Assembly (NCBI RefSeq): GCF_902167635.1 | Contig: NZ_CABHMS010000001.1 | Location: forward strand, 124,001-188,000 | Length of the DNA: 64,000 nucleotides | Direction: 5' to 3' | Source of the DNA: Chitinophaga vietnamensis | GTDB lineage: Bacteria; Bacteroidota; Bacteroidia; Chitinophagales; Chitinophagaceae | Shown here: positions 1 through 64,000 of the stretch, one piece after another | How positions within the stretch are numbered: the first letter of the stretch is position 1 | Layout: each line of letters begins with the position of its first letter | Program-made: the position numbers and the translations under genes | Notes under the pieces: model-generated | The model's database searches: none | What the model was told of the DNA's origin: nothing | The model's input: the letters and a program-made list of their open reading frames with translations, nothing else

Positions 1-191
1 TAACATGCAAGGAAACAAATTGTTCAAAAAATCTAAAAATTTAATTTGATACTTGAATTGCTCCCTTTCTTTGGGTGTTACAATATTACTTACGAAGGCT
101 ATAATGTTTTGGATTGCTAAAATGGAAAAAAAATAGAAAAAATTATAATTATTTAATTTTCAAATATTTAATCAAAAGTAAATAGGTCACA

Positions 192-593
192 TCAGCGTAT
201 TTCCTGGCAGATCTCTATTAATACGCCATTGGTGTTTTTGGGATGAAGGAAGCAGATCAGTTTATTATCGGCTCCTTTTTTCGGCGTTTCCTGCAATAGC
301 ACAAAGCCTTCGGCCTGCAGGCGTTTCATTTCTGCATGGATATCTTCCACTTCAAAAGCAATATGATGCATGCCTTCGCCTTTTTTGTCGATGAATTTGG
401 CAATGGCGCTTTCCGCGCTGGTGGCTTCCAGCAGCTCTATTTTGGTATCGCCCTGTAAGAAGAAGGCTGTTTCAACGTGTTCACTGGCTACGGCTTCGGT
501 TTTGTAGCAGGGCGTGTTCAGCAGTTTCTCAAACAACGGGATGGAGGTGTCCAGCGATTTTACGGCGATACCGATATGTTCTACTTTGAGCAT
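192..593 (-). CDS. mce: Methylmalonyl-CoA epimerase
   Basis: This 133-residue protein of the VOC (glyoxalase/dioxygenase) fold interconverts (R)- and (S)-methylmalonyl-CoA in propionate and succinate metabolism. It opens with VEHIGIAV, and His6, Glu53, His77 and Glu127 lie where the family places metal ligands and the catalytic glutamate. The length is typical of a single-domain epimerase. The ATG at 593 faces the divergent cysteine desulfurase gene across 52 bases. A separate B12-binding mutase domain is encoded at 16202-16612, so two parts of the methylmalonyl-CoA pathway lie in this window but not in one operon. The family assignment is firm; the substrate is inferred from family membership. 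Confidence 0.9.
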   Translation of the reverse strand: MLKVEHIGIAVKSLDTSIPLFEKLLNTPCYKTEAVASEHVETAFFLQGDTKIELLEATSAESAIAKFIDKKGEGMHHIAFEVEDIHAEMKRLQAEGFVLLQETPKKGADNKLICFLHPKNTNGVLIEICQEIR

Positions 594-631
594 GTGCGAT
601 TATTTTAGTAAGATGACCAGCGCGAATGTCG

Positions 632-639
632 TAATTTTG
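632..639 (+). promoter_or_regulatory. Bacteroidetes -7 element TAATTTTG
   Basis: TAATTTTG matches the TAnnTTTG consensus and ends only six bases before the ATG of the cysteine desulfurase gene, so its mRNA would be leaderless or almost so. No TTG is found at the ideal 19-base distance. Confidence 0.55.
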
Positions 640-645
640 TAGCTT

Positions 646-1839
646 ATGTTGAAACGCCCTGTTTACCTCGATTACAACGCTACCACGCCCTGCGATCCGC
701 GGGTGGTGGAGGCGATGTTGCCTTTTTTCACGGAAGCTTTTGGTAATGCGGCCAGCCGCCATCATCCTTACGGGTGGGCCGCTGAAGAAGCGGTGGATCA
801 GGCCCGGGAGCAGGTGGCGCAACTCATCGGTGCAGAACCGGGAGAGATCATCTTCACATCCGGCGCTACCGAAGCCGTGAACCTCGCGCTGAAAGGCGTT
901 TTCGAGCTGTATGCCTCCAAAGGTAATCATATCATCACCTCCATACTGGAACACAAAGCGGTGCTCGACACCTGTAAACACCTGGAAAAACTGGGCGCCC
1001 GCATCACGTATCTGCCGGTAGACCACGAGGGGCATATTTCGCTGGAAGCGCTGGAAGCCGCCATCACGCCGCAAACCATACTGGTGGCCATCATGTATGC
1101 CAACAACGAAACCGGCATCATCAACCCCATTCAAGAGATCAGCGCTATCGCGCATCGCCACCAGCTCATCATGATGAGCGATGCCACCCAGGCAGTGGGG
1201 AAAATTCCGGTGCAGGTTAATCACGATGGTATCGACCTGCTGGCGCTGAGCGCCCATAAGCTCTACGGACCGAAAGGCACAGGCGCCCTGTACGTGCGCC
1301 GGAAAGGGCCAAGGGTAAGGCTGACAGCCCAGATGGACGGCGGCGGCCATGAGAAAGGTTTCCGCTCCGGCACCCTCAATGTGCCTGGTATTGTAGGTCT
1401 TGGCAAAGCGGCAGCACTTTGCGCCGGGGAAATGACCGCCGACGCAAACCGCCTCTCTGCTCTGAGAAACCAGCTGGAAGCCGCTTTGCTGCAAATAGAA
1501 GCTACCAACGTAAACGGCTCAACGAAACAGCGTCTGCCACATGTAACCAATATCTCCTTCGACTATACCGAAAGCCAGACCCTGCTCATGAGCATCAACA
1601 AAGATATTGCCGTGTCTTCCGGGTCGGCCTGTACATCGGCCTCAATGGAGCCCAGTTACGTGCTCAAAGCCATGGGCTTGCCGGACCATCTGGCCCATGC
1701 CGCGCTGCGCTTCAGTTTGGGCCGCTTCACAACCAGCGAAGAGATCCGCTTTGTCATAGATCATATCACCAGCGCCGTTGCCGCCCTCCGGGCGGTAAGT
1801 CCGCTCTGGCAGCTGCATAAAGACGCTACCACGGAATAG
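646..1839 (+). CDS. Cysteine desulfurase (IscS/NifS type)
   Basis: This 397-residue class V aminotransferase-fold enzyme takes sulfur from cysteine for Fe-S clusters and thio-modifications, using PLP. The PLP lysine is Lys205 in LSAHKLYGPKG, and the persulfide cysteine is Cys329 in SSGSACTSASMEPS, the long-loop form seen in group I (IscS/NifS) enzymes. The SGATEAVNLALKG cofactor loop lies at about 72-84. No iscU, iscA or iscR gene is next to it, so it may serve general sulfur transfer. A TAnnTTTG element directly upstream supports transcription from its own promoter. Confidence 0.92.
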   Translation: MLKRPVYLDYNATTPCDPRVVEAMLPFFTEAFGNAASRHHPYGWAAEEAVDQAREQVAQLIGAEPGEIIFTSGATEAVNLALKGVFELYASKGNHIITSILEHKAVLDTCKHLEKLGARITYLPVDHEGHISLEALEAAITPQTILVAIMYANNETGIINPIQEISAIAHRHQLIMMSDATQAVGKIPVQVNHDGIDLLALSAHKLYGPKGTGALYVRRKGPRVRLTAQMDGGGHEKGFRSGTLNVPGIVGLGKAAALCAGEMTADANRLSALRNQLEAALLQIEATNVNGSTKQRLPHVTNISFDYTESQTLLMSINKDIAVSSGSACTSASMEPSYVLKAMGLPDHLAHAALRFSLGRFTTSEEIRFVIDHITSAVAALRAVSPLWQLHKDATTE

Positions 1840-1842
1840 TTG

Positions 1843-1872
1843 TTGGTAAACCGATATCCTCTTATATATTTG
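1843..1872 (+). promoter_or_regulatory. Promoter of gldFG (TTG-N19-TATATTTG)
   Basis: TTG at 1843-1845 is followed after exactly 19 bases by TATATTTG at 1865-1872. This is a full match to the Bacteroidetes -33/-7 promoter and leaves a leader of about 17 bases before the gldF ATG at 1894. Confidence 0.75.
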
Positions 1873-1893
1873 CATTCTTACTAATTACTATTC

Positions 1894-2634
1894 ATGCTAG
1901 CCATCTTTAAGAAAGAGATAAACCAATTCTTCAGCAGTGTAACGGGCTATGTGGCCATTATCCTGTTTTTGCTGGCAAACGGACTATTCCTGTTCGTATT
2001 CCCTGATACCAGTTTGCTGGATACCGGCTATGCTAACCTGGACCCGCTCTTCGACCTGGCGCCACTCATCTACCTGCTGCTCATCCCGGCCATCACCATG
2101 CGCAGCTTCGCCGATGAATTTAAAACCGGCACCATGGAACTGCTCAGCACCAAGCCGCTCAGCGGATGGCAGATTGTAACGGGCAAGTTCTTCGGCAGCT
2201 TGTTGATCGTAGTTATCTCTCTCTTGCCTACCGTTATCTATTATATCGCTATCAGGCAGCTGAGCATAAACCCGCAGCAGCTGGACAATGGCGGCATCCT
2301 GGGCTCGTATACCGGCCTTTTCCTGCTGGGAGCGGCCTTTACGGCCACGGGCATCTGGTCCTCGTCGCTCACCTCCAATGCCATGGTAGCCTTCCTCATC
2401 GCGGTATTCACCTGTTTTATTTTTTACAACGGCTTTGATGCCCTGAGCAAAATACCTGCCTTCACCGGCGGCGCCGATTACTACCTGCAAATGGCAGGTA
2501 TCAAATTTCACTATCAGTCCATCAGCCGCGGAGTGATCGACAGCCGCGACGTGGTGTACTTTGTGAGCCTCACCGGCCTGATGCTCTATCTCACCAAATT
2601 ATCGCTACAAAGAAAACTCTGGCAAAACGGATAA
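1894..2634 (+). CDS. gldF: Gliding motility ABC transporter permease GldF
   Basis: This 246-residue ABC-2 type permease has about six hydrophobic segments. The first follows MLAIFKKEINQFFSSVTGY, and a conserved cytoplasmic loop contains TMRSFADEFKTGTMELLSTKPLS. In Flavobacterium, GldF, GldG and the ATPase GldA form an ABC transporter required for gliding. gldG follows after 12 bases in the same direction, which makes the assignment secure. The ATPase gene gldA is not in the window, as is common in Bacteroidetes. The exported substrate is not known. Confidence 0.92.
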   Translation: MLAIFKKEINQFFSSVTGYVAIILFLLANGLFLFVFPDTSLLDTGYANLDPLFDLAPLIYLLLIPAITMRSFADEFKTGTMELLSTKPLSGWQIVTGKFFGSLLIVVISLLPTVIYYIAIRQLSINPQQLDNGGILGSYTGLFLLGAAFTATGIWSSSLTSNAMVAFLIAVFTCFIFYNGFDALSKIPAFTGGADYYLQMAGIKFHYQSISRGVIDSRDVVYFVSLTGLMLYLTKLSLQRKLWQNG

Positions 2635-2646
2635 GCGGAATATCTA

Positions 2647-4356
2647 ATGGGAACGACTATACGAAAAAAATATATTCAACGTGCGCTGGCAGTGGTACTG
2701 TTGCTCACCGCCATCAACATAGGAGCGGCCTACTTTCATGGCCGTTGGGACCTCACCGCCGAAAAGAGATACACCCTCACCGCCAATACCCGGCAGATGC
2801 TGCGCCAGCTGGACAGTCCCGTGGAAATAGAAGTGTTCCTGAAAGGCGACTACCCCGCTACCTTCCGGCAGCTGGCCCAGGCCACACAAGAGCTGCTGGA
2901 CGAATTCCGGGAGTATGGCAAACAGCACATCCGCTATACCTTCGTGAATCCCGGCCTGGGCCTCTCTGATTCTGCCCGCATGAAATTCCTCGGTGAGCTC
3001 ACCGCACAAGGTATCATGCCCTTCAACATGAAAGTCCAGCAAGACGCCAATGACAGCTACTCCGAGAAGTTGATCTTCCCCGGCGCCCTCGTACATTATA
3101 AAGGCAAAACCATTGGAGTGAACCTCCTGAAGAACCAGGGCGGGCAAGACCCGATGCAGACCATGAGCAATTCCGAAGCCCTGCTCGAATACCAGTTTGC
3201 CAATGCTATCAGCAAGTTGAGGGAAGATAAAAAGCCGCTCGTAGGCTATATGTTGGGCAATGGTGAATCGCTGGGCATTGAAGTATATGACGCCCTCAAC
3301 ACCCTGCAAAGCAATTACGGCCTCGATACCGTTACCCTGCAAAGCGCCCGCTACATCCCGCAGGATTTCAGCGTGCTGCTCTTCGCCAAGCCCTCTGCGG
3401 CTTTCAGCGATGAGGACAAGCTCAAGATAGATCAGTACATCATGAATGGCGGCAAGGTGCTGTGGTTCATCGATGAAACCAGCGCCTCTATGGACAGTTT
3501 GCAAAAACATAATGAGTTCCTGGCTTTCGACCGGGGGCTGAACCTGGAGGACCTGCTGTTCCGTTATGGCGTGCGCATCAACCAGGACCTGATACAGGAC
3601 CTGCAATGCGATATGGTGCCGCTGATCGTAGGAAGCGCCGGCAACCGCCCGCAGATGCAGGCCGTGCCTTTCCCTTATTTCCCGCTGCTGACGCCTACTG
3701 GCGCGCACCCTATTGTAAAAAATATGGATATGGTGCTGAGCCATTTTGTGAGCTCTATTGATACCATCAAGAATGATGCGGTGAAGAAGACGATCCTGCT
3801 CACCTCTTCCGCGCATAGCCGTACCGTGCGGATACCGGCGCAGATCAGCTGGGAGAGCGTAAAAGTGCAGCCCAATCCGCGTGAATACCGCCAACATTCG
3901 CTGCCAGCTGCGGTTTTGCTCGAAGGTAATTTTACCTCCCTCTTCCGGAACCGCCTCGATGCCAATACCATTAATGCGCTGCAACAGGCCACAGGCAAGC
4001 CTTTCAAAGCCAATACTGATCACGCTACCAAAATGATCGTAGTGAGCGATGGCGACCTGATCGCCAATGCGGTATCCCGCAAGGAGGGGCCGCTGCAAAT
4101 GGGCATCAATGAATTTAATACCGGCCTTTCCTTTGCCAACAAGGAATTCATGCTCAACTGCCTCGAATACCTCACAGGCAAAAATGGCATTATGGAAAGC
4201 CGTAATAAAGAGCTCACCCTCCGCCTGCTCGATGGAGAAAAAGTAAAACAGGAAAAAACAAAATGGCAGGTGATCTGTTTCCTGGCGCCCGTAGGGATGA
4301 TCCTGCTCTTTGCGATGATATTTCTTTTTGTAAGGCAACGCAAATATGCGGAGTAG
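2647..4356 (+). CDS. gldG: Gliding motility ABC transporter substrate-binding protein GldG
   Basis: This 569-residue protein is anchored at both ends by hydrophobic helices, one near residues 12-30 and one near the C terminus just before VRQRKYAE. The large middle part faces the periplasm and belongs to the ABC-type auxiliary (GldG/ABC_transp_aux) family; DLTAEKRYTLTANTRQML is typical of its beginning. It partners GldF, whose gene ends 12 bases upstream. Two G+C-rich hairpins follow the stop codon and probably end the operon. A long open frame on the opposite strand is a shadow of this gene. Confidence 0.9.
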   Translation: MGTTIRKKYIQRALAVVLLLTAINIGAAYFHGRWDLTAEKRYTLTANTRQMLRQLDSPVEIEVFLKGDYPATFRQLAQATQELLDEFREYGKQHIRYTFVNPGLGLSDSARMKFLGELTAQGIMPFNMKVQQDANDSYSEKLIFPGALVHYKGKTIGVNLLKNQGGQDPMQTMSNSEALLEYQFANAISKLREDKKPLVGYMLGNGESLGIEVYDALNTLQSNYGLDTVTLQSARYIPQDFSVLLFAKPSAAFSDEDKLKIDQYIMNGGKVLWFIDETSASMDSLQKHNEFLAFDRGLNLEDLLFRYGVRINQDLIQDLQCDMVPLIVGSAGNRPQMQAVPFPYFPLLTPTGAHPIVKNMDMVLSHFVSSIDTIKNDAVKKTILLTSSAHSRTVRIPAQISWESVKVQPNPREYRQHSLPAAVLLEGNFTSLFRNRLDANTINALQQATGKPFKANTDHATKMIVVSDGDLIANAVSRKEGPLQMGINEFNTGLSFANKEFMLNCLEYLTGKNGIMESRNKELTLRLLDGEKVKQEKTKWQVICFLAPVGMILLFAMIFLFVRQRKYAE

Positions 4357-4395
4357 CCCGCGAAGCGGGTCCCCGCGTACTTTGCGGGAAACCCG
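4357..4395 (+). terminator. Hairpins after gldG
   Basis: CCCGCGAAGCGGG (4357-4369) is followed by CCCGC-N7-GCGGG (4372-4388), and CGGGT/ACCCG can enclose the second. They lie between the gldG stop and the terC promoter and probably end the gldFG transcript. Confidence 0.5.
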
Positions 4396-4396
4396 T

Positions 4397-4404
4397 TATC
4401 TTTG
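4397..4404 (+). promoter_or_regulatory. -7 element TATCTTTG upstream of terC
   Basis: A perfect TAnnTTTG lies 27 bases before the ATG at 4432. A transcript from here would start at about 4410, which excludes the in-frame ATG at 4402 as the real start codon. Confidence 0.6.
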
Positions 4405-4431
4405 CCATTCACTAAAAAAGAAGCCATCTAC

Positions 4432-5370
4432 ATGACACCCACTCAGTGGACCTATCTCATCTTTGGAATTGTGATAGTTCTTGCGCTGATCTTCGACCTT
4501 GGACTACTCAGCAAAAAGAACCAGCAGGTAACCATCCAAAAGGCATTGATCCAAACTTCTTTCTGGGTGGGGCTTTCCTTGCTTTTCTTCGGATTTATCT
4601 GGTTTGAAGATGGCGCAAATACGGCGGTGAGTTATCTGAGCGCCTATCTCATGGAATGGTCCTTGTCTATCGATAATATATTTGTATTTATTCTGATCTT
4701 CGGTTTCTTTAAAGTTAAAGAGGCGAATTATGCCCGTGTGCTGCTCATCGGGATACTTATGGCGATTATTTTCCGCGCCATATTTATCAGCGTTGGCGTA
4801 GTTTTGATCCACCGTTTTGAATGGATTTTATATATCTTCGGTGTGTTCCTGGTATATACCGGTATCAAAATGTTCACTGCCAAAGAGGAAGATGAGTTCA
4901 AACCTGAAGAAAATGTGGCGTACCGGTTCATGAACAAGTATCTTCGTATTACCATGGAAGAGCCGAAAGGGCGCTTCACCATCAAAAAACATAAGAAGGT
5001 TTATTTCACCTCGCTCGCAATAGTGGTGGTGATGTTGGCCGTAACAGATATTATATTTGCCCTGGATTCCATACCCGCCGTTTTCGCCATATCTCAACAA
5101 CCACTGGTGGTGTATACATCCAATATTTTTGCCGTATTGGGGCTGAGATCATTGTTCTTCCTGCTGAGAGGGGCGGTCGACAAATTTGATTATCTCCCCC
5201 AGGGAATAGCCATCGTGCTTGTTTTCATAGGACTTAAAATGCTGGCAGAGTATTTCATTCATATTCCCGTGTACGTATCGCTGATCGTGATCGTGCTATG
5301 CCTCGGAGGTTCCATTCTTTATTCACTCTATCATCAGAAGAAAGAATTGCCGGAAGAACAAGTGAAGTAA
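4432..5370 (+). CDS. TerC/Alx family integral membrane protein
   Basis: This 312-residue protein has about nine predicted membrane helices. The family motifs are present: EWSLSIDNIFVFILIF near residue 80 and VTDIIFALDSIPAVFAIS near residue 210, each with membrane-buried acidic residues. TerC and Alx homologues are linked to tellurite resistance, manganese export and metallation of exocytoplasmic proteins; the substrate here cannot be read from the sequence. The start at 4432 is chosen over an ATG ten codons upstream because the -7 element at 4397-4404 overlaps that upstream ATG. The gene stands alone, between hairpins on both sides. Confidence 0.88.
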   Translation: MTPTQWTYLIFGIVIVLALIFDLGLLSKKNQQVTIQKALIQTSFWVGLSLLFFGFIWFEDGANTAVSYLSAYLMEWSLSIDNIFVFILIFGFFKVKEANYARVLLIGILMAIIFRAIFISVGVVLIHRFEWILYIFGVFLVYTGIKMFTAKEEDEFKPEENVAYRFMNKYLRITMEEPKGRFTIKKHKKVYFTSLAIVVVMLAVTDIIFALDSIPAVFAISQQPLVVYTSNIFAVLGLRSLFFLLRGAVDKFDYLPQGIAIVLVFIGLKMLAEYFIHIPVYVSLIVIVLCLGGSILYSLYHQKKELPEEQVK

Positions 5371-5372
5371 AA

Positions 5373-5406
5373 TAACAGTTGCACGAAAAACGTTTTGTGG
5401 CTGTTA
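5373..5406 (+). terminator. Hairpin after terC
   Basis: TAACAG and CTGTTA enclose an inner CACGAAAA/TTTTGTG stem immediately downstream of the terC stop codon. Confidence 0.45.
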
Positions 5407-5431
5407 AGTGAATTATTCAAACTGATAAAAC

Positions 5432-7921
5432 GTGTATAACGCAGCAAGTATCAACAAGATCCTGAAGGGAGAATTGTTGCAGGAGACCGGATTTTCTGAC
5501 ATTGAGCACCTCTTATTGGATAGCCGGAAACTCATCTTTCCGGAAACCTCATTGTTCATCGCTTTAGTGAGTTCGCGACGGAATGCCCACCAGTACATCG
5601 AAGAGCTGTACCGCAAAGGTGTCAGCAACTTTGTAGTGAGTGAACAGGTGCCGCTGGAAAAATATCCCAAAGCCAATTTCATTTTCGTAAAGGATACCAT
5701 GCATGCGCTGCATGCGCTGGTAGCCTCGCACCGTCAGCAGTTCCAGATACCGGTGGTAGGTATCACCGGCAGCAATGGAAAAACCATCGTGAAAGAATGG
5801 TTGTACCAGTTGCTGGAGAAGGATTACAACATTGTTCGCAGTCCTAAGAGTTATAACTCGCAGATCGGTGTGCCGCTGTCTGTATGGCAGATGCAGCCCG
5901 AACACAACCTTGCCATCTTTGAAGCGGGTATCTCGCAACCTGGCGAAATGCTGAACCTGGAAAAGATCATCCGTCCCACCATCGGCATCTTCACCAATAT
6001 CGGCGAAGCGCACAGCGAAGGCTTTCTCAACATCCGGCAGAAGATCAACGAAAAGCTCGTGCTCTTCACCAAAAGCGATATCCTTATTTACAGCAAGGAT
6101 TATCTCGCGTTGAATGAATGCGTATTGTCTTTTCACAATCAGCTTGGAGAAGAAGGGCCGGAATTGTTTGCCTGGTCGAGGAAAACAGATGCCGACCTGC
6201 GTATCATCAGTGTAGACAAGAACGATAACCATACCCGTATCGATGCGCTCTATAAACAAGAGCCGCTGCATATCCGTATTCCCTTTACAGACGAGGGTTC
6301 TATCGAGAATGCGATCCACTGCTGGGCCCTGATGTTATACCTCGGCAAAGAACAGGAAGTGATACAACAGCGCATGGACCTGCTCAGCAATATCGCGATG
6401 CGGCTGGAGCTGAAGCAGGGCATCAACAACAGCTCGGTGATCAACGACAGTTACAACCTCGATCTTGGCTCGCTCACCATCGCACTGGATTTCCTGCAAC
6501 AACAGCAGCAGCACCAGGTGCGCACCGTGATACTCAGCGATATCCTGCAAAGCGGCAAGAGCGATGCCACCCTGTATGAAGAAGTAGCCGACCTGCTGCA
6601 AAAGAAAAATATCAATAAGCTGATTGCTATCGGCAAGAATATCAGCAGGGAGAAGAAAAGTTTTCAACAGGTAGAAGGATTGAAATCGCAGTTCTTCAAC
6701 ACCACGGATGAATACATCCAACAGTTCAATGCAGATGATTTCCATTACGAGACGATACTCGTGAAAGGCGCGCGTGTATTTGAGTTTGAGCGGATCGGCA
6801 AATTGCTGGAACAGAAAGCGCATCAGACCATACTGGAAATAAATCTCACGGCCATTTCGCAAAATGTGAAATTGTATCAGTCCATGCTCAAGCCCAACAC
6901 CAAGCTGATGGCGATGGTGAAGGCATTTTCATATGGCAGCGGCAGTTTTGAAATTGCCAACCTGCTGCAATTTCACGGGGTGGACTATCTCGCCGTGGCC
7001 TATGCGGATGAAGGCGTGGAGTTGAGACGGGCCGGCATTACCATGCCCATCATGGTGATGAATCCCGAGCCTGCCAGCTTCGACGCTATTCTGCACTGGC
7101 ACCTGGAGCCTGAGATCTATTCGATGGGCGTGCTGATGCAGTTCCTCGAAGAGGTGGTAGCGGCGGGCAAAACGGAGTTTCCCATTCACATCAAGCTGGA
7201 TACCGGTATGCATCGCCTGGGCTTCGTGAAGAAAGACCTGCCGGAACTGGCGCAGGTGCTCACTTCCGGGGCATCGCTGAAAGTGCAGTCTATTTTTAGT
7301 CACCTTGCTGCGAGTGAAGATCCTGCCAAAGATGCGCTTACACAGCAGCAGGGACGCTTATTTTACGATATGAGCCACGAGTTGCAAAAGGCGCTGGGCT
7401 ATGCAGTGATCCGTCATATCGATAACAGCGCCGGTATTACCCGCCATCCCGATCTGCAACTGGATATGGTGCGGCTGGGCATCGGGATGTATGGCATTGA
7501 TAGCAGCAAGGATATGCAATCGCAGCTGAAGAATGTGAGCACTTTGAAAACGACCATTGCGCAGCTGAAGCAGCTGGAACCCGGTGATACCGTGGGTTAT
7601 GGCGCTACCTGGGCCGCCACTGTACCCTCTGTGACCGCCACTGTGCGCATCGGCTATGCCGATGGCTACCCGCGGCGCCTCAGTAATGGCAAGGGCAAAA
7701 TGCTGATACGTGGCAAACTGGCGCCGGTAGTAGGCGTGGTAGCCATGGATATGCTCATGCTCGACGTTACCCATATTCCTGATGTAGCCGAAGGCGATGA
7801 AGTGATCGTATTCGGCGCCGACCTGCCCGTAGAGCAGCTCGCAGCCTGGGCGGAGACCATCCCATATGAAATATTAACAGGAATTTCACAGCGGGTGAAA
7901 AGGGTATATTATCAGGAATAA
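5432..7921 (+). CDS. Bifunctional MurF / alanine racemase fusion
   Basis: This 829-residue fusion joins two peptidoglycan enzymes. Residues 1 to about 455 are MurF, UDP-MurNAc-tripeptide:D-Ala-D-Ala ligase, with the ATP loop GITGSNGKT at 110-118. Residues from about 460 to the end are a PLP alanine racemase, with the cofactor lysine at Lys497 in MAMVKAFSYGSG and the C-terminal barrel motif AMDMLMLDVTHIP. The racemase makes the D-Ala that is later joined to UDP-MurNAc-tripeptide. This fusion is a known Bacteroidetes arrangement. The start is a GTG, MYNAASINKIL; no ATG lies nearby in frame. The next gene, lspA, has its own promoter. Confidence 0.93.
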   Translation: MYNAASINKILKGELLQETGFSDIEHLLLDSRKLIFPETSLFIALVSSRRNAHQYIEELYRKGVSNFVVSEQVPLEKYPKANFIFVKDTMHALHALVASHRQQFQIPVVGITGSNGKTIVKEWLYQLLEKDYNIVRSPKSYNSQIGVPLSVWQMQPEHNLAIFEAGISQPGEMLNLEKIIRPTIGIFTNIGEAHSEGFLNIRQKINEKLVLFTKSDILIYSKDYLALNECVLSFHNQLGEEGPELFAWSRKTDADLRIISVDKNDNHTRIDALYKQEPLHIRIPFTDEGSIENAIHCWALMLYLGKEQEVIQQRMDLLSNIAMRLELKQGINNSSVINDSYNLDLGSLTIALDFLQQQQQHQVRTVILSDILQSGKSDATLYEEVADLLQKKNINKLIAIGKNISREKKSFQQVEGLKSQFFNTTDEYIQQFNADDFHYETILVKGARVFEFERIGKLLEQKAHQTILEINLTAISQNVKLYQSMLKPNTKLMAMVKAFSYGSGSFEIANLLQFHGVDYLAVAYADEGVELRRAGITMPIMVMNPEPASFDAILHWHLEPEIYSMGVLMQFLEEVVAAGKTEFPIHIKLDTGMHRLGFVKKDLPELAQVLTSGASLKVQSIFSHLAASEDPAKDALTQQQGRLFYDMSHELQKALGYAVIRHIDNSAGITRHPDLQLDMVRLGIGMYGIDSSKDMQSQLKNVSTLKTTIAQLKQLEPGDTVGYGATWAATVPSVTATVRIGYADGYPRRLSNGKGKMLIRGKLAPVVGVVAMDMLMLDVTHIPDVAEGDEVIVFGADLPVEQLAAWAETIPYEILTGISQRVKRVYYQE

Positions 7922-7956
7922 TGATATTGCAGGTTTCAGTCTTTGAAATAATCTAT

Positions 7957-7964
7957 TATTTTTG
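7957..7964 (+). promoter_or_regulatory. -7 element TATTTTTG upstream of lspA
   Basis: A perfect TAnnTTTG lies 18 bases before the TTG start codon at 7983, which supports that non-ATG start and a separate transcript. Confidence 0.5.
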
Positions 7965-7982
7965 ACAAAATTCTAATATCAG

Positions 7983-8630
7983 TTGAAATATCGTCACGTC
8001 GTTTTTATCGTTATCCTTATCCTGGCTATTGACCAGGCGCTGAAGTTCTGGATCAAGACTCACATGTTCATGCAGCAGGAATACGTCATTTTCCCTAACT
8101 GGTTCCGCATACATTTCATTGAAAACGAAGGAATGGCCTATGGCCTGAAATTCGGAGGCGACTTCGGAAAGATCTTCCTGACGCTCTTCCGGCTGGCAGC
8201 CGTGGTAGCAGGTTTCTTTTATATGAAGAAGCTGGTACGTGAAAAGTATAGCACCGGCCTGCTGGTATGTGGTTCGCTGATACTGGCCGGCGCCGCGGGA
8301 AACCTGATCGACAGTATGTTCTATGGCCTGATCTTCAACGACAGTATCGGATACGAAGTAGCGCAGTTCCTGCCCGCAGGCGGCGGCTACGGCAGCTTCC
8401 TGCATGGCCGCGTGGTGGATATGCTTTATTTCCCTATCTACGAGGGCTACCTGCCTAAATGGGTGCCATTCAAAGGCGGCGATTATTTCGTGTTCTTCCG
8501 CCCCGTATTCAACGTGGCTGATGCAGCTATTTCAACTGGCGTAATCGCGATTTTACTTTTCCAGAAACGTTTCTTCGGCAAACATATGCATCCCGCTACA
8601 GAAGCCATAGCAAAGGATCACGTAGCGTAA
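7983..8630 (+). CDS. lspA: Lipoprotein signal peptidase (signal peptidase II)
   Basis: This 215-residue inner-membrane aspartyl protease cuts prolipoprotein signal peptides ahead of the lipidated cysteine. Four membrane helices are visible. The catalytic aspartates lie in the motifs GAAGNLIDS (about residue 112) and FNVADAAIS (about residue 180), and NEGMAYGL is the conserved early motif. It is longer than the roughly 165 residues of E. coli LspA because of a hydrophilic insert of about 40 residues (GYEVAQFLPAGGGYGS region), usual in Bacteroidetes. The start is TTG (MKYRHVVFIVI); the first ATG downstream would remove the first helix. A strong terminator follows. Confidence 0.92.
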   Translation: MKYRHVVFIVILILAIDQALKFWIKTHMFMQQEYVIFPNWFRIHFIENEGMAYGLKFGGDFGKIFLTLFRLAAVVAGFFYMKKLVREKYSTGLLVCGSLILAGAAGNLIDSMFYGLIFNDSIGYEVAQFLPAGGGYGSFLHGRVVDMLYFPIYEGYLPKWVPFKGGDYFVFFRPVFNVADAAISTGVIAILLFQKRFFGKHMHPATEAIAKDHVA

Positions 8631-8642
8631 TGATATCTTCTT

Positions 8643-8683
8643 ATAAAAAAGGCGGCCACAATTATTGTGGCCGCCTTTTTTAT
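8643..8683 (+). terminator. Rho-independent terminator after lspA
   Basis: A G+C-rich stem, GGCGGCCACAA paired with TTGTGGCCGCC, is flanked by A6 and T6 runs, so it works as a canonical intrinsic terminator. Confidence 0.88.
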
Positions 8684-8723
8684 GCCTGTTGATCAGTTTT
8701 TTAAATAAAAAAGCCCAAAACCT

Positions 8724-8753
8724 TTGAAAAACTAAATACCCGTTTTATATTTG
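8724..8753 (+). promoter_or_regulatory. Promoter of the TonB-dependent receptor gene (TTG-N19-TATATTTG)
   Basis: TTG at 8724-8726 and TATATTTG at 8746-8753 are separated by exactly 19 bases. Transcription would begin at about 8758 and leave an untranslated leader of about 120 bases before the receptor ATG at 8879. The leader holds a small open frame and a hairpin. Confidence 0.75.
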
Positions 8754-8775
8754 TCTACTAATTCTATAGACTATT

Positions 8776-8820
8776 ATGACTATTATCAACACAACCAATT
8801 ATCATATATGCCGATGTTGA
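8776..8820 (+). CDS. Possible leader peptide ending in Cys-Arg-Cys
   Basis: A 14-codon frame, MTIINTTNYHICRC, lies inside the long leader between the promoter at 8724-8753 and the receptor gene. Its last codons TGC CGA TGT and the TGA stop overlap a small hairpin, ATGCCG (8808-8813) paired with CGGCAT (8826-8831). A ribosome stalled at, or finishing, the cysteine codons would change whether that hairpin forms. This is the layout of an amino-acid-sensing attenuator. Translation is not shown by any ribosome-binding signal, and Bacteroidetes often lack one, so the call is tentative. Confidence 0.3.
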   Translation: MTIINTTNYHICRC

Positions 8821-8878
8821 GGCCCGGCATGGCTTTCCGTTCCCCTTTGACAATCATTTACTAACAAGCACACACACT

Positions 8879-11746
8879 ATGCAAAAGTTTTTACCTATAC
8901 TGGTCAGGTACCTGGTACTATCGCTGGTACTCGTTCCAACCATTGTACAGGCGCAACTCAATGGTTCGTATATCATTGAAGGAAAAATCACGGATGATCG
9001 CGGTGCAGGCCTCCCGGGCGCCACCGTTCAGATAAAGAATACTTCATTTGGCACGCAAACCGAGCCTGATGGCCGTTTTCAGCTTACTACCAATGTCAAG
9101 TTCCCTTTCCGGCTCGTGATACGCCTGCTGGGCTACCAACCACAGGAGTTTGAAGTGAAGAACAGCAACAGCAAACTGGCAATACAGTTATACACCCAAT
9201 CGCTGCTCGTGAATGAAGTGGTCGTTTCCGCCTCCCGCCAGCAGGAGCGCCTGTTGCGGTCGCCGGTCACCATCGAAAAGCTTGATATCCGGGCCTTGAA
9301 AGAAACGCCCTCTTCTACCTTCTACGATGCACTCGGTAACCTGAAAGGCGTACAAATGACGACCGCTGGTCTTACCTTCAAAGTATTCAATACCCGCGGT
9401 TTCAACGTACCCAACAATTTCCGTTTTATGCAATTGGTAGATGGCGTGGATAACCAGGCTGCTACCCTGGGCGTGCCGCTGGGCAATGCGATCGGCCCTA
9501 CCGAACTGGATATCTCCAGCGTAGAAGTGACGCCCGGCGCGTCTTCCGCCCTCTATGGCATGAACGCGATCAATGGCATGTCTAACCTCACTACTAAAAA
9601 TCCGTTTGAATACCAGGGCGTGAGCGTGTACCAGAAACTCGCCTTCAACCATTTCGATGGAAAAGGCAGCAGCCCCAAACCTATCACGGAAACGGCTATA
9701 CGTTATGCGCAGGCCTATTCAAAATGGTTTGCCTGGAAGATCAACTTTTCCTATATGGAAGGTACCGACTGGTATGCCGACAGTCATAACGACTTTAACC
9801 CGCAAAGCAAGGCCAATCCTGACTTTCCACAACTCAGCGGCGCCGACAATATCGCCAACGATGCCTGGAACAAATATGCGGACCAGGGGAATTTACAGAT
9901 CATCGATAAAGATGGACGCGCCTACAACGTGCATCGCACGGGCTATTGGGAGAAAGACCTGGTTGGCGACTACAAAGTACGCAATACCAAAGTAGACGGA
10001 TCGCTCAATTTCCGCCTGCCGCATAAAATGGAATTGTCCTACTCCTACCGCTATGGCCTGATGGATGGCTTCTTTCAGCGCGGTAACCGTATCGGGCTGA
10101 AAAATGTATCGGTGCAAAATCACAAGATCGAATTGATACATCCCGACTTTACCCTCCGATCTTATGTATCCATTGAAAATACCGGCGATTCCTATAACAT
10201 GAATCCGCTGGCGGATAATCTCGAAAAATCATTCAAATCAGACAAGAACTGGCAGAAAGATTATACCACTGCCCTCAATAACGCGCTCACCAACGGCGCC
10301 GACCTGGTAGCTGCACACCGCGCTGCGCGCGCCTTTGCAGATGCAGGACGATTTACGCCCGGAACCGCCGCCTTCGACGCACAGGTGGCGAAGATCAAAA
10401 GTGTGAACGACTGGGACATCTATCCCACATCAAAAAATCCGAATAACACCACCGGCGGCGCCGCATTATTGCAGATGAGCCGTTTCTATCACACCGAAGG
10501 CACCTGGAACCTGCGCAAATACATCCACTTCGCGGATGTGCTGGTAGGTGCAGACTACCGCACTTATGAGATCATTCCGGATGGTAATAACTTCGTAGAC
10601 TTCTCCCTGCCGGCCGATAAACGCAATCAACCCGGCGGAAAGCACATCTGGTACGGCAAAGCAGGCGGATTTGTGCAGGTAGGCAAAACATTTTTCCATG
10701 ATGCGCTCAAGCTCACCGGCTCTTTGCGCTATGATAAAAATGAACAGTTCGACGGAAAGATCAACCCGCGCATCGCGGCAGTGTATACTGTTAATGATAA
10801 ACATAATTTCCGTTTGTCGTGGCAGAACGGTTTCCGCTTCCCCTCCTTGTTCGAGGCTTATTCCTTTGTTAACAATGGCCAGGTGCGGCGTGTAGGCGGG
10901 CTTGCCTTTATCGAACAGGGACTGGGTTATTTCAAAAACTCTTTTCTTACCAGCAGTGTAGATGCTTTCGGTGTGGCGGTCAACAAAACCATCAACGCGG
11001 AACATATCAGTAAAGACGCCGCTGCCGCGAAAAATGCCGGCGTGCTCAAAGTCGCCAATCTCGACCCGATCGTACCGGAAGAGATACATTCCTTTGAAGG
11101 CGGCTACAAGGCTGCTTTGCTCAGCAACCGTTTGTTCATAGATGTAGATGGATATTACAGCGCTTATAAACATTTTATCGGGCAGATAGAAGCCGTGGTG
11201 CCACAAAGCGGCAATGTGAACAACCCTGATCAATCGGTGCTGAACCAGATGCTCGACAAGAGCCTGCAAAACCGCTACCGTGTATGGACTAACAGTAAAT
11301 CCACGGTAAACAACTATGGCTTTGCAGTAGCCGTTACTTACGATATCTATAAAACATTCACCGTAAGCGGTAACGCTAACTATAATAAACTGGTGCAGGA
11401 TAAGACAAAAGACGATGCATTGATCCCTGGTTTCAATACGCCGGAATGGTTTACCAACCTGAGTTTCGGCAACCGCGCCGTCTTGCCTAACCTGGGCTTT
11501 AATGTGGTATGGCACTGGCAACAAAAATTCTACTGGCAAAACCTCTTCGGTAATGGCGATGTACCTGCATATAACACCGTTGATGCACAGATCACCTACC
11601 GGGTGCCGAAGATTAAAACGGCTTTCAAGATTGGCGCTTCCAACCTGTTCAATACGGAATACTTCCAGTATGTGGGCGGCCCTACCATTCGCGGGCTATA
11701 TTATTTCACCATCACGTATGATAACGTATTCAAGAAAAAATATTAG
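8879..11746 (+). CDS. TonB-dependent outer-membrane receptor
   Basis: This 955-residue outer-membrane importer has a signal peptide (residues 1 to about 25, ending VQAQ). A carboxypeptidase-regulatory-like beta-sandwich with IIEGKITDDRGAGLPGATVQIK follows at about 30-105. Next comes the plug (VVVSASRQQERLLRSPVTIE from about 115, with NTRGFNVPNNF) and then a C-terminal barrel that ends in aromatic residues (YDNVFKKKY). No susD-like gene adjoins it, so it is not a SusCD pair. The ligand is unknown; if the cysteine-rich leader peptide upstream is real, a sulfur-containing ligand is possible. Its stop codon overlaps by four bases the stop of the convergent dehydrogenase gene. Confidence 0.88.
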   Translation: MQKFLPILVRYLVLSLVLVPTIVQAQLNGSYIIEGKITDDRGAGLPGATVQIKNTSFGTQTEPDGRFQLTTNVKFPFRLVIRLLGYQPQEFEVKNSNSKLAIQLYTQSLLVNEVVVSASRQQERLLRSPVTIEKLDIRALKETPSSTFYDALGNLKGVQMTTAGLTFKVFNTRGFNVPNNFRFMQLVDGVDNQAATLGVPLGNAIGPTELDISSVEVTPGASSALYGMNAINGMSNLTTKNPFEYQGVSVYQKLAFNHFDGKGSSPKPITETAIRYAQAYSKWFAWKINFSYMEGTDWYADSHNDFNPQSKANPDFPQLSGADNIANDAWNKYADQGNLQIIDKDGRAYNVHRTGYWEKDLVGDYKVRNTKVDGSLNFRLPHKMELSYSYRYGLMDGFFQRGNRIGLKNVSVQNHKIELIHPDFTLRSYVSIENTGDSYNMNPLADNLEKSFKSDKNWQKDYTTALNNALTNGADLVAAHRAARAFADAGRFTPGTAAFDAQVAKIKSVNDWDIYPTSKNPNNTTGGAALLQMSRFYHTEGTWNLRKYIHFADVLVGADYRTYEIIPDGNNFVDFSLPADKRNQPGGKHIWYGKAGGFVQVGKTFFHDALKLTGSLRYDKNEQFDGKINPRIAAVYTVNDKHNFRLSWQNGFRFPSLFEAYSFVNNGQVRRVGGLAFIEQGLGYFKNSFLTSSVDAFGVAVNKTINAEHISKDAAAAKNAGVLKVANLDPIVPEEIHSFEGGYKAALLSNRLFIDVDGYYSAYKHFIGQIEAVVPQSGNVNNPDQSVLNQMLDKSLQNRYRVWTNSKSTVNNYGFAVAVTYDIYKTFTVSGNANYNKLVQDKTKDDALIPGFNTPEWFTNLSFGNRAVLPNLGFNVVWHWQQKFYWQNLFGNGDVPAYNTVDAQITYRVPKIKTAFKIGASNLFNTEYFQYVGGPTIRGLYYFTITYDNVFKKKY

Positions 11747-12729
11747 AGTGCGTTTACCAGCGGCTCGCCTTTTTCAAAGCTGCTGATGTTCTGTAAGGTG
11801 GTGTTAGCAATTTGCGTCAGGGCTTCTTTGGTAAAGAAGCCCTGATGTGCTGTTACGAGCACATTAGGGAAAGTGGTGAGGCGCGACAGCACATCATCCT
11901 GGATGATGGTGCCGGAGAAATTCTGGAAGAAGAGCTGTTCTTCCTGTTCATATACATCGATACCCAATGCGCCGATATGGCCGTTTTTAAGCGCTTCCAC
12001 AACGGCTTTGGTATCTATCAATCCACCGCGGCTGGTGTTGATGAGCATTACGCCGGGTTTCATTTGTGCAATGGAATGCCCGTTGATCAGGTGTCGCGTG
12101 TCTTCATTGAGCGGGCAATGCAGGGAGATAATATCGGAAGAAGACAAGATCGTTTCCCGGGAAACGTAAGTCGCGCCTGCTTTTACAAGGCCCTCATGAG
12201 GATAGAGGTCATGTGCGAGTACCTGGCAGCCGAATCCCAGCATGATGCGGCAGAATACCGCCCCGATATTGCCCGTACCGATCACGCCTACGGTTTTGCC
12301 ATACAGGTCAAAGCCTTCCAGACCGCTGAGCGTGAAATTATTATCACGTACACGGTTATACGATTTATAGATTTTCCTGTTGAGGGCAAGTATTAAAGTG
12401 ATGGCATGTTCTGCTACGGCATGCGGTGAATAGGCGGGTACGCGCACTACTTTGATACCCAGGCTGGCGGCGGCTTTGAGGTCAACGTTGTTAAAGCCGG
12501 CGCAACGCAATGCAAGTAAGGAAATACCTTTCTCTTTCAACAGGCCAAGTACATGTGCATCAGCTTTATCATTTACAAACACACATACTGCCTGCTCCTG
12601 TTTGATGAGTGCCGTATTATCTTCATTCAGCGGGTACTCCAGGAAGCGCAGGCGGTGATGGAAACTTTCATTGGCAGCGGTAAAATATGCTTTGTCGTAA
12701 GGCTGTGTGCTGAAGAAAAGTATATCCAT
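11743..12729 (-). CDS. ldhA: D-lactate dehydrogenase / 2-hydroxyacid dehydrogenase (LdhA type)
   Basis: This 328-residue NAD-dependent dehydrogenase reduces pyruvate to D-lactate in fermentation. It follows the E. coli LdhA pattern throughout: an N-terminal FFSTQPYDKAYF, LALRCAGFNNVDL at about 70, the Rossmann motif GKTVGVIGTGNIGAVF at about 143, catalytic Arg in INTSRGGLID, and the catalytic His in LVTAHQGFFTKEAL near 290. An ATG seven codons upstream (12750) lies inside the fumarase terminator hairpin, so the start at 12729 is preferred. Its end overlaps the receptor gene on the other strand by four bases, with no room for a terminator between them. Confidence 0.88.
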   Translation of the reverse strand: MDILFFSTQPYDKAYFTAANESFHHRLRFLEYPLNEDNTALIKQEQAVCVFVNDKADAHVLGLLKEKGISLLALRCAGFNNVDLKAAASLGIKVVRVPAYSPHAVAEHAITLILALNRKIYKSYNRVRDNNFTLSGLEGFDLYGKTVGVIGTGNIGAVFCRIMLGFGCQVLAHDLYPHEGLVKAGATYVSRETILSSSDIISLHCPLNEDTRHLINGHSIAQMKPGVMLINTSRGGLIDTKAVVEALKNGHIGALGIDVYEQEEQLFFQNFSGTIIQDDVLSRLTTFPNVLVTAHQGFFTKEALTQIANTTLQNISSFEKGEPLVNAL

Positions 12730-12747
12730 ATCCGTTATATATACATT

Positions 12748-12776
12748 CATTGACGGGCGCGTAGCCCGTCAATGAA
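12748..12776 (-). terminator. Terminator after fumC
   Basis: TCATTGACGGGC and GCCCGTCAATGA form a 12-base stem with a short loop, just downstream of the fumC stop and upstream of ldhA. Confidence 0.75.
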
Positions 12777-12786
12777 TGATAAAGGT

Positions 12787-14187
12787 TTATTTAATGTCGC
12801 CCACCATGTGTGCCGGAACCACCCATTCATCAAATTCAGCAGGGGTTACATAACCCAGTTTCACTGCCATTTCTTTGAGGGTAGTACCTTCTTTGTGCGC
12901 TTTCTGCGCGATCTCTGCTGCTTTGTAGTAGCCGATCTTGGTGTTAAGCGCGGTAACGAGCATGAGAGAGTTGTCTACATGTTTTTTGATATTGGCTTCG
13001 ATTGGTTCGATGCCTTCAGCGCATTTATCGTTGAAGCTTACGCAGCCATCGCCGATAAGGCGTGCGGAGTGCAGGAAGTTGTAGATCATTACGGGTTTGA
13101 ACACGTTGAGTTCAAAGTGGCCGGTAGCGCCGCCGATATTGATGGCTACGTCGTTGCCGAGTACCTGTGCGGCGATCATGGTGAGGGCTTCGCACTGGGT
13201 CGGGTTCACTTTACCTGGCATGATGGAGGAGCCGGGCTCGTTATCCGGGATGTGGATTTCGCCGATGCCGGCGCGTGGGCCGGAGCTGAGCATACGGATA
13301 TCGTTAGCGATCTTCATCAGGCTTACGGCTACTGTTTTGAGTGCGCCGTGTGCTTCTACGATGGCGTCGTGGGCTGCCAGCGCTTCAAATTTGTTTTCCG
13401 CAGTGATGAAGGGCAGGCTGGTCAGCTGGGCAATATTTTTAGCTACATTTTCAGCGTAGCCTTTTGGCGTGTTGATACCGGTACCTACCGCAGTGCCGCC
13501 GAGGGCCAGTTCTGAGAGATGTGGCAGGGTGTTGTTAATGGCTCTGAGACCATGATCCAGCTGGGATACATAGCCGCTGATCTCCTGGCCCAGTGTGAGC
13601 GGCGTGGCATCCATGAAGTGGGTGCGGCCGATCTTTACGATATTTTTGAAGGCTTCCGCTTTTTTCGCCAGTGTATCGCGCAGTTTTTTGATACCGGGGA
13701 TAGTGGTTTCCACAAGTATTTTGTATGCCGCGATATGCATGGCGGTGGGGAAAGTATCGTTGGAAGACTGTGATTTGTTCACGTCATCGTTGGGATGCAG
13801 TATCTTGTCTTTGTCGGTCAGCTGGCCGCCGTGGAGCACATGTGCGCGGTAGGCGATCACTTCATTCACGTTCATGTTAGACTGGGTACCGGAACCGGTT
13901 TGCCATACTACCAGTGGAAATTCGTTGTCCAGCTTGCCTTCCAGGATCTCGTCGCATACGCGGCCAATGAGGTCGCTTTTTTCCTGTGGCAGCACGCCGG
14001 CCTGCAGGTTGGTTAAAGCTGCGGCCTTTTTCAGGTAAGCAAAAGCCTTGATGATCTCTTTAGGCATTTTGTTAATATCCTGGGCAATTTTGAAATTTTC
14101 AATGGAGCGCTGTGTTTGAGCGCCATAGTAGGCATTTACAGGCACTTTCACCTCGCCCATCGTGTCTTTCTCTATTCTGAATTCCAT
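12787..14187 (-). CDS. fumC: Fumarate hydratase class II
   Basis: This 466-residue, oxygen-stable TCA-cycle enzyme interconverts fumarate and malate. It has the superfamily signature [15 protein letters not shown] near residue 320 and the active-site segments [13 protein letters not shown] (about 100) and [16 protein letters not shown] (about 186). The length equals that of E. coli FumC. The start [16 protein letters not shown] is typical of the family, and a -7 element lies 24 bases upstream. A terminator follows at 12748-12776, and an 82-base-arm hairpin separates it from the crotonase gene upstream, so it is probably monocistronic. Confidence 0.95.
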
Positions 14188-14211
14188 AGCTTATGACTTT
14201 TTATGAGGCTA

Positions 14212-14219
14212 CAAAAATA
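14212..14219 (-). promoter_or_regulatory. -7 element TATTTTTG for fumC
   Basis: The minus strand reads TATTTTTG, a perfect TAnnTTTG, between the long hairpin at 14229-14417 and the fumC start at 14187. Confidence 0.55.
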
Positions 14220-14228
14220 GGTAATTCC

Positions 14229-14417
14229 GCGAAGGTTGTCTTTGCTCAGGATTATTTTGATTGAAAGGATTACCAGGATTTTTTTACAGGATTTTTAAAG
14301 ATTAAAAAAGATTTTCGAGTTGATCTTCATGAATCCTTTTTTAATCTTTAAAAATCTTGTAAAAAAATCCTGGTAATCCTTTCAATCAAAATAATCCTGA
14401 GCAAAGACAACCTTCGC
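14229..14417. repeat. Giant intergenic inverted repeat (82-base arms)
   Basis: The left arm (14229-14310) and right arm (about 14336-14417) are reverse complements: 60 perfect outer bases from GCGAAGGTTG, one mismatch, then 21 more matching bases. The loop is about 25 bases. Units of AGGATT or GATT recur within the arms. It lies downstream of the crotonase gene (stop at 14419) and upstream of the fumC promoter, both on the minus strand, so it probably works as the crotonase terminator. Confidence 0.9.
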
Positions 14418-14418
14418 A

Positions 14419-15195
14419 TTATTCTCCTTTGAAATTTGCCTGTCGCTTTTCAACAAATGCTTTGGCGCCTTCCTGTAGGTCTTTGGTGGCGAAGCAGGCG
14501 GCAAATTCTTTTATTTCGGTATCGTAGCCGTCGATGTCCTTATCGAGGGCGGCGTGGGCGCATTTGATTACGCGGCTGATGGCCAGGGGGGCTTTGGCGT
14601 GTATCTTTTGCAGGAGACTTTTAGCTTTCGGGAGCAGTTCGGCGAGCGGCACTACATGGTTAACGAGGCCCCAGGAGAGCGCTTCGGAGGCATTGAGCAT
14701 ATCGCCGGTCATCATCAGTTCGAGGGCTTTGCCTTTGCCTATCAGCTGTGTGAGGCGCTGGGTGCCGCCATAGCCGGGGATCAGGCCCAGGTTTACTTCT
14801 GGCTGTCCGAATTTCGCGTTTTCACTCGCCAGCCTGAAATGACAGGCCATGGCCAGTTCGCAGCCACCGCCCAACGCAAAGCCGTTGATAGCGGCGATGA
14901 TGGGCTTGGGGCAGTTCTCGATACGCTGAAAGATCACGTGGCCTTTCTTGGCCAGCTCCTCGCCCTGCTTGGGCGTCAGCGTCAGGAACTCTGAAATATC
15001 GGCGCCCGCTACGAATGCTTTTTCGCCAGCTCCCGTAATGATAGCGCTTTTGATGTCGTGGTTGCCATACACTTCGTCTACTGCCAGCGCCAGTTCCGCC
15101 ATCACCAGTTGATTGAGGGCGTTCATCTTGTCCGGTCTGTTGATCGTGATCACCAGGATATTATTCTCGAGTTGAGTGCTTAATGTCTGATACAT
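14419..15195 (-). CDS. Enoyl-CoA hydratase/isomerase family protein (crotonase)
   Basis: This 258-residue crotonase probably hydrates enoyl-CoA in fatty-acid or butanoyl-CoA metabolism. The oxyanion-hole segments AGEKAFVAGADISEF (about 50-64) and NGFALGGGCELAMACHF (about 103-119) are present, and both catalytic glutamates can be placed, in GGGCELA and in KFGQPEVNLGLIPGYGGTQR (about 131-150). These make it a hydratase rather than a non-hydratase member. It is a single gene between two hairpins, so neighbours do not narrow the substrate. Confidence 0.88.
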   Translation of the reverse strand: MYQTLSTQLENNILVITINRPDKMNALNQLVMAELALAVDEVYGNHDIKSAIITGAGEKAFVAGADISEFLTLTPKQGEELAKKGHVIFQRIENCPKPIIAAINGFALGGGCELAMACHFRLASENAKFGQPEVNLGLIPGYGGTQRLTQLIGKGKALELMMTGDMLNASEALSWGLVNHVVPLAELLPKAKSLLQKIHAKAPLAISRVIKCAHAALDKDIDGYDTEIKEFAACFATKDLQEGAKAFVEKRQANFKGE

Positions 15196-15244
15196 GAGCC
15201 ACAGGTTTTAGTTTTCAATATTAAGCAATAGCTGATAATAAAAA

Positions 15245-15273
15245 ATCCCGGAACAAAATATTTGCTCCGGGAT
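15245..15273 (-). terminator. Terminator after the outer-membrane protein gene
   Basis: ATCCCGGA (15245-15252) pairs with TCCGGGAT (15266-15273), with an inner CAAA/TTTG. The adjacent A run at 15240-15244 reads as a U tract on the minus strand. It lies downstream of the gene at 15298-16107. Confidence 0.75.
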
Positions 15274-15297
15274 CTGCTGGATAACGTTTCTGATACC

Positions 15298-16107
15298 TCA
15301 ATAGTTCACCTCTATCTCTGCTTTACCGCTCTTCATGCGCATGTAATGGCGTTTCTTGCGCACTTTGAAGTATTCGATGCCGTTGAAATTGTAACTAAGG
15401 GTAACAAACACGAGGTTGGCTTCCATATTTTTATAGGGATAAACGGTGTTTCCCTTGTCGGTAGTTTTAAAATCTTTGTTGAAGAAGTTCTGCGGGTAGT
15501 ACTGTACTTTCAGTCCAAACCCTGGATGCACGCGGGCGCCGGCGAAGAAGGAAGGCATCAGCAGCGGGGTACGGTCGCTGAACCATTCATTGAATTTGTG
15601 CACTTTCTTGCCATCTACAAACTGTTTTTCTTTGTAGTTGAACGCCAGGTCGCATTCGGCGCCGGCGAAGAAGAAGATGCTGCCGCCGCTCAGGTCACCG
15701 ATCTTGAAGCCCAGTGGTATACCGAGGGTGTATACACGCTGTTTCAGTTTTAGGGAGTCGGTCGGCTTGGAGATCAGCCCTATATTCTTGATGTTCAGGC
15801 CGGTGAAGATGCCGAAATTCTTCGAGAAATCTTTGTTGAAATTGGTGCCGATGTTGAAGAAAAGGCTGAAGCGCGGGATGTTGCGTACATGCTCGTCGTT
15901 GTTTTTCATGGAGGCGAACGACAGCAGGGCGCCTTCGCCGCCATGCGTTACGTATATGCGTTCCCGGTGTTTGGGATACCTGCCAAAGATGATACTGAAC
16001 TTGGCATCACGTTTATCCGTTTCCGTGGAGTCTTTTTTCTCCTGGCTAAAAGCTACCGTGCTGGCTGTCAGCAGCAACAGGAGTACAGGGTATAACTTGC
16101 ATTTCAT
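15298..16107 (-). CDS. Outer-membrane beta-barrel protein of unknown function
   Basis: This 269-residue protein starts with a clear signal peptide (MKCKLYPVLLLLLTASTVAFSQ, cleaved near residue 22). Alternating hydrophobic and polar strands with many aromatic residues follow, for example FSLFFNIGTNF, GSIFFFAGAECDLAF and NLVFVTLSYNFNGIEYF, as in small Bacteroidetes outer-membrane barrels. No lipobox, plug or enzyme motif was seen. It has no co-directional partner, is closed by its own terminator, and cannot be named more closely from sequence alone. Confidence 0.7.
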   Translation of the reverse strand: MKCKLYPVLLLLLTASTVAFSQEKKDSTETDKRDAKFSIIFGRYPKHRERIYVTHGGEGALLSFASMKNNDEHVRNIPRFSLFFNIGTNFNKDFSKNFGIFTGLNIKNIGLISKPTDSLKLKQRVYTLGIPLGFKIGDLSGGSIFFFAGAECDLAFNYKEKQFVDGKKVHKFNEWFSDRTPLLMPSFFAGARVHPGFGLKVQYYPQNFFNKDFKTTDKGNTVYPYKNMEANLVFVTLSYNFNGIEYFKVRKKRHYMRMKSGKAEIEVNY

Positions 16108-16201
16108 ACACAGGTAATTGAGTTTTTTAGGTTTGGCGGATTGCTATTTCTAACTCAAGACGACCCAAAAAATGAAATGTTACGGAGAAACGGAAAATTT
16201 T

Positions 16202-16612
16202 CTAAAAATTTCTGTGACTGGCCACCCAGGTGGTGATGTACTCGGAAATATCTTTGGTATGGGTGCCGGGAGGGAACAGTTTACCCACTCCCATTTCCTG
16301 TAGTTCCTGCATATCGGCATCGGGGATGATACCGCCGCCGGTGAGCAGTACGTCGTTCATGCCTTTTTCTTTCATCAATGCAATGATACGGGGGAATACG
16401 GTCATATGCGCCCCGGAGAGGATACTCACGCCGATGGCGTCCACATCTTCCTGTAAGGCAGCATTGACCACCATTTCAGGGGTTTGCCGCAAGCCTGTAT
16501 AGATCACTTCCATGCCGGCATCGCGCAGGGCGGCGGCGATCACTTTAGCACCTCTGTCATGGCCATCCAGGCCCACTTTAGCCACCAACACACGAACAGG
16601 ACGATTTAACAT
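16202..16612 (-). CDS. B12-binding domain protein, methylmalonyl-CoA mutase C-terminal type
   Basis: This 136-residue standalone cobalamin-binding domain carries the base-off/His-on motif [10 protein letters not shown] at about residues 13-22, where His is the lower axial cobalt ligand. SILSGAHMT and GGGIIPDAD are the usual further B12 contacts. It matches the small C-terminal part of methylmalonyl-CoA mutase when that is a separate subunit. The start [17 protein letters not shown] at 16612 is chosen because frames further upstream run through a promoter palindrome. The catalytic large subunit is not in the window; the epimerase at 192-593 belongs to the same pathway. Confidence 0.85.
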
Positions 16613-16638
16613 ACCACTATCAATTAGGGCAATAAAGA

Positions 16639-16692
16639 TAAGGATTTGCGGGAGAAGATCGGCGCACGCCCATCTTCTCCCGCAAATCCTTA
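16639..16692. repeat. Near-perfect 54-base palindrome in a divergent promoter
   Basis: Arms of 21 bases (16639-16659 and 16672-16692) are perfect reverse complements. The 12-base centre carries a further GGCG-CA-CGCC stem. Each outer end supplies the TA of a -7 element: TACATTTG (16691-16698) towards glnS, and TATCTTTA (minus strand, 16633-16640) towards the mutase gene. Both start sites would lie outside it, so it is unlikely to be an RNA hairpin or terminator; a protein-binding site is more plausible. Confidence 0.85.
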
Positions 16693-16698
16693 CATTTG
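16691..16698 (+). promoter_or_regulatory. -7 element TACATTTG of glnS
   Basis: A perfect TAnnTTTG lies 18 bases before the chosen glnS ATG at 16717. The in-frame ATG at 16696 falls within the element, which excludes it as the start. Confidence 0.65.
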
Positions 16699-16716
16699 CA
16701 GACACATAAAAATATT

Positions 16717-18381
16717 ATGAGCGAAGAAAGATCCCTCAACTTTATAGAACAGATCATAGAAGAAGACCTGGCGAATGGCGTTAACAACGGCCGTGTGCTT
16801 ACCCGCTTCCCGCCAGAACCTAATGGCTACCTGCATATCGGCCATGCAAAGTCTATTTGTCTCAACTTCGGCCTGGCACAGAAATACAATGGTAAAACCA
16901 ATCTCCGTTTCGATGATACCAATCCTGTAACGGAAGATACTGAATATGTAGAGTCCATCAAGGCCGATATCCGCTGGCTCGGCTTTGAATGGGAGAAAGA
17001 ACTGTACGCCTCCGATTATTTCGAACAACTGTACCAGTTCGCTGTACAACTTATCCAGCAAGGACTCGCCTATGTGGAAGATGCTTCCGCAGAGGAGATC
17101 GCCGCCATGAAAGGCACGCCCACCACTCCCGGCACCAACAGCCCCTGCAGAAGCCGTTCGGTGGAAGAGAACCTCGACCTCTTCGAACGCATGCGCAAAG
17201 GAGAATTCAAAGATGGCGAGAAAACGCTGAGAGCCAAGATAGATATGGCTGCGCCCAATATGCACATGCGCGATCCGCTCATGTACCGCATCAAACATGC
17301 GCATCATCACCGTACCGGCGATAAATGGTGCATCTACCCGATGTACGACTTCGCCCACGGACAAAGCGACAGCATCGAAAATATCACCCACTCCATCTGT
17401 ACGCTGGAGTTCATCCCGCATCGCCCGCTGTACGACTGGTTCATCAAGGAACTGAATATCTTCCCCAGCCATCAGTACGAGTTTGCGCGCCTCAACCTCA
17501 ACTATACGGTGATGAGTAAACGAAAACTCAAACAACTCGTAGGGGAAGGCCATGTACGCGGATGGGATGATCCCCGTATGCCCACGATCAGTGGTCTGCG
17601 CCGCCGCGGCTACACCGCCGCCAGCATCCGCAACCTCTGCGACCGTGTAGGCGTACAGAAACGCGACAACATGATCGAATACAGCCTGCTCGAATTCTGC
17701 ATCCGCGAAGAGCTGAATAAAACCGCTAACCGCGTGATGGCCGTACTCGACCCGGTGAAACTCGTGCTCACCAACTATCCGGAAGGACAAGTAGAACAGC
17801 TCACCGCCGAAAATAACCCGGAAGACCCGGCATCCGGTACACGCACGCTGCCTTTCAGCCGCACGCTGTACATCGAAAGGGAAGACTTTATGGAGAACCC
17901 TCCCAAAAAGTTCTTCCGCCTCGGGCCCGGACTGGTAGTGCGTTTGAAGAATGCTTATATCATCAAAGGAGAAAGTGTAGAGAAGGATGCAGCTGGTAAT
18001 ATCACTACCATCTATGCGAGCTATTTGCCGGAAAGCAAAAGTGGCGGCGATACCAGTGGCCTCAATGTGAAAGGCACCATCCACTGGGTAAGCGCTGAAC
18101 ATGCTGCCACAGCGGAAGTGCGGGTATACGACCGTCTTTTCAACGTAGAGAATCCGAATGCGGAAGATGCCGACTTCAAAACCTTCATCAATCCCGACTC
18201 CTTACAGGTCATCGAAAAAGCCTATGTAGAACCAGGACTGCTGAACGCCCAACCCGGCGACCGTTTCCAGTTCCTGCGTAAAGGCTACTTCGTAGTAGAC
18301 CAGGACTCCACCCCAGGCAAGATCGTCTTCAACCGCACAGTAACCCTGAAAGACGCCTGGGCAAAAGAGATAAAGAAATAA
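16717..18381 (+). CDS. glnS: Glutaminyl-tRNA synthetase
   Basis: This 554-residue class I synthetase charges tRNA-Gln. It has the HIGH-type motif [15 protein letters not shown] at about 33-47 and the KMSKS-type motif [11 protein letters not shown] near 270. [26 protein letters not shown] follows the GlnRS pattern rather than GluRS, and the C-terminal part forms the two anticodon-binding beta barrels. A real GlnRS means that Gln-tRNA need not be made by transamidation. The gene converges on gltX across a perfect hairpin that begins at its stop codon. Confidence 0.96.
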
Positions 18382-18520
18382 ATAATTACGGATTACGAAT
18401 TAAGAATTACGGATTTGTGGGGAAGATATTCGCGAAGAAGCCCTTGGAGCACTTTGAGAGCTTCTTCGCGAATATCTTCCCCACAAATCCGTAATTCTTA
18501 ATTCGTAATCCGTAATTATT
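18381..18520. repeat. Perfect 60-base inverted repeat between glnS and gltX
   Basis: 18381-18440 and 18461-18520 are exact reverse complements across all 60 bases, with a 20-base loop. The outer part consists of AATTACGGATTACGAATTAAG-type units, and the inner part is unrelated (GGGGAAGATATTCGCGAAGAAG). It overlaps both stop codons and is placed to terminate both convergent transcripts. Its outer arms resemble those of the hairpin at 58205-58288. Confidence 0.95.
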
Positions 18521-20045
18521 TAAATGCTTCTAATCCATTTGTAATGCGCTGACGGGTTTCTTCCATTCCCAGCGTAGCGGCGATATCAAATACCGGGGGG
18601 CCGAATTTGCCACCGGTGAGCATGATGCGGAACGGTAGTTGCAATTCACCCATCTTGATATTTTTTTCAGCAGCCAGTGCTTTGAAAGCGGCTTCCAGTG
18701 CGGCTGCAGAGGTGTCGCTGGTGGTAGCCAGCTGGGCAGACCATGCTTCAAAGAAAGCAGCTTTGTCTGCATTCCATTTAGGTTTCACGGCAGCTTCGTC
18801 GTAGCTCGCAGGGCGCTGGAAGAAGAAGAAACCATGTTCCCATACATCATTGACAAAGTAGCAGCGTTCTTTTACGAGGCTGGCCACGGTGGCTACATAG
18901 GCTGGATCGGCCTGCAGGCCTTTCTCTGTCAGTACAGGCTGGAAAAGGGCCGCCAGTGTTTGATCGTCTTTATGCAGCAGGTATTGGTGGTTGAACCATT
19001 TTGCTTTTTCGTAATCGAACTTGGCGCCGGCTTTATGAACGCGGTCCATGGAGAACTTTTGTATCAGTTCATCCAGTGAGAATATTTCCTGTGCGGTGCC
19101 GTCGTTCCAGCCGAGCATCGCCAGCATGTTGATGAAGGCTTCCGGCAGGAATCCGAGTTCACGGAAACCTTTGGTGAATTCGTTGGTGCGTGGGTCGGTC
19201 CAGTTCATGGCATACACGGGGAAGCCGAGGCGGTCGCCATCGCGCTTGCTCAGTTTGCCGTGGCCGTCGGGTTTGAGGATCAGCGGCAGGTGCGCCCACT
19301 GCGGCATGTGCGCTTCCCAGCCCAGGTATTTCCAGAGCATGATATGCACGGGCGCTGAAGGGAGCCACTCTTCGCCACGGAAGGCGTGCGTGATCTTCAT
19401 CAGGTAATCATCTACCACTACGGCAAGATGATAAGTGGGCATACCATCTGCTTTCAGCAGTACTTTATCATCAGACTGTGAAGTGTTGAAAGTAACTTCA
19501 CCGCGAACCATATCTGTAAAGGTGAGCGTTTCATCTGCGGGCATGTTGATACGGATCACATGCGCTGTATTCTTTGCCAGCAGCTCCTGTACTTCCGCAT
19601 CGCTCATGGTGAGGGAGTTGCGCATTTGTTTGCGCACGATGTGGTTGTATTGCGGAGATGGATTTTCCGGTGTTTTCAGACGTTCGCGCATGCTTTCCAG
19701 CTCTTCAGGCGTATCGAAAGCGTAGTAGGCATATCCTTTTTTTACCAGCTCTTCTGCATATTGGCGATAGAGCGGCTTGCGTTCGCTCTGGCGGTAAGGC
19801 GCGTAGGGGCCGCCCAGTTCGGGGCTTTCATCAGGCGTGAGGCCGCACCAGCGAAGGCATTCATTGATGTATTCCTCTGCGCCAGGTACATAGCGGGTCT
19901 GGTCTGTATCTTCTATACGCAGCACAAATTCACCACCGTGCTGCTTTGCAAATAAGTAGTTGAACAATACCGTGCGTACGCCGCCGAGGTGCAGGCCACC
20001 AGTAGGACTTGGCGCAAAACGCACTCTTACTTTCCTGTTATCCAT
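18516..20045 (-). CDS. gltX: Glutamyl-tRNA synthetase
   Basis: This 509-residue class I synthetase charges tRNA-Glu. It has the HIGH-type motif FAPSPTGGLHLGGVRT at about 8-23 and the KMSKS-type motif GKLSKRDGDRLGF near 255. EDTDQTRYVPGAEEYI is characteristic of bacterial GltX. The start MDNRKVRVRF at 20045 is chosen because TAACTTTG (minus strand, 20052-20059) ends six bases before it; the frame stays open for 47 more codons upstream, but those lie outside the expected transcript. The stop codon lies inside the 60-base inverted repeat. Confidence 0.95.
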   Translation of the reverse strand: MDNRKVRVRFAPSPTGGLHLGGVRTVLFNYLFAKQHGGEFVLRIEDTDQTRYVPGAEEYINECLRWCGLTPDESPELGGPYAPYRQSERKPLYRQYAEELVKKGYAYYAFDTPEELESMRERLKTPENPSPQYNHIVRKQMRNSLTMSDAEVQELLAKNTAHVIRINMPADETLTFTDMVRGEVTFNTSQSDDKVLLKADGMPTYHLAVVVDDYLMKITHAFRGEEWLPSAPVHIMLWKYLGWEAHMPQWAHLPLILKPDGHGKLSKRDGDRLGFPVYAMNWTDPRTNEFTKGFRELGFLPEAFINMLAMLGWNDGTAQEIFSLDELIQKFSMDRVHKAGAKFDYEKAKWFNHQYLLHKDDQTLAALFQPVLTEKGLQADPAYVATVASLVKERCYFVNDVWEHGFFFFQRPASYDEAAVKPKWNADKAAFFEAWSAQLATTSDTSAAALEAAFKALAAEKNIKMGELQLPFRIMLTGGKFGPPVFDIAATLGMEETRQRITNGLEAFK

Positions 20046-20051
20046 AGGCAG

Positions 20052-20059
20052 CAAAGTTA
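20052..20059 (-). promoter_or_regulatory. -7 element TAACTTTG of gltX
   Basis: On the minus strand TAACTTTG ends six bases before the gltX ATG, which implies a nearly leaderless mRNA and fixes the start at 20045. Confidence 0.55.
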
Positions 20060-20184
20060 AGGGTTTAGCGCTTAGCTTTCCCGCATGGCTGTGAAGCGCA
20101 TTAAAATTTTTTAATACCGCGGAGAGACGGGCTACATTGAGTATCTTGCACTGATAGCGAACAGCAAAAAGCTCCTTGTGTACC

Positions 20185-20808
20185 ATGTTCTATCTTACCA
20201 AAACACCTGGCATCCTGAAAATGCTTTACAGCAGCTGCATCTGGAGCCTTTCCTCCTCCAATGCAGTATATCTTACTTTCGATGATGGCCCGCATCCGGA
20301 AGCTACTCCGTTTGTGCTGGCACAACTCAAAAAGTACGATGCTAAAGCTACTTTCTTTTGTATCGGGAAAAATGTGGTGGAACATCCTGAGATCTATCAA
20401 CAGATATTGGAAGAAGGACATGCGGTGGGGAATCATACACATAATCATCTCAATGGCTGGAAAACCCCTACAGACAAGTACCTGGAGAATGTGCAACAAG
20501 CGGCTGCCTATATTGATTCCAGGTTATTCAGACCGCCCTATGGCAGGATAAATCCTTTCCAGATCAGGATGATCAAGAAGACGATACCGGGTGCGAAGAT
20601 CATTATGTGGGATGTGCTGAGTGCGGATTTTGATCCGGATATCAATGGAGAAGCCTGTGTGCAGAATGTCGTGTTCAAGATGAAACCCGGCTCCATTATT
20701 GTGTTTCACGACAGTACCAAGGCCTGGGAGCGGCTGTCGTACGCGTTGCCGCGGGTATTGGAATATTGCCGCAAGCAGCAGCTGGAAATGAAAGCAATTA
20801 CTTTTTGA
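20185..20808 (+). CDS. Polysaccharide deacetylase (NodB-like, CE4)
   Basis: This 207-residue protein has the CE4 NodB fold that removes N-acetyl groups from chitin-like or peptidoglycan sugars. The motifs are in order: LTFDDGPHPEATP (catalytic base Asp and metal-binding Asp) near 32, GNHTHNH (the two metal histidines) near 86, RPPYGRIN near 118, and IIVFHDS near 176. Two short hydrophobic stretches precede the domain, but no clear signal peptide is seen, so its location is uncertain. ATG at 20185 is preferred over an in-frame TTG three codons upstream. It is divergent from gltX and ends in a terminator hairpin. Confidence 0.9.
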   Translation: MFYLTKTPGILKMLYSSCIWSLSSSNAVYLTFDDGPHPEATPFVLAQLKKYDAKATFFCIGKNVVEHPEIYQQILEEGHAVGNHTHNHLNGWKTPTDKYLENVQQAAAYIDSRLFRPPYGRINPFQIRMIKKTIPGAKIIMWDVLSADFDPDINGEACVQNVVFKMKPGSIIVFHDSTKAWERLSYALPRVLEYCRKQQLEMKAITF

Positions 20809-20846
20809 TAATGAGAAGAGCGGCTGGAGGCCGCTCTTCTCATTAT
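20808..20846. terminator. Bidirectional terminator hairpin
   Basis: A perfect 17-base stem, ATAATGAGAAGAGCGGC with its complement, and a 5-base loop lie between the convergent deacetylase and lipoprotein genes. Confidence 0.85.
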
Positions 20847-20849
20847 GAT

Positions 20850-21731
20850 CTATCTTATTACAATATCTTTCTGTTTATCTCCGATCTTGATCGTTGCGAT
20901 AGAATCGCAGGTGCCATTACCATAGTCGATGGTAGCAATCACTTTATTGTATTCTATTTTCAGCACGCCTTTGCTGATCCATTTGCAGCTGAACGCTTTT
21001 TCCAGTGGCGTTGGCGTAGAGATGTTGGCTACGCTGCTGTCTTTGTAAGTGATGGTGGCAGTGCCGTCTACGCTGAAAACATCGTCAGAAGGGTTCAGCG
21101 GTGTGGCGCCGCCGGCGATCTGTTTCACGTTTTTGATGCTGGTATAGGCAACGGTGGTGGAGTCGTTGAGCTTTACCAGGCCGCCATTTACGGCTGTCGT
21201 ATATTGGATACCGTTAGGGCTTTTGTAGCTCACGTTGCTGAATGTTACGGTGCCTTCCACGGGGATGCCGTTCACTTTATAGTTGTTGAGCACTACTTTC
21301 ACGGAGCTGTTAGGCGCAAACAGCGGTGCGCTGAAAGTGGCTACCAGCTTGCCGCTGCGGATGGTGCCCATATTGTCGCTGCAGGAAGTGCCGAAGTCGA
21401 TCGTTACGGTTTTAGGCCAGGTGAGCGGTGAGGTGATATCCAGCAGGGTGCTGGGGCAGGATACCAGCGCCATGGAATTGTCGGCCTTACGTGCGTGTGC
21501 GCTATCCAGTCCTTCGTTGGTGCTGACCATAGAAACAGAGGAGTAGATGTCGCCATAGATGCCATTCACCTGTGTTTCGTGCGTGGCTACCACGGCGGTG
21601 CGGTTATCGTTCTGATCAGAACCTGCTGCATCAGAATTGTTTTCTTTCTTGCAGGCAAAGAAAAGTGCTGTCAGGGCCACACAACTGATAGTGTATGCCA
21701 GCACACGATTGGTACTGAAATAGCTTTTCAT
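20850..21731 (-). CDS. Putative lipoprotein of unknown function
   Basis: This 293-residue protein begins with a lipoprotein signal, with the lipobox ALFFAC at about 22-27 followed by KKENNSDAAGSDQNDN. The rest is rich in Ser, Thr, Val and Asn and looks like beta structure. Three similar stretches, FGTSCSDNMGTIRSGKLVATF, GKIQY-like segments and YGNGTCDSIATIKIG, place Cys in Gly/Thr-rich turns, but no known domain was recognised. The only enzyme-like feature is none at all. It shares a terminator with the deacetylase gene, and its start lies near the tatD promoter on the other strand. Confidence 0.65.
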   Translation of the reverse strand: MKSYFSTNRVLAYTISCVALTALFFACKKENNSDAAGSDQNDNRTAVVATHETQVNGIYGDIYSSVSMVSTNEGLDSAHARKADNSMALVSCPSTLLDITSPLTWPKTVTIDFGTSCSDNMGTIRSGKLVATFSAPLFAPNSSVKVVLNNYKVNGIPVEGTVTFSNVSYKSPNGIQYTTAVNGGLVKLNDSTTVAYTSIKNVKQIAGGATPLNPSDDVFSVDGTATITYKDSSVANISTPTPLEKAFSCKWISKGVLKIEYNKVIATIDYGNGTCDSIATIKIGDKQKDIVIR

Positions 21732-21766
21732 AGATGTATAGTTTTTTTATTAGGTTTTTCAGGATG

Positions 21767-21774
21767 TACCTTTG
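21767..21774 (+). promoter_or_regulatory. -7 element TACCTTTG upstream of tatD
   Basis: A perfect TAnnTTTG lies 43 bases before the tatD ATG at 21818. Confidence 0.5.
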
Positions 21775-21817
21775 TGAGCCATAAAGATAATATTAAAATA
21801 TAATAAAAAAAATTATT

Positions 21818-22588
21818 ATGCTTTGGATAGATACCCACGCACATCTGTATTCTGAAGAATTTCAATCTGACAGAACAGAGATGGTGGCAAGGGCATTTGC
21901 GGCGGGGGTAGAAAAGATATTCCTGCCGAATATAGACGAGGACTCGATTGCGGGCATGCTGGCGCTGGAAGCGGCTTATCCGGATAAGTTATATGCGATG
22001 ATGGGCATCCATCCCTGCTATGTGAAGGAGGATGTGGAGCCGCAGCTGGAGCTGGTGAAAGCCTGGCTGCAACAGCGTCCGTTCAAAGCGATCGGCGAAA
22101 TAGGGCTGGACTTTTACTGGGACAAATCCCTGCTGAGCCAGCAGTACCGCGCCTTTCAGGAGCAGCTGATGCTGGCGAGGGAATATCAGTTGCCTGTAGC
22201 CATCCACAGCCGGGAGTCCACACGGGAATGCATAAACGAAGTAAAGGCATTGCAGAACGGACAGCTCAGTGGCGTTTTCCATTGCTTCTCCGGCACATTG
22301 GAGGAAGCGAAAGAGATCATCGATCTTGGCTTCTACCTGGGCATTGGCGGCGTGGTCACTTTCAAGAAATCGGGGCTTGATCAGATCGTGTCCGCTATTG
22401 ACCTGCAACATATCGTACTGGAGACCGATGCGCCTTACCTGGCGCCGGTGCCTTATCGCGGTAAAAGGAACGAAAGCGCCTACCTGCCGCTGGCAGGCGA
22501 AAAGGTGGCAGATATAAAAAATCTAAAAATAGAAGAGGTAGCCGCCATAACAAGCAGCAATGCGCTCAAATTATTCAAAACGCTCTAA
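21818..22588 (+). CDS. tatD: TatD family metal-dependent hydrolase
   Basis: This 256-residue TIM-barrel hydrolase belongs to the TatD DNase-like family. Metal ligands are visible: WIDTHAHLYSEEF (His-x-His at about 6-8), AIGEIGLDFYWD (Glu near 93), PVAIHSRES (His near 130), GVFHCFSG (His near 154) and VLETDAPYLAPVPYRGK (Asp near 205). TatD enzymes act as 3'-5' exonucleases or D-aminoacyl-tRNA deacylases; which activity applies here cannot be told. The asparaginase gene follows after 45 bases but has its own promoter element. Confidence 0.92.
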   Translation: MLWIDTHAHLYSEEFQSDRTEMVARAFAAGVEKIFLPNIDEDSIAGMLALEAAYPDKLYAMMGIHPCYVKEDVEPQLELVKAWLQQRPFKAIGEIGLDFYWDKSLLSQQYRAFQEQLMLAREYQLPVAIHSRESTRECINEVKALQNGQLSGVFHCFSGTLEEAKEIIDLGFYLGIGGVVTFKKSGLDQIVSAIDLQHIVLETDAPYLAPVPYRGKRNESAYLPLAGEKVADIKNLKIEEVAAITSSNALKLFKTL

Positions 22589-22600
22589 CCTTTTAGTGGA

Positions 22601-22608
22601 TACCTTTG
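22601..22608 (+). promoter_or_regulatory. -7 element TACCTTTG of the asparaginase gene
   Basis: A perfect TAnnTTTG lies 25 bases before the ATG at 22634. It favours this start over an in-frame TTG at 22616. Confidence 0.55.
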
Positions 22609-22633
22609 CTGGCAATTGGCAGTACTAGCAACA

Positions 22634-23671
22634 ATGAGTAAAATTCTGATTATTTACACGGGCGGAACAGTAGGCATGATCTATGACGACAAGACCAAAG
22701 CCCTTCGCCCGATTGGGTTTAACGAGATAAGGAACAATTTGCCGGAGCTTTACCGGATGGGCATCGACTTCTACGTATATGCGTTCAACCCGCCTATTGA
22801 CTCATCAGATATGCAGCCGGAGATCTGGGTGGAACTGGCCAGTATCATTGAAGACCGCTACGATCGTTACGATGGTTTCGTGATATTGCATGGTTCCGAT
22901 ACGATGGCCTTCACGGCATCTGCCCTCAGCTTCATGCTGGAAAATCTCTCCAAACCCGTGATCCTGACCGGCTCCCAGCTGCCCATCGGCAAAATCAGGA
23001 CCGACGCTAAAGAGAATATCATCACCGCCATGGAGATCGCCTGCAGCAAACACAATGGCAGCGATACGGCCCTGGTGCCGGAAGTATGTATCTACTTCGA
23101 CTTCTCCCTCTTCCGCGGCAACCGCGCCAAAAAATATAATGCGGAAAAGTTCGAGGCGTTCTATACCATGAACTATCCGCAGCTGGCCGAAGCGGGCATC
23201 GATATCAAATACAAAACACAGTTCATACTGCCGCCTCCCACGCAAGCTTTGAAGGTGCATAAAGAACTGGAAACAAATATCACCGTGCTCAAATTATTCC
23301 CCGGCATCACCAGAAGGGCCGTGGAAGCCACTTTGAGCATACCCGGCCTGAAAGGTGTGATACTGGAAACTTTCGGCTCGGGCAACACCAATACCCAGCC
23401 CTGGTTTATTGAAAGCATCCGGAAAGTGGTGGATGCCGGCGCCATTGTAGTAGATATCACGCAATGTGATGGTGGCTCCGTGGAGCTGGGAAAATATGAA
23501 ACCAGCCAGCACCTCATCGATATGGGAGTAGTCAGCGGCCACGACATGACCTTTGAGGCCGCCGTCACCAAACTGATGTTCGTACTGGGCCAGGGGCTCA
23601 GCTTTGAAGATAGCAAACGCCTTATAGAAACGCCGCTCCGAGGCGAATTGACCCCAATAGAGACCTACTAA
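22634..23671 (+). CDS. ansA: Type I L-asparaginase
   Basis: This 345-residue cytoplasmic-type asparaginase hydrolyses Asn to Asp and ammonia. It has both catalytic threonine motifs: IYTGGTVGMIYDD near residues 7-19 and GFVILHGSDTMAFTASALSF near 80-99. No signal peptide is present, which suits the type I (AnsA) group. The chosen start MSKILIIYTGG places the first active-site Thr in the usual position. A long octamer-repeat hairpin follows the stop codon. Confidence 0.92.
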   Translation: MSKILIIYTGGTVGMIYDDKTKALRPIGFNEIRNNLPELYRMGIDFYVYAFNPPIDSSDMQPEIWVELASIIEDRYDRYDGFVILHGSDTMAFTASALSFMLENLSKPVILTGSQLPIGKIRTDAKENIITAMEIACSKHNGSDTALVPEVCIYFDFSLFRGNRAKKYNAEKFEAFYTMNYPQLAEAGIDIKYKTQFILPPPTQALKVHKELETNITVLKLFPGITRRAVEATLSIPGLKGVILETFGSGNTNTQPWFIESIRKVVDAGAIVVDITQCDGGSVELGKYETSQHLIDMGVVSGHDMTFEAAVTKLMFVLGQGLSFEDSKRLIETPLRGELTPIETY

Positions 23672-23672
23672 G

Positions 23673-23840
23673 AATTTGGGAATTTACGGATTTACGGATG
23701 TGAGAATTTATGGATTTATGGATGTGAGAATTTGTCAATAATAAATTCTCACATCCATAAATCCATAAATCCATAAATCCGTAAATCCGTAAATCCATAA
23801 ATCCATAAATCCATAAATTCTTAAATCCGTAAATTCTTAA
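23673..23840. repeat. Octamer tandem array and hairpin
   Basis: 11 consecutive 8-base units run from 23753 to 23840: ATCCATAA x3, ATCCGTAA x2, ATCCATAA x3, ATTCTTAA, ATCCGTAA, ATTCTTAA. Complementary units (GGATTTAC, GGATTTAT, GATGTGAG) fill 23673-23735, so a stem of at least 28 perfect bases forms around 23707-23768. The same octamers recur at 42612-42746 and 49386-49460. It lies downstream of ansA and upstream of the aquaporin gene. Confidence 0.92.
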
Positions 23841-23927
23841 ATTTTGCGTTATATTTATGTAGATGTATAAACTGTTACCCCTCATACCTGAAAGAGCTAA
23901 ATCCATTCACCACAAAAAACGATTACT

Positions 23928-24620
23928 ATGACTAATTCGTTATCTCAAAAGTGCATTGCAGAATTTTTCGGAACACTGGTTTTGGTTTTGATGGGCTGCG
24001 GAAGTGCAGTATTGGCGGGCGGCCATGTGGGCTTCCTGGGTATTGCCTTTGCGTTTGGTTTATCAGTACTGGCTATGGTGTATGCAGTCGGACATATTTC
24101 CGGTTGTCATATCAACCCGGCTATTACCATCTCCATGCTGGCTCATGGCAAGATCTCCGGTAAGGATGCCGGCGCGTACATTGTATCGCAGATCGCCGGC
24201 GCTATCGTGGGAGCAGCTATCCTGTTCTTTATTGCACAGGGCAAGGGTGACTATAGTATTGCAGCGAATGGCCTTGGCGCCAACGGTGTGGCTGATGGTT
24301 CCCCTGATCACTATTCATTGGTGAGCGGCCTCGTGGCGGAAATCGTATTCACGGCTATCTTCCTGGTAGTGGTACATGGCGCTACCAGCAAAAACAATGG
24401 CAACGGCGGTTTCGCCGGGGTAGCAATTGGTCTGGCGCTTACGCTGATCCACATTGTAGGTATTCCGGTTACTGGCGTATCTGTGAACCCTGCACGCAGT
24501 ATCGGTCCGGCCTTGTTTGTAGGCGGCGCTGCATTGGCCAACCTCTGGGTGTTCATCGTAGGACCCATTATCGGCGGGCTTATTGGCGGCTTCATCTGGA
24601 AGCTCTATGACAAAAACTAA
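23928..24620 (+). CDS. aqpZ: Aquaporin Z family water channel
   Basis: This 230-residue MIP-family channel has six membrane helices and both NPA boxes, SGCHINPAITISML near 60-73 and TGVSVNPARSIGPALF near 185-200. The Cys and Arg-containing second loop (VNPARS) and a narrow selectivity filter with His in GLALTLIHIVG fit water-selective AqpZ rather than a glycerol facilitator. It is a single gene between the octamer-repeat region and the tRNA gene. Confidence 0.93.
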   Translation: MTNSLSQKCIAEFFGTLVLVLMGCGSAVLAGGHVGFLGIAFAFGLSVLAMVYAVGHISGCHINPAITISMLAHGKISGKDAGAYIVSQIAGAIVGAAILFFIAQGKGDYSIAANGLGANGVADGSPDHYSLVSGLVAEIVFTAIFLVVVHGATSKNNGNGGFAGVAIGLALTLIHIVGIPVTGVSVNPARSIGPALFVGGAALANLWVFIVGPIIGGLIGGFIWKLYDKN

Positions 24621-24627
24621 AAAAGTC

Positions 24628-24657
24628 TTGGAAATATTAGACAAAAGGTTATCTTTG
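24628..24657 (+). promoter_or_regulatory. Promoter of tRNA-Ser (TTG-N19-TATCTTTG)
   Basis: TTG at 24628-24630 and TATCTTTG at 24650-24657 are separated by exactly 19 bases, a full-consensus promoter ahead of the tRNA gene. Confidence 0.75.
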
Positions 24658-24708
24658 CAACCCTGAAACAGAAAATCAACCTCTCTGTTTCTTTGTAAAG
24701 ATAATCAC

Positions 24709-24795
24709 GGAGAAGTGCAGGAGTGGTTGAACTGGCACGCCTGGAAAGTGTGTAAACTCGAAAGGGTTTCAAGGGTTCGAATCCCTTCTTCTCCG
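24709..24795 (+). tRNA. tRNA-Ser (anticodon GGA)
   Basis: The 87-base gene folds as a class II tRNA. The acceptor stem GGAGAAG pairs with CTTCTCC, discriminator G. The anticodon loop CTGGAAA gives anticodon GGA (UCC/UCU codons), the long variable arm is AACTC-GAAA-GGGTT, and the T stem-loop is AAGGG-TTCGAAT-CCCTT. CCA is not encoded. Confidence 0.95.
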
Positions 24796-24917
24796 CAAGC
24801 TTTAAACGAATGTCCTGCCGCAAGGCGGGGCATTTTGTTTTTAAGGCGTGATGGAGCTTGCTCCCGGCAACAGCGCATCTCTCCCCATATTCCCCGGATA
24901 ATTACTAATTTGCATTT

Positions 24918-25769
24918 ATGATCCTGAACACGCTGCCTGATAGCGCAAAATATAGCAATGGCCACACGAAACTTGCTAAAAATGCAGTCATCATTGCAGA
25001 TACACTGGATGGCTATTTTTATCCGGAACATCCAACGCCGTATTTGTTCGTCACTAATTTTCGAAACAAAGGCAGATATGTGGTTAATCAACGGTCTGTT
25101 GAAGTATCAGACCGGCATTTCTATTTTCTGAATGCGAATGATCAGCTCGAAATTAATTTCCCCAAAGCTACTGCACTGAAGACTATTCTTATTCTTTTTG
25201 AAACACAGTTCATCCGTGATAGTTTCCATTATCTGCAAAATAGTGAGGAGAATTTGCTGGCGACGCCCGAAGCCGCGATGGATAAGGAAATCATCTTCCC
25301 TGACGTGCCATTTGATTTAAACGATACCATTTATAAAATCCTTCTTGGTTTAGCGGATCAACAAGAAGATGCGCTTTTTGATTTGATCGCTGCTGTGAAG
25401 TTGCAACGTGATCAGACACAAAAATGTATCAGGGCACTGAAGGCGGTAAAACGTTCTACTAGAGAAGAATTATATCGCCGCCTGATATTGGCTAGAGATT
25501 TTATGAACGACAATGTAATGGAAAATATAAGCATAGCGGAGATCGCACAACAGGCATGTCTTAATAAATTCCATTTTCTGTCTAACTTCCGCGATGTTTT
25601 TGACATCACTCCGCATCAGTATTTTACGGAGTTGAAATTGCAAAAAGCCCTTGCGTTGCTGAAAGATAAATCTGTTTCGGAAACATGCTTCCAGCTTGGC
25701 TTTGAGAGCCCTGCTTCTTTCAGTCTACTGTTCAGGAAAAGATTTGGGTTCCCACCCTCTCAGGCATAA
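24918..25769 (+). CDS. AraC family transcriptional regulator
   Basis: This 283-residue regulator has a cupin-like N-terminal half (for example YPEHPTPYLFVTNFRNKGRYVVN near 40-62) and a C-terminal AraC double helix-turn-helix from about residue 185. The first helix-turn-helix is NISIAEIAQQACLNKFHFLSNFRDVFD and the second ends KSVSETCFQLGFESPASFSLLFRKRFGFPPSQ. The downstream gene (25828) may be its target, but no operator can be pointed out. The start ATG at 24918 lies close to a possible promoter, TACTAATTTG, that does not fit the consensus exactly. Confidence 0.88.
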   Translation: MILNTLPDSAKYSNGHTKLAKNAVIIADTLDGYFYPEHPTPYLFVTNFRNKGRYVVNQRSVEVSDRHFYFLNANDQLEINFPKATALKTILILFETQFIRDSFHYLQNSEENLLATPEAAMDKEIIFPDVPFDLNDTIYKILLGLADQQEDALFDLIAAVKLQRDQTQKCIRALKAVKRSTREELYRRLILARDFMNDNVMENISIAEIAQQACLNKFHFLSNFRDVFDITPHQYFTELKLQKALALLKDKSVSETCFQLGFESPASFSLLFRKRFGFPPSQA

Positions 25770-25827
25770 TTCCCAATTTTCGATAAGTGCGACTATCCCA
25801 TTAATATTTTCTTTATAAAAAATTTAT

Positions 25828-26319
25828 ATGAAAATATTAATCACCATTTTGCTGTGCGGGCTCGCAGCCCAGGGACAGAAGATCAGTCGTACCGCTTCCA
25901 TTATGTTGAACGGAAATGTCAAAACTGTTTTCCCATTATTCGGCGCATACGAAGAGAAGAAATGGGCGGCAGGCTGGAAGCCGCAACCAGTTTACCCTTC
26001 CACTGAAACGATCGAAGAGGAAGCCACATTTACCACGCCCGGTCATTTTGAAGGTGAAAAAGACTATGTATGGCGGGTGTCGAAATATGATCCCGGGAAA
26101 TTCCTGATTCAATATATGGTTTATGGAGAGAACCGTTGCTGGACCATTACCATCCAATGCGAGCCGAAAAGCGATACTACCACCGCCGCCCGCATTACTT
26201 ACAGCTTCATTGGGCTCAATGCGCAGGGAAACCAGAGCAGTCAGGAGTTTATTGATCGTATATACCAGCACGATCTCAAAGACTGGGAGCAGGAAATAAA
26301 CAATTTCCTTGCCCTGTAA
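25828..26319 (+). CDS. SRPBCC-like exported protein
   Basis: This 163-residue protein begins with a short hydrophobic segment (MKILITILLCGLAAQGQ), probably a signal peptide. It continues with a pattern like START/SRPBCC ligand-binding domains: a first strand with hydrophobic cargo-pocket residues, VFPLFGAYEEKKWAAGWKPQPVYP, and a final long amphipathic helix, EFIDRIYQHDLKDWEQEINNFLAL. It lies 58 bases after the AraC regulator in the same direction and may be controlled by it. The ligand is unknown. Confidence 0.6.
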   Translation: MKILITILLCGLAAQGQKISRTASIMLNGNVKTVFPLFGAYEEKKWAAGWKPQPVYPSTETIEEEATFTTPGHFEGEKDYVWRVSKYDPGKFLIQYMVYGENRCWTITIQCEPKSDTTTAARITYSFIGLNAQGNQSSQEFIDRIYQHDLKDWEQEINNFLAL

Positions 26320-26371
26320 ACCGGATGCGGAGAGCATGGACAAAAATGGCTATTGCATGGATAAATACACT

Positions 26372-26379
26372 TAACTTTG
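26372..26379 (+). promoter_or_regulatory. -7 element TAACTTTG of gapA
   Basis: A perfect TAnnTTTG lies 20 bases before the ATG at 26400 and excludes the longer in-frame start at 26325. Confidence 0.6.
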
Positions 26380-26399
26380 CCAGCCATAAAATATTGTCC

Positions 26400-27410
26400 A
26401 TGAGGATAGCGATTAATGGATTTGGGCGCATCGGCAGAATATGTTTGCGCATGTTGCTGCAAAAAACAGGAATTGAAGTAGTAGCCATAAATGACCTGGC
26501 AGATACGCCAACACTAGCCCATCTTTACACATATGATTCTGTACATGGCCCTTACGAAGGCGAAGTAAGTGCCACCGCTGATACCTTGATCGTCGATGGC
26601 CGGTCTATCCGTGTTTTAGCGGAGCGCGACCCGCTGCAACTACCCTGGGCTGATCTGGGTATCGACCTGGTCATTGAGGCTACGGGCAAGTTTACCAGCA
26701 AACCCGCCGCAGAACAGCATCTGCGGGCAGGAGCGCAACAGGTGATCGTGTCGGCGCCATCACCGGATAAAGATATTCCTACGGTAGTACTAGGCGTGAA
26801 CGATCACCTGATAGACCTGACATCGCCGGTACTGTCCAATGCATCCTGCACTACTAACAACGTAGCGCCGATGGTGAAAGTGCTCGATGATCACTGGGGT
26901 ATTGTAGATGGTTACATTACCACCGTGCATTCCATGACCGGAGATCAAAACCTGCATGACGCCCCCCACCGCGATCTGCGCAGGGCGCGCGCAGCATCGG
27001 CCTCCATCATACCTACTTCCACCGGCGCTGCAAAGGCGATCACCACTATATTTCCGCACCTGGAAGGCAAGATGGGCGGCGCAGGCATCCGTGTGCCCGT
27101 GTTGAACGGATCGCTGACCGACTTTACCTGCATCCTGAAAAAGCAGCCGGCAAGCGTGAACGAGATCAATGCAAGATTTAAAGAAGCCGCCGCAACATCC
27201 ATGAAAGGCGTACTGAAATATACCGAGGCGCCCATCGTCTCTGTAGATATCATTGATAACCCCTACTCCTGCACCTTCGATGCTTTATTAACCTCCATCG
27301 TAGGCGACCTCGTAAAAGTAGTGGGCTGGTACGATAATGAATTTGGATACTCCAACCGCCTGGCAGACCTGGTGGTGCGTATTGCCGAACTTAAACAAAA
27401 GAAGCAATAA
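26400..27410 (+). CDS. gapA: Glyceraldehyde-3-phosphate dehydrogenase, type I
   Basis: This 336-residue glycolytic enzyme oxidises glyceraldehyde-3-phosphate with NAD(P). The Rossmann start is MRIAINGFGRIGR, and the active-site cysteine is Cys150 in LSNASCTTNNVAP. The catalytic His is in YITTVHSMTGDQ, and WYDNEFGYSNRL is the C-terminal signature. Length and motifs are standard for the type I tetrameric family. It is probably transcribed alone, 61 bases ahead of an unknown exported protein. Confidence 0.94.
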   Translation: MRIAINGFGRIGRICLRMLLQKTGIEVVAINDLADTPTLAHLYTYDSVHGPYEGEVSATADTLIVDGRSIRVLAERDPLQLPWADLGIDLVIEATGKFTSKPAAEQHLRAGAQQVIVSAPSPDKDIPTVVLGVNDHLIDLTSPVLSNASCTTNNVAPMVKVLDDHWGIVDGYITTVHSMTGDQNLHDAPHRDLRRARAASASIIPTSTGAAKAITTIFPHLEGKMGGAGIRVPVLNGSLTDFTCILKKQPASVNEINARFKEAAATSMKGVLKYTEAPIVSVDIIDNPYSCTFDALLTSIVGDLVKVVGWYDNEFGYSNRLADLVVRIAELKQKKQ

Positions 27411-27471
27411 ATAAAGTTTGTTACTTTTCCTGTGCTATACCCTGAAATCACCTGTACCTAAAACATTTTTA

Positions 27472-29202
27472 ATGAAACGTGTTTACCTGACCCTGTACCT
27501 GGCCATCCTTGGCATGGCCGCCCTCGCCCAATCTATAAAATGGGGAGATGAATTTAAACTCCGCAAAGGCAGTACCGACCTGAGAGTAATAACTGCTGAC
27601 AACACCGGCGCCTATCTGGAAGAAAGTCATTCGGTGATGAGTGGCTATTTTGTAATCGCCACCGCTTACAGAGAATCGGCTTCCCTCGTAAAGGTGGACA
27701 AAAATTTAAATGAGGTTTATCGCAACGACTTTAACAGGGAATTGCGAGGTAAAACATTTGAACAATTTTTTGCCTGCCAGGACAAGCTGTTCTTGTTTTC
27801 GACCGATTATAGCCGGCGGGATAGAACCCTTGCCCTTTACGCCTCTGCAGTGAATAAAAACACCGGCGAACTAACCGGTGAATGGAGAGAAGTAGCGGTT
27901 TTCCAACTAAATGAAAAAAGCGATGATGTTGATTTCAAGATCGACTATAATGCAGACAGCACAAAGATGGTGATCGTCAGCAGCATAAAAGGAACAGAGA
28001 AAAACGAATACAAGATACAGGAGTTGGATAAGAATCTCAAAGCATCCAAGCCGCTTATCATCAGGAATGAATTTGAATCTAAAAAATATCAACTGGAAGA
28101 CGTGTTGTACACCACCGATCGCAAAGTGGTGCTGGTAGGGCGTATGTACGAATATGAAGAAGGAAAAAAGAAGAAAGAAAAGTTCCTGGACTTTACCAAT
28201 TACAATATCCGTATCTACAATGAGAAGGGAAAGCAACAGGCAGAGATCAATACCGGCATCAACGGGAAACGGCTTACCAATACAAAAATAGTACAGGAAA
28301 GGAACAAAGACCTGGTGCTGGCGGGATTCTACAGCAACCAGAAAAGAGGCGGCGCCATTGACGGATTGCTGGTGCAGCGGATCAATTTGAATGATGGAAA
28401 AGTGATTTCTACGAGCGATAAGCCGATCAATTATTCTCTCCTGTCAACAGAGCAGGATAAGGCGGATAGTGAGGATGGGGAAGATAAAGAAGAAAGCAAG
28501 GAAGATCGGAAGGTGAGAGAAGATCTGAATAGAAAGAAAGAAGATGAAGAAGGTTTTTCCAGGATCATGCAATTCCGTAAGATATTTTATACAGCCGATA
28601 ACGGGCTCGTTATTCTTGCAGAAACATACGCGCATTTTGAATATACTTCTCAAACTTCTCCTACTGTTATGAACGGAATCGTGGGTCAAACTCAGACGAC
28701 CTCCCATTCAGTTTATTCATCCGGCGACTTGTTGATGTGTAAGATAGATGCTGCCGGCAACATCGGATGGTTGCAGATACTTCCCAAGCGGCAGTGGGAA
28801 AGCATACGCGGGGCTACTACCACATCGTATGGTTATGGTATTCAAGCAGACATCAGTTATTTTATGGATGGAAACAGGCCTTTTTATTCAGGCTTCGGCG
28901 CTTTCCAGACAAGTGGAAATATTCAGCTGTTGTATAACGACAATCCCAAAAATATTGCTGTTACCCAGGCTGGTCAAAAAGCAAGATCAGCATATCGTTT
29001 CGGCAAATCCGATTGTTTCCTTGTAAACATTGATGAGGTTTCCGGTAAAGTTAGCAGGAAAGTATTTTTCTCCAATACTGATGTGCCTACCGCCATGCCC
29101 CGTTTGGGAGCCATTATCGGCAATGATATGTACATGGTTGGAAAGTCGGACAGGATGATTGGGAAGTCAAAGATCGCTGTAGCGAGGATTACTATTAAGT
29201 AA
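27472..29202 (+). CDS. Exported protein of unknown function
   Basis: This 576-residue protein starts with a signal peptide (MKRVYLTLYLAILGMAALAQ). The mature part has repeated segments of the type LVKVDKNLNEVYRNDF, IQELDKNLKASKPL and MCKIDAAGNIGWLQILPKRQW, which resemble blades of a beta-propeller. Between about residues 325 and 365 is a highly charged, disordered-looking stretch (DSEDGEDKEESKEDRKVRED). No enzyme motif was recognised. The start ATG at 27472 is chosen because the signal peptide begins there; the frame extends 18 codons upstream. A terminator shared with the convergent transporter gene follows. Confidence 0.7.
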   Translation: MKRVYLTLYLAILGMAALAQSIKWGDEFKLRKGSTDLRVITADNTGAYLEESHSVMSGYFVIATAYRESASLVKVDKNLNEVYRNDFNRELRGKTFEQFFACQDKLFLFSTDYSRRDRTLALYASAVNKNTGELTGEWREVAVFQLNEKSDDVDFKIDYNADSTKMVIVSSIKGTEKNEYKIQELDKNLKASKPLIIRNEFESKKYQLEDVLYTTDRKVVLVGRMYEYEEGKKKKEKFLDFTNYNIRIYNEKGKQQAEINTGINGKRLTNTKIVQERNKDLVLAGFYSNQKRGGAIDGLLVQRINLNDGKVISTSDKPINYSLLSTEQDKADSEDGEDKEESKEDRKVREDLNRKKEDEEGFSRIMQFRKIFYTADNGLVILAETYAHFEYTSQTSPTVMNGIVGQTQTTSHSVYSSGDLLMCKIDAAGNIGWLQILPKRQWESIRGATTTSYGYGIQADISYFMDGNRPFYSGFGAFQTSGNIQLLYNDNPKNIAVTQAGQKARSAYRFGKSDCFLVNIDEVSGKVSRKVFFSNTDVPTAMPRLGAIIGNDMYMVGKSDRMIGKSKIAVARITIK

Positions 29203-29210
29203 AATAAATA

Positions 29211-29241
29211 AATGAGGGATCTGTTTTACAGATCCCTCATT
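29211..29241. terminator. Bidirectional terminator hairpin
   Basis: AATGAGGGATCTG (29211-29223) pairs perfectly with CAGATCCCTCATT (29229-29241) around TTTTA. The hairpin covers the stop codon of the convergent MFS gene. Confidence 0.8.
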
Positions 29242-30370
29242 CAAATCTTTGTATCAACAACAGGCTCAAAGCCGCCGCACATAATACACACATCGCCCAG
29301 GGAGTGTTGTGCACTCCATATTGCGCAATCACCCAGCCACCGGCTAGCGTGCCCGCCGATATGCCCAGGTTGCCAAAGGAAATAGAAAGACTGTTCGCAA
29401 ATTCAGGTGCTTCCGACGCATAAGATATCATATATGCCTGGCCGGTAAGAAAACAGGGCGTATGTAGAAATCCCCATACCGCAACTAGCAAAACACTCAC
29501 GAAGGACATGGTACTGAAGTAATAGATGCCAGTTGCCGTCAGCATCAACCCAATCAGGAAAAAAGCAGTTGTGCCGGCAAGACTTTTCCCCAGCGCTTTA
29601 CCTGCAACAAAATTCCCCGCAACACCCGCCGCACCAAATAACAACAGCATACTGCTGATTGTTCCCTGATCCATTTCATTTACTTTCTTCAGGTAATCTG
29701 CGAAATAGGAATAAGTAGTGAACATAGCCGCATTCATCAGGAATACGATCACCGTGCTGATAATGAATCCCGGCTTTTGCAAAATTTTCAACTGACTGCC
29801 AAGCTGCTTTTTTTCTGCAACCAGCATCGTTGGCAATGCTAACAATATGCTGATCAATGCGATCAGGCTAACCAGGCATTGTACAACAAATGAGGCCTGC
29901 CAGCGTTGAAATACACCGGCCATGTAAGTGGCCAGGGGGATCGTTGTTATGGTAGACAGGCCAATGCCTCCCAGTACGATAGCCATCATCGTATGTGTAG
30001 CTTTCTTGTCGGCTCCACTGGTCGCAGCAGCGATAGCTGTAGAGATATAGACTGGCTGCAGGAAGGCAGGCAACATGCGGGCTATCAGCAATAACCAGAA
30101 CGGCGGAGAAAATAAAGCTACCATTCCTGAAATCAGAAACAGGAAAATGCTGAATGCCATGAGGTACTTTCTGTTCAAGCCCGACAGCAGCAGCGTCATG
30201 AAAGGCCCGGCCAGCGCGATCACCAGGGCAAAGGCGCTCAGTAGCCATCCTGCTTTATCAACGCTGATCCTGTAGTATTCCGCCACCTGCGGCAATACGC
30301 CGATGATGCCAAACTCGGTGGTGATAACGCCGATCATGCCCAGGCATCCTATGTAAGCAATTTTTTTCAT
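29237..30370 (-). CDS. MFS transporter (drug/arabinose efflux type)
   Basis: This 377-residue major-facilitator protein has about 12 helices. The opening FGIIGVLPQVAEYYRISVDKAGWLLSAFALV and the loop LNRKYLMAFSIFLFLISG follow the AraJ/YdhP-type exporters often linked with small-molecule efflux. It lies 11 bases downstream of the alpha/beta hydrolase on the same strand, so the two are probably co-transcribed, and a divergent LysR regulator faces that pair. The substrate cannot be told. Confidence 0.85.
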   Translation of the reverse strand: MKKIAYIGCLGMIGVITTEFGIIGVLPQVAEYYRISVDKAGWLLSAFALVIALAGPFMTLLLSGLNRKYLMAFSIFLFLISGMVALFSPPFWLLLIARMLPAFLQPVYISTAIAAATSGADKKATHTMMAIVLGGIGLSTITTIPLATYMAGVFQRWQASFVVQCLVSLIALISILLALPTMLVAEKKQLGSQLKILQKPGFIISTVIVFLMNAAMFTTYSYFADYLKKVNEMDQGTISSMLLLFGAAGVAGNFVAGKALGKSLAGTTAFFLIGLMLTATGIYYFSTMSFVSVLLVAVWGFLHTPCFLTGQAYMISYASEAPEFANSLSISFGNLGISAGTLAGGWVIAQYGVHNTPWAMCVLCAAALSLLLIQRFE

Positions 30371-30381
30371 AGCAGAGGGTA

Positions 30382-31317
30382 TTAAAAATGAGCCTTCAAA
30401 AAAGCGGCAACGGCTTGTATCGCGTGCCTGCCATCGCTTATAATACCTCCCATCTGAAAGAAGCCGTGAATCATGCCGGCGTATGCAGACAACTGCACAT
30501 CTGTACCAGCGGCTTGTAATTTTTCTGCATAGTGAATGGCTTCATCCCGTAGCGGATCGTATTCTGCTGTGATGATCAAGGTAGGTGGTAAGCCGGTGAG
30601 ATCATCTGCATAAAGTGGGGACGCATCGGGATGGCGCCTGGCATTAGGATCAGGTATATACATATTCCAGGCATCTTTGGCGCCTGCGAGCGTGAGGTTG
30701 GGGCCATCAGCAAACGTTTGCCAGGAGCTGCTGCTCAGGGAAGCGTCAGTAACCGGGTAGATCAATACCTGGCAGGCCAGGGATAGGTGCAACGCTTTCA
30801 CGGCCCGCAGGGTCACTGTTGCCGCCAGCGCCCCACCGGCGCTATCTCCGGCTAAAGCAATGCGGTTGATATCTACATCAAGCAGGGCTGCATTATCCAT
30901 CACCCATTGCAATACATAACAGCAATCGTGCAAGCCGGCAGGGAAGGGATGTTCCGGCGCCAGCCGGTAGTCGATGGAGATCACTACGGCCCCGGATAAA
31001 TTGGCAACAGCACGTAGCGGCCGGTCGTGCGTATCAAGGCTGCCTGCATTAAACCAACCGCCATGCATGTATAACACTATCGGTAATGAAGGCTGCGCGG
31101 AAGGCCGGTAAATGCGAAGGGCTATATCTGCCTGCGGCGAATGAATCGTATGCGTTTGTATAAAATTTACTTCCTCCGGTTCACCAGCCATGGGAATGAA
31201 ACGCTCGTAAAATTCACGTCCCATGTGTACGGCATTTTCCGCAACGGGAACTTCTATGGATTGAATGAATGCCAATGCAGCCGTAACTTCCGGAGATAAT
31301 ATCAAAGTGTTGCTCAT
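30382..31317 (-). CDS. Alpha/beta hydrolase (HSL-type esterase/lipase)
   Basis: This 311-residue hydrolase of the hormone-sensitive-lipase group has the oxyanion motif MHGGWFNAG (about 86-94). The nucleophile motif ALAGDSAGGALAA lies near 158, followed by the acid in AEYDPLRDE near 255 and the catalytic His in MIHGFFQMGG near 285. Such enzymes hydrolyse short-chain esters. No signal peptide is present, so it is probably cytoplasmic. It is divergent from the LysR gene across 91 bases and followed by the MFS transporter, an arrangement typical of a small inducible regulon. Confidence 0.9.
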   Translation of the reverse strand: MSNTLILSPEVTAALAFIQSIEVPVAENAVHMGREFYERFIPMAGEPEEVNFIQTHTIHSPQADIALRIYRPSAQPSLPIVLYMHGGWFNAGSLDTHDRPLRAVANLSGAVVISIDYRLAPEHPFPAGLHDCCYVLQWVMDNAALLDVDINRIALAGDSAGGALAATVTLRAVKALHLSLACQVLIYPVTDASLSSSSWQTFADGPNLTLAGAKDAWNMYIPDPNARRHPDASPLYADDLTGLPPTLIITAEYDPLRDEAIHYAEKLQAAGTDVQLSAYAGMIHGFFQMGGIISDGRHAIQAVAAFLKAHF

Positions 31318-31408
31318 GTTCTTTTTTGAGCAAAATTGCAGGTATCATCCCCATAAAATAAAATAGCATGATTTATAGAACCAATAAAAAAATTTATACC
31401 TTTCCGGT

Positions 31409-32293
31409 ATGGTAAATCTTGAATGGTACAGGACATTTAAAGCTATCTATCAAACGGGGTCGCTTACAGCTGCCGCCAGGATATTGTTTATCTCGCAGCC
31501 TAATGTAAGTCAGCACCTGTCGGCATTGGAAGCGCATATCGGACAGCAGCTGTTCGAACGGAAGCCAAGACTGGTGCCCACAGCAGACGGTCAACTGTTT
31601 TATACACAGGTAGTAGCGCCTCTGGAACAGCTCGAAAATATTGAAACCACTTTCAGGGCGATGCGCAGTGGCCGCCAACTGCCGCTGATCCGTCTGGGCG
31701 CCGTTAAAGAAGTGTTTCATACAGTATCATTGAAACACCTTTCCAAATTACAGGCGGATATTGTGGTATCGTTCGGGTTAACAAAAGACTTGCTCGCCAA
31801 ACTCGCCGATGGCGAACTTGATTTCGTAGTGGCCACACAACGGACAGACAGAAAAGATATTTTCTTTGAGCCTGTTTTAACAGAATCATTTATCGTAGCC
31901 GGCAGCCCGTCTATCGATACCACCGCGTTTCACAAGATGGTGAAAAAGAAAGCATGGGAACAGGTAGAAGAATGGCTGCTACAGCAAACATGGTTTGCAT
32001 ACAGCACAGACCTCGCTATCATACGCCGGTTCTGGCTGGTGAATTTCAAGAAAAGACCTCCTATAAAACCGCGCTTCACCATCCCGGATATGAATACTAT
32101 TTTAGACGCCATCAGCAAAGGTGAAGGCGTGACAGTAGCCGCTGATTATCTCATCAAAGATGGAAAGAAGAAAGGCTTGATCGCTGAAATATGGCAAGGG
32201 ATCACGCCTACCACCAATACCATTTATCTTGCGTATGACAAGGCCAGAACTACTGCCAGGGCGCTGGAGCTGGTGAAGGCATTGTTGAAGTGA
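31409..32293 (+). CDS. LysR family transcriptional regulator
   Basis: This 294-residue regulator has an N-terminal winged helix-turn-helix (GSLTAAARILFISQPNVSQHLSALEAHIG at about 17-45) and a C-terminal periplasmic-binding-protein-like effector domain. It is transcribed away from the esterase-MFS pair, the usual LysR layout in which the regulator acts on its divergent neighbours from a shared promoter region (31318-31408). TACCTTTC near 31396-31403 resembles a -7 element with one mismatch. The inducer is unknown. Confidence 0.9.
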   Translation: MVNLEWYRTFKAIYQTGSLTAAARILFISQPNVSQHLSALEAHIGQQLFERKPRLVPTADGQLFYTQVVAPLEQLENIETTFRAMRSGRQLPLIRLGAVKEVFHTVSLKHLSKLQADIVVSFGLTKDLLAKLADGELDFVVATQRTDRKDIFFEPVLTESFIVAGSPSIDTTAFHKMVKKKAWEQVEEWLLQQTWFAYSTDLAIIRRFWLVNFKKRPPIKPRFTIPDMNTILDAISKGEGVTVAADYLIKDGKKKGLIAEIWQGITPTTNTIYLAYDKARTTARALELVKALLK

Positions 32294-32320
32294 GATCAAA
32301 AATATTTCCTGTAATACCCC

Positions 32321-32328
32321 TAGCTTTG
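32321..32328 (+). promoter_or_regulatory. -7 element TAGCTTTG
   Basis: A perfect TAnnTTTG lies 25 bases before the ATG of the membrane-anchored unknown protein at 32354. Confidence 0.55.
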
Positions 32329-32353
32329 CATCTCGCAAAACCCCTTTTATCTC

Positions 32354-33058
32354 ATGGAAAAACTGTTAAAAGAAGTACGAATACTCAAAATCTATTCTCT
32401 TGTACTCACCTTTATTTTCGGTCTGTTTGTTTTTATGTCTTTCAGATCAGATAACCACAAACAACGTTTCGAAGAAATTGATGTAGAACGTATCAATGTC
32501 ATTGAAAAAGATGGTGCGGTGAAACTGGTGATCTCCAACAAAGCGCGGCAACATCCCGGCAAGGCGGATGGAAAAGATTTACCTGCCCGCGCCCGCGAAG
32601 CCGGTATGATCTTCTTCGATGGTCGCGGCAATGAATGCGGAGGACTTGTTTACGATGCAGATAAAAAAGACGCTGGCCTGGTATTTTCTGTTGATCAGTT
32701 CCGTAATGACCAGATCATGCAGCTACAATATTTCCAGGAACTGCAAGGCGCCGGAGCCCGCGCCTATGGCCTCGAATTATGGGATCGCAGCGATGAATAC
32801 CCGGTATCACGCGTATTAAAAGTAGTGGATTCAATCAATGCTTTCAAGAATGAAGCAAAAGAAAAGAATGCATTTGATTCCCTGGCCGCCAATGGCGCAT
32901 TCGGTACAGAACGCCTCTTTGTGGGCAAGACAATGAAAAATGAAGTAGGTCTCTTTATCCGTGATGATAAAGGCACGCCGAGGATCAAGATCTATGTGGA
33001 CAAAAATAACAAAACTGTTTTTGAAACATTTGATGAGAACGGTAAACCACTGAAATAA
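32354..33058 (+). CDS. Membrane-anchored protein of unknown function
   Basis: This 234-residue protein has one membrane helix near the N terminus (ILKIYSLVLTFIFGLFVFMSF, residues 10-30), so the rest probably faces the periplasm. The soluble part has two similar modules: IDVERINVIEKDGAVKLVISN near 42-62, and GLFIRDDKGTPRIKIYVDKNN near 197-217. Both are beta-hairpin-rich with a Lys/Arg-Asp-Gly turn. From memory, proteins with this layout occur in many Bacteroidetes, but no function is known. It stands alone, between a -7 element and a terminator. Confidence 0.7.
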   Translation: MEKLLKEVRILKIYSLVLTFIFGLFVFMSFRSDNHKQRFEEIDVERINVIEKDGAVKLVISNKARQHPGKADGKDLPARAREAGMIFFDGRGNECGGLVYDADKKDAGLVFSVDQFRNDQIMQLQYFQELQGAGARAYGLELWDRSDEYPVSRVLKVVDSINAFKNEAKEKNAFDSLAANGAFGTERLFVGKTMKNEVGLFIRDDKGTPRIKIYVDKNNKTVFETFDENGKPLK

Positions 33059-33098
33059 TAGATCAGTGAAATGTTGACGATAAGAAAGCAAATTATCA

Positions 33099-33131
33099 TG
33101 AAGGGGGATCGGCTGTAAGCCTTCCCCCTTC
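33099..33131 (+). terminator. Hairpin terminator
   Basis: TGAAGGGGGA pairs with TTCCCCCTTCA, with an inner GGCT/AGCC stem, downstream of the gene ending at 33058. Confidence 0.7.
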
Positions 33132-33235
33132 AGTATTTCATGAGAATGTCTGCCAATCAATACGTTGTGTTTTTTTACTGTTTTTATGTTGCAGAATTAA
33201 AAAATTACATTAAATTAGTTTCATAATGTAAGGCT

Positions 33236-33907
33236 ATGATGTCCCTAACCCAACCAAAAGAAATGAGCATATTGGTAGTTGTGACATTGCCCCTCTGTAC
33301 TTGTTTAACCCTCAGTGCAGCGGCAAGAGAGCAAAACTGTGTTTTACCCATGTATACCCGCACTACTATGGATACTACCCTTTCATATCGTTATCTTATC
33401 TGTATACCAGAAAATGGATACAAAGTATATGGAGATGTTGCCAGCGGACCCTTGGCGCCGAACATTGTGAATGTTGACCATCTGCAGCCTTCCTGGAAAG
33501 GAAAGGTGATTGTTCAATATCCTGACGGTAAAGTGAGCGTATTCAATAATGAGCAAGAGCTGCCTGTAGCAGACAAGGAGTGGCTAGCCCGGTCAAGACA
33601 GTCGGAAGAAATATTACTGAAAGATGCTGCAAAATTGAACGCTACTCCCGGTCATGTGAACCCTGGCCGGCGGCCCATGTCGGCACTGGAAGCTGAATCG
33701 CAGCAGGTAAGAGCATTATTCAGCAAATTGGAAGCTGAGCATCTGATTGGTAATGGCCCGGCACGTGTGCGTATTCAGGATGAAATACTCTATGTAAATG
33801 ATGTGAAACAACCCGAGACGATTCAATCCGCTTACCATTCAATGGTGCGTCAGCTGAAAGGTAAACGCATGGAGAGAGATGAGAAAAATAATATCAACAT
33901 TTATTAG
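33236..33907 (+). CDS. Exported protein of unknown function
   Basis: This 223-residue protein begins with a hydrophobic stretch (ILVVVTLPLCTCLTLSAAA, about 11-29), probably a signal peptide. No catalytic motif is seen. The central part has a beta pattern (GKVIVQYPDGKVSVFNNEQELP), and the C-terminal part is helical and charged (SALEAESQQVRALFSKLEAEHL; ILYVNDVKQPETIQSAYHSM). The next gene, a TonB-type receptor, starts 57 bases downstream in the same direction, so the two may form an operon. No better name can be supported. Confidence 0.6.
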   Translation: MMSLTQPKEMSILVVVTLPLCTCLTLSAAAREQNCVLPMYTRTTMDTTLSYRYLICIPENGYKVYGDVASGPLAPNIVNVDHLQPSWKGKVIVQYPDGKVSVFNNEQELPVADKEWLARSRQSEEILLKDAAKLNATPGHVNPGRRPMSALEAESQQVRALFSKLEAEHLIGNGPARVRIQDEILYVNDVKQPETIQSAYHSMVRQLKGKRMERDEKNNINIY

Positions 33908-33963
33908 TACGCGGATAAGCGCTTCTTTTTCTGTAATTCCATAATACCCAAGCAAGCACCCTT

Positions 33964-36420
33964 ATGTTGCTGTCACTGATTGCTGTTTGCACAATTCCTG
34001 TTGTACAAGGTACTGCCTTGGCACGGCCCGACTCACTCCCACTTGTTTCCATTTATGGAGAAGTGAGAGATAGCCGCCAGCAGCCAGTGGTCGCCGCAGC
34101 AATACAGCTATTTCGTGTGCAGGACTCCACCATCGTAGATGGAGTCTTTACAGATGACAAAGGACATTTCCGGCTGAAAGCTATGCCGGCAAACCAATAC
34201 CGTATATCCGTCGCTTATCTTGGCTATATAAAATATCAAGGCAGGGACATTACAGTTGGTAATACCGACGTGCATCTTCCCACCATTATTTTACAACAGG
34301 ACTCACACCTGCTCCAGGAGGTAACCGTGAATAGCAAGAAACCACTGGTGTCTTTTACAGGTGATAACGTGACCTTAAATGTGGAAAACCGCACCAATCT
34401 TATCGGTAGCACTGTTTTTGAAATTCTTGGTAGAGCTCCCGGGTTGATGACTATTCGTGATAATATTGTGCTCAACGGCAAAACCGATATCACGGTGTTG
34501 ATAGATGGCCGCCGTATGTTTATGGATATACATCAGGCAACAGCTTACATTAAACAATTGCCGGCTGCGCAGATTAAGTCGATAGAGATCATTAACAGTC
34601 CGTCGGCGAAATATGATGCTGCTGGTAGCGGAGGTGTGATCAATATCGTCATGAAACGCCCTGTCAATGAAGGTTTTAACGGAGCTGTCAACGGCGCCTG
34701 GAACCAAGGTTGGTATCCGCGTGCCAGCGCAGGCATCAATACCAATTACCGCCGAAAGAAATGGAACCTGTACGGCGCCTATACCTTCACATCCAGTAAT
34801 GTGTATTCGGAGAATAGTAGTAATCAGGTGATCCAAAATGGAAACAGCGACAGCTATATCGATATGACATCGGTATCGCATAAACGTTATCTTAATAACA
34901 TGGCTCGTGCAGGCGTCGACTTCCAGTTGAATGCCAGGCAAACCATCGGTGTTGTTGCCAATTTCAGTGGCAGCAACCTCACGTTGAGACCCGCCGAAAA
35001 CGACGCCTGGAGTAGCGCAGCCGATGCGTTGAAACGGAATATTTTCTACCAGCAAACTACGGCTAACAATTATATCAGTAACACCTTTGTGAATGTGAAC
35101 TACAATGGAAAATTTGATTCCTCCCGCAAGGAATTGAATATAGATGTCAATGGAGGCCGTAATCACAACCTGCCGGGATATACTTATGCACAACAGCAAT
35201 GGAATGACCAACACGAGCCGGTGTCGGACTGGCTATTGCTGCAAAGCCGGCAAACTTCCACTACAGACGTTGCCAGTTTCCGGCTTGATTATATACAGCG
35301 TATGGCGCACAAAATAAAACTTGATGCTGGCGTTAAGTCTTCCTACGCGCGCGCCGATAATCTTGTTTTGTTCGATACATTACAAGGTGGCAGTATCATC
35401 AGAGATACTGCGCGCTCAACAGATGCCAGCTACAAAGAATATATTAATGCCGCTTATGTTACCTTCAGTAAATCCTGGACCAGGTGGGATGTGCAGGGAG
35501 GGCTCCGGCTGGAACAGACCAACGCTACTGTCAGGTTCCGGGATACACACAGTCAGCTGGATATTAACCTCACCGGGCTTTTCCCCAGCCTCAGTGTGGT
35601 ATACAGGAAAGATCCGCGCAACCAGTTTTCCTTGTCGTTCCGCAAAGGAACGTTCCGCCCGTCTTACTTTGTGATGAACCCGGTGATACAGTATTATGAT
35701 CGCTATACTTACTATCAAGGAAATCCGGAACTGAGGCCCAGCATCTCCTATAGCAGCTATTTTTCGTATCTGTTTAAGCAACAATTCAACTTTACGATCG
35801 GGTTCTCTAAAACACTGCATGGTATTACGCAATTGTTCGAACAGCAAGGCAATATCTCCAAGATGACCTACGATAACCTGAATGAAAGCAATATATATAG
35901 CGCTACAGTTTACCTTCCTTTTAATATTACAAAATGGTGGGAGATGACTAACAATATACAAGGATTCTACCTGCAATATGTAAAGTATGATCATACACAA
36001 TTTCCTGATATCAGCAAAGGTAATCTGACCGTGAGGATATCAACATCCAATACCTTCACCTTGCCCCGGGGCATTACCCTGGATGCAGGACTCTACTGGT
36101 TTTCACCTACACGCTACAATCAGTTGTACATCAATGGTAATCTGGCTACGGAATTGACTATACGAAAAGCATTTATCGAAAAAAAACTGAACACATTTAT
36201 TACTTATGAAGATATCCCGATAGGATTTACACGCAAAGGAGATGCGACCTATAACAGTATTGTCAGTCATACACAAGACACAGATGATGCCCGTAGAATA
36301 AAGGCAGGATTTATTTATTCATTTGGTAACCTGAAAGTAAAGAACAATCGCCAACGAAAAACAGGAATTGAAGATGAGCAGAACCGAATAAAATCGGAAC
36401 AGGACAGAACTATCAGATAG
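33964..36420 (+). CDS. TonB-dependent receptor-like outer-membrane protein
   Basis: This 818-residue protein has a signal peptide (to about residue 21) and then a carboxypeptidase-regulatory-like domain (SIYGEVRDSRQQPVVAAAIQLFR near 30-52). A plug follows (EVTVNSKKPLVSFTGDNVTLNVENRTN; GRAPGLMTIRDNIVLNGKTDITVLIDGRRM), and then a barrel of the outer-membrane beta-barrel 3 type that ends with a charged tail (RQRKTGIEDEQNRIKSEQDR). There is no susD partner. It lies immediately ahead of the RiPP cassette in the same direction; whether it takes part in uptake or export of that peptide is unknown. A hairpin after the stop suggests separate transcription. Confidence 0.85.
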   Translation: MLLSLIAVCTIPVVQGTALARPDSLPLVSIYGEVRDSRQQPVVAAAIQLFRVQDSTIVDGVFTDDKGHFRLKAMPANQYRISVAYLGYIKYQGRDITVGNTDVHLPTIILQQDSHLLQEVTVNSKKPLVSFTGDNVTLNVENRTNLIGSTVFEILGRAPGLMTIRDNIVLNGKTDITVLIDGRRMFMDIHQATAYIKQLPAAQIKSIEIINSPSAKYDAAGSGGVINIVMKRPVNEGFNGAVNGAWNQGWYPRASAGINTNYRRKKWNLYGAYTFTSSNVYSENSSNQVIQNGNSDSYIDMTSVSHKRYLNNMARAGVDFQLNARQTIGVVANFSGSNLTLRPAENDAWSSAADALKRNIFYQQTTANNYISNTFVNVNYNGKFDSSRKELNIDVNGGRNHNLPGYTYAQQQWNDQHEPVSDWLLLQSRQTSTTDVASFRLDYIQRMAHKIKLDAGVKSSYARADNLVLFDTLQGGSIIRDTARSTDASYKEYINAAYVTFSKSWTRWDVQGGLRLEQTNATVRFRDTHSQLDINLTGLFPSLSVVYRKDPRNQFSLSFRKGTFRPSYFVMNPVIQYYDRYTYYQGNPELRPSISYSSYFSYLFKQQFNFTIGFSKTLHGITQLFEQQGNISKMTYDNLNESNIYSATVYLPFNITKWWEMTNNIQGFYLQYVKYDHTQFPDISKGNLTVRISTSNTFTLPRGITLDAGLYWFSPTRYNQLYINGNLATELTIRKAFIEKKLNTFITYEDIPIGFTRKGDATYNSIVSHTQDTDDARRIKAGFIYSFGNLKVKNNRQRKTGIEDEQNRIKSEQDRTIR

Positions 36421-36457
36421 CAATAAAGCACCATTTTTTCTGAAACTGATTTACCCA

Positions 36458-36482
36458 GCGTAAATGCGCCCGCATTTTACGC
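36458..36482 (+). terminator. Hairpin after the receptor gene
   Basis: GCGTAAATGCG and CGCATTTTACGC form a stem with one bulged T, between the receptor gene and the RiPP precursor gene. Confidence 0.6.
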
Positions 36483-36616
36483 CTGTCACCTTTTTGGCGC
36501 AGTCTGGAGGCCTACGGACTGCTCCCGGGTCTACTATGCCGACCTCTTAACTGCATAGACATCAATTGCAACACCTGTAGTAAACAGGCTTTTTATTAAT
36601 CACAAAATCTATTAAA

Positions 36617-36817
36617 ATGAAAAAGAACAAATTCTCCCTGGAAAGCTTTAGCGATGTAAAAGCATTTTCTGCTGAAGAACTGAAACTGATCAATGGCGGT
36701 ACTGCCTCTATTGATGAAATGTGTTCAGACTCCAATGATTCTGATAGCGGCCGCAACTGCTCAGTAACCAGTGATACTGACACTGCCGATGCAGCTACTT
36801 CCACATTGGCTGCTTAA
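36617..36817 (+). CDS. RiPP precursor peptide, grasp-with-SPASM type (graspetide-like)
   Basis: This 66-residue peptide has a Bacteroidetes-type leader, with FSAEELKLINGG at 17-28 ending in the double-glycine cut site. The 38-residue core (from Thr29) is exceptionally rich in Ser/Thr (14) and Asp/Glu (8), with alternating stretches SDSNDSDSG and TSDTDTADAATST and Cys at 36 and 48. Side-chain hydroxyls and carboxylates are what ATP-grasp maturases join in ester crosslinks. The ATP-grasp gene follows after 62 bases, behind a partly paired hairpin. Neither the ring pattern nor the product is known. The core lacks the regular TxKxPxxxD pattern of microviridins. Confidence 0.85.
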   Translation: MKKNKFSLESFSDVKAFSAEELKLINGGTASIDEMCSDSNDSDSGRNCSVTSDTDTADAATSTLAA

Positions 36818-36825
36818 TACTTCCA

Positions 36826-36854
36826 GAGCCCCATACCCGCATGGTACGGGGCTC
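36826..36854 (+). terminator. Imperfect hairpin between precursor and maturase genes
   Basis: GAGCCCCATAC pairs with GTACGGGGCTC with a single A-C mismatch and no following T run. It could stop part of the transcription, so that precursor mRNA exceeds maturase mRNA. Confidence 0.55.
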
Positions 36855-36879
36855 ATCTTCTCCCTAAAAAAAAATCGAT

Positions 36880-37887
36880 ATGATCCTGATCATCACCAAT
36901 CAATATGAGCCTACAACCGATTATGTGATCGACTGGCTGATAGAAAAGAAAGCAGACTTCTACCGTATCAACAGTGAAGACATGACCCAGCAGACGGCCA
37001 TTAACGACTTCAGTTTGAGTGATGATAATACGATAGAACTGGCTGGGAAAAAATTGTACCTGCCCGATATCCACGTGGTATGGTATAGAAGATGGTATGA
37101 CTACCGCAATACGATCACCCGCGCTGTTGACAAATATCATCGCCAGGCTATTATAGAATCACGTGAAGAAGCCACACAGGTAAGCTATTATCTATTCAAG
37201 TTATTGCGACATAAAAAATGGCTTTCCGATCCTTTCCAGAACCAGTCACATAATAAATTACATACGCTTAAACTGGCAAAACAAGTGGGCCTTACTGTGC
37301 CCGATACGCTCGTTACCAACAGCAAGGCTAGGTTGCGTGCATTCTACGAAAAACACCAGGGTGGCATCATTACGAAACCTGTATCGGACCCCTATGTATT
37401 TATCAGTGATAATGGCGATAACTATAAAAGTTTTACGGAGAAGATCACCAGCGGATTCATTGATGCATTGGAAGATCAATTCTTCCTGTCGCAATTTCAG
37501 TCGTACGTGAAAGGTAAATATGAACTACGCATCTTTTATCTCGACGGACAATTCTATCCCACCGCTATTATTCACTCCGGCACTACTGATATCAAGTTGA
37601 GCGTAAGCTACCAGGTGAGCCGCATCAACATGATCGCTTATTGCTTGCCGGAAGATATTATCGCTAAACTGCAACGCCTCATGAATGTGTTGGGCCTTAA
37701 TACCGCTTCCATTGATATGCTGGAAACAGAAGACGGGCATATCACTTTCCTGGAAGTGAATCCTGTTGGGCAGTTTATGGGATATGCCACACATAATAAT
37801 TATCAGATCGATGAAAAGATAGCCGAATGGCTTGTTAAAAATGATCGTCCTCATGAAAAAGAAAAAAAAGAAGATCAGTTTCGATAA
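36880..37887 (+). CDS. gwsG: ATP-grasp peptide maturase (GwsG-like)
   Basis: This 335-residue enzyme belongs to the ATP-grasp fold, in the branch of RiPP maturases related to MvdD. These enzymes phosphorylate Asp/Glu side chains and let Ser/Thr attack them to give macrolactones. An N-terminal pre-ATP-grasp segment (MILIITNQYEPTTDYVIDWL) is followed by DPFQNQSHNKLHTLKLAKQVGLTVPDT and the Mg-binding signature HITFLEVNPVGQFMGYATHNNY, with Glu292 and Asn294 as likely metal ligands. It differs from general ligases by the VVWYRRWYDYR region near 68. It follows the precursor gene, and its end overlaps the next small gene by 35 bases. Confidence 0.88.
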   Translation: MILIITNQYEPTTDYVIDWLIEKKADFYRINSEDMTQQTAINDFSLSDDNTIELAGKKLYLPDIHVVWYRRWYDYRNTITRAVDKYHRQAIIESREEATQVSYYLFKLLRHKKWLSDPFQNQSHNKLHTLKLAKQVGLTVPDTLVTNSKARLRAFYEKHQGGIITKPVSDPYVFISDNGDNYKSFTEKITSGFIDALEDQFFLSQFQSYVKGKYELRIFYLDGQFYPTAIIHSGTTDIKLSVSYQVSRINMIAYCLPEDIIAKLQRLMNVLGLNTASIDMLETEDGHITFLEVNPVGQFMGYATHNNYQIDEKIAEWLVKNDRPHEKEKKEDQFR

Positions 37888-38083
37888 TAGCATCCTGCCA
37901 AAGAAGCATATGCATTCGTTCCCATTGTATTACCGATTTTTGCGCAGGCTTCCAAATGATGCAGACACAGGTATCGAAAACCTGAACAAGATATCCTTCA
38001 GTCAACGTCATCGTAGCCTGGGATATCACCTGGAAGCCTGTTACAAGCCTGTATCAAAATTTATTCAGTCTAATTTCTTTTGA
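37853..38083 (+). CDS. Small basic protein between the two maturase genes
   Basis: This 76-residue frame starts within the end of the ATP-grasp gene (35-base overlap), and its TGA (38081-38083) lies one base before the ATG of the SPASM gene, the geometry of translational coupling. The N terminus is strongly basic (MKKKKKKISFDN). The body, LYYRFLRRLPNDADTGIE and FSQRHRSLGYHLEACYKP, has no known motif and one Cys. No double-glycine leader is present, so it is not an obvious second precursor. It may be a chaperone or recognition partner of the maturases, or a spurious frame in a gap; its tight placement favours a real gene. Confidence 0.5.
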   Translation: MKKKKKKISFDNSILPKKHMHSFPLYYRFLRRLPNDADTGIENLNKISFSQRHRSLGYHLEACYKPVSKFIQSNFF

Positions 38084-38084
38084 T

Positions 38085-39050
38085 ATGCAACCCGAATATT
38101 TTTCTTTATACAGTTATTGTATTCCGGTAATGGGGAAACATGCTGCCATTATCTGCGATTTGCAGAATCGGGGATATATAGAAATACCGCAATTTCTCTG
38201 CGAAGCTTTGACGGAATTCAAACATTCCAGTATTGCTGAATTGGAAACTATCTATGGTGATACAAAAAATAATATACGCAGGTTCCTGCAAGCCCTTGAA
38301 GAAAAGAAGGCAGGTACATTCACCAGGCATCCCGAACGTTATGGTGTACTGGATCTTCATTGGCGCCGGGCAGAAAAAATATTGACCGCTGTAATCGAGA
38401 TCAGCGATCCTGCCCGCCTGGATTACGCTGATGTCCTGCAACAGCTGGATGAGCTACGCTGCAAACATATAGAGCTACGTTGTTTTACCGCGCTGCCACT
38501 GCAGTGGTTACAGCACTTGATGGAAACGGTTGTTGGTACGCAGTTTCGCACAATCGACCTGCTGATCCCATACGGTAGTGGCTATGGTACCGTAACAGCA
38601 TTGAAGCAGTTTTCCCGGCAGTTTAAAAAGATCAACCACATCGTATTATATGGTACGCCACGGAAAATAAAACATATTCAGAACTGCATCTTCTCTACGC
38701 CGCAGCTGCTCAATAACAGCAAGGCCTTTCAGCATATCGGCCGCGATGAATATGTGATGAGCGTACAGTTCTTCTGTGAAGCGCAGCAGTTCAATCCATA
38801 TTATAACAGAAAGGTTTGTATAGATGATAGAGGAGAGATAAAGAACTGTACCAGCCATACAAGAAGCTTTGGAAATGCCGCTGAGCGAAGGATCGCAGAA
38901 GTGGCTGATGACCCTGCATTTCAGGAGTTATGGCATGCTAATAATGACCGCATACTGGAAGTAATGGATTCGCCATTCCGCTACATCTGGATGAATACTC
39001 ATGAGCTGGAGAAAATTGATGATCACTATTACAGTATCAAACATGCGTAA
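38085..39050 (+). CDS. gwsS: SPASM-family peptide maturase partner (GwsS-like), degenerate C terminus
   Basis: This 321-residue protein follows the grasp-with-SPASM partner family: FSLYSYCIPVMGKHAAIICDLQ at the start, LDYADVLQQLDELRCKHIELRCF near 120, and NRKVCIDDRGEIKNCTSHTRSFGN near 241-264. No CxxxCxxC radical-SAM motif is seen. In the C-terminal SPASM segment the usual CxxCxFRYxCxDC is replaced: the four Cys positions appear as Val293, Ser296, Trp302 and Thr305 around an intact FRYI, and the protein stops soon after. Only Cys245 and Cys255 remain. It may therefore bind no auxiliary Fe-S cluster and act as a scaffold. The exporter gene overlaps its end by eight bases. Confidence 0.75.
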   Translation: MQPEYFSLYSYCIPVMGKHAAIICDLQNRGYIEIPQFLCEALTEFKHSSIAELETIYGDTKNNIRRFLQALEEKKAGTFTRHPERYGVLDLHWRRAEKILTAVIEISDPARLDYADVLQQLDELRCKHIELRCFTALPLQWLQHLMETVVGTQFRTIDLLIPYGSGYGTVTALKQFSRQFKKINHIVLYGTPRKIKHIQNCIFSTPQLLNNSKAFQHIGRDEYVMSVQFFCEAQQFNPYYNRKVCIDDRGEIKNCTSHTRSFGNAAERRIAEVADDPAFQELWHANNDRILEVMDSPFRYIWMNTHELEKIDDHYYSIKHA

Positions 39051-41241
39051 ATTATTTAAACCATTTCCATTCTTCCGGCAGATGGATGCGATGGATTGCG
39101 GTCCCGCATGTCTGCGCATGATAGCGCAGCACTATGGCAGGCGTGTGAGCCTGCAAACGTTGCGGCAATATAGTCACTTCAGCAAGGAAGGTGTTAACTT
39201 GCTTGGCCTGACAAATGCCGCCGGGAAGATGGGGTTCCAGACACTAGGTGCGCCATTGTCTTTCGACCGGTTACAGGAAGCGCCACTGCCCTGCGTTGTG
39301 CATTGGAATCAAAATCATTTTGTAGTGCTCTATCGCATCACCTCGAAATATGTATACATCGCTGATCCTGGCAGAGGGCGTGCACGTTATACCCACGCTA
39401 ACTTTATCAAACATTGGGTGAGTATCGGAAACAACGGTAGCAGCGCCGGCATCGCACTGCTGCTGCAACCCACCAGCGATTTTTTTGATCGCCCCGATGA
39501 AATCGCTAGTGGCATTGGTTTACGACGGATCATCGCTTACCTGCGTCCTTACCGTCGACTGATCATCCAGCTGTTTCTCGGTCTCATCGTGGGCACACTC
39601 ATCCAACTGATATTTCCTCTTCTCACGCAAAGCATCGTGGATATAGGTATCCGACAAGAGAACCTGCACTTCATTACCCTCATACTCATCGGGCAACTGG
39701 TACTACTGGCCGGGAAAACCAGCGTGGAATTTGTACGTAGCTGGATACTGCTGCATATCAGTGCCAGGATCAATGTGAGCATTCTGAGCGATTTCCTCGT
39801 GAAGATGATGAAGCTGCCACTGCTATACTTTGATACTAAAATGACAGGCGATATTATGCAGCGGATGAACGATCATAACCGGATCGAGAACTTCCTGACT
39901 TCTTCTTCATTGAGCATTCTTTTCTCTGTACTGAACCTCGTTGTATTTAGTATACTGCTGGCGGTTTACAACCTGAAAATATTTTTTATTTTCCTCATCG
40001 GTAGTACCCTTTATCTCTTATGGGTCAAACTTTTCCTGAATCGTCGTCGCGTCATTGACTATGAGAAATTTGGTATTGCCGCGCAGAACCAGAGTAAGAT
40101 TATACAGCTGGTATATGGCATGCACGAAATAAAACTGAACGATTGTGAAAAACAGAAACGATGGGAATGGGAACACTTGCAGGCCAATTTATTCAACATT
40201 AATATCAAAAGCCTTGCTTTGGGTCAGTACCAGCATGTGGGTGCCTTCTTTATCAATGAAGGAAAAAATATCCTCATCACCTTTGTTGCAGCTGCCAGTG
40301 TAATCAATGGCCATATGACACTGGGGGTGATGCTGGCTATTCAGTATATTATCGGACAATTGAATGGTCCTATTGATCAGCTGGTGCAATTTATACAGTT
40401 TTCGCAAGATGCCCGTATCAGCATGGAACGGCTGAACGAAGTGCACCTGATCAAAGATGAGGAACCACAGGAAGCGAATCTGCTGCAGGAGTTGCCACCA
40501 CAACCAGCTATCAGACTGGAGCAGGTGTCTTTCCGGTATCCGGGCGCCGGCAACCCGCTGGTATTGCAGGAGGTACAGTTGGACATACCTTTCGGGAAGG
40601 TGACCGCCATCGTAGGTATGAGTGGCAGCGGCAAAACAACGCTGCTCAAATTATTGTTGAAATTTTACGACCTGGAGAATGGAGATATCAGGCTCGGTGA
40701 TGAAAGCCTCTCGGGAATCAGCCACAAAGTTTGGAGGCGGCAATGTGGAGTGGTGATGCAGGATGGTTTTATCTTTTCCGATACCATCAGCAGGAACATC
40801 GCAGTGGGCGATGATGAACCGGACCTCGCCAAATTGCAACACGCACTGGCAATGGCTAACCTGGAAGAGTTTGTAAACACACTGCCGTTAGGTCTTAATA
40901 CCGTAATTGGCAGCGAAGGGCACGGCATTAGCCAGGGCCAGAAACAACGCATCCTCATCGCGCGCGCTATCTACAAAAATCCCGCCTTTATCCTGTTTGA
41001 TGAAGCCACCAATGCACTCGATGCTAATAACGAAAGAGTGATCATGCATCACCTGAACGATTTTTTCAAAGGCAGAACCGTAATTATCGTAGCGCATCGC
41101 CTCAGTACCGTGAAAGATGCAGATAATATCGTAGTGCTCGATAAAGGCCGGATCATAGAACAAGGTACTCATTTATCTCTCACACAAAAAAAAGCCGCCT
41201 ACTATACGCTGGTGAAAAACCAACTGGAACTTGGCGCCTGA
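39043..41241 (+). CDS. Peptidase-containing ABC transporter (C39 peptidase, exporter)
   Basis: This 732-residue exporter cuts double-glycine leaders and exports the core peptide. The C39 peptidase domain (about 1-130) has Gln13, catalytic Cys19 in MDAMDCGPACL, His92 in NQNHFVVLY and Asp108 in IADPGRGRA. Six membrane helices follow (about 165-450). The nucleotide-binding domain has Walker A GMSGSGKTT near 525, a signature loop HGISQGQKQRIL, and Walker B FILFDEATNALD. The start at 39043 overlaps the SPASM gene by eight bases; a longer in-frame start at 39001 lies deep within that gene. The GG leader of the 36617 precursor is its likely substrate. Confidence 0.93.
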   Translation: MRKLFKPFPFFRQMDAMDCGPACLRMIAQHYGRRVSLQTLRQYSHFSKEGVNLLGLTNAAGKMGFQTLGAPLSFDRLQEAPLPCVVHWNQNHFVVLYRITSKYVYIADPGRGRARYTHANFIKHWVSIGNNGSSAGIALLLQPTSDFFDRPDEIASGIGLRRIIAYLRPYRRLIIQLFLGLIVGTLIQLIFPLLTQSIVDIGIRQENLHFITLILIGQLVLLAGKTSVEFVRSWILLHISARINVSILSDFLVKMMKLPLLYFDTKMTGDIMQRMNDHNRIENFLTSSSLSILFSVLNLVVFSILLAVYNLKIFFIFLIGSTLYLLWVKLFLNRRRVIDYEKFGIAAQNQSKIIQLVYGMHEIKLNDCEKQKRWEWEHLQANLFNINIKSLALGQYQHVGAFFINEGKNILITFVAAASVINGHMTLGVMLAIQYIIGQLNGPIDQLVQFIQFSQDARISMERLNEVHLIKDEEPQEANLLQELPPQPAIRLEQVSFRYPGAGNPLVLQEVQLDIPFGKVTAIVGMSGSGKTTLLKLLLKFYDLENGDIRLGDESLSGISHKVWRRQCGVVMQDGFIFSDTISRNIAVGDDEPDLAKLQHALAMANLEEFVNTLPLGLNTVIGSEGHGISQGQKQRILIARAIYKNPAFILFDEATNALDANNERVIMHHLNDFFKGRTVIIVAHRLSTVKDADNIVVLDKGRIIEQGTHLSLTQKKAAYYTLVKNQLELGA

Positions 41242-41247
41242 TCAAAT

Positions 41248-41691
41248 ATGAGCCACGACATAAATAGCCAAGAAGTAACACAGATACTAGCCAGCACACC
41301 ACGCTGGTTGCCGCGTACCAATACCTTGCTTTTCTTTGTACTGTTGCTTGTACTGTATATACTGCTGCGCACCATACCCTATCCGCAAGCCGTCAAAACC
41401 GCGCTAACAGTACACAATACCAACGATAGTACCGTTGTACAGATGTATTTGCCTGCGATACAGGCGCGGCAACTATATACAGGTCAGCTAATGACTGTCA
41501 CACTGAATACGACGGATGTGCCATTGAAAGCCAATATTTTCTATGCAGATACCACTGCAGAAATGAATGGCAGGGTACTTGTGAAAGCCTTGCTGACAGG
41601 ACATGTCAGCACATTAAATGACGGTGTCGGCGGAACCGGTCTCATCTCTGTCGGTGGAAAAAAGTTGTGGCATAAATTGTTGGAGTTTTGA
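41248..41691 (+). CDS. Short HlyD-like membrane protein
   Basis: This 147-residue protein lies six bases after the exporter gene. After about 25 residues (TPRWLPRTNT) comes a single membrane helix (LLFFVLLLVLYILL, about 27-40), as in HlyD-type fusion proteins. The rest resembles only the end of that family, a beta-barrel stretch with LPAIQARQLYTGQLMTVTLNTTDV, followed by GTGLISVGGKKLWHKLLEF. Normal membrane fusion proteins are 350-450 residues and contain a long coiled-coil hairpin, which is absent here. It could be a minimal accessory protein or an eroded fusion protein; no frameshift remnant was seen on either side. Confidence 0.65.
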   Translation: MSHDINSQEVTQILASTPRWLPRTNTLLFFVLLLVLYILLRTIPYPQAVKTALTVHNTNDSTVVQMYLPAIQARQLYTGQLMTVTLNTTDVPLKANIFYADTTAEMNGRVLVKALLTGHVSTLNDGVGGTGLISVGGKKLWHKLLEF

Positions 41692-41860
41692 ACATGGTAA
41701 ATATATTTTTTGTATCTTCAGATCACTCTTTTTATTAATAACCCGAACTACTTGCCAATAGTGCATTCCAACGATCTGCTTATTTATCGCTAAACATAGG
41801 GGCCGCCGAAAACCTGTAGAAAAGAGTAGGCAATCATGCTTCTTTAGTAAAACCCGTTTT

Positions 41861-41998
41861 ATGAAAAAGAAAATCGCAAAAAAACTCGACGTTCGTAAAA
41901 TGAAAATCGCCAGACTTACTGAATCCGGACAGAAAAAAGCAGAGAAAGCCACTATTCCACCCCGCACTTTCTGGTGCTCTGTGCTGACTGATTGCTAA
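41861..41998 (+). CDS. Class I lanthipeptide-like precursor peptide (orphan)
   Basis: This 45-residue peptide begins MKKKIAKKLDVRKMKIARL, the basic leader typical of Bacteroidetes class I lanthipeptide precursors, and ends TIPPRTFWCSVLTDC. Thr36-Cys39 and Ser40-Cys45 (or Thr43-Cys45) are spaced to form two thioether rings after dehydration. The gene lies 169 bases after the short HlyD-like gene in the same direction and is followed by a good terminator. No LanB, LanC or LanM homologue is in the window, so maturation enzymes would have to come from elsewhere, unless the ATP-grasp cassette acts on it. It lacks a GG cut site. Confidence 0.65.
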   Translation: MKKKIAKKLDVRKMKIARLTESGQKKAEKATIPPRTFWCSVLTDC

Positions 41999-42018
41999 CA
42001 GCGCTAACGTACTACGAC

Positions 42019-42043
42019 AAAGGGACGCCAACGGCGTCCCTTT
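42019..42043. terminator. Bidirectional terminator after the lanthipeptide-like gene
   Basis: AAAGGGACGCC pairs perfectly with GGCGTCCCTTT around AAC and is followed by T residues. It serves the small plus-strand gene and the convergent lipoprotein gene. Confidence 0.85.
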
Positions 42044-42054
42044 TGTGTAATATC

Positions 42055-42576
42055 TTATTGGCTTACCTGTGTTACCACCGCCCTGAAAGCGCCGTCTGTT
42101 ACGGCTCTCGGCCCACCCGCACCGCTCTTGTCGTACAAAGTGCCGGAGAAATTTCCCTCCACCGTCATATTATTCACATCGGTAAGATTGATACCGAAAC
42201 CGCCGGATGCAGGATCACTGCCCAGCTGTTGCGGAAACGAACCATTGAGCAACACGCTCATGCTATTGCCCTTCTGCGTAACAGGATAGGCGCCTGGTTT
42301 GAAAGGCATCGCATCTGTGGCTAGTGTAAAAGTGATCACATCTCCCGTATAACTCTGCCCCGTGATCTCCATTCTAGGATAATCATTGGTAGGGTCATTG
42401 TCTGTAAGATTGGGCAGATAGATCACCGCTTTTGGATTCTCTGAAAGATAAATGCGATTATCGAGCTTGAAAGAGATGAATCTTCTGCTGCGACTATCGT
42501 TGTTGTCATTATCCTTTCCGCAGGATATGCCCATCAGCATGGTGGCTCCGAGTAAGGCGGTTGCAAGTATGCGCAT
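42055..42576 (-). CDS. Putative lipoprotein of unknown function
   Basis: This 173-residue protein starts with a lipoprotein signal, MRILATALLGATMLMGISCGKDNDNNDS, with Cys19 as the likely lipidation site followed by an Asn/Asp-rich linker. The mature part has beta-rich segments with many turns (FISFKLDNRIYLSENPKAVIYLPN; GITYTG-like segments; GNFSGTLYDKSGAGG), reminiscent of small surface-exposed Bacteroidetes lipoproteins. No enzyme motif was found. It shares a terminator with the lanthipeptide-like gene, and an octamer-repeat hairpin lies upstream, so it is probably transcribed alone. Confidence 0.7.
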   Translation of the reverse strand: MRILATALLGATMLMGISCGKDNDNNDSRSRRFISFKLDNRIYLSENPKAVIYLPNLTDNDPTNDYPRMEITGQSYTGDVITFTLATDAMPFKPGAYPVTQKGNSMSVLLNGSFPQQLGSDPASGGFGINLTDVNNMTVEGNFSGTLYDKSGAGGPRAVTDGAFRAVVTQVSQ

Positions 42577-42611
42577 AGGTATTATTGATATATCCGATAA
42601 AAATAAGACTA

Positions 42612-42746
42612 ATATTTTTTGATGTAAGAATTTTTTGATGTAAGAATTTATGGATTTACGGATTTATGAATTTATGGCGAACCTGAAAACCGCCACAAAT
42701 CCGTAAATCCGTAAATCAAAAAATCCGTAAATCAAAAAATTCTCAC
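42612..42746. repeat. Octamer-unit hairpin between the lipoprotein and OPT genes
   Basis: Left units (GATGTAAG, AATTTTTT, AATTTATG, GATTTACG, GATTTATG) pair with right units ATCCGTAA x2, ATCAAAAA, ATCCGTAA, ATCAAAAA, ATTCTCAC across a loop at about 42679-42690. It ends at the stop codon of the OPT gene and probably terminates it. It shares octamers with 23673-23840. Confidence 0.9.
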
Positions 42747-42747
42747 A

Positions 42748-44790
42748 TTATTTCCTTGCGGTTCGGTAGAGACACCAGCCCATGAATGCAAAGAAAAGTA
42801 CGCCTAAAGAGAAGTAGCCGCCCGTACCCAATGCATGGGTAAGCGCACTTTCACTATTCACTTTAGAGAGTATAGCGGCCGACCAGTCGAAGCCTGCGAG
42901 TATAGCGATGATCACACCAGCCACTGCGCCGCCGGCAACCAGTCCGGTAGCAAATAAATTACCTTTACCCAGTTCCTCTTCTTCTGGCCTGAGCTCCACT
43001 TTATTTTTCTTGTGCTGACGATCTACTACTCCGCGGATCGCGCCACCAATAAAGATCGGTAGTGTGGTTGATAAAGGCAGGTATGCGCCCACGGCAAACG
43101 ACAGGGAGTTTACACCGCACAGCTCCATCGTAATGGCCAGGAAAACGCCCACCAGCACAAATTGCCAGTCGAGGTTGAACGACAAAATACCTTTGGCCAG
43201 TGTAGCCATGAGCGTACCCTGTGGCGCAGGATAATAAGCCGTGCCAATAGCATGGTCTTTCACGCCATGAGCAATCATATCGGCCGTAGGCTTGTCGAGG
43301 AATTTCACCGTAAGACCGATCACAACAGAAGAAACGATCGCGCCGATGAACAAGGCCAGCTGCTGGTACATCGGCGTAGCGCCTACGATGTAGCCCGATT
43401 TCAGATCCTGCGAAGTGCCGCCGGCATTGGCCGCCGCGATACAGATCATACCGCCCACTACCAACGCCATCGGCTCATATACTTTGCCGGTCCATCCAAC
43501 CGCGATGAACACCAGGCAGGTGCCCATCAGCGTGGCGATGGTCATACCGGAGATCGGGTTGTTGGAAGAACCGATCAGCCCTACAATACGGCTGGACACT
43601 GTTACGAAGAAGGCGCCAAAAACCACCACCAGCAAGCCTACCAGCAGTTTCTTGCCGATAGAGTCGCCGGGCAGTTGTGGCAGAAAAGCCATCAGCAATA
43701 CCAGTGCGATACTGCCGAACAATACTATTTTCAGATTGAGGTCGCGTTCTGTACGGGGCGTTTGTTCGCCGGAAGCGGCGTCACTACTGCCTTTCACAGC
43801 ACTGATGCTGCCTTTGAAAGAAGCGATGATAGTAGGAATGGTTTTCAGCAGCGTGATGAAACCGCCTGCGGCTACGGCGCCTGCGCCGATCTGACGCACA
43901 TAGGCGTAATATACTGCTGAAGCATAATCCTGGAAGGTATGGGTTACCGGGTCCCAACCGCCTTGTCCACCGGGCGTTTGCAGGTTGGCGAGATAGCCGA
44001 TCTTCACCAGCTGTGTGGCGATCACATCGCCGGGCAGCAAGGATGCCAGCAGCGGGATGAGCGCCAGCCAGGAGATCACGCCGCCGGCCACCAGCACACC
44101 CGCAATACGCGGACCGATGATATAACCCACACCCATGTACTCCGGTGTGATATCGGCGCTGATCTTTGCAGATGGAAAGAAGCGGTTGGCTTGTTGAGTC
44201 ATATAGCCGGGCGTTTCGGCGATCACATGCAACACTTTTTGCAGGATGGCATATACGAAAGCGAAGCCCAGTCCATAGAAAGCGGTCTTGGCGAAGTCGC
44301 CGCCCTTTTCGCCGGCGATGAGCACATCGCCGCAGGCGGTGCCTTCGGGGTAAGGCAGCGTACCATGTTCTTTTACGATCAGTGAACGACGTAGCGGTAT
44401 CATCATCAAGGTGCCAAGCACGCCACCGAAGATGGCCAGCGTAAGGATGGTGATATAATTGAAGAACTGCGCTCCGCCGCCATCGCTCAGAAAGAGGAAT
44501 CCCGGCAATGTGAATACCACGCCCGCCGCAATGGACTCGCCCGCGGAGCCGGTGGTCTGGATAATGTTATTCTCCAGGATGGAGGTCTTGAAAAATTTTC
44601 TGCCAAGTGTAATGGCAATCACGGCGATAGGGATAGAGGCCGATACCGTAAGACCCGCTTTCAGTGCGAGATACACCGTGGCTGCGCCAAAGATGATCCC
44701 GAAAACGCAACCCAGTAAAATGGATTTGAGGGTAAATTCTTTCATTGTCACGCCCGGCGCAACAAAGGGTTTGAAGTTGTTGTCAGACAT
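42748..44790 (-). CDS. OPT family oligopeptide transporter
   Basis: This 680-residue membrane protein has about 15 helices. The start MSDNNFKPFVAPGVTMKEFTLKSILLGCVFGIIFGA and the motifs SAGESIAAGVVFTLPG and PYPEGTACGDVLIAGE belong to the OPT superfamily, in the bacterial oligopeptide or metal-chelate transporter branch. GGTSQDLKSGYIVGATP is another conserved segment. The POT transporter follows upstream on the same strand, so two peptide transporters lie side by side; each appears to have its own terminator. The substrate is inferred from the family only. Confidence 0.9.
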   Translation of the reverse strand: MSDNNFKPFVAPGVTMKEFTLKSILLGCVFGIIFGAATVYLALKAGLTVSASIPIAVIAITLGRKFFKTSILENNIIQTTGSAGESIAAGVVFTLPGFLFLSDGGGAQFFNYITILTLAIFGGVLGTLMMIPLRRSLIVKEHGTLPYPEGTACGDVLIAGEKGGDFAKTAFYGLGFAFVYAILQKVLHVIAETPGYMTQQANRFFPSAKISADITPEYMGVGYIIGPRIAGVLVAGGVISWLALIPLLASLLPGDVIATQLVKIGYLANLQTPGGQGGWDPVTHTFQDYASAVYYAYVRQIGAGAVAAGGFITLLKTIPTIIASFKGSISAVKGSSDAASGEQTPRTERDLNLKIVLFGSIALVLLMAFLPQLPGDSIGKKLLVGLLVVVFGAFFVTVSSRIVGLIGSSNNPISGMTIATLMGTCLVFIAVGWTGKVYEPMALVVGGMICIAAANAGGTSQDLKSGYIVGATPMYQQLALFIGAIVSSVVIGLTVKFLDKPTADMIAHGVKDHAIGTAYYPAPQGTLMATLAKGILSFNLDWQFVLVGVFLAITMELCGVNSLSFAVGAYLPLSTTLPIFIGGAIRGVVDRQHKKNKVELRPEEEELGKGNLFATGLVAGGAVAGVIIAILAGFDWSAAILSKVNSESALTHALGTGGYFSLGVLFFAFMGWCLYRTARK

Positions 44791-44834
44791 ATGTGGTAGC
44801 GTATAATCAAATGATAAATTACGAATTTAAACGA

Positions 44835-44871
44835 AAAGCCCTTCAAGCGATTTGCGCGCCTGAAGGGCTTT
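44835..44871 (-). terminator. Terminator after the POT gene
   Basis: AAAGCCCTTCA (44835-44845) pairs perfectly with TGAAGGGCTTT (44861-44871), with A/T runs on each side, downstream of the POT gene on the minus strand. Confidence 0.75.
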
Positions 44872-44890
44872 CCTTCATTTGAATCTGTAA

Positions 44891-46600
44891 TTATTTAACA
44901 CCGTGCATCCATTTTTTCAGGAACGGCGTCATTAAGAAAAGCAGTACTGCTGCGGCTCCTGGCAGGATCACAAACACCATGAAGAACTCAAAGAGGTTGT
45001 GGATGGTATAGCCTGCGAACGTAGGATAATGAGCAGCCAGTTTCAGTTCATGCAACTTGTTGAGTTGGTCGGCGGTAGCGCTGATGGTGCCATCCAGGAT
45101 GCCCTGGAGATTGATGCCATTGTCGGCAGCCAGTTTGAACTTGTCAGGCGTAGGCGGTAACAATGCGCCCAGCGTGCCTGCCAGCGCATAACCGGCAGCG
45201 TTGGCGAGGAACCATACGCCCATCAGCAGGGAAGAGAAGCGGTGTGGCGCCAGTTTGGCTACGAGCGATAAACCGATCGGCGACAAGCACAATTCACCCA
45301 GCGTGTGGAAGAGATACATCAGGATCAGCCAGCCTACGCCCAGTTTCTCGCTCATGCCCAGGCCTTTTACCTGCAATGCGATGATGAAGAAACCGAATGC
45401 CAGCAAAGCCAGGCCGATAGATTGTTTCATCGGAGAGATGGGCTCCAGGTTGCGTTTCTGCAATTTGAGCCACAGCCAGCTGAATGGCAAGGCAAATACG
45501 ATGATGAAGATAGAGTTGGCGTTCTGGATGAAGCTCGGTGGCATATCCCATCCCAGCAGCCGGCGGTCGGTCTGGTTATCCGCGATGAAGGTCAGTGAAG
45601 AACCAGCCTGCTCAAAGCACGCCCAGAAGAAGATCACAAAAAATGCCACGAAGTACAGCACGATGATCCTTTGTCTTTCTACCTTGGTGATAGATTTGTC
45701 GGTGAGGATCAGCACAGCGAGGCTAATACCGGTAGCATAGATGAAGGGATAGATCCAGGATTTGATCGGGTTAGGATCGATGGAAACGTAGTGGATACCG
45801 AGGAAGAGCACTACCAGCAGCACGCTTACGCCAGCGATGGCGCCGGGCGTGAATTTGGCTTTGTCGGCCTCGCCGGACGGATGCTGGTTGTTGGCGTTGA
45901 AGGTAGGTTTGGCGCCGATCGCTTTTCCTTCAGGCGTTACCACGTATTTGTCTTTCAGGAAGAAAAACAGGATGGTACCGAGGAACATGGCCAGGCTCGC
46001 AGCGAGGAAGCCCCATTTGAAGGCGCTGACCATTCTCACCCCTTCTACCTTAACGTCGCCGAGGATAGGGCATACGAGCATCCCGAGGAAGGCGCCCATG
46101 TTAATGCCCATGTAAAAGATGGTGAAAGCAGAGTCAAGACGGCCGTCGTTCTTGGGATACAGCTGGCCCACCATAGAAGAGATGTTGGGTTTGAAGAAGC
46201 CGTTACCGAAGATAAGAACGAGCAAGGCAGTCCACATAATGAGTTTGGCGGTTTCCACATTCGTGGCGTAGAGCGTGGCGCTGAGTACCATCAGTAATTG
46301 TCCGGTACCCATTACAAAGCCACCTAATAAGATACAATTCCGGTTACCGAGGTAACGGTCGGCGATATAACCGCCGAGCATAGGGGTAAGGTAACAAAGG
46401 CCAAGAAATCCACCATAGGCATAAGAAGAATCTGCTTCAGAGAATTGCAGTGCATTCACCAGGAAGAGCGTCAGCAACGCCCTCATCCCATAAAAGTTAA
46501 ACCGTTCCCACATTTCCGTGGCAAATAAGACCGCGAGCCCTTTGGGATGCCCCTTCTGCGAGGCAATTACAGGCTCCTGTGCAACAGCAGTTTGCATCAT
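44891..46600 (-). CDS. POT family proton-dependent peptide transporter
   Basis: This 569-residue MFS-fold symporter imports di- and tripeptides with protons. It has the family signature ATEMWERFNFYGMRALLTLFLVNAL (E-x-x-E-R-F/Y-x-Y-G) near residues 26-50, GGYIADRYLGNRNCILLGG near 75, and FYMGINMGAFLGMLVCPILG near 155. It is longer than E. coli DtpA because of an insert of about 30 residues after the first half. It lies upstream of the OPT gene on the same strand, with a hairpin between them. Confidence 0.93.
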   Translation of the reverse strand: MMQTAVAQEPVIASQKGHPKGLAVLFATEMWERFNFYGMRALLTLFLVNALQFSEADSSYAYGGFLGLCYLTPMLGGYIADRYLGNRNCILLGGFVMGTGQLLMVLSATLYATNVETAKLIMWTALLVLIFGNGFFKPNISSMVGQLYPKNDGRLDSAFTIFYMGINMGAFLGMLVCPILGDVKVEGVRMVSAFKWGFLAASLAMFLGTILFFFLKDKYVVTPEGKAIGAKPTFNANNQHPSGEADKAKFTPGAIAGVSVLLVVLFLGIHYVSIDPNPIKSWIYPFIYATGISLAVLILTDKSITKVERQRIIVLYFVAFFVIFFWACFEQAGSSLTFIADNQTDRRLLGWDMPPSFIQNANSIFIIVFALPFSWLWLKLQKRNLEPISPMKQSIGLALLAFGFFIIALQVKGLGMSEKLGVGWLILMYLFHTLGELCLSPIGLSLVAKLAPHRFSSLLMGVWFLANAAGYALAGTLGALLPPTPDKFKLAADNGINLQGILDGTISATADQLNKLHELKLAAHYPTFAGYTIHNLFEFFMVFVILPGAAAVLLFLMTPFLKKWMHGVK

Positions 46601-46759
46601 AGATGGTTAGTTTTTAGCAAGATTGTTTTAAGGTTCAGTTAATTCTAAAACTGGCAAGTTAAAGAAATTCGGTTATCTCTTTAAAAAAATGGTATAAATG
46701 CTCATTTTTTGGACTTTATTGTACTTTCTTTGCACTTTCTTCGCACTGTATTTATTCAT

Positions 46760-48043
46760 ATGAACATTTTATTACTTGGAAGTGGTGGCCGGGAGCATGC
46801 ACTGGCCCTGAAAATGTCTCAAAGCCCGCTTTGTGGTCAACTGTTTATCGCACCCGGTAACGCCGGAACTGCCCAGTGTGGCCAGAATGTGAACATGGGC
46901 GTGAGCGAGTTTGAAAAGATCAAGGCCTTTTGCCTGGAAAACGCTGTCACATTAGTGGTACCGGGATCAGAAGAAGCGCTCGTAAACGGAATATACGACT
47001 TTTTTCGTAACGACAAAGCCCTGCAACATATTCCGGTAATGGGGCCTTCGCAATATGCCGCCCAGCTGGAAGGCAGCAAGGCCTTCGCTAAATTGTTCAT
47101 GCAGCGCAATCGCATTCCCACGGCAGCTTACCAGGAGTTTAACAAGGATAACTTCGATGCCGGTATTGATTATATTAAACAGCATTCCTTACCGATCGTG
47201 CTCAAAGCCGATGGACTGGCCGCCGGCAAAGGCGTGGTGATTGCCGCTTCCCACGAAGAAGCCATCACCGAGTTTACTCAGATGATACAGGACGCCAAAT
47301 TCGGCGACGCCAGCAAAACCGTTGTGATAGAGCAATTCCTCACCGGTATTGAGCTGTCTGTGTTTGTGATCACCGACGGACGTACCTATAAAATATTACC
47401 CGAAGCCAAAGACTACAAGCGCATTGGCGAAGGGGATAAAGGTCTCAACACCGGCGGTATGGGAGCCGTATCTCCTGTGCCTTTTGCCGATGCGGCCTTC
47501 ATGAAAAAAGTGGAAGACCAGGTCATACGCCCTACTGTAGAAGGTTTGGCGGCAGAGAAGATCGTTTATAACGGGTTCATCTTTTTTGGCCTGATTAATG
47601 TGGAAGGAGAGCCTTTCGTGATAGAATACAATTGCAGGATGGGCGACCCCGAAACCGAAGTGGTATTGCCCCGCCTTCAAAACGACCTGCTGGAGCTGTT
47701 TACAGCCGTAAGTGAAGGCCAGTTGGCATCTCAAACCATATCTGTGGATCAGCGTGCAGCCGCCACCGTTATGCTGGTATCCAAAGGATACCCGGAAGCA
47801 TATGAGAAGAACAAGGAGATCAGCAACATTCCTGCTCCTACCCGTGATCAGATCGTGTTCCATGCCGGCACCCGCCAGGATGGAGATAAAGTGCTTACCA
47901 ACGGAGGCCGCGTACTGGCCATTACATCACTGGCAACCAGCCTTCAGCTGGCATTGGCGCATTCCGCCCAAACCGCAGAAAAGATCTCCTTCGAAGGGAA
48001 AACCTATCGCAGAGACATTGGATATGAATTTAGGAATGTGTGA
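46760..48043 (+). CDS. purD: Phosphoribosylamine-glycine ligase
   Basis: This 427-residue ATP-grasp enzyme catalyses the second step of purine synthesis. It has MNILLLGSGGREHALALKMS at the start, PSQYAAQLEGSKAFAKLFM near 95, LPIVLKADGLAAGKGVVIA near 140, and the signature GDPETEVVLPRLQNDLLEL near 290. The start at 46760 is chosen because the GSGGREHA motif must be close to the N terminus; the frame begins 17 codons upstream. The window contains no other purine gene, so it is not in a pur operon here. A weak hairpin follows. Confidence 0.95.
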   Translation: MNILLLGSGGREHALALKMSQSPLCGQLFIAPGNAGTAQCGQNVNMGVSEFEKIKAFCLENAVTLVVPGSEEALVNGIYDFFRNDKALQHIPVMGPSQYAAQLEGSKAFAKLFMQRNRIPTAAYQEFNKDNFDAGIDYIKQHSLPIVLKADGLAAGKGVVIAASHEEAITEFTQMIQDAKFGDASKTVVIEQFLTGIELSVFVITDGRTYKILPEAKDYKRIGEGDKGLNTGGMGAVSPVPFADAAFMKKVEDQVIRPTVEGLAAEKIVYNGFIFFGLINVEGEPFVIEYNCRMGDPETEVVLPRLQNDLLELFTAVSEGQLASQTISVDQRAAATVMLVSKGYPEAYEKNKEISNIPAPTRDQIVFHAGTRQDGDKVLTNGGRVLAITSLATSLQLALAHSAQTAEKISFEGKTYRRDIGYEFRNV

Positions 48044-48357
48044 ATTTCTTGATTTATTGATTGGATCAAATCAAAAAATCCCGAAATAACCAAATAACCA
48101 AATAACAGTAGGGGGGACTGGTACAGGACAATTGAAAAAGCGGAATTGGTAAGGCGTTATTTTTTAGTCAGGAACAATTAAAACGGATTAAATCCGTTGA
48201 TCTGGTCGGAACATGAAGAGAGCAGTTACGATGCCGTTTGTATAACAAATAACTTTTTTTAATATTTAGCCGTATTATTGCAGGAATATCCTTTTTTTGC
48301 ATCGTATATTCGTTGGAATTATTCATTTTTGCATTCTAATTTTTGACCGTATCAACA
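48044..48357. other. Intergenic region purD-mreB (314 bases)
   Basis: This gap contains an imperfect hairpin made of ATTTCTTGATTTATTGATT and its partial complement (about 48044-48087), AACCAAATA repeats (about 48087-48106), and a small palindrome ACGGATTAAATCCGT at 48184-48198. A T-rich stretch precedes mreB. No open frame of useful length and no exact TAnnTTTG was found; TAATTTTTG near 48340 is one base too long. It probably holds the mreB promoter and a long leader. Confidence 0.5.
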
Positions 48358-49380
48358 ATGGGATTTTTTAATTTTTTAACGCAGGAAATCGCGATTGATT
48401 TAGGTACAGCGAACACGCTGATAATACATAATGACCAGGTGGTTGTGGACGAGCCTTCCATTGTAGCGATAGAACGGGCTAGCGGCAAGATCGTGGCGGT
48501 AGGTAAGAAAGCCATGATGATGCACGAAAAAACGCATGAATATCTTCGTACGATACGCCCCCTGAAAGATGGCGTGATAGCGGATTTCAACGCCGCTGAA
48601 GGCATGATCAGGGAGCTGATAAAAATGATTTACCCCAAAAAGCCATTGTTCGCTCCGAGCTGGAGGATGGTGATCTGTATCCCGTCCAGCATCACGGAAG
48701 TGGAAAAGAGAGCCGTTCGCGATTCCGCTGAACAAGCCGGGGCCAAAGAAGTTTACCTCATTCACGAACCTATGGCCGCTGCCCTCGGTATCGGCATCGA
48801 CGTGGAAGAGCCGGTGGGTAACATGATCATCGACATCGGAGGCGGTACTACCGGTATTTCCGTGATCGCCCTCGCTGGTATCGTGTGCGACCAGAGTATC
48901 CGTATCGCCGGCGATGAATTTACCGCCGATATCATGGAAGCGCTCCGCCGCTACCATAGCTTGCTGATCGGTGAAAGAACCGCCGAACAGATCAAGATAC
49001 ACATCGGTTCTGCCCTGAAAGAACTCGACAACCCGCCAGATGATATCCCGGTAAATGGCCGTGACCTGGTAACCGGTATTCCGAAACAGATCATGGTATC
49101 CTACCAGGAGATCGCGGAAGCACTGGATAAATCCATCTTTAAAATCGAGGAAGCCATCCTGAAAGCGCTGGAAACAACGCCGCCGGAACTGGCATCGGAT
49201 ATCTACCGCAGAGGACTGTACCTGACCGGCGGCGGCGCCTTGCTCCGCGGTCTCGACAAACGCCTTGCCCAAAAGATCAAACTGCCCGTACATGTAGCGG
49301 ACGACCCGCTGCGCGCCGTGGTAAGAGGTACTGGCATCGCCCTCAAGCATGTAGGTAAATATCCGTTCCTGATGCAATAA
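48358..49380 (+). CDS. mreB: Rod-shape-determining protein MreB
   Basis: This 340-residue actin-like protein polymerises under the membrane and guides lateral wall synthesis. It has the actin-fold phosphate motifs AIDLGTANTLI (about 12-22), MIIDIGGGTTGISVI (about 158-172) and the adenosine motif LYLTGGGALLRGLDKRL (about 287-303). The start MGFFNFLTQEIAIDLG is standard for MreB; the frame has an ATG five codons upstream that would add an unusual N terminus. It begins the elongation operon mreB-mreC-mreD-pbp2-rodA, with a hairpin after its stop that may lower expression of the later genes. Confidence 0.95.
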   Translation: MGFFNFLTQEIAIDLGTANTLIIHNDQVVVDEPSIVAIERASGKIVAVGKKAMMMHEKTHEYLRTIRPLKDGVIADFNAAEGMIRELIKMIYPKKPLFAPSWRMVICIPSSITEVEKRAVRDSAEQAGAKEVYLIHEPMAAALGIGIDVEEPVGNMIIDIGGGTTGISVIALAGIVCDQSIRIAGDEFTADIMEALRRYHSLLIGERTAEQIKIHIGSALKELDNPPDDIPVNGRDLVTGIPKQIMVSYQEIAEALDKSIFKIEEAILKALETTPPELASDIYRRGLYLTGGGALLRGLDKRLAQKIKLPVHVADDPLRAVVRGTGIALKHVGKYPFLMQ

Positions 49381-49385
49381 ACCTA

Positions 49386-49460
49386 TTTTGATTTTCGGAT
49401 TTGTTGATTTACGGATTTAGGGATTTAAATCCGTAAATCAATAAATCCGAAAATCTAAAA
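49386..49460 (+). repeat. Hairpin between mreB and mreC
   Basis: TTTTGATTTTCGGATTTGTTGATTTACGGATTT pairs with its complement downstream with one mismatch and one bulge, around a short loop. It includes the GGATTTAC octamer. It is inside a co-directional operon, so it probably reduces rather than ends read-through, or it protects the mreB mRNA. Confidence 0.8.
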
Positions 49461-49481
49461 ATTTTAAATCATGCCGCGCTT

Positions 49482-50369
49482 GTGCGAAACCTGATCATTT
49501 TCTTAAGGCGATATTTCAACTTCTTCTTATTTCTGCTGCTGGAAGTGATTTGTATTGTGCTGGTTTTCCAGAATAATAACTACCAGCGTACCGCTTATCT
49601 TAACTCCGCCAACAACGTCAGCGGAAAACTCTACGACAAGTATAACAACGTACAATACTACTTTCACCTGAAAGCTACCAACGACAGTCTCGTCGCAGAA
49701 AATACACGCCTGCATAACGCGCTCCGTACCAGCTTCGATAGCATGGTTACCAGGAACGGCGTGAAAGTAGATACCATCCGCAGATACAGCGATGATACCG
49801 CCCGCAAGGTGACATCCACCGAAATCCGCCGCTATCAATACTTTGAGGCCAAAGTGATCAACAACTCACTCAACAAGCCGATGAACTATATCACCATCCA
49901 CCGCGGCAGCCTGCAAGGCATACGCCCCAACATGGGCGTGATCAGCCCCAGCGGCGTAGTAGGCGTGGTGAGAAGCGTCAGCGAAAACTACTCGGTGATC
50001 CTCTCCATGCTCTCCAAATCCAACTCGGTATCTATCAGTGCCCGCCTCGGACAAGGAAAAGAAATGGGCTCCGTACACTGGGATGGCGATGACCCGGCCT
50101 ATGCCACCCTCCGTGATATCCCGCGCAGCGCCAAAGTAATCAAAGGCGATACCGTGGTCACCAGCGGATTCTCCGCCCTCTTCCCGGAAAATATTCCGAT
50201 CGGTTACGTAGATAAAGTGACCGTTAGCGATAAATCCAGCACCTCACTCAATATCCGGTTGAAACTGGCTACCAACTTCTTCAACCTGCAATATGTATAT
50301 GTGATTGAGAACCTGCTGAAAGATGAACAACAACGATTGGAAGACTCGACGTATAAGCTGATTAAATGA
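49482..50369 (+). CDS. mreC: Rod-shape-determining protein MreC
   Basis: This 295-residue periplasmic scaffold of the elongasome has an N-terminal membrane helix (YFNFFLFLLLEVICIVLVFQ, about 11-30). A coiled coil follows, at about 60-85 (ATNDSLVAENTRLHNAL), and then the beta-barrel domain with NKPMNYITIHRGSLQGIRPNMGVISPSGVVG near 127-157. It starts with GTG at 49482 (MRNLIIFLRRY). An ATG 11 bases upstream opens a seven-codon frame that overlaps the start and stops at once. mreD overlaps its end by four bases (ATGA). Confidence 0.93.
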   Translation: MRNLIIFLRRYFNFFLFLLLEVICIVLVFQNNNYQRTAYLNSANNVSGKLYDKYNNVQYYFHLKATNDSLVAENTRLHNALRTSFDSMVTRNGVKVDTIRRYSDDTARKVTSTEIRRYQYFEAKVINNSLNKPMNYITIHRGSLQGIRPNMGVISPSGVVGVVRSVSENYSVILSMLSKSNSVSISARLGQGKEMGSVHWDGDDPAYATLRDIPRSAKVIKGDTVVTSGFSALFPENIPIGYVDKVTVSDKSSTSLNIRLKLATNFFNLQYVYVIENLLKDEQQRLEDSTYKLIK

Positions 50370-50875
50370 GTATCTTATTAAGAAATATCATCCGCTTCGT
50401 GCTCCTGCTGCTGATACAGGTATTCGTGCTCAACGAGATCCTGATCCACCAGCTGATAAGCCCATATCTCTACATGCTGTTCATCCTGGCGCTCCCGTTT
50501 AACCTGCCTCGCCCCGTACTCATGCTACTGGGCCTGCTCACGGGCCTGTCGCTCGATATGTTCATGAACACCATGGGTATGCACGCCGCGGCCTGCGTAT
50601 TCATCGCTTACCTCCGGCCTTTTGTGATCAACATCCTCTCGCCGCAAGGAGGCTTCGAAACCACACAAAAAACACCTTCCATGACCAGCATGGGCGTGTC
50701 GCAGTTCCTGATCTATGCAGCTATACTGGTATTTCTGCATCATACCGTTTACTTCATACTCGAAGTATTCGGCTTTGCCAACCCGCTTTACCTGCTGCTC
50801 AAGATCATCCTGTCAACGGCCGCCAGCCTGTTTCTGATCGTATTGTATGAATTACTTTTCTTCTCGAAGAAGTAA
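50366..50875 (+). CDS. mreD: Rod-shape-determining protein MreD
   Basis: This 169-residue inner-membrane protein has about five helices and completes the MreBCD set. The ATG overlaps the TGA of mreC (ATGA), so translation is coupled. PLPF-type turn residues (ILALPFNLPRPVLMLLGLLTGLSLDMFMNTMGMHAAACVF) match MreD, although the family is weakly conserved. Position in the operon makes the call certain. A -7 element between mreD and the next gene suggests a second promoter. Confidence 0.9.
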   Translation: MSILLRNIIRFVLLLLIQVFVLNEILIHQLISPYLYMLFILALPFNLPRPVLMLLGLLTGLSLDMFMNTMGMHAAACVFIAYLRPFVINILSPQGGFETTQKTPSMTSMGVSQFLIYAAILVFLHHTVYFILEVFGFANPLYLLLKIILSTAASLFLIVLYELLFFSKK

Positions 50876-50898
50876 TGCCTGCTTTGCGCTTTTTCTTG

Positions 50899-50906
50899 TA
50901 GGTTTG
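50899..50906 (+). promoter_or_regulatory. -7 element TAGGTTTG upstream of pbp2
   Basis: A perfect TAnnTTTG lies 29 bases before the pbp2 ATG at 50936. It may give pbp2-rodA a second, internal promoter. Confidence 0.45.
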
Positions 50907-50935
50907 TAAATTAAAATATATCCGTCCTCAATAGC

Positions 50936-52864
50936 ATGTCTGTATATAATCAGCCCAGGAGAAGAGTAATTCAGTTGATTATACTTGGGATGGTGATCAT
51001 CATCGTTTCCAGGTTATTCTTTCTGCAGATCGTAGAGAAGAAATATGCCAAGCTCGCGGATGCCAATGCCGTGCTGAGGAAAGTCATATACCCCAGCCGT
51101 GGCATCATCTACGACCGCAAAGGCCGCAGCATCCTCGGCAACGACGTACTGTACGACCTCGTGGTAACACCCCGCAGCGTAAAAAATATCGATACCGCCT
51201 ATCTCTGTAATATTCTTAAAATAGATAAAGAAGAATTTCTCAAGAAGATGGCAGATGCTGTGAGAAAGAACGGACCGGTAAGACAATCCGTTTTCTCCGC
51301 ATTGCTGCCGGCAGAAGTGTTCGGACAATTGCAGGAAAGCATGTACCTTTTCCAGCCCGGGTTTGAACTCGTGCCCCGCCAGATCCGCTCCTATCCTTAT
51401 GCCGCAGCCGCCAACATCCTCGGGTATATCGCGGAAATATCGCCCACCATGCTCAAAGACTCGGCCTACTTCTCCTATAACTCCGGCGACTACCTCGGTA
51501 TGACCGGCCTGGAAAAGACCTACGAGCAAGTGCTGATGGGCCAGCGCGGTATCCAGTATCTCGTGAAAGATAACCTCAACAGGCCGCAAGGACCTTATGA
51601 GAACGGCGAGTTCGACAGTGCTGCCATCGCAGGTAAAAACCTGCGACTCTCACTGGACATCGACCTGCAAATGCTCGGCGAGAAACTGATGAAAGGAAAG
51701 ATAGGCAGCATCGTGGCCATCGACCCGCAAACCGGCGGTATCCTCTGCATGGTGAGCGGCCCCAGCTTCGATCCCAACCTGCTCACCGGTTCTTACCGCA
51801 GTGCCAACTTCAGCAAATTATATGTAGATACCACCAAACCGCTCTTCAACCGCGCGATGCAGGCTACCTATCCGCCAGGATCTACCTTCAAGCCGATGAT
51901 CGCGCTGGTAGGACTGGATGAAGGCGTGATCACGCCGAGCTTCGGCTATCCCTGCGGTGGCGCCTACTACGGCTGTAGCAGGCCTATCAAATGCGAGCAC
52001 CACGATGCCGGCCACGCCGCCAACCTGCGCCTCGCATTGTCGCACTCCTGTAACTCTTACTTCTCCCACGTATACCGCCTCAGCGTGGATGCTGCCAAAT
52101 TCGGCGGCATCCGGGTAGGCGGCATGCAGAAGTGGGCCGACTATATGAACAACTTCGGCTTCGGACACCGCGTAGGCGTGGATATCCCATCCGAAGCAAA
52201 AGGCCTCGTGCCCGATAAAAAATATTATGATGTGAGATACAAAGGCAGCTGGAACTCCTGTACCTCCGTGTTCCTCGGCATCGGCCAGGGGGAACTGCTG
52301 CTTACGCCGCTGCAAATGGCCAATGCCATGTGTATCGTGTCTAACCGCGGTTCCTATTATATCCCGCACTTCGTACAAAGCATCGATAACGACGATACCC
52401 GCCTGCTCGCCAAATACAAGGAAAAACACGTGGTGGCCAATATCTCCGATACGGCTTACAGCGCGGTGATCCACGGTATGACAGATGTGGTGGAAAGCGG
52501 TACCGGCCGCGTGGCCCAGATCGAAGGGATCACCATCGGCGGTAAAACCGGTACGGCAGAAAACTATGGTATTGTGAACGGCAAACGCACTAAATTGCAG
52601 AACCACGCATTGTTCGTGGCCTTCGCTCCGGCAGAAAAACCACGTATAGCCATCTCCGTTATTGTGGAAAACTCCGGCTTCGGCGCCAAATACGCCGCTC
52701 CCATCGCCAGCTTGATGATAGAACAATTCCTGAAGGATTCTATCTCCAGCAAACGCCAGCCTTTGCTGAAAACAGTGATGGAAACAGTTACTATCCCCGA
52801 AGCAATGAGGGCTAAATCCAAACTGGATTCACTGAACGGCAGCGCTATTCATAAAAGACCATAA
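50936..52864 (+). CDS. mrdA: Penicillin-binding protein 2 (elongation transpeptidase)
   Basis: This 642-residue class B transpeptidase makes crosslinks during side-wall growth. It has an N-terminal membrane helix (VIQLIILGMVIIIVSRLFFLQI), then the pedestal domain with PSRGIIYDRKGRSILGND near 56-73. The catalytic motifs are SxxK at Ser316 (PPGSTFKP), SxN at Ser371-Cys-Asn373, and KTG at Lys537 (GGKTGTAEN). It belongs to the mre operon, 60 bases after mreD, and is followed by its partner rodA. The Cys in the SxN motif is normal for PBP2. Confidence 0.94.
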   Translation: MSVYNQPRRRVIQLIILGMVIIIVSRLFFLQIVEKKYAKLADANAVLRKVIYPSRGIIYDRKGRSILGNDVLYDLVVTPRSVKNIDTAYLCNILKIDKEEFLKKMADAVRKNGPVRQSVFSALLPAEVFGQLQESMYLFQPGFELVPRQIRSYPYAAAANILGYIAEISPTMLKDSAYFSYNSGDYLGMTGLEKTYEQVLMGQRGIQYLVKDNLNRPQGPYENGEFDSAAIAGKNLRLSLDIDLQMLGEKLMKGKIGSIVAIDPQTGGILCMVSGPSFDPNLLTGSYRSANFSKLYVDTTKPLFNRAMQATYPPGSTFKPMIALVGLDEGVITPSFGYPCGGAYYGCSRPIKCEHHDAGHAANLRLALSHSCNSYFSHVYRLSVDAAKFGGIRVGGMQKWADYMNNFGFGHRVGVDIPSEAKGLVPDKKYYDVRYKGSWNSCTSVFLGIGQGELLLTPLQMANAMCIVSNRGSYYIPHFVQSIDNDDTRLLAKYKEKHVVANISDTAYSAVIHGMTDVVESGTGRVAQIEGITIGGKTGTAENYGIVNGKRTKLQNHALFVAFAPAEKPRIAISVIVENSGFGAKYAAPIASLMIEQFLKDSISSKRQPLLKTVMETVTIPEAMRAKSKLDSLNGSAIHKRP

Positions 52865-52900
52865 CAATTACCAATAAACGTATAAACCGAGAAACCAATA

Positions 52901-54187
52901 ATGAACCGCTCGCAAGCCAAACTGACACAAGGGATCGACTGGCCAATCGTGGGGCTGTACCTGGCATTGGCGATCATAGGCATCTTGTCTATTTTTGCTG
53001 CGGAATACCGCGGAGATGACAACGTTTGGCAAAATATCATCCACCTCAACAAGAACTTCGCGAGGCAGATGATGTGGTTCGGTATATCGCTGGTACTGGC
53101 TTCCGTCATCTGGTTAATGGACAGCAAGGTGTTCACCGCCACGGCCAACCTGTTATATGCGGGCGGCCTGCTGCTATTGCTATTGGTATTGGGTATCGGT
53201 AAAGATGTTAAAGGATCGCACTCCTGGCTCGTGATCGGCGGCTTCCAATTCCAGCCGGCAGAACTCACGAAACTGTGTACCAACCTGGCTTTGGCCAAGT
53301 ATCTATCCTCTCAGGAAACAGACTTCACCAAACTGCGATCGCGGTTGATCGCCGCCGCCATCGCCTTGATACCTGCCGGTATCATCATCCTGCAATCTGA
53401 AACAGGCCTGGCACTGGTATATTTTTCTTTCTTCCTCGTTATGTACAGGGAAGGCCTGCCCGGCGTATTGCTGGTGATCGCCTTTTCCGGCATCGTGCTG
53501 GTGCTATCTGCATTACTGGTAGATAAATATGTGTTATTGGGCATCTTCACAGCCATCACCGCGCTGGTCATCTATTTCAGCCGGCGGGAGATCAAGCGGA
53601 AGCGATCGCGGCTCGCGCTCATACTGGCGATATACGCATTCTGCTCCGTGTTCGTAATGGCCGTAGTACCTTTCGCATTCACCAAAGTGCTGAAAGATTA
53701 CCAGGTGCGCCGTATCGAGGTGATGCTCGGTAAAGAAAATGATCCTAAAGCTACTTACAATACCCGTCAGAGTATGATCGCGATCGGCTCTGGTGGCTTC
53801 TGGGGAAAGGGTTACCTCAAAGGCACCCAAACCCGTTACGACTTTGTGCCAGAGCAAAGTACCGACTTCATCTTCTGTACCATTGGTGAAGATTTCGGCT
53901 TCTTCGGCAGTGTGATCTTCCTCGGCCTTTATGTGGCCCTGCTCTTCCGGATCATCTTTGTGGCGGAGCGACAGCGATCGACCTTCACCCGCGTGTATGC
54001 ATATGGGGTAGCCAGCATTATCTTTTTCCACCTGGCCATCAATGTGTCTATGACCATCGGCTTGGCGCCGGTGATCGGTATCCCGCTGCCACTGATGAGC
54101 TATGGCGGCTCTTCCATGATCTCATTCACCATGCTCATCTTCATTATGCTCCGCCTGGATGCCGACAGGCAGATGGTGTTGCGCTAA
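52901..54187 (+). CDS. rodA: Peptidoglycan glycosyltransferase RodA
   Basis: This 428-residue SEDS polymerase has about ten membrane helices and extends glycan strands in the elongasome with PBP2. It has KLTQGIDWPIVGLYLALAIIGILSIFAAE at the start and GVKGSHSWL-type substrate residues in KDVKGSHSWLVIGGFQFQPAELTK near 106-129. The QSTDFIFCTIGEDFGFFGS loop, whose Asp and Glu are conserved, lies near 320, and PLPLMSYGGSSMISF near 394. It lies 37 bases after pbp2 and ends the operon. A -7 element for the next gene begins four bases after its stop. Confidence 0.94.
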   Translation: MNRSQAKLTQGIDWPIVGLYLALAIIGILSIFAAEYRGDDNVWQNIIHLNKNFARQMMWFGISLVLASVIWLMDSKVFTATANLLYAGGLLLLLLVLGIGKDVKGSHSWLVIGGFQFQPAELTKLCTNLALAKYLSSQETDFTKLRSRLIAAAIALIPAGIIILQSETGLALVYFSFFLVMYREGLPGVLLVIAFSGIVLVLSALLVDKYVLLGIFTAITALVIYFSRREIKRKRSRLALILAIYAFCSVFVMAVVPFAFTKVLKDYQVRRIEVMLGKENDPKATYNTRQSMIAIGSGGFWGKGYLKGTQTRYDFVPEQSTDFIFCTIGEDFGFFGSVIFLGLYVALLFRIIFVAERQRSTFTRVYAYGVASIIFFHLAINVSMTIGLAPVIGIPLPLMSYGGSSMISFTMLIFIMLRLDADRQMVLR

Positions 54188-54191
54188 CAGT

Positions 54192-54199
54192 TATCTTTG
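54192..54199 (+). promoter_or_regulatory. -7 element TATCTTTG
   Basis: A perfect TAnnTTTG lies four bases before the ATG at 54204. Either the mRNA is leaderless, or the promoter serves a start codon further in. Confidence 0.5.
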
Positions 54200-54203
54200 C
54201 ATA

Positions 54204-54950
54204 ATGGCACGTATTATTCCATTATCAGAAGGTTCATTTACAGTAGACGGGACCAAGAAATTCACGCCGTTCCATATCGGCGCCGATAACCTGCAAGACA
54301 GGCCCCACGGCTCTTTGCTCGTGGAGATACAACCCTTCCTGGTGATCACAGACCGCGATTTTATCCTCTTTGATACCGGCCTCGGCTTCCGTAACAAAGA
54401 CGGCGTATTACAGATACACCAGCACCTGATCGATCATGGCATCAATCCTATGGAGATCACCAAAGTGCTGATGAGCCACTTGCATAAAGACCACTCTGGT
54501 GGCGTATCTGCTGAAGATCCGATCACCGGCGAGCGTACCCTTACTTTCCCCAATGCCACCTACTATGTGAATAATGAGGAAATGTTGTATGCCATGGAGC
54601 ATGCAGGCAAATCCTATCATTCAGAAGATATTGTTCTCCTCACCCAGCGCGATAATGTGGTATTCACTACCGGCAATGGTACCATCGATGATTATATCCA
54701 TTACGAAGTAACAGGCGGGCATTGTCCGTATCACCAGGTGTTCCTGGTAGATGATGGTGCAGACAAAGTATTTTTTGGGGGAGATGTGGCGCCGCAGCTG
54801 TCGCAGATGAAGAGCCGTTTTGTAGCGAAGTATGATTATGATGGCAAGCGCAGTATGGAGCTCCGCCAGGAGTTCATGGAGCGCGGTCAGCGCGAGGGCT
54901 GGAACTTCCTTTTCTATCACGATACCAAAGAACCTGTAATCAAATTCTGA
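54204..54950 (+). CDS. Metallo-beta-lactamase fold hydrolase
   Basis: This 248-residue hydrolase has the zinc motif SHLHKDHSGG (His92, His94, Asp96, His97). The later histidines lie in TGGHCPYHQVF (near 171) and FFYHDTKEPVIKF at the end, and the second metal-binding aspartate is in FFGGDVAPQ near 191. The family includes lactonases and phosphodiesterases; the substrate is unknown. No signal peptide is seen. The following AraC gene starts 12 bases after its stop, so it may be regulated with, or by, that gene. Confidence 0.88.
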   Translation: MARIIPLSEGSFTVDGTKKFTPFHIGADNLQDRPHGSLLVEIQPFLVITDRDFILFDTGLGFRNKDGVLQIHQHLIDHGINPMEITKVLMSHLHKDHSGGVSAEDPITGERTLTFPNATYYVNNEEMLYAMEHAGKSYHSEDIVLLTQRDNVVFTTGNGTIDDYIHYEVTGGHCPYHQVFLVDDGADKVFFGGDVAPQLSQMKSRFVAKYDYDGKRSMELRQEFMERGQREGWNFLFYHDTKEPVIKF

Positions 54951-54962
54951 TGTACGTATACC

Positions 54963-55793
54963 ATGTACGCTTTGTATGATAATTTCTCGCTGAAAGGGCA
55001 ATGCCATATCAGCACCTGGAGCCGGGATGGCCGCCAGTGGGCTGCTTTCAGCCGTTATCAACAACAAGCCGCACATGAACTATACCTGCCGCATACGGTG
55101 TTGAACCTGGTGCTGCGCGGACAGAAACGCATGTACGATGGTCGTCAGGTGTGTGAAATTCAGGCCGGCGATGTGCTGGTAATACCCGCAGGTACTTTCG
55201 TATGTTCAGAGATATTGCGACCCTCACAGGATTTCAGCAGCATCAATCTCGTTATCCCCGATGACATGCTGGCTGAAACGAAAACATCATTTTTATCGGC
55301 GCCGAAGGCTTTGGTAACATTGCCTGTAAATGCCGGCTGGCGCGGGTTTGCGAGCCAGCTGCTGCAACAGTTCCGGCAAGATGTGGCACCGCCTGATCAA
55401 GAAGCGGTGCTATCACAAGCCTGTGCATTATTGTCGCCGCACAGTTACCTGATGGGCATGTTGGCCAAATCCGTGAAGCATCCTATTACCGGTGTAATGG
55501 AAACCTTGCGTACCGGTCTGCACAAAGTACGGCGCCTGGAAGAAGTGGCGGCAGGCGGGCATATGAGCACGGCCACGCTGAAGCGGCGTTTCCGCGAGCT
55601 TTATCAGTGCAGTCCTATGCAGTGGATATGGGAACGTCGTTTGCAAAGGGCGGGTTTCCTCTTGCGCACCACTACCATGAGCATCCCTGAAGTGGCCTAT
55701 AGCAGCGGTTTTGAGGATCTTACTCACTTTTATCGCCAGTTCCGGCGTTGTTACCAGCTTACGCCCGCGCAATGGCGGCAGGGCGAAAATTGA
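54963..55793 (+). CDS. AraC family transcriptional regulator (cupin type)
   Basis: This 276-residue regulator has a cupin sensor domain near 40-95 (LVLRGQKRMYDGRQVCEIQAGDVLVIPAGTFVCSE) and a C-terminal AraC double helix-turn-helix (RLEEVAAGGHMSTATLKRRFREL, then TTMSIPEVAYSSGFEDLTHFYRQFRRCYQLTPAQWRQ). It is co-directional with the metallohydrolase 12 bases upstream. The gene downstream has its own -7 element. The effector is unknown. Confidence 0.88.
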   Translation: MYALYDNFSLKGQCHISTWSRDGRQWAAFSRYQQQAAHELYLPHTVLNLVLRGQKRMYDGRQVCEIQAGDVLVIPAGTFVCSEILRPSQDFSSINLVIPDDMLAETKTSFLSAPKALVTLPVNAGWRGFASQLLQQFRQDVAPPDQEAVLSQACALLSPHSYLMGMLAKSVKHPITGVMETLRTGLHKVRRLEEVAAGGHMSTATLKRRFRELYQCSPMQWIWERRLQRAGFLLRTTTMSIPEVAYSSGFEDLTHFYRQFRRCYQLTPAQWRQGEN

Positions 55794-55827
55794 TCTTCCT
55801 GGCAAATAAACTGCCGGGTATAGCGCC

Positions 55828-55835
55828 TAATTTTG
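55828..55835 (+). promoter_or_regulatory. -7 element TAATTTTG
   Basis: A perfect TAnnTTTG lies ten bases before the ATG at 55846, which gives a leader of only a few bases. Confidence 0.5.
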
Positions 55836-55845
55836 TGTAAAAAAG

Positions 55846-56199
55846 ATGGAAACAAAACAATCCTTTGGCCTCGCCTGGGTACATGCCTGGAACACGCATA
55901 ATCTCCCCGAAATACTCTCTCACTATGCAGATGATATCGTGTTCTATTCTCCGTTCATTATGAAGATCAATAACGATCCGTCTGGCTGTCTCCGTGGAAA
56001 AGCGGCGCTGGAAGCCTATTTCAGCAAGGCGCTCGTTGCCTATCCGGATCTGCATTTTGAGCTGTATCACATATTGGAAGGCGTGGATTCAGTAGTGCTG
56101 TATTACAAAAGTGTGGGCAACAGGCTCAGTACGGAGTTGATGGTGCTGAATGAGCAGGGACTGGTAAAAGAGGTAAGGGCTCACTATAAAAATATTTGA
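55846..56199 (+). CDS. SnoaL/NTF2-like domain protein
   Basis: This 117-residue single-domain protein has the cone-like NTF2/SnoaL fold pattern. FGLAWVHAWNTHNLPEILSHYADDIVFYSPF near the start (Trp, His and Asp at pocket positions) is followed by GKAALEAYFSKAL and the beta-strand HFELYHILEGVDSVVLYYKSVG. Members act as small isomerases, cyclases or ligand-binding proteins; no function can be assigned here. Its stop codon is inside a perfect 40-base-arm hairpin that also covers the stop of the convergent Spy-like gene. Confidence 0.75.
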   Translation: METKQSFGLAWVHAWNTHNLPEILSHYADDIVFYSPFIMKINNDPSGCLRGKAALEAYFSKALVAYPDLHFELYHILEGVDSVVLYYKSVGNRLSTELMVLNEQGLVKEVRAHYKNI

Positions 56200-56292
56200 G
56201 GATTTTTTGATTGACGGATTTCTTGATTTATAGCCGATTTCAAATTCGCCACAAATCAAGAAATCCGTCAATCAAAAAATCCTCAAATATTT
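56190..56292. repeat. Perfect 40-base inverted repeat over two convergent stops
   Basis: The arms 56190-56229 and 56253-56292 are exact reverse complements, with a 23-base loop. They are built from units such as GATTTTTTGATT, GACGGATTTC and TTGATTT. The hairpin covers the stop codons of the convergent genes on both sides and can end both transcripts. Confidence 0.95.
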
Positions 56293-56776
56293 AATGTTTG
56301 CCTCTCATCATCCCTTCCCGGCCTATCCTGTTGACACGCTGGTTATTGAGATGATTGATCATGATATTACGGAATTCCCTTTCGCTTTTGAATACGTTGC
56401 CGGCTTTGCGGGGAGGCAGTACGCGCTGGAATTCGTTGGTGTAGCGGGATTTGATGTCGAGCATTCTTTTTTCGTAGCCCAGTTCATCGTCCATTTTTTT
56501 ACGGGCTACTTCATCTGAGTTCATACCTGTTTTATCTTGCTGTTTGCTCATGCGCCTTTCGGTGATGAGTTGCTCCACTTCACGGGTATAGCTATTGTAA
56601 ACGGGCCAGAACTTTTGTGCTTCGTCCGGAGTCAGGTCCAGGGATTTGGCGAGGTACGCCACCTGGAGCGCTTTTATCTTTTCTGCGGCATCATCGTTGG
56701 GTTGCTGGGCGTGGACGTATTGTCCTCCGGCCAACATCAAAACGGTTATGATCCATATAATACTGTAACGTTTCAT
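56291..56776 (-). CDS. Spy/CpxP-like periplasmic protein
   Basis: This 161-residue exported protein has a signal peptide (MKRYSIIWIITVLMLAGGQYVHAQ, cleaved near 24). A helical part with LTPDEAQKFWPVYNSYTREVEQL near 52-74 carries the LTPxE/Q-type turn seen in Spy/CpxP-like stress chaperones, and the rest is charged helix (LPPRKAGNVFKSEREFRNIMI). It is the last gene of a three-gene minus-strand run behind an ECF sigma factor and a probable anti-sigma factor, three bases after the latter. This suggests that it is a target of the sigma factor. The family link is from pattern only. Confidence 0.6.
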   Translation of the reverse strand: MKRYSIIWIITVLMLAGGQYVHAQQPNDDAAEKIKALQVAYLAKSLDLTPDEAQKFWPVYNSYTREVEQLITERRMSKQQDKTGMNSDEVARKKMDDELGYEKRMLDIKSRYTNEFQRVLPPRKAGNVFKSEREFRNIMINHLNNQRVNRIGREGMMRGKH

Positions 56777-56779
56777 GTA

Positions 56780-57499
56780 TCACTGATTAGGTAACACCTC
56801 TTTTGAGAACTCGGTTTGCTTCAGGTATTGTTCAATGGCTTCCGGCGACAGCTCTTCATTGAGTTGGCTCTGGATTACCGGTGCAGCATTGGTTTGGGCT
56901 GCCTGTGCAAAAATCGTTTCGTTATCAAAAGCATCTGTATGGGTTTGTAGATAATTCACAATGTCCTGGTTGCTCAGGGTGTTTAGCTGGGCTTCCATTT
57001 CGTTGCCGTGGCGGTTTTCGAGGAAAACCAGTGCGCTGGTGCCGAGGAAGGCGGTCAGGCAGGCGGCTACGGCCCATTTCATCCAGGCGCCGGTTAAGCG
57101 GCGGCGTTGGGCCTGGTGTAAAGGGATGACGGGCGTAGGTGCTGGCAACGGCAGGTTTCCAAAATAATCCTGGGGTACGGAAAAGGGCGTCTGGCGTGGC
57201 ATGGCTGCCAGGAAGGGGGCTATTTCCTTCAGTTCTTCCTGTACCGGGTCAACGGCTTCCTGCCTGATCTTTTCCATGATCAGGGCGGGCAACTGTTCAA
57301 AATATCCTGTGGGGGTGGAAAAAGGAGCATCAGCGAAAACAAAGGAAGGAAGCTGGTTTTCCGCCTCCACTTTAGCGAGAATGGCCGCCGGGAGCTGCTC
57401 AAAATACCCTGCCGGTACCTTGAAAGGCGCTTCCACAGGCCATTTGACGCCGGGGGCGATCTGCTGTAATTCCTCTGCTATGTTAGTCCTTTGTTTCAT
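56780..57499 (-). CDS. Probable membrane-bound regulator with YFEQLP repeats (anti-sigma candidate)
   Basis: This 239-residue protein has one membrane helix (WMKWAVAACLTAFLGTSALVFL, about 141-162). The N-terminal cytoplasmic half carries three imperfect repeats: APFKVPAGYFEQLPAAILAKV (about 24-44), APFSTPTGYFEQLPALIMEKI, and TPFSVPQDYFGNLPLPA. The periplasmic tail is Asn/Gln/Glu-rich (LSNQDIVNYLQTHTDAFDNETIF). It lies directly downstream of an ECF sigma gene, in the position usual for an anti-sigma factor, but no zinc-finger anti-sigma motif is present. The repeats may bind the sigma factor; that is an inference. Confidence 0.55.
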   Translation of the reverse strand: MKQRTNIAEELQQIAPGVKWPVEAPFKVPAGYFEQLPAAILAKVEAENQLPSFVFADAPFSTPTGYFEQLPALIMEKIRQEAVDPVQEELKEIAPFLAAMPRQTPFSVPQDYFGNLPLPAPTPVIPLHQAQRRRLTGAWMKWAVAACLTAFLGTSALVFLENRHGNEMEAQLNTLSNQDIVNYLQTHTDAFDNETIFAQAAQTNAAPVIQSQLNEELSPEAIEQYLKQTEFSKEVLPNQ

Positions 57500-57602
57500 A
57501 AACTTTTTCTTAGACCACAGCGTTTATCAATAGTTTAATGAGATTTTAATCTTTTACTAAGTTTATTTAAAGCTCGATGTGTTTAATATCTTTTCTAATA
57601 TA

Positions 57603-58154
57603 TCAACCGTTTTTAATAAACTCTTCAATTTTTTTAACGGCATGATGGTAAGAGGCTTTCAACGCGCCTTCTGATGTTTCGAGTACCCTGCTCATTTCTT
57701 CGTATGGCATCTCGTCATAATAGCGCAGGTTAAATACGATGCGCTGCTTTTCGGGTAGCATCAGGATGGCCTTTTGCAGCTTCCATTCCAGCTTGTTGGG
57801 ATCGAACTGAGTATCGGCTTTGAGCTTGTTGCTCAGGCCCGACTCCACGTCTGAAAGGGATACCGACTGCTTGCGTTTCTGTTGTTCCAGAAAGGTGAGG
57901 CATTCGTTGGTAGCGATCTTGTAGAGCCAGGTATAGAGCTGGGCGTCTTCCCGGAAGCCTTCCAGGTTTTTCCATACCTTAATGAATACATTCTGCAATA
58001 CATCATTGGCATCTTCATGATCGATCACCAGCCGCCGTATATGCCAGTAAAGTCTTTCCTGGTACTTGCGTATGATCAGCGTAAAGCCTTGCTCCCTGCT
58101 TTCAGGAAGGCGGTATAGTGCCAGTAATTCTTTATCGTCCTGTGAAACGGCCAT
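57603..58154 (-). CDS. ECF RNA polymerase sigma factor
   Basis: This 183-residue sigma-70 family protein of the ECF class has region 2 (FTLIIRKYQERLYWHIRRLVIDHEDANDVLQNVFIKVWKNL, about 21-61) and region 4 (LPEKQRIVFNLRYYDEMPYEEMSRVLETSEGALKASYHHAVKKI, about 133-176). Such factors direct stress or surface responses and are held by a membrane anti-sigma. The two genes downstream fit that role. The gene may be autoregulated, but no promoter element is obvious upstream; the space between it and the transketolase gene contains a large hairpin. Confidence 0.93.
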   Translation of the reverse strand: MAVSQDDKELLALYRLPESREQGFTLIIRKYQERLYWHIRRLVIDHEDANDVLQNVFIKVWKNLEGFREDAQLYTWLYKIATNECLTFLEQQKRKQSVSLSDVESGLSNKLKADTQFDPNKLEWKLQKAILMLPEKQRIVFNLRYYDEMPYEEMSRVLETSEGALKASYHHAVKKIEEFIKNG

Positions 58155-58204
58155 AGGTTAAATGGTTCTGCAGGGTTAGATATAAGTAAAGCGGAAAGGT
58201 TTAA

Positions 58205-58288
58205 AATTACGAATTACGAATTAAGAATTACGGCCCACCCGGTAATCCTACCAGGTGGGCCGTAATTCTTAATTCGTAATTCGTAATT
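58205..58288. repeat. Perfect 35-base inverted repeat after the transketolase half-gene
   Basis: 58205-58239 and 58254-58288 are exact reverse complements with a 14-base loop. The outer AATTACGAATTACGAATTAAG units match those of the hairpin at 18381-18520, and the inner part is GGCCCACC. It covers the stop of the transketolase gene and probably terminates it. Confidence 0.95.
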
Positions 58289-59249
58289 ATTTCTTTTTGC
58301 GTTGTATCGCTTTTTCTGCAGCGGCTACGATATGGTCCGCATCCAGACCGTATTTGGTGAGGAGCTCCAGCGGTTTGCCGCTTTCACCGAAGGTATCGTT
58401 GGTGCCAACGTATTCGATGGGAACGGGCACGTGGCGGGCCGCTACCTGTGCGATGCTGTCGCCCAGGCCACCAAGTACATTGTGTTCTTCAGCTGTTACG
58501 GCGCAGCCGGTTTTGCTGAGAGATTTGATCACGGCTGCTTCATCCAGGGGTTTGATGGTGTGGATGTTGATCAGCTCTACGCTGTAGCCTTTTTCTTCGA
58601 GTATCTTGCCGGCCTGTACAGCGATCCATACGAGGTGGCCGCAAGCGAAGAGGGTGATATCAGTACCTTCATTCAGCACCTGTGCCTTGCCAATTTCGAA
58701 TACCTGGTTTTCAGGTGTGAAATTAGGCCATTTCGGACGGCCAAAGCGCAGGTATACCGGGCCTTCATGATCGGCGATGGCCATGGTAGCGGCTTTGGTC
58801 TGGTTAAAATCACAAGGCACGATCACGGTCATACCGGGCAGCATTTTCATCATGCCGATATCTTCCAGTATCTGGTGGGTAGCGCCATCTTCCCCGAGGG
58901 TAAGGCCTGCGTGGGAAGCGCATATTTTTACATTCTTGCCGGAGTAGGCGATAGACTGACGGATCTGGTCGTACACCCTTCCGGTAGCGAAGTTGGCAAA
59001 AGTGGTAGCATATGGGATCTTTCCGCCGATAGTCATACCAGCAGCGATGCCCATCATGTTGGCCTCTGCGATACCTACCTGTACAAAGCGGTCAGGAAAT
59101 TCTTTAATAAATGCATTCAGTTTCATTGAGCCGAGCAGATCGGCGGTGAGCGCAACTACATTGGGGTTTTTGCGGCCCACTTCCAGGATACCTTCACCAA
59201 ATCCGGCGCGGGTCTCTTTTTCATTCAGCGGTTGAATATCTTTTACCAT
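58287..59249 (-). CDS. Transketolase, C-terminal subunit
   Basis: This 320-residue protein is only the pyrimidine-binding and C-terminal half of transketolase (pentose phosphate pathway). It has GIAEANMMGIAAGMTIGGKIPYATTFANF near 58-86, HAGLTLGEDGATHQILEDIGMM near 114-135, and AEEHNVLGGLGDSIAQVAARH near 251. In many bacteria the N-terminal, thiamine-diphosphate-binding half is a separate gene immediately upstream. Here the upstream gene is galE, so the partner half must be elsewhere on the chromosome. It is the last gene of an rfbA-galE-tkt run. Confidence 0.92.
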   Translation of the reverse strand: MVKDIQPLNEKETRAGFGEGILEVGRKNPNVVALTADLLGSMKLNAFIKEFPDRFVQVGIAEANMMGIAAGMTIGGKIPYATTFANFATGRVYDQIRQSIAYSGKNVKICASHAGLTLGEDGATHQILEDIGMMKMLPGMTVIVPCDFNQTKAATMAIADHEGPVYLRFGRPKWPNFTPENQVFEIGKAQVLNEGTDITLFACGHLVWIAVQAGKILEEKGYSVELINIHTIKPLDEAAVIKSLSKTGCAVTAEEHNVLGGLGDSIAQVAARHVPVPIEYVGTNDTFGESGKPLELLTKYGLDADHIVAAAEKAIQRKKK

Positions 59250-59302
59250 AGCGGTCTTATTTTAAAATTGAAGCGTAAATGTACACATTTAAAGCGATGA
59301 TA

Positions 59303-60331
59303 CTAATTGCTCAGCACTTTGTTGCGGAGGCTTACTTCCCACTGCCAGGCGGTGCGCATGGAGTCTTCGATACTGATCTCAGGTATCCAGCCCAGCTTTT
59401 CCTTGGCGCGTGAGTTGTTGGCGTAGATGGAGATCACATCTCCGGGACGGCGGGGACCCATTACGTAGTTGAGTTTTACGCCGGATATTTTTTCAAATGC
59501 CTTGATCGCTTCCAGTACGGTTACGCCATTGCCGGTGCCGAGGTTGAATATCTCGCAGTTGCTGGCATTTTTGTGTTCGATCAGGTATTGTAATGCTTTC
59601 GTATGTGCGTTGGCGATATCCATTACATGAATGTAGTCGCGCACGCAGGAGCCATCGCGGGTATCGTAATCAGCGCCGAAAACGGTCATCTTGGGGATTT
59701 TACCGATAGCGGTTTGAGTGATCACAGGTACGAGGTTATCCGGTTTGCCCAGCGGCAGTTCGCCGATCAGTGCAGACGGATGCGCGCCAACCGGATTGAA
59801 ATAACGCAGGATAATGGATTGGGTATTGTTCACATGGCTGTAATCCTGTATCATCTGTTCACCCATCTGTTTAGTACGGGCATAAGGCGATTGTGCTTCG
59901 CCCAGCGGGGTTTCTTCAATCACCGGTAAGTCTTTGGTATTACCATACACAGAGCAGGAAGAAGAGAACACCAGGTTGGGGATATTAAATTCCTTGATGC
60001 ATTTTAATACGTTGATGAGAGAAGTAAGGTTATTGTGAAAATACAGTAAAGGATCAGCAACAGATTCCGGAACGGTTTTCAGTGCCGCAAAGTGGATCAC
60101 GCCAACGATATCCCTGTTTTCGTGGAATACAGCATGGGTATCTTCCAGATTGCAAAGGTCTACCTTGTAGTTACGCACTTTTTTCCCGGTAATTTTTTCC
60201 ACTCCTTCCAGCAGCTGGGGAGTGCTCCTGATATTGCTGTCAACAGACACTACATCAAATCCATGATTGATAAGATCTACAATAGTATGGGCGCCAATAT
60301 AGCCACAACCACCGGTAACAAGAACCTTCAT
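59303..60331 (-). CDS. galE: UDP-glucose 4-epimerase
   Basis: This 342-residue short-chain dehydrogenase fold enzyme interconverts UDP-glucose and UDP-galactose. It has the NAD motif GGCGYIGAHTIVDLINHGF (about 7-25), the catalytic Ser in FSSSCSVYGN near 123-132, and YxxxK in SPYARTKQMGEQ near 148. The start MKVLVTGGCGYIGAH is typical. It lies 32 bases after rfbA on the same strand and 53 bases ahead of the transketolase half. Together they supply sugar nucleotides for surface polysaccharides. Confidence 0.93.
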   Translation of the reverse strand: MKVLVTGGCGYIGAHTIVDLINHGFDVVSVDSNIRSTPQLLEGVEKITGKKVRNYKVDLCNLEDTHAVFHENRDIVGVIHFAALKTVPESVADPLLYFHNNLTSLINVLKCIKEFNIPNLVFSSSCSVYGNTKDLPVIEETPLGEAQSPYARTKQMGEQMIQDYSHVNNTQSIILRYFNPVGAHPSALIGELPLGKPDNLVPVITQTAIGKIPKMTVFGADYDTRDGSCVRDYIHVMDIANAHTKALQYLIEHKNASNCEIFNLGTGNGVTVLEAIKAFEKISGVKLNYVMGPRRPGDVISIYANNSRAKEKLGWIPEISIEDSMRTAWQWEVSLRNKVLSN

Positions 60332-60362
60332 GATGACTTCAGATTTACTTTTTTATGTTATT

Positions 60363-61235
60363 TCAGATCATTTTTTGTTTCAGCACTGATTCCAGGTATT
60401 GGCCGTAGCCGCTTTTCAGCAGCGGTTTTGCCAGTTTGCTAAGCTGTTCCGCATCGATAAAGCCTTTGCGGTAAGCGATTTCCTCGATACAGGCTATTTT
60501 GATGCCCTGGCGTTGTTCTATCACCTGCACAAACTGTGATGCCTGCATCAGTGAGTCGAACGTACCGGTATCGAGCCAGGCTGTTCCGCGTGGTAAGATA
60601 GAAACTTTTAATTTCCCGCGGCGTAAATATTCTTTGTTTACATCAGTGATCTCATATTCGCCACGCGGGCTGGGTTGGAGGTTTTTAGCGATCTCCACAA
60701 CCTGGTTATCATAAAAGTATAATCCTGGCACTGCGAAGTTGGATTTGGGTTGCGCAGGTTTTTCCTCGATAGAGAGCACTTGCATATCCGGTGCAAACTC
60801 TACTACGCCATATCTTTCCGGGTCGGATACCTGGTACGCATATACGATACCGCCATCAGGTGTTACGTTGTTGGCCAGCTGGGTGCCGAGGCCGGCGCCG
60901 TAGAAGATATTGTCTCCCAGTACCAGCGCTACATTCTCTTTACCGATAAAAGATTCGCCGATCACGAATGCCTGTGCCAGGCCATTGGGTTGTGGTTGCT
61001 CGGCATAGCTGAGGTTCAGCCCGAACTGGCTGCCATCGCCGAAAAGCCGCTGGAATGCGGGCAGATCGTGAGGGGTGGAAATGATCAGGATGTCTTTTAT
61101 GCCTGCCAGCATCAGCGTTGACAGTGGGTAATAGATCATGGGTTTATCATATACCGGCATTATTTGCTTGCTGATCGCATATGTGATGGGGTGCAAGCGG
61201 GTGCCGGAGCCACCGGCCAGGATAATTCCTTTCAT
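60363..61235 (-). CDS. rfbA: Glucose-1-phosphate thymidylyltransferase
   Basis: This 290-residue nucleotidyltransferase makes dTDP-glucose, the first step towards dTDP-rhamnose and related sugars. It has [20 protein letters not shown] (about 1-20) with the nucleotide-binding [23 protein letters not shown], and [13 protein letters not shown] near 108-120. The start at 61235 is chosen because GGSGTRL must lie near the N terminus and a -7 element lies 38 bases before it; the open frame begins 25 codons further upstream. rfbB, rfbC and rfbD are not adjacent. galE follows. Confidence 0.94.
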
Positions 61236-61273
61236 GCTGGAACAGTTTTTTGGTTTCTCACTGTAAAATCGCA

Positions 61274-61281
61274 CAAAAATA
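61274..61281 (-). promoter_or_regulatory. -7 element TATTTTTG for rfbA-galE-tkt
   Basis: The minus strand reads TATTTTTG between the PiT terminator hairpin and the rfbA start at 61235. It is a perfect TAnnTTTG and supports the shorter rfbA start. Confidence 0.55.
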
Positions 61282-61296
61282 GGGTTTCTTGATTGA

Positions 61297-61346
61297 TTAT
61301 AAAACATCAAAGCACGACCCGCAGGTCGTGCTTTGATGTTTTATAA
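61297..61346 (-). terminator. Terminator after the PiT gene
   Basis: A perfect 23-base stem, TTATAAAACATCAAAGCACGACC with its complement, and a 4-base loop CGCA lie just downstream of the PiT gene on the minus strand. Confidence 0.88.
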
Positions 61347-61358
61347 GTTGTGGTCATT

Positions 61359-62360
61359 TTAGATGAAGAGGCTGGCGATGGCATATACCATTGCTGCCAG
61401 CAGCCCGCTGATGGGAATGGTGAGTACCCATGCCCAAAGCAGACTAACGGTAACGCCCCAACGAACAGCAGATAATCTTTTGGTGGCGCCTACGCCCATG
61501 ATAGCGCCGGTGATCACGTGTGTAGTACTGGCCGGGATACCCAGGTGTTCTGTGAGGAAGAGGGTAACGGCGCCGGCAGATTCTGCGGCTACGCCTTCCA
61601 GTGGCGTTACTTTGGTGATGCGGGTGCCCATAGTTTTAACGATCTTCCAGCCGCCGCTCATGGTACCGAGCGCGATGGCGGTGAAGCAGGCCAGCGGAAT
61701 CCAGTCCGGCATGGCCTTGAGGTTGGGAATATATCCGGCAGATACCATCGCGGCAGCGATGATACCCATTACCTTTTGTGCGTCGTTACTACCGTGGCCA
61801 AGGCTCAAAGCCGCGCTGGACACCAGCTGCAGCCTTTTGAACCAGTTCTCTGCGCGGAAAGGGTTGGCCCTGCGGCAGATGTTCACAATGATCAGCGTGA
61901 TCACGAAAGATACCACCATACCGATCAATGGCGCCAGTACGATGAAGTATACGATCGGCAATACTTTGTGGTAGTTGATCACATCCATGGTGCGGGCGCT
62001 GGTAACGGCCGCGCCGATGAAACCGCCGATCAGCGTATGTGAAGAGCTGGAAGGGATACCGAGCCACCAGGTGAAAAGGTTCCAGGTGATAGCGGCTACC
62101 AGGCCGCAAAAGATCACTTTCAGCGTAATGAATTGCTCGAATACAGAACTGGCTACAGAGTTGGCTACCTTAAATTCGCCGATGATATATTTGGCGATAA
62201 AAAAAGCCGCAAAGTTAAATACTGCGGCCCAGAGTACTGCCTGAAAAGGCGTTAGTACCTTGGTCGATACAATAGTGGCAATAGAGTTGGCTGCATCATG
62301 AAAACCATTGATATAGTCAAAGATGAATGCCAGTATGATGATGATAACTAGTAAAGTCAT
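61359..62360 (-). CDS. Inorganic phosphate transporter, PiT family
   Basis: This 333-residue sodium- or proton-coupled phosphate importer has about ten helices. It carries both PiT signature repeats, DYINGFHDAANSIATIVSTK near 15-34 and SLGHGSNDAQKVMGIIAAAMV near 192-212. Another conserved segment is GIPSSSSHTLIGGFIGAAV near 98. The DUF47 gene lies 41 bases upstream on the same strand; that pairing is common and suggests that DUF47 controls this transporter, as PhoU does for Pst. Confidence 0.94.
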   Translation of the reverse strand: MTLLVIIIILAFIFDYINGFHDAANSIATIVSTKVLTPFQAVLWAAVFNFAAFFIAKYIIGEFKVANSVASSVFEQFITLKVIFCGLVAAITWNLFTWWLGIPSSSSHTLIGGFIGAAVTSARTMDVINYHKVLPIVYFIVLAPLIGMVVSFVITLIIVNICRRANPFRAENWFKRLQLVSSAALSLGHGSNDAQKVMGIIAAAMVSAGYIPNLKAMPDWIPLACFTAIALGTMSGGWKIVKTMGTRITKVTPLEGVAAESAGAVTLFLTEHLGIPASTTHVITGAIMGVGATKRLSAVRWGVTVSLLWAWVLTIPISGLLAAMVYAIASLFI

Positions 62361-62401
62361 GGTGTTACTGGTATTATGCGTTCAGAACAAACATCGCTCC
62401 C

Positions 62402-63052
62402 TCAGGAGTATTTGATTATAATGGTTTCAATAACGTTGGCGCAGTCTTCGCACTTGTCTGTAGCGATTTCCAGGGCCTGGTATATTTCTCTCATTTTAAT
62501 CAGTTCTGCCGCATTCTGTTCGGTGTCGAACAGTTCAGCAATGGCCATGTCATAGATATCATCTGCGTGGTTCTCGAGTGAGTTGATCTTTACGCAGGCA
62601 TCGGTGATCACGCGCATGTTCTGCATGTTACGCAGTTCAGGGATGGCTTTGTGCAGCTCCAGTACACCCAGGTGAATGAGTTCAGCAAGTTTGCGGATGC
62701 TATCGTTTATATTCTGCACTTTGTAAATATCCATTCTCTTGGCGGAGCCGTGGATGTAGTCGGCCACGTCGTCCAGTGTGGCAGCCAGGTAGTGGATATC
62801 TTCACGGTCGAAAGGGGTGATGAAATTTTGTCCGAGTTCTACAAATATGCGGTGAGTGTAGTCGTCATTTTTGTGCTCCAGTCTTTCTATCAAATGCACT
62901 TTATCTTTTCTTACAGACATATCCGTCGTAGCTACCAGCTCATTCAGCACCTGCGACATTTCAACAAGATTGGAAGCCACGTCTTCGAACAAAGAATAAA
63001 ATACCCGGTCTTTTGGCATGAACAATTTTACAAAAGAATTGAAGCCTCCCAT
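62402..63052 (-). CDS. DUF47 family PhoU-like phosphate transport regulator
   Basis: This 216-residue all-helical PhoU-like protein starts MGGFNSFVKLFMPKDRVFYSLFE, the usual DUF47 beginning. It contains the metal-binding-type motif NDDYTHRIFVELGQNFITPFDREDIHYLAATLDDVADYI near 62-100. It is the first gene of a pair with PiT. The start at 63052 is chosen because the -7 element on the minus strand (63077-63084) overlaps the ATG at 63079. Confidence 0.92.
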   Translation of the reverse strand: MGGFNSFVKLFMPKDRVFYSLFEDVASNLVEMSQVLNELVATTDMSVRKDKVHLIERLEHKNDDYTHRIFVELGQNFITPFDREDIHYLAATLDDVADYIHGSAKRMDIYKVQNINDSIRKLAELIHLGVLELHKAIPELRNMQNMRVITDACVKINSLENHADDIYDMAIAELFDTEQNAAELIKMREIYQALEIATDKCEDCANVIETIIIKYS

Positions 63053-63076
63053 ACGTTTGAGTTTAAAAATTTGCCG

Positions 63077-63084
63077 CAAAAATA
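63077..63084 (-). promoter_or_regulatory. -7 element TATTTTTG for the DUF47-PiT pair
   Basis: The minus strand reads a perfect TAnnTTTG 24 bases before the chosen start at 63052. A TTG lies 21 bases further upstream (63106-63108), close to the ideal spacing. Confidence 0.6.
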
Positions 63085-63235
63085 GCTTTCAGAACCCATT
63101 GGAGCCAAGAAAAAGCGCGAATTAATAATTCCTTAACACTGGATTAATATAAAAGTAATATAGCGATTTTTCCTTTGTATTGGAAATAATAATCATAACA
63201 AGGGAATAAACGACCTGTTCTCATACCTACAATTG

Positions 63236-64000
63236 ATGTCAGATAAACGCCCATTAGATATCGCTGTGATCTCCGATGTACATCTCGGGATCTACGGTTG
63301 CCATGCGAAAGAACTGATCCAATACCTGGACAGTATTGATCCCCGGATACTCGTGCTGAATGGAGACATCATCGACATCTGGCAGTTCAGTAAGCGTTAT
63401 TTTCCAAAGTCGCACACCAAGGTGATCAGGCGTATCCTGAAGATGATCGGGAAAGGCACACAGGTGTATTACCTCACCGGTAATCACGATGAAGCCCTGC
63501 GCAAGTACGCCGGCTTTGCCCTGGGCAATTTTACGATCGACAATAAACTCATCCTCGAAATAGACGGTAAAAAACATTGGTTCTTTCATGGCGACGTATA
63601 CGACGTGACCATGAAAAACTCCAAATGGCTGGCGAAGCTGGGAGGGAAAGGCTATGACCTGCTCATCATCCTCAACCGTCTTGTCAATAATATCCTGGAA
63701 AGTATGGGGAGAGAGAAAATGTCTTTCTCCAAGAAAGTGAAGCATGGCGTAAAACAAGCCGTTAAATTCATTTCGGATTTTGAACAGACCGTAGCGGAAA
63801 TTGCGGTAGATAAGGAATTTGATGTGGTATGCTGCGGGCACATACACCAGCCGCTGATCAAGGAAATGAGCGTAGGCAACAAAAAAGTGACCTATCTTAA
63901 CTCCGGCGACTGGGTGGAAAGTCTGACCTCACTTGAATATACCAACCAGCAATGGTCCCTTTATCAACACCCTGTTACCCGCACTAAAATTGTTCTTCCC
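63236..64000 (+). CDS. Metallophosphatase of the LpxH type (partial, runs off window)
   Basis: The frame opens MSDKRPLDIAVISDVHLG and stays open for 255 codons to the last base of the window, with no stop codon, so the gene is incomplete at its 3' end. The calcineurin-fold metal motifs are in order: SDVHLG (Asp, His), NGDIIDIW (Asp), GNHDEA (Asn, His), FFHGDVYD and CCGHIHQP. This matches UDP-2,3-diacylglucosamine hydrolase-like phosphatases of Bacteroidetes, which act in or near lipid A synthesis. The start at 63236 is divergent from the DUF47 gene across 183 bases, in which no exact -7 element was found for this strand. Confidence 0.85.
   Translation, partial: MSDKRPLDIAVISDVHLGIYGCHAKELIQYLDSIDPRILVLNGDIIDIWQFSKRYFPKSHTKVIRRILKMIGKGTQVYYLTGNHDEALRKYAGFALGNFTIDNKLILEIDGKKHWFFHGDVYDVTMKNSKWLAKLGGKGYDLLIILNRLVNNILESMGREKMSFSKKVKHGVKQAVKFISDFEQTVAEIAVDKEFDVVCCGHIHQPLIKEMSVGNKKVTYLNSGDWVESLTSLEYTNQQWSLYQHPVTRTKIVLP

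Follow-up and report, generated by a model that had tools for sequence, protein, structure and literature searches.

Introduction

Grasp-with-SPASM systems, classed as graspetide group 14 in PMC13097080 and as ATP-grasp branch 5 in PMC8939145, have the gene order precursor, ATP-grasp ligase, LPL-like protein, SPASM protein and C39 exporter in the available parts of these two papers. Our literature search turned up no experimental work on group 14, although such work may nevertheless have been published. Microviridin leaders carry the motif PFFARFL, which must touch the ligase before catalysis can begin (PMC8939145, available part). Graspetide synthetases can also require partner proteins: MirB of rosaritide needs MirC and CorB of corallotide needs CorC, the second protein being necessary for full ligase activity (PMC13097080, available part).

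Here we describe a cassette of this known but little-studied type, the product of which is probably a small cross-linked secreted peptide. It lies in a stretch of 64,000 nucleotides from Chitinophaga vietnamensis, referred to below as the window.

The cassette and its genes

At 36617–41691, six tightly packed frames follow each other on the + strand. An earlier note had read them as a GG-leader precursor, an ATP-grasp protein, a small protein, a SPASM-family protein, a C39 exporter and an HlyD-like protein; all six are open and co-directional, which confirmed that the cassette is real and intact. The genes, with an upstream neighbour, are as follows.

33964–36420, +: OMP_b-brl_3 outer-membrane beta-barrel protein (PF14905, 262 bits)
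36617–36817, +: GwsA-like precursor, 66 aa (open frame, leader likeness, place before gwsG)
36880–37887, +: GwsG, ATP-grasp ligase, 335 aa (matches to TIGR04192, MvdC and MvdD)
37853–38083, +: LPL-like small protein, 76 aa (place before gwsS, two motifs common to related loci)
38085–39050, +: GwsS, SPASM-family protein, 321 aa (TIGR04193, cysteine columns, profile comparison)
39043–41241, +: exporter with C39 peptidase, membrane and ABC domains (PF03412, 122.4 bits; PF00664; PF00005)
41248–41691, +: short HlyD-like protein, 147 aa (N-terminal anchor as in full-length relatives)

The precursor gene is separated from gwsG by 62 bp, and the small-protein gene overlaps gwsG by 35 bp, if its start is the ATG at 37853, and ends 1 bp before gwsS. 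The exporter frame was listed from 39001; its likely start is the ATG at 39043, which places its first 8 bp within gwsS, and the HlyD-like gene follows after 6 bp. The HlyD assignment stands for residues 1–36, which match the 298-aa HlyD_3 protein of a related locus, L061 (E 1.4e-7), and finds no clear match beyond them. Scans for promoters (13 found, 11.5 expected) and for terminator-like sites (9 found, 4.4 expected) were not used.

The earlier identification of a grasp-with-SPASM RiPP cassette is borne out by profile searches. GwsG matches TIGR04192 (GRASP_w_spasm) best and over its full length (221.9 bits, E 1.2e-65; cut-off 230), GwsS matches TIGR04193 (SPASM_w_grasp) best, with homology over 300 residues (139.9 bits, E 1.3e-40; cut-off 175), and the exporter matches Peptidase_C39 (122.4 bits). 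Each maturase family has a single place in this genome, namely the cassette. When the 79 genomes of the genus were searched, GwsS relatives were found in 31, and the full-length ones, the window's own aside, are at most 33% identical to it, while one 48-residue fragment is 40% identical; none of these genomes contained a closely related locus. TIGR04192 has matches in 53 of the 79, of which 28 exceed the cut-off; the weaker ones lie mostly in genomes that lack GwsS, and they probably represent other ATP-grasp ligases. Judged by its sequence, the cassette is of the grasp-with-SPASM kind and belongs to a divergent lineage, since both maturases fall just below the curated cut-offs and GwsS relatives in the genus are no more than 33% identical.

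In the predicted precursor, GwsA, GG closes a leader of 28 residues and a core of 38 follows; the composition given before for the core (14 Ser/Thr and 8 Asp/Glu) was reproduced; the core also contains two Cys and no Lys. At E 1, GwsA matched nothing in Pfam or NCBIfam. Two precursor frames in the same place of L061 match it (phmmer E 2.4e-4 and 3.8e-4), and its leader is like theirs and, by eye, like that of L148; in L081 a precursor was sought and none was convincing. The GwsA leader lacks the PFFARFL motif of microviridin-type precursors and has no proline, and with the likely starts taken, proline is also absent from the likely precursor leaders of L061, L148 and L231. We considered D/N-S/T dipeptides as a common signature of the cores and rejected them: the window core has 5 where shuffles have 3.3 (p 0.17), and the excess reaches p under 0.05 in only two of nine cores.

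The ligase

GwsG scores 154.7 bits against the MvdC model and 140.1 bits against MvdD, with TIGR04192 well above both. Its solved relatives are AMdnB, CdnC and two entries named as ATP grasp ligases, 5ig9 and 5ig8, which we take to be MdnC and MdnB respectively. Six residues, K126, K166, R217, D279, E292 and N294, are identical across an alignment of 24 ligases and are likely catalytic. Formation of side-chain esters or amides by GwsG is thus reasonable by homology. The broader statement of the earlier note, that maturases of this branch make such crosslinks, is too strong, because in the available parts of PMC13097080 and PMC8939145 group 14 and branch 5 are described from genomes only.

It is also conceivable that GwsG makes another ligation, for example one that attaches an additional small molecule to the peptide, rather than a microviridin-like graspetide. 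GwsG is distantly like RimK-type ligases (41.9 bits), and L081, a locus that shares an unusual GwsS with the window (see below), has ketosynthase-, AMP-ligase- and acyltransferase-like neighbours and no exporter that we could see. We nevertheless consider this very unlikely, given the much higher MvdC and MvdD scores, the microviridin-type ligases among the best solved relatives and the absence of extra genes of the L081 type from the window cassette.

GwsS carries no radical-SAM motif and has lost its cysteine sets

In order to place GwsS among its relatives, we assembled 100 distinct GwsS proteins of at least 260 aa, five duplicates and shorter proteins having been dropped. They came from samples of the genus, phylum, order and class and from two of the three plasmid records found, and they represent the better hits rather than a random sample. 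At E 0.001, TIGR04193 matches occurred in 30 of 395 phylum genomes (11 over the cut-off), 28 of 298 in the order sample and 34 of 395 in the class sample. GwsG adjoins GwsS at 98 of the 100 loci, and at the other two (L184_0 and L203_0) the flank extends for only ~1.5 kb; L100 and L101, short GwsS remnants below the length limit, have no GwsG beside them.

A figure legend in PMC8939145 presents the SPASM protein of these systems as a radical SAM enzyme; NCBIfam names the family 'SPASM domain peptide maturase', which makes no such statement. In the first 220 residues, the CX3CX2C motif is absent from the window GwsS and from every one of the 100 proteins, and no radical-SAM Pfam model appears among the 17 families listed at E 1 for 34 of them. 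We therefore reject radical-SAM chemistry by GwsS. Its match to PF13186 (14.9 bits) lies below the cut-off of 21.5, a PDB sequence search with a GwsS profile yielded no more than two matches, both at chance level (E 0.48 and E 0.96), and a scan of genome contigs with GwsS gave 16 pattern matches, none of them confirmed.

Eight conserved cysteine columns fall into two sets, at 215/239/255/305 (set one) and 293/296/302/tail (set two) in window numbering, which are presumably the ligand sets of the two auxiliary SPASM clusters. Both sets are kept in 73 proteins, one in 19 and neither in eight; columns 215 and tail had no effect in defining these classes. Set one is complete in 73/73 of the first class and absent from 19/19 of the second, and set two is complete in all 73 and all 19 and absent from all of the last eight, in which, of the set-one columns, only 255 is still a cysteine, in three proteins. 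The Fe-S ligand sets of GwsS have thus been lost nearly all-or-none. Because 73 of 100 relatives keep both sets, both Fe-S clusters may matter in most systems.

The window GwsS has cysteine in one of the eight columns, C255, and the other seven cysteines are gone; the earlier designation as a SPASM-family protein agrees with TIGR04193 as its best model, though at a score below the cut-off. The other proteins with neither set are those of L061 (G027), L081 (G099), L146 (G199), L148 (a Hymenobacter canadensis plasmid), L187 (G681), L197 (G542) and L198 (G671). From the missing ligands, all eight are predicted to be metal-free, and we refer to them as such. Nineteen positions are identical in the eight, and of these G17, E232, N237, G250, N254, G263 and R299 are also kept in 93–100% of the eight-cysteine class. 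The two most informative features of the cassette are the missing SPASM cysteines and the LPL likeness of the small protein; the earlier note mentioned neither. We did not find a metal-free variant in the literature searched.

The metal-free state is old and maintained

The history of the metal-free state was followed on trees built from the ATP-grasp partners, with GwsS left out. On a tree of 95 rows, from which three of the 98 ligases had been dropped as shorter than 250 aa, the eight metal-free loci form one clade with an SH-aLRT of 96. They also do so on a tree reduced to 71 rows by removing near-duplicates, ligases shorter than 280 aa and two very long branches, where support is 93 by SH-aLRT and 100 by bootstrap (100% of 200 trees), although the program warned that the bootstrap was unsettled. 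The window GwsG lies inside this clade, within the sampled diversity of trees built from GwsG proteins only. The metal-free label requires one change on the tree, compared with 7.7–7.8 in shuffles; the state with one set requires 10–11 parsimony changes, of which well-supported branches force at least three (71 rows) or one (95 rows). Terminal branches are 0.61–0.91 changes per site long in six of the eight metal-free rows of the 95-row tree, so the metal-free state is old, and the single clade indicates that metal-free GwsS has been both long present and maintained.

The sole close pair in the clade is L229/L230, wider stretches of L197/L198. GwsS, the least tightly constrained gene, has a pN/pS of 0.35 in this pair, the ligase 0.22 and the LPL protein 0.29, with synonymous sites saturated (pS 0.83). 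Constraint on GwsS is therefore seen in one metal-free pair, the window GwsS itself being without a near relative.

These data bear on the view that GwsS normally does Fe-S chemistry on the precursor and that here the activity has been lost, leaving GwsS drifting and dispensable and only the ATP-grasp crosslinks in the product. It would fit the retention of both cysteine sets in most relatives, the short C-terminus of the window GwsS, with ligands missing as in seven others, and the weaker constraint on GwsS in the pair compared. We regard it as unlikely, however, given that none of the 100 proteins has the radical-SAM motif, that all eight metal-free frames are open with GwsG adjoining, and that the single clade, the long terminal branches, the 19 invariant positions and the pN/pS of 0.35 all disfavour a decaying gene.

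A weakly PqqD-like N-terminus and a proposed role for GwsS

PqqD-type domains are the leader-binding domains of many RiPP maturases. Residues 20–77 of GwsS align with PqqD-type proteins by hhalign (score 23.1, E 4.5e-4, probability 33%), and none of 200 column shuffles scored as high; the PqqD set comprised 11 proteins, one of which (L240) lies below the Pfam cut-off. The eight metal-free GwsS alone gave a weaker match (probability 1.3%, E 0.04), still higher than each of 60 shuffles. By hhalign, neither the middle nor the C-terminal part of GwsS matched PqqD, and none of the 34 GwsS had a PqqD Pfam match among the 17 families listed.

The loss of its metal-binding sites suggests that GwsS serves for docking and is not itself an enzyme. 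Taken together, the all-or-none loss of ligands, the one old clade and the weakly PqqD-like N-terminus favour, at the level of sequence, a precursor-binding partner of the ligase, and a partner role appears to be the best-supported reading of GwsS. MirC and CorC offer a precedent for graspetide ligases that depend on a second protein (PMC13097080, available part). We therefore propose, with a probability of about 60%, that this is a graspetide-type grasp-with-SPASM cassette in which the metal-free SPASM partner acts as a non-catalytic holder of the precursor on GwsG. The PqqD-like part of GwsS would bind the GwsA leader, and GwsS would hold the precursor on GwsG with the help of the LPL protein. 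GwsG would phosphorylate Asp/Glu side chains and join them to Ser/Thr hydroxyls, with 18 Da lost per ester, and the C39-ABC protein would cut after GG and export the product.

The LPL-like protein

The window's small protein contains FPLYYRFL and, near its end, CYKPVSK, and resembles the LPL family described in the available part of PMC8939145. It has no NCBIfam match and one chance-level Pfam match (E 0.086), and it matches its counterpart in the same place of L081 (E 2e-5). A small frame precedes gwsS at 96 of the 100 loci and is lacking at four. The first motif (PLYYRFL-type) was present at 50 of the 96 loci, compared with 3.6 in shuffles, the second (YKPVSK-type) at 64, compared with 2.5, and both at 41, compared with 0.12; these counts lean upward because the frame was picked by motif. 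Among the eight metal-free loci, seven have the first motif and six the second: in L061 a Ser replaces the Pro of the first, and the second is missing from L197 and L198.

PMC8939145 already noted that LPL resembles the broader Phhx(1,2)h motif, and leaders supplied in trans can activate RiPP tailoring enzymes in vitro (PMC13003496). LPL may possibly serve as a trans-acting leader, which is the boldest reading of our data. In its strongest form, this reading would make LPL the chief partner of GwsG and the protein that really activates it, with GwsS only a shuttle or dispensable companion. The PLYYRFL of the window protein, the frequency of that motif among the loci and the proline-free leaders of the window, L061, L148 and L231 speak for this; yet the frequency is inflated by the choice of frames, and the motifs are imperfect in L061, L197 and L198. 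Furthermore, an alignment shows that GwsG does not share the MdnC residues that we take to contact the arginine of the leader. We think this strong form quite unlikely. A combination of the two ideas, a three-part ligase in which LPL gives the microviridin-like motif in trans and GwsS, a cluster-stripped descendant of a radical-SAM/SPASM protein, is the precursor adaptor, is a possibility that we hold tentatively.

Neighbouring genes

The OMP_b-brl_3 protein just upstream may belong to the cassette. In a set of 41 loci, a similar protein occurs within 3.5 kb upstream of gwsG at three (the window, L061 and L148), which are three of the four metal-free loci as against none of the 37 cluster-bearing ones; outside this set, L228 has an 808-aa frame in the same place. 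A C39 exporter follows gwsS in the window and L148, and in L061 and L231 as judged from a DCGP/DCAP motif read directly. L228–L230 look related to L081. No exporter was seen in L228–L230, which were read without a domain scan.

Comparison with known systems

The natural series of two clusters, one and none argues that the clusters are dispensable in at least one lineage, and a metal-free GwsS should be easy to handle in air, making its role directly testable. Were the adaptor role true, a family of redox enzymes would here have become a scaffold, and the recently reported partner-dependent graspetides would gain a further group.

The cassette shares with the grasp-with-SPASM systems (group 14 and branch 5 in the available parts of PMC13097080 and PMC8939145) their gene order, a GG precursor and, by best-scoring profile, the ligase family and probably the SPASM family. 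It differs from other such systems in maturases that score below the cut-offs and in the lost SPASM cysteines, and from the 37 cluster-bearing loci in the OMP_b-brl_3 gene upstream of gwsG. With the microviridins and their relatives (MvdC/MvdD, MdnB/MdnC, CdnC) it has in common a homologous ligase and, in the PLYYRFL of its LPL protein, a likeness to the PFFARFL leader motif; unlike them, it carries this motif in a separate protein, has no microviridin-type core and has an extra SPASM partner. The partners of the rosaritide (MirB/MirC) and corallotide (CorB/CorC) ligases are a PPIase-like chaperone and a 2OG-Fe oxygenase (PMC13097080, available part), whereas here the putative partner is a SPASM protein; in all three, a second, strictly co-occurring protein accompanies the ligase.

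Cysteine loss and the neighbourhoods of metal-free GwsS

The second SPASM cysteine set alone is retained in 19 of the 100 distinct GwsS proteins of at least 260 aa, which are the better matches and not a random sample (loci L062, L068, L070, L077 and 15 others), and loss of the first set apparently occurred on several occasions. Two further loci, L100 and L101, hold short GwsS remnants without GwsG alongside, and are probably decayed cassettes.

At four loci with metal-free GwsS, L081, L228, L229 and L230, no C39 exporter was seen; there, GwsS adjoins ketosynthase-, AMP-ligase- or acyltransferase-like genes (the domain scan covered the L081 neighbours only), and L230 also carries a tandem run of five near-identical peptide ORFs. 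These loci perhaps encode a lipid- or polyketide-linked peptide pathway. On a Hymenobacter canadensis plasmid, the metal-free GwsS is annotated 'hypothetical protein', and the array upstream of gwsG is:

L148 (NZ_CP114769.1) 4833-6616, ten precursor-type genes in tandem

The downstream end of the cassette

Window 41248-41691, very short HlyD-like protein, 147 aa
L085 (related locus) 14059-14493, very short HlyD-like protein, 144 aa
Window 41861-41998, + strand, ORF of 45 aa whose leader is of the class I lanthipeptide type (NF038153 match at 19 bits, below the cut-off of 22)

The two short HlyD-like proteins share an N-terminal anchor, and may be a recurring reduced adaptor or remnants. The 45-aa ORF lies 170 bp beyond the HlyD-like gene, and its core ends in TFWCSVLTDC. 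Because all four places in the genome with Lant_dehydr_N fall outside the window, this ORF may be an orphan precursor served from a distant site.
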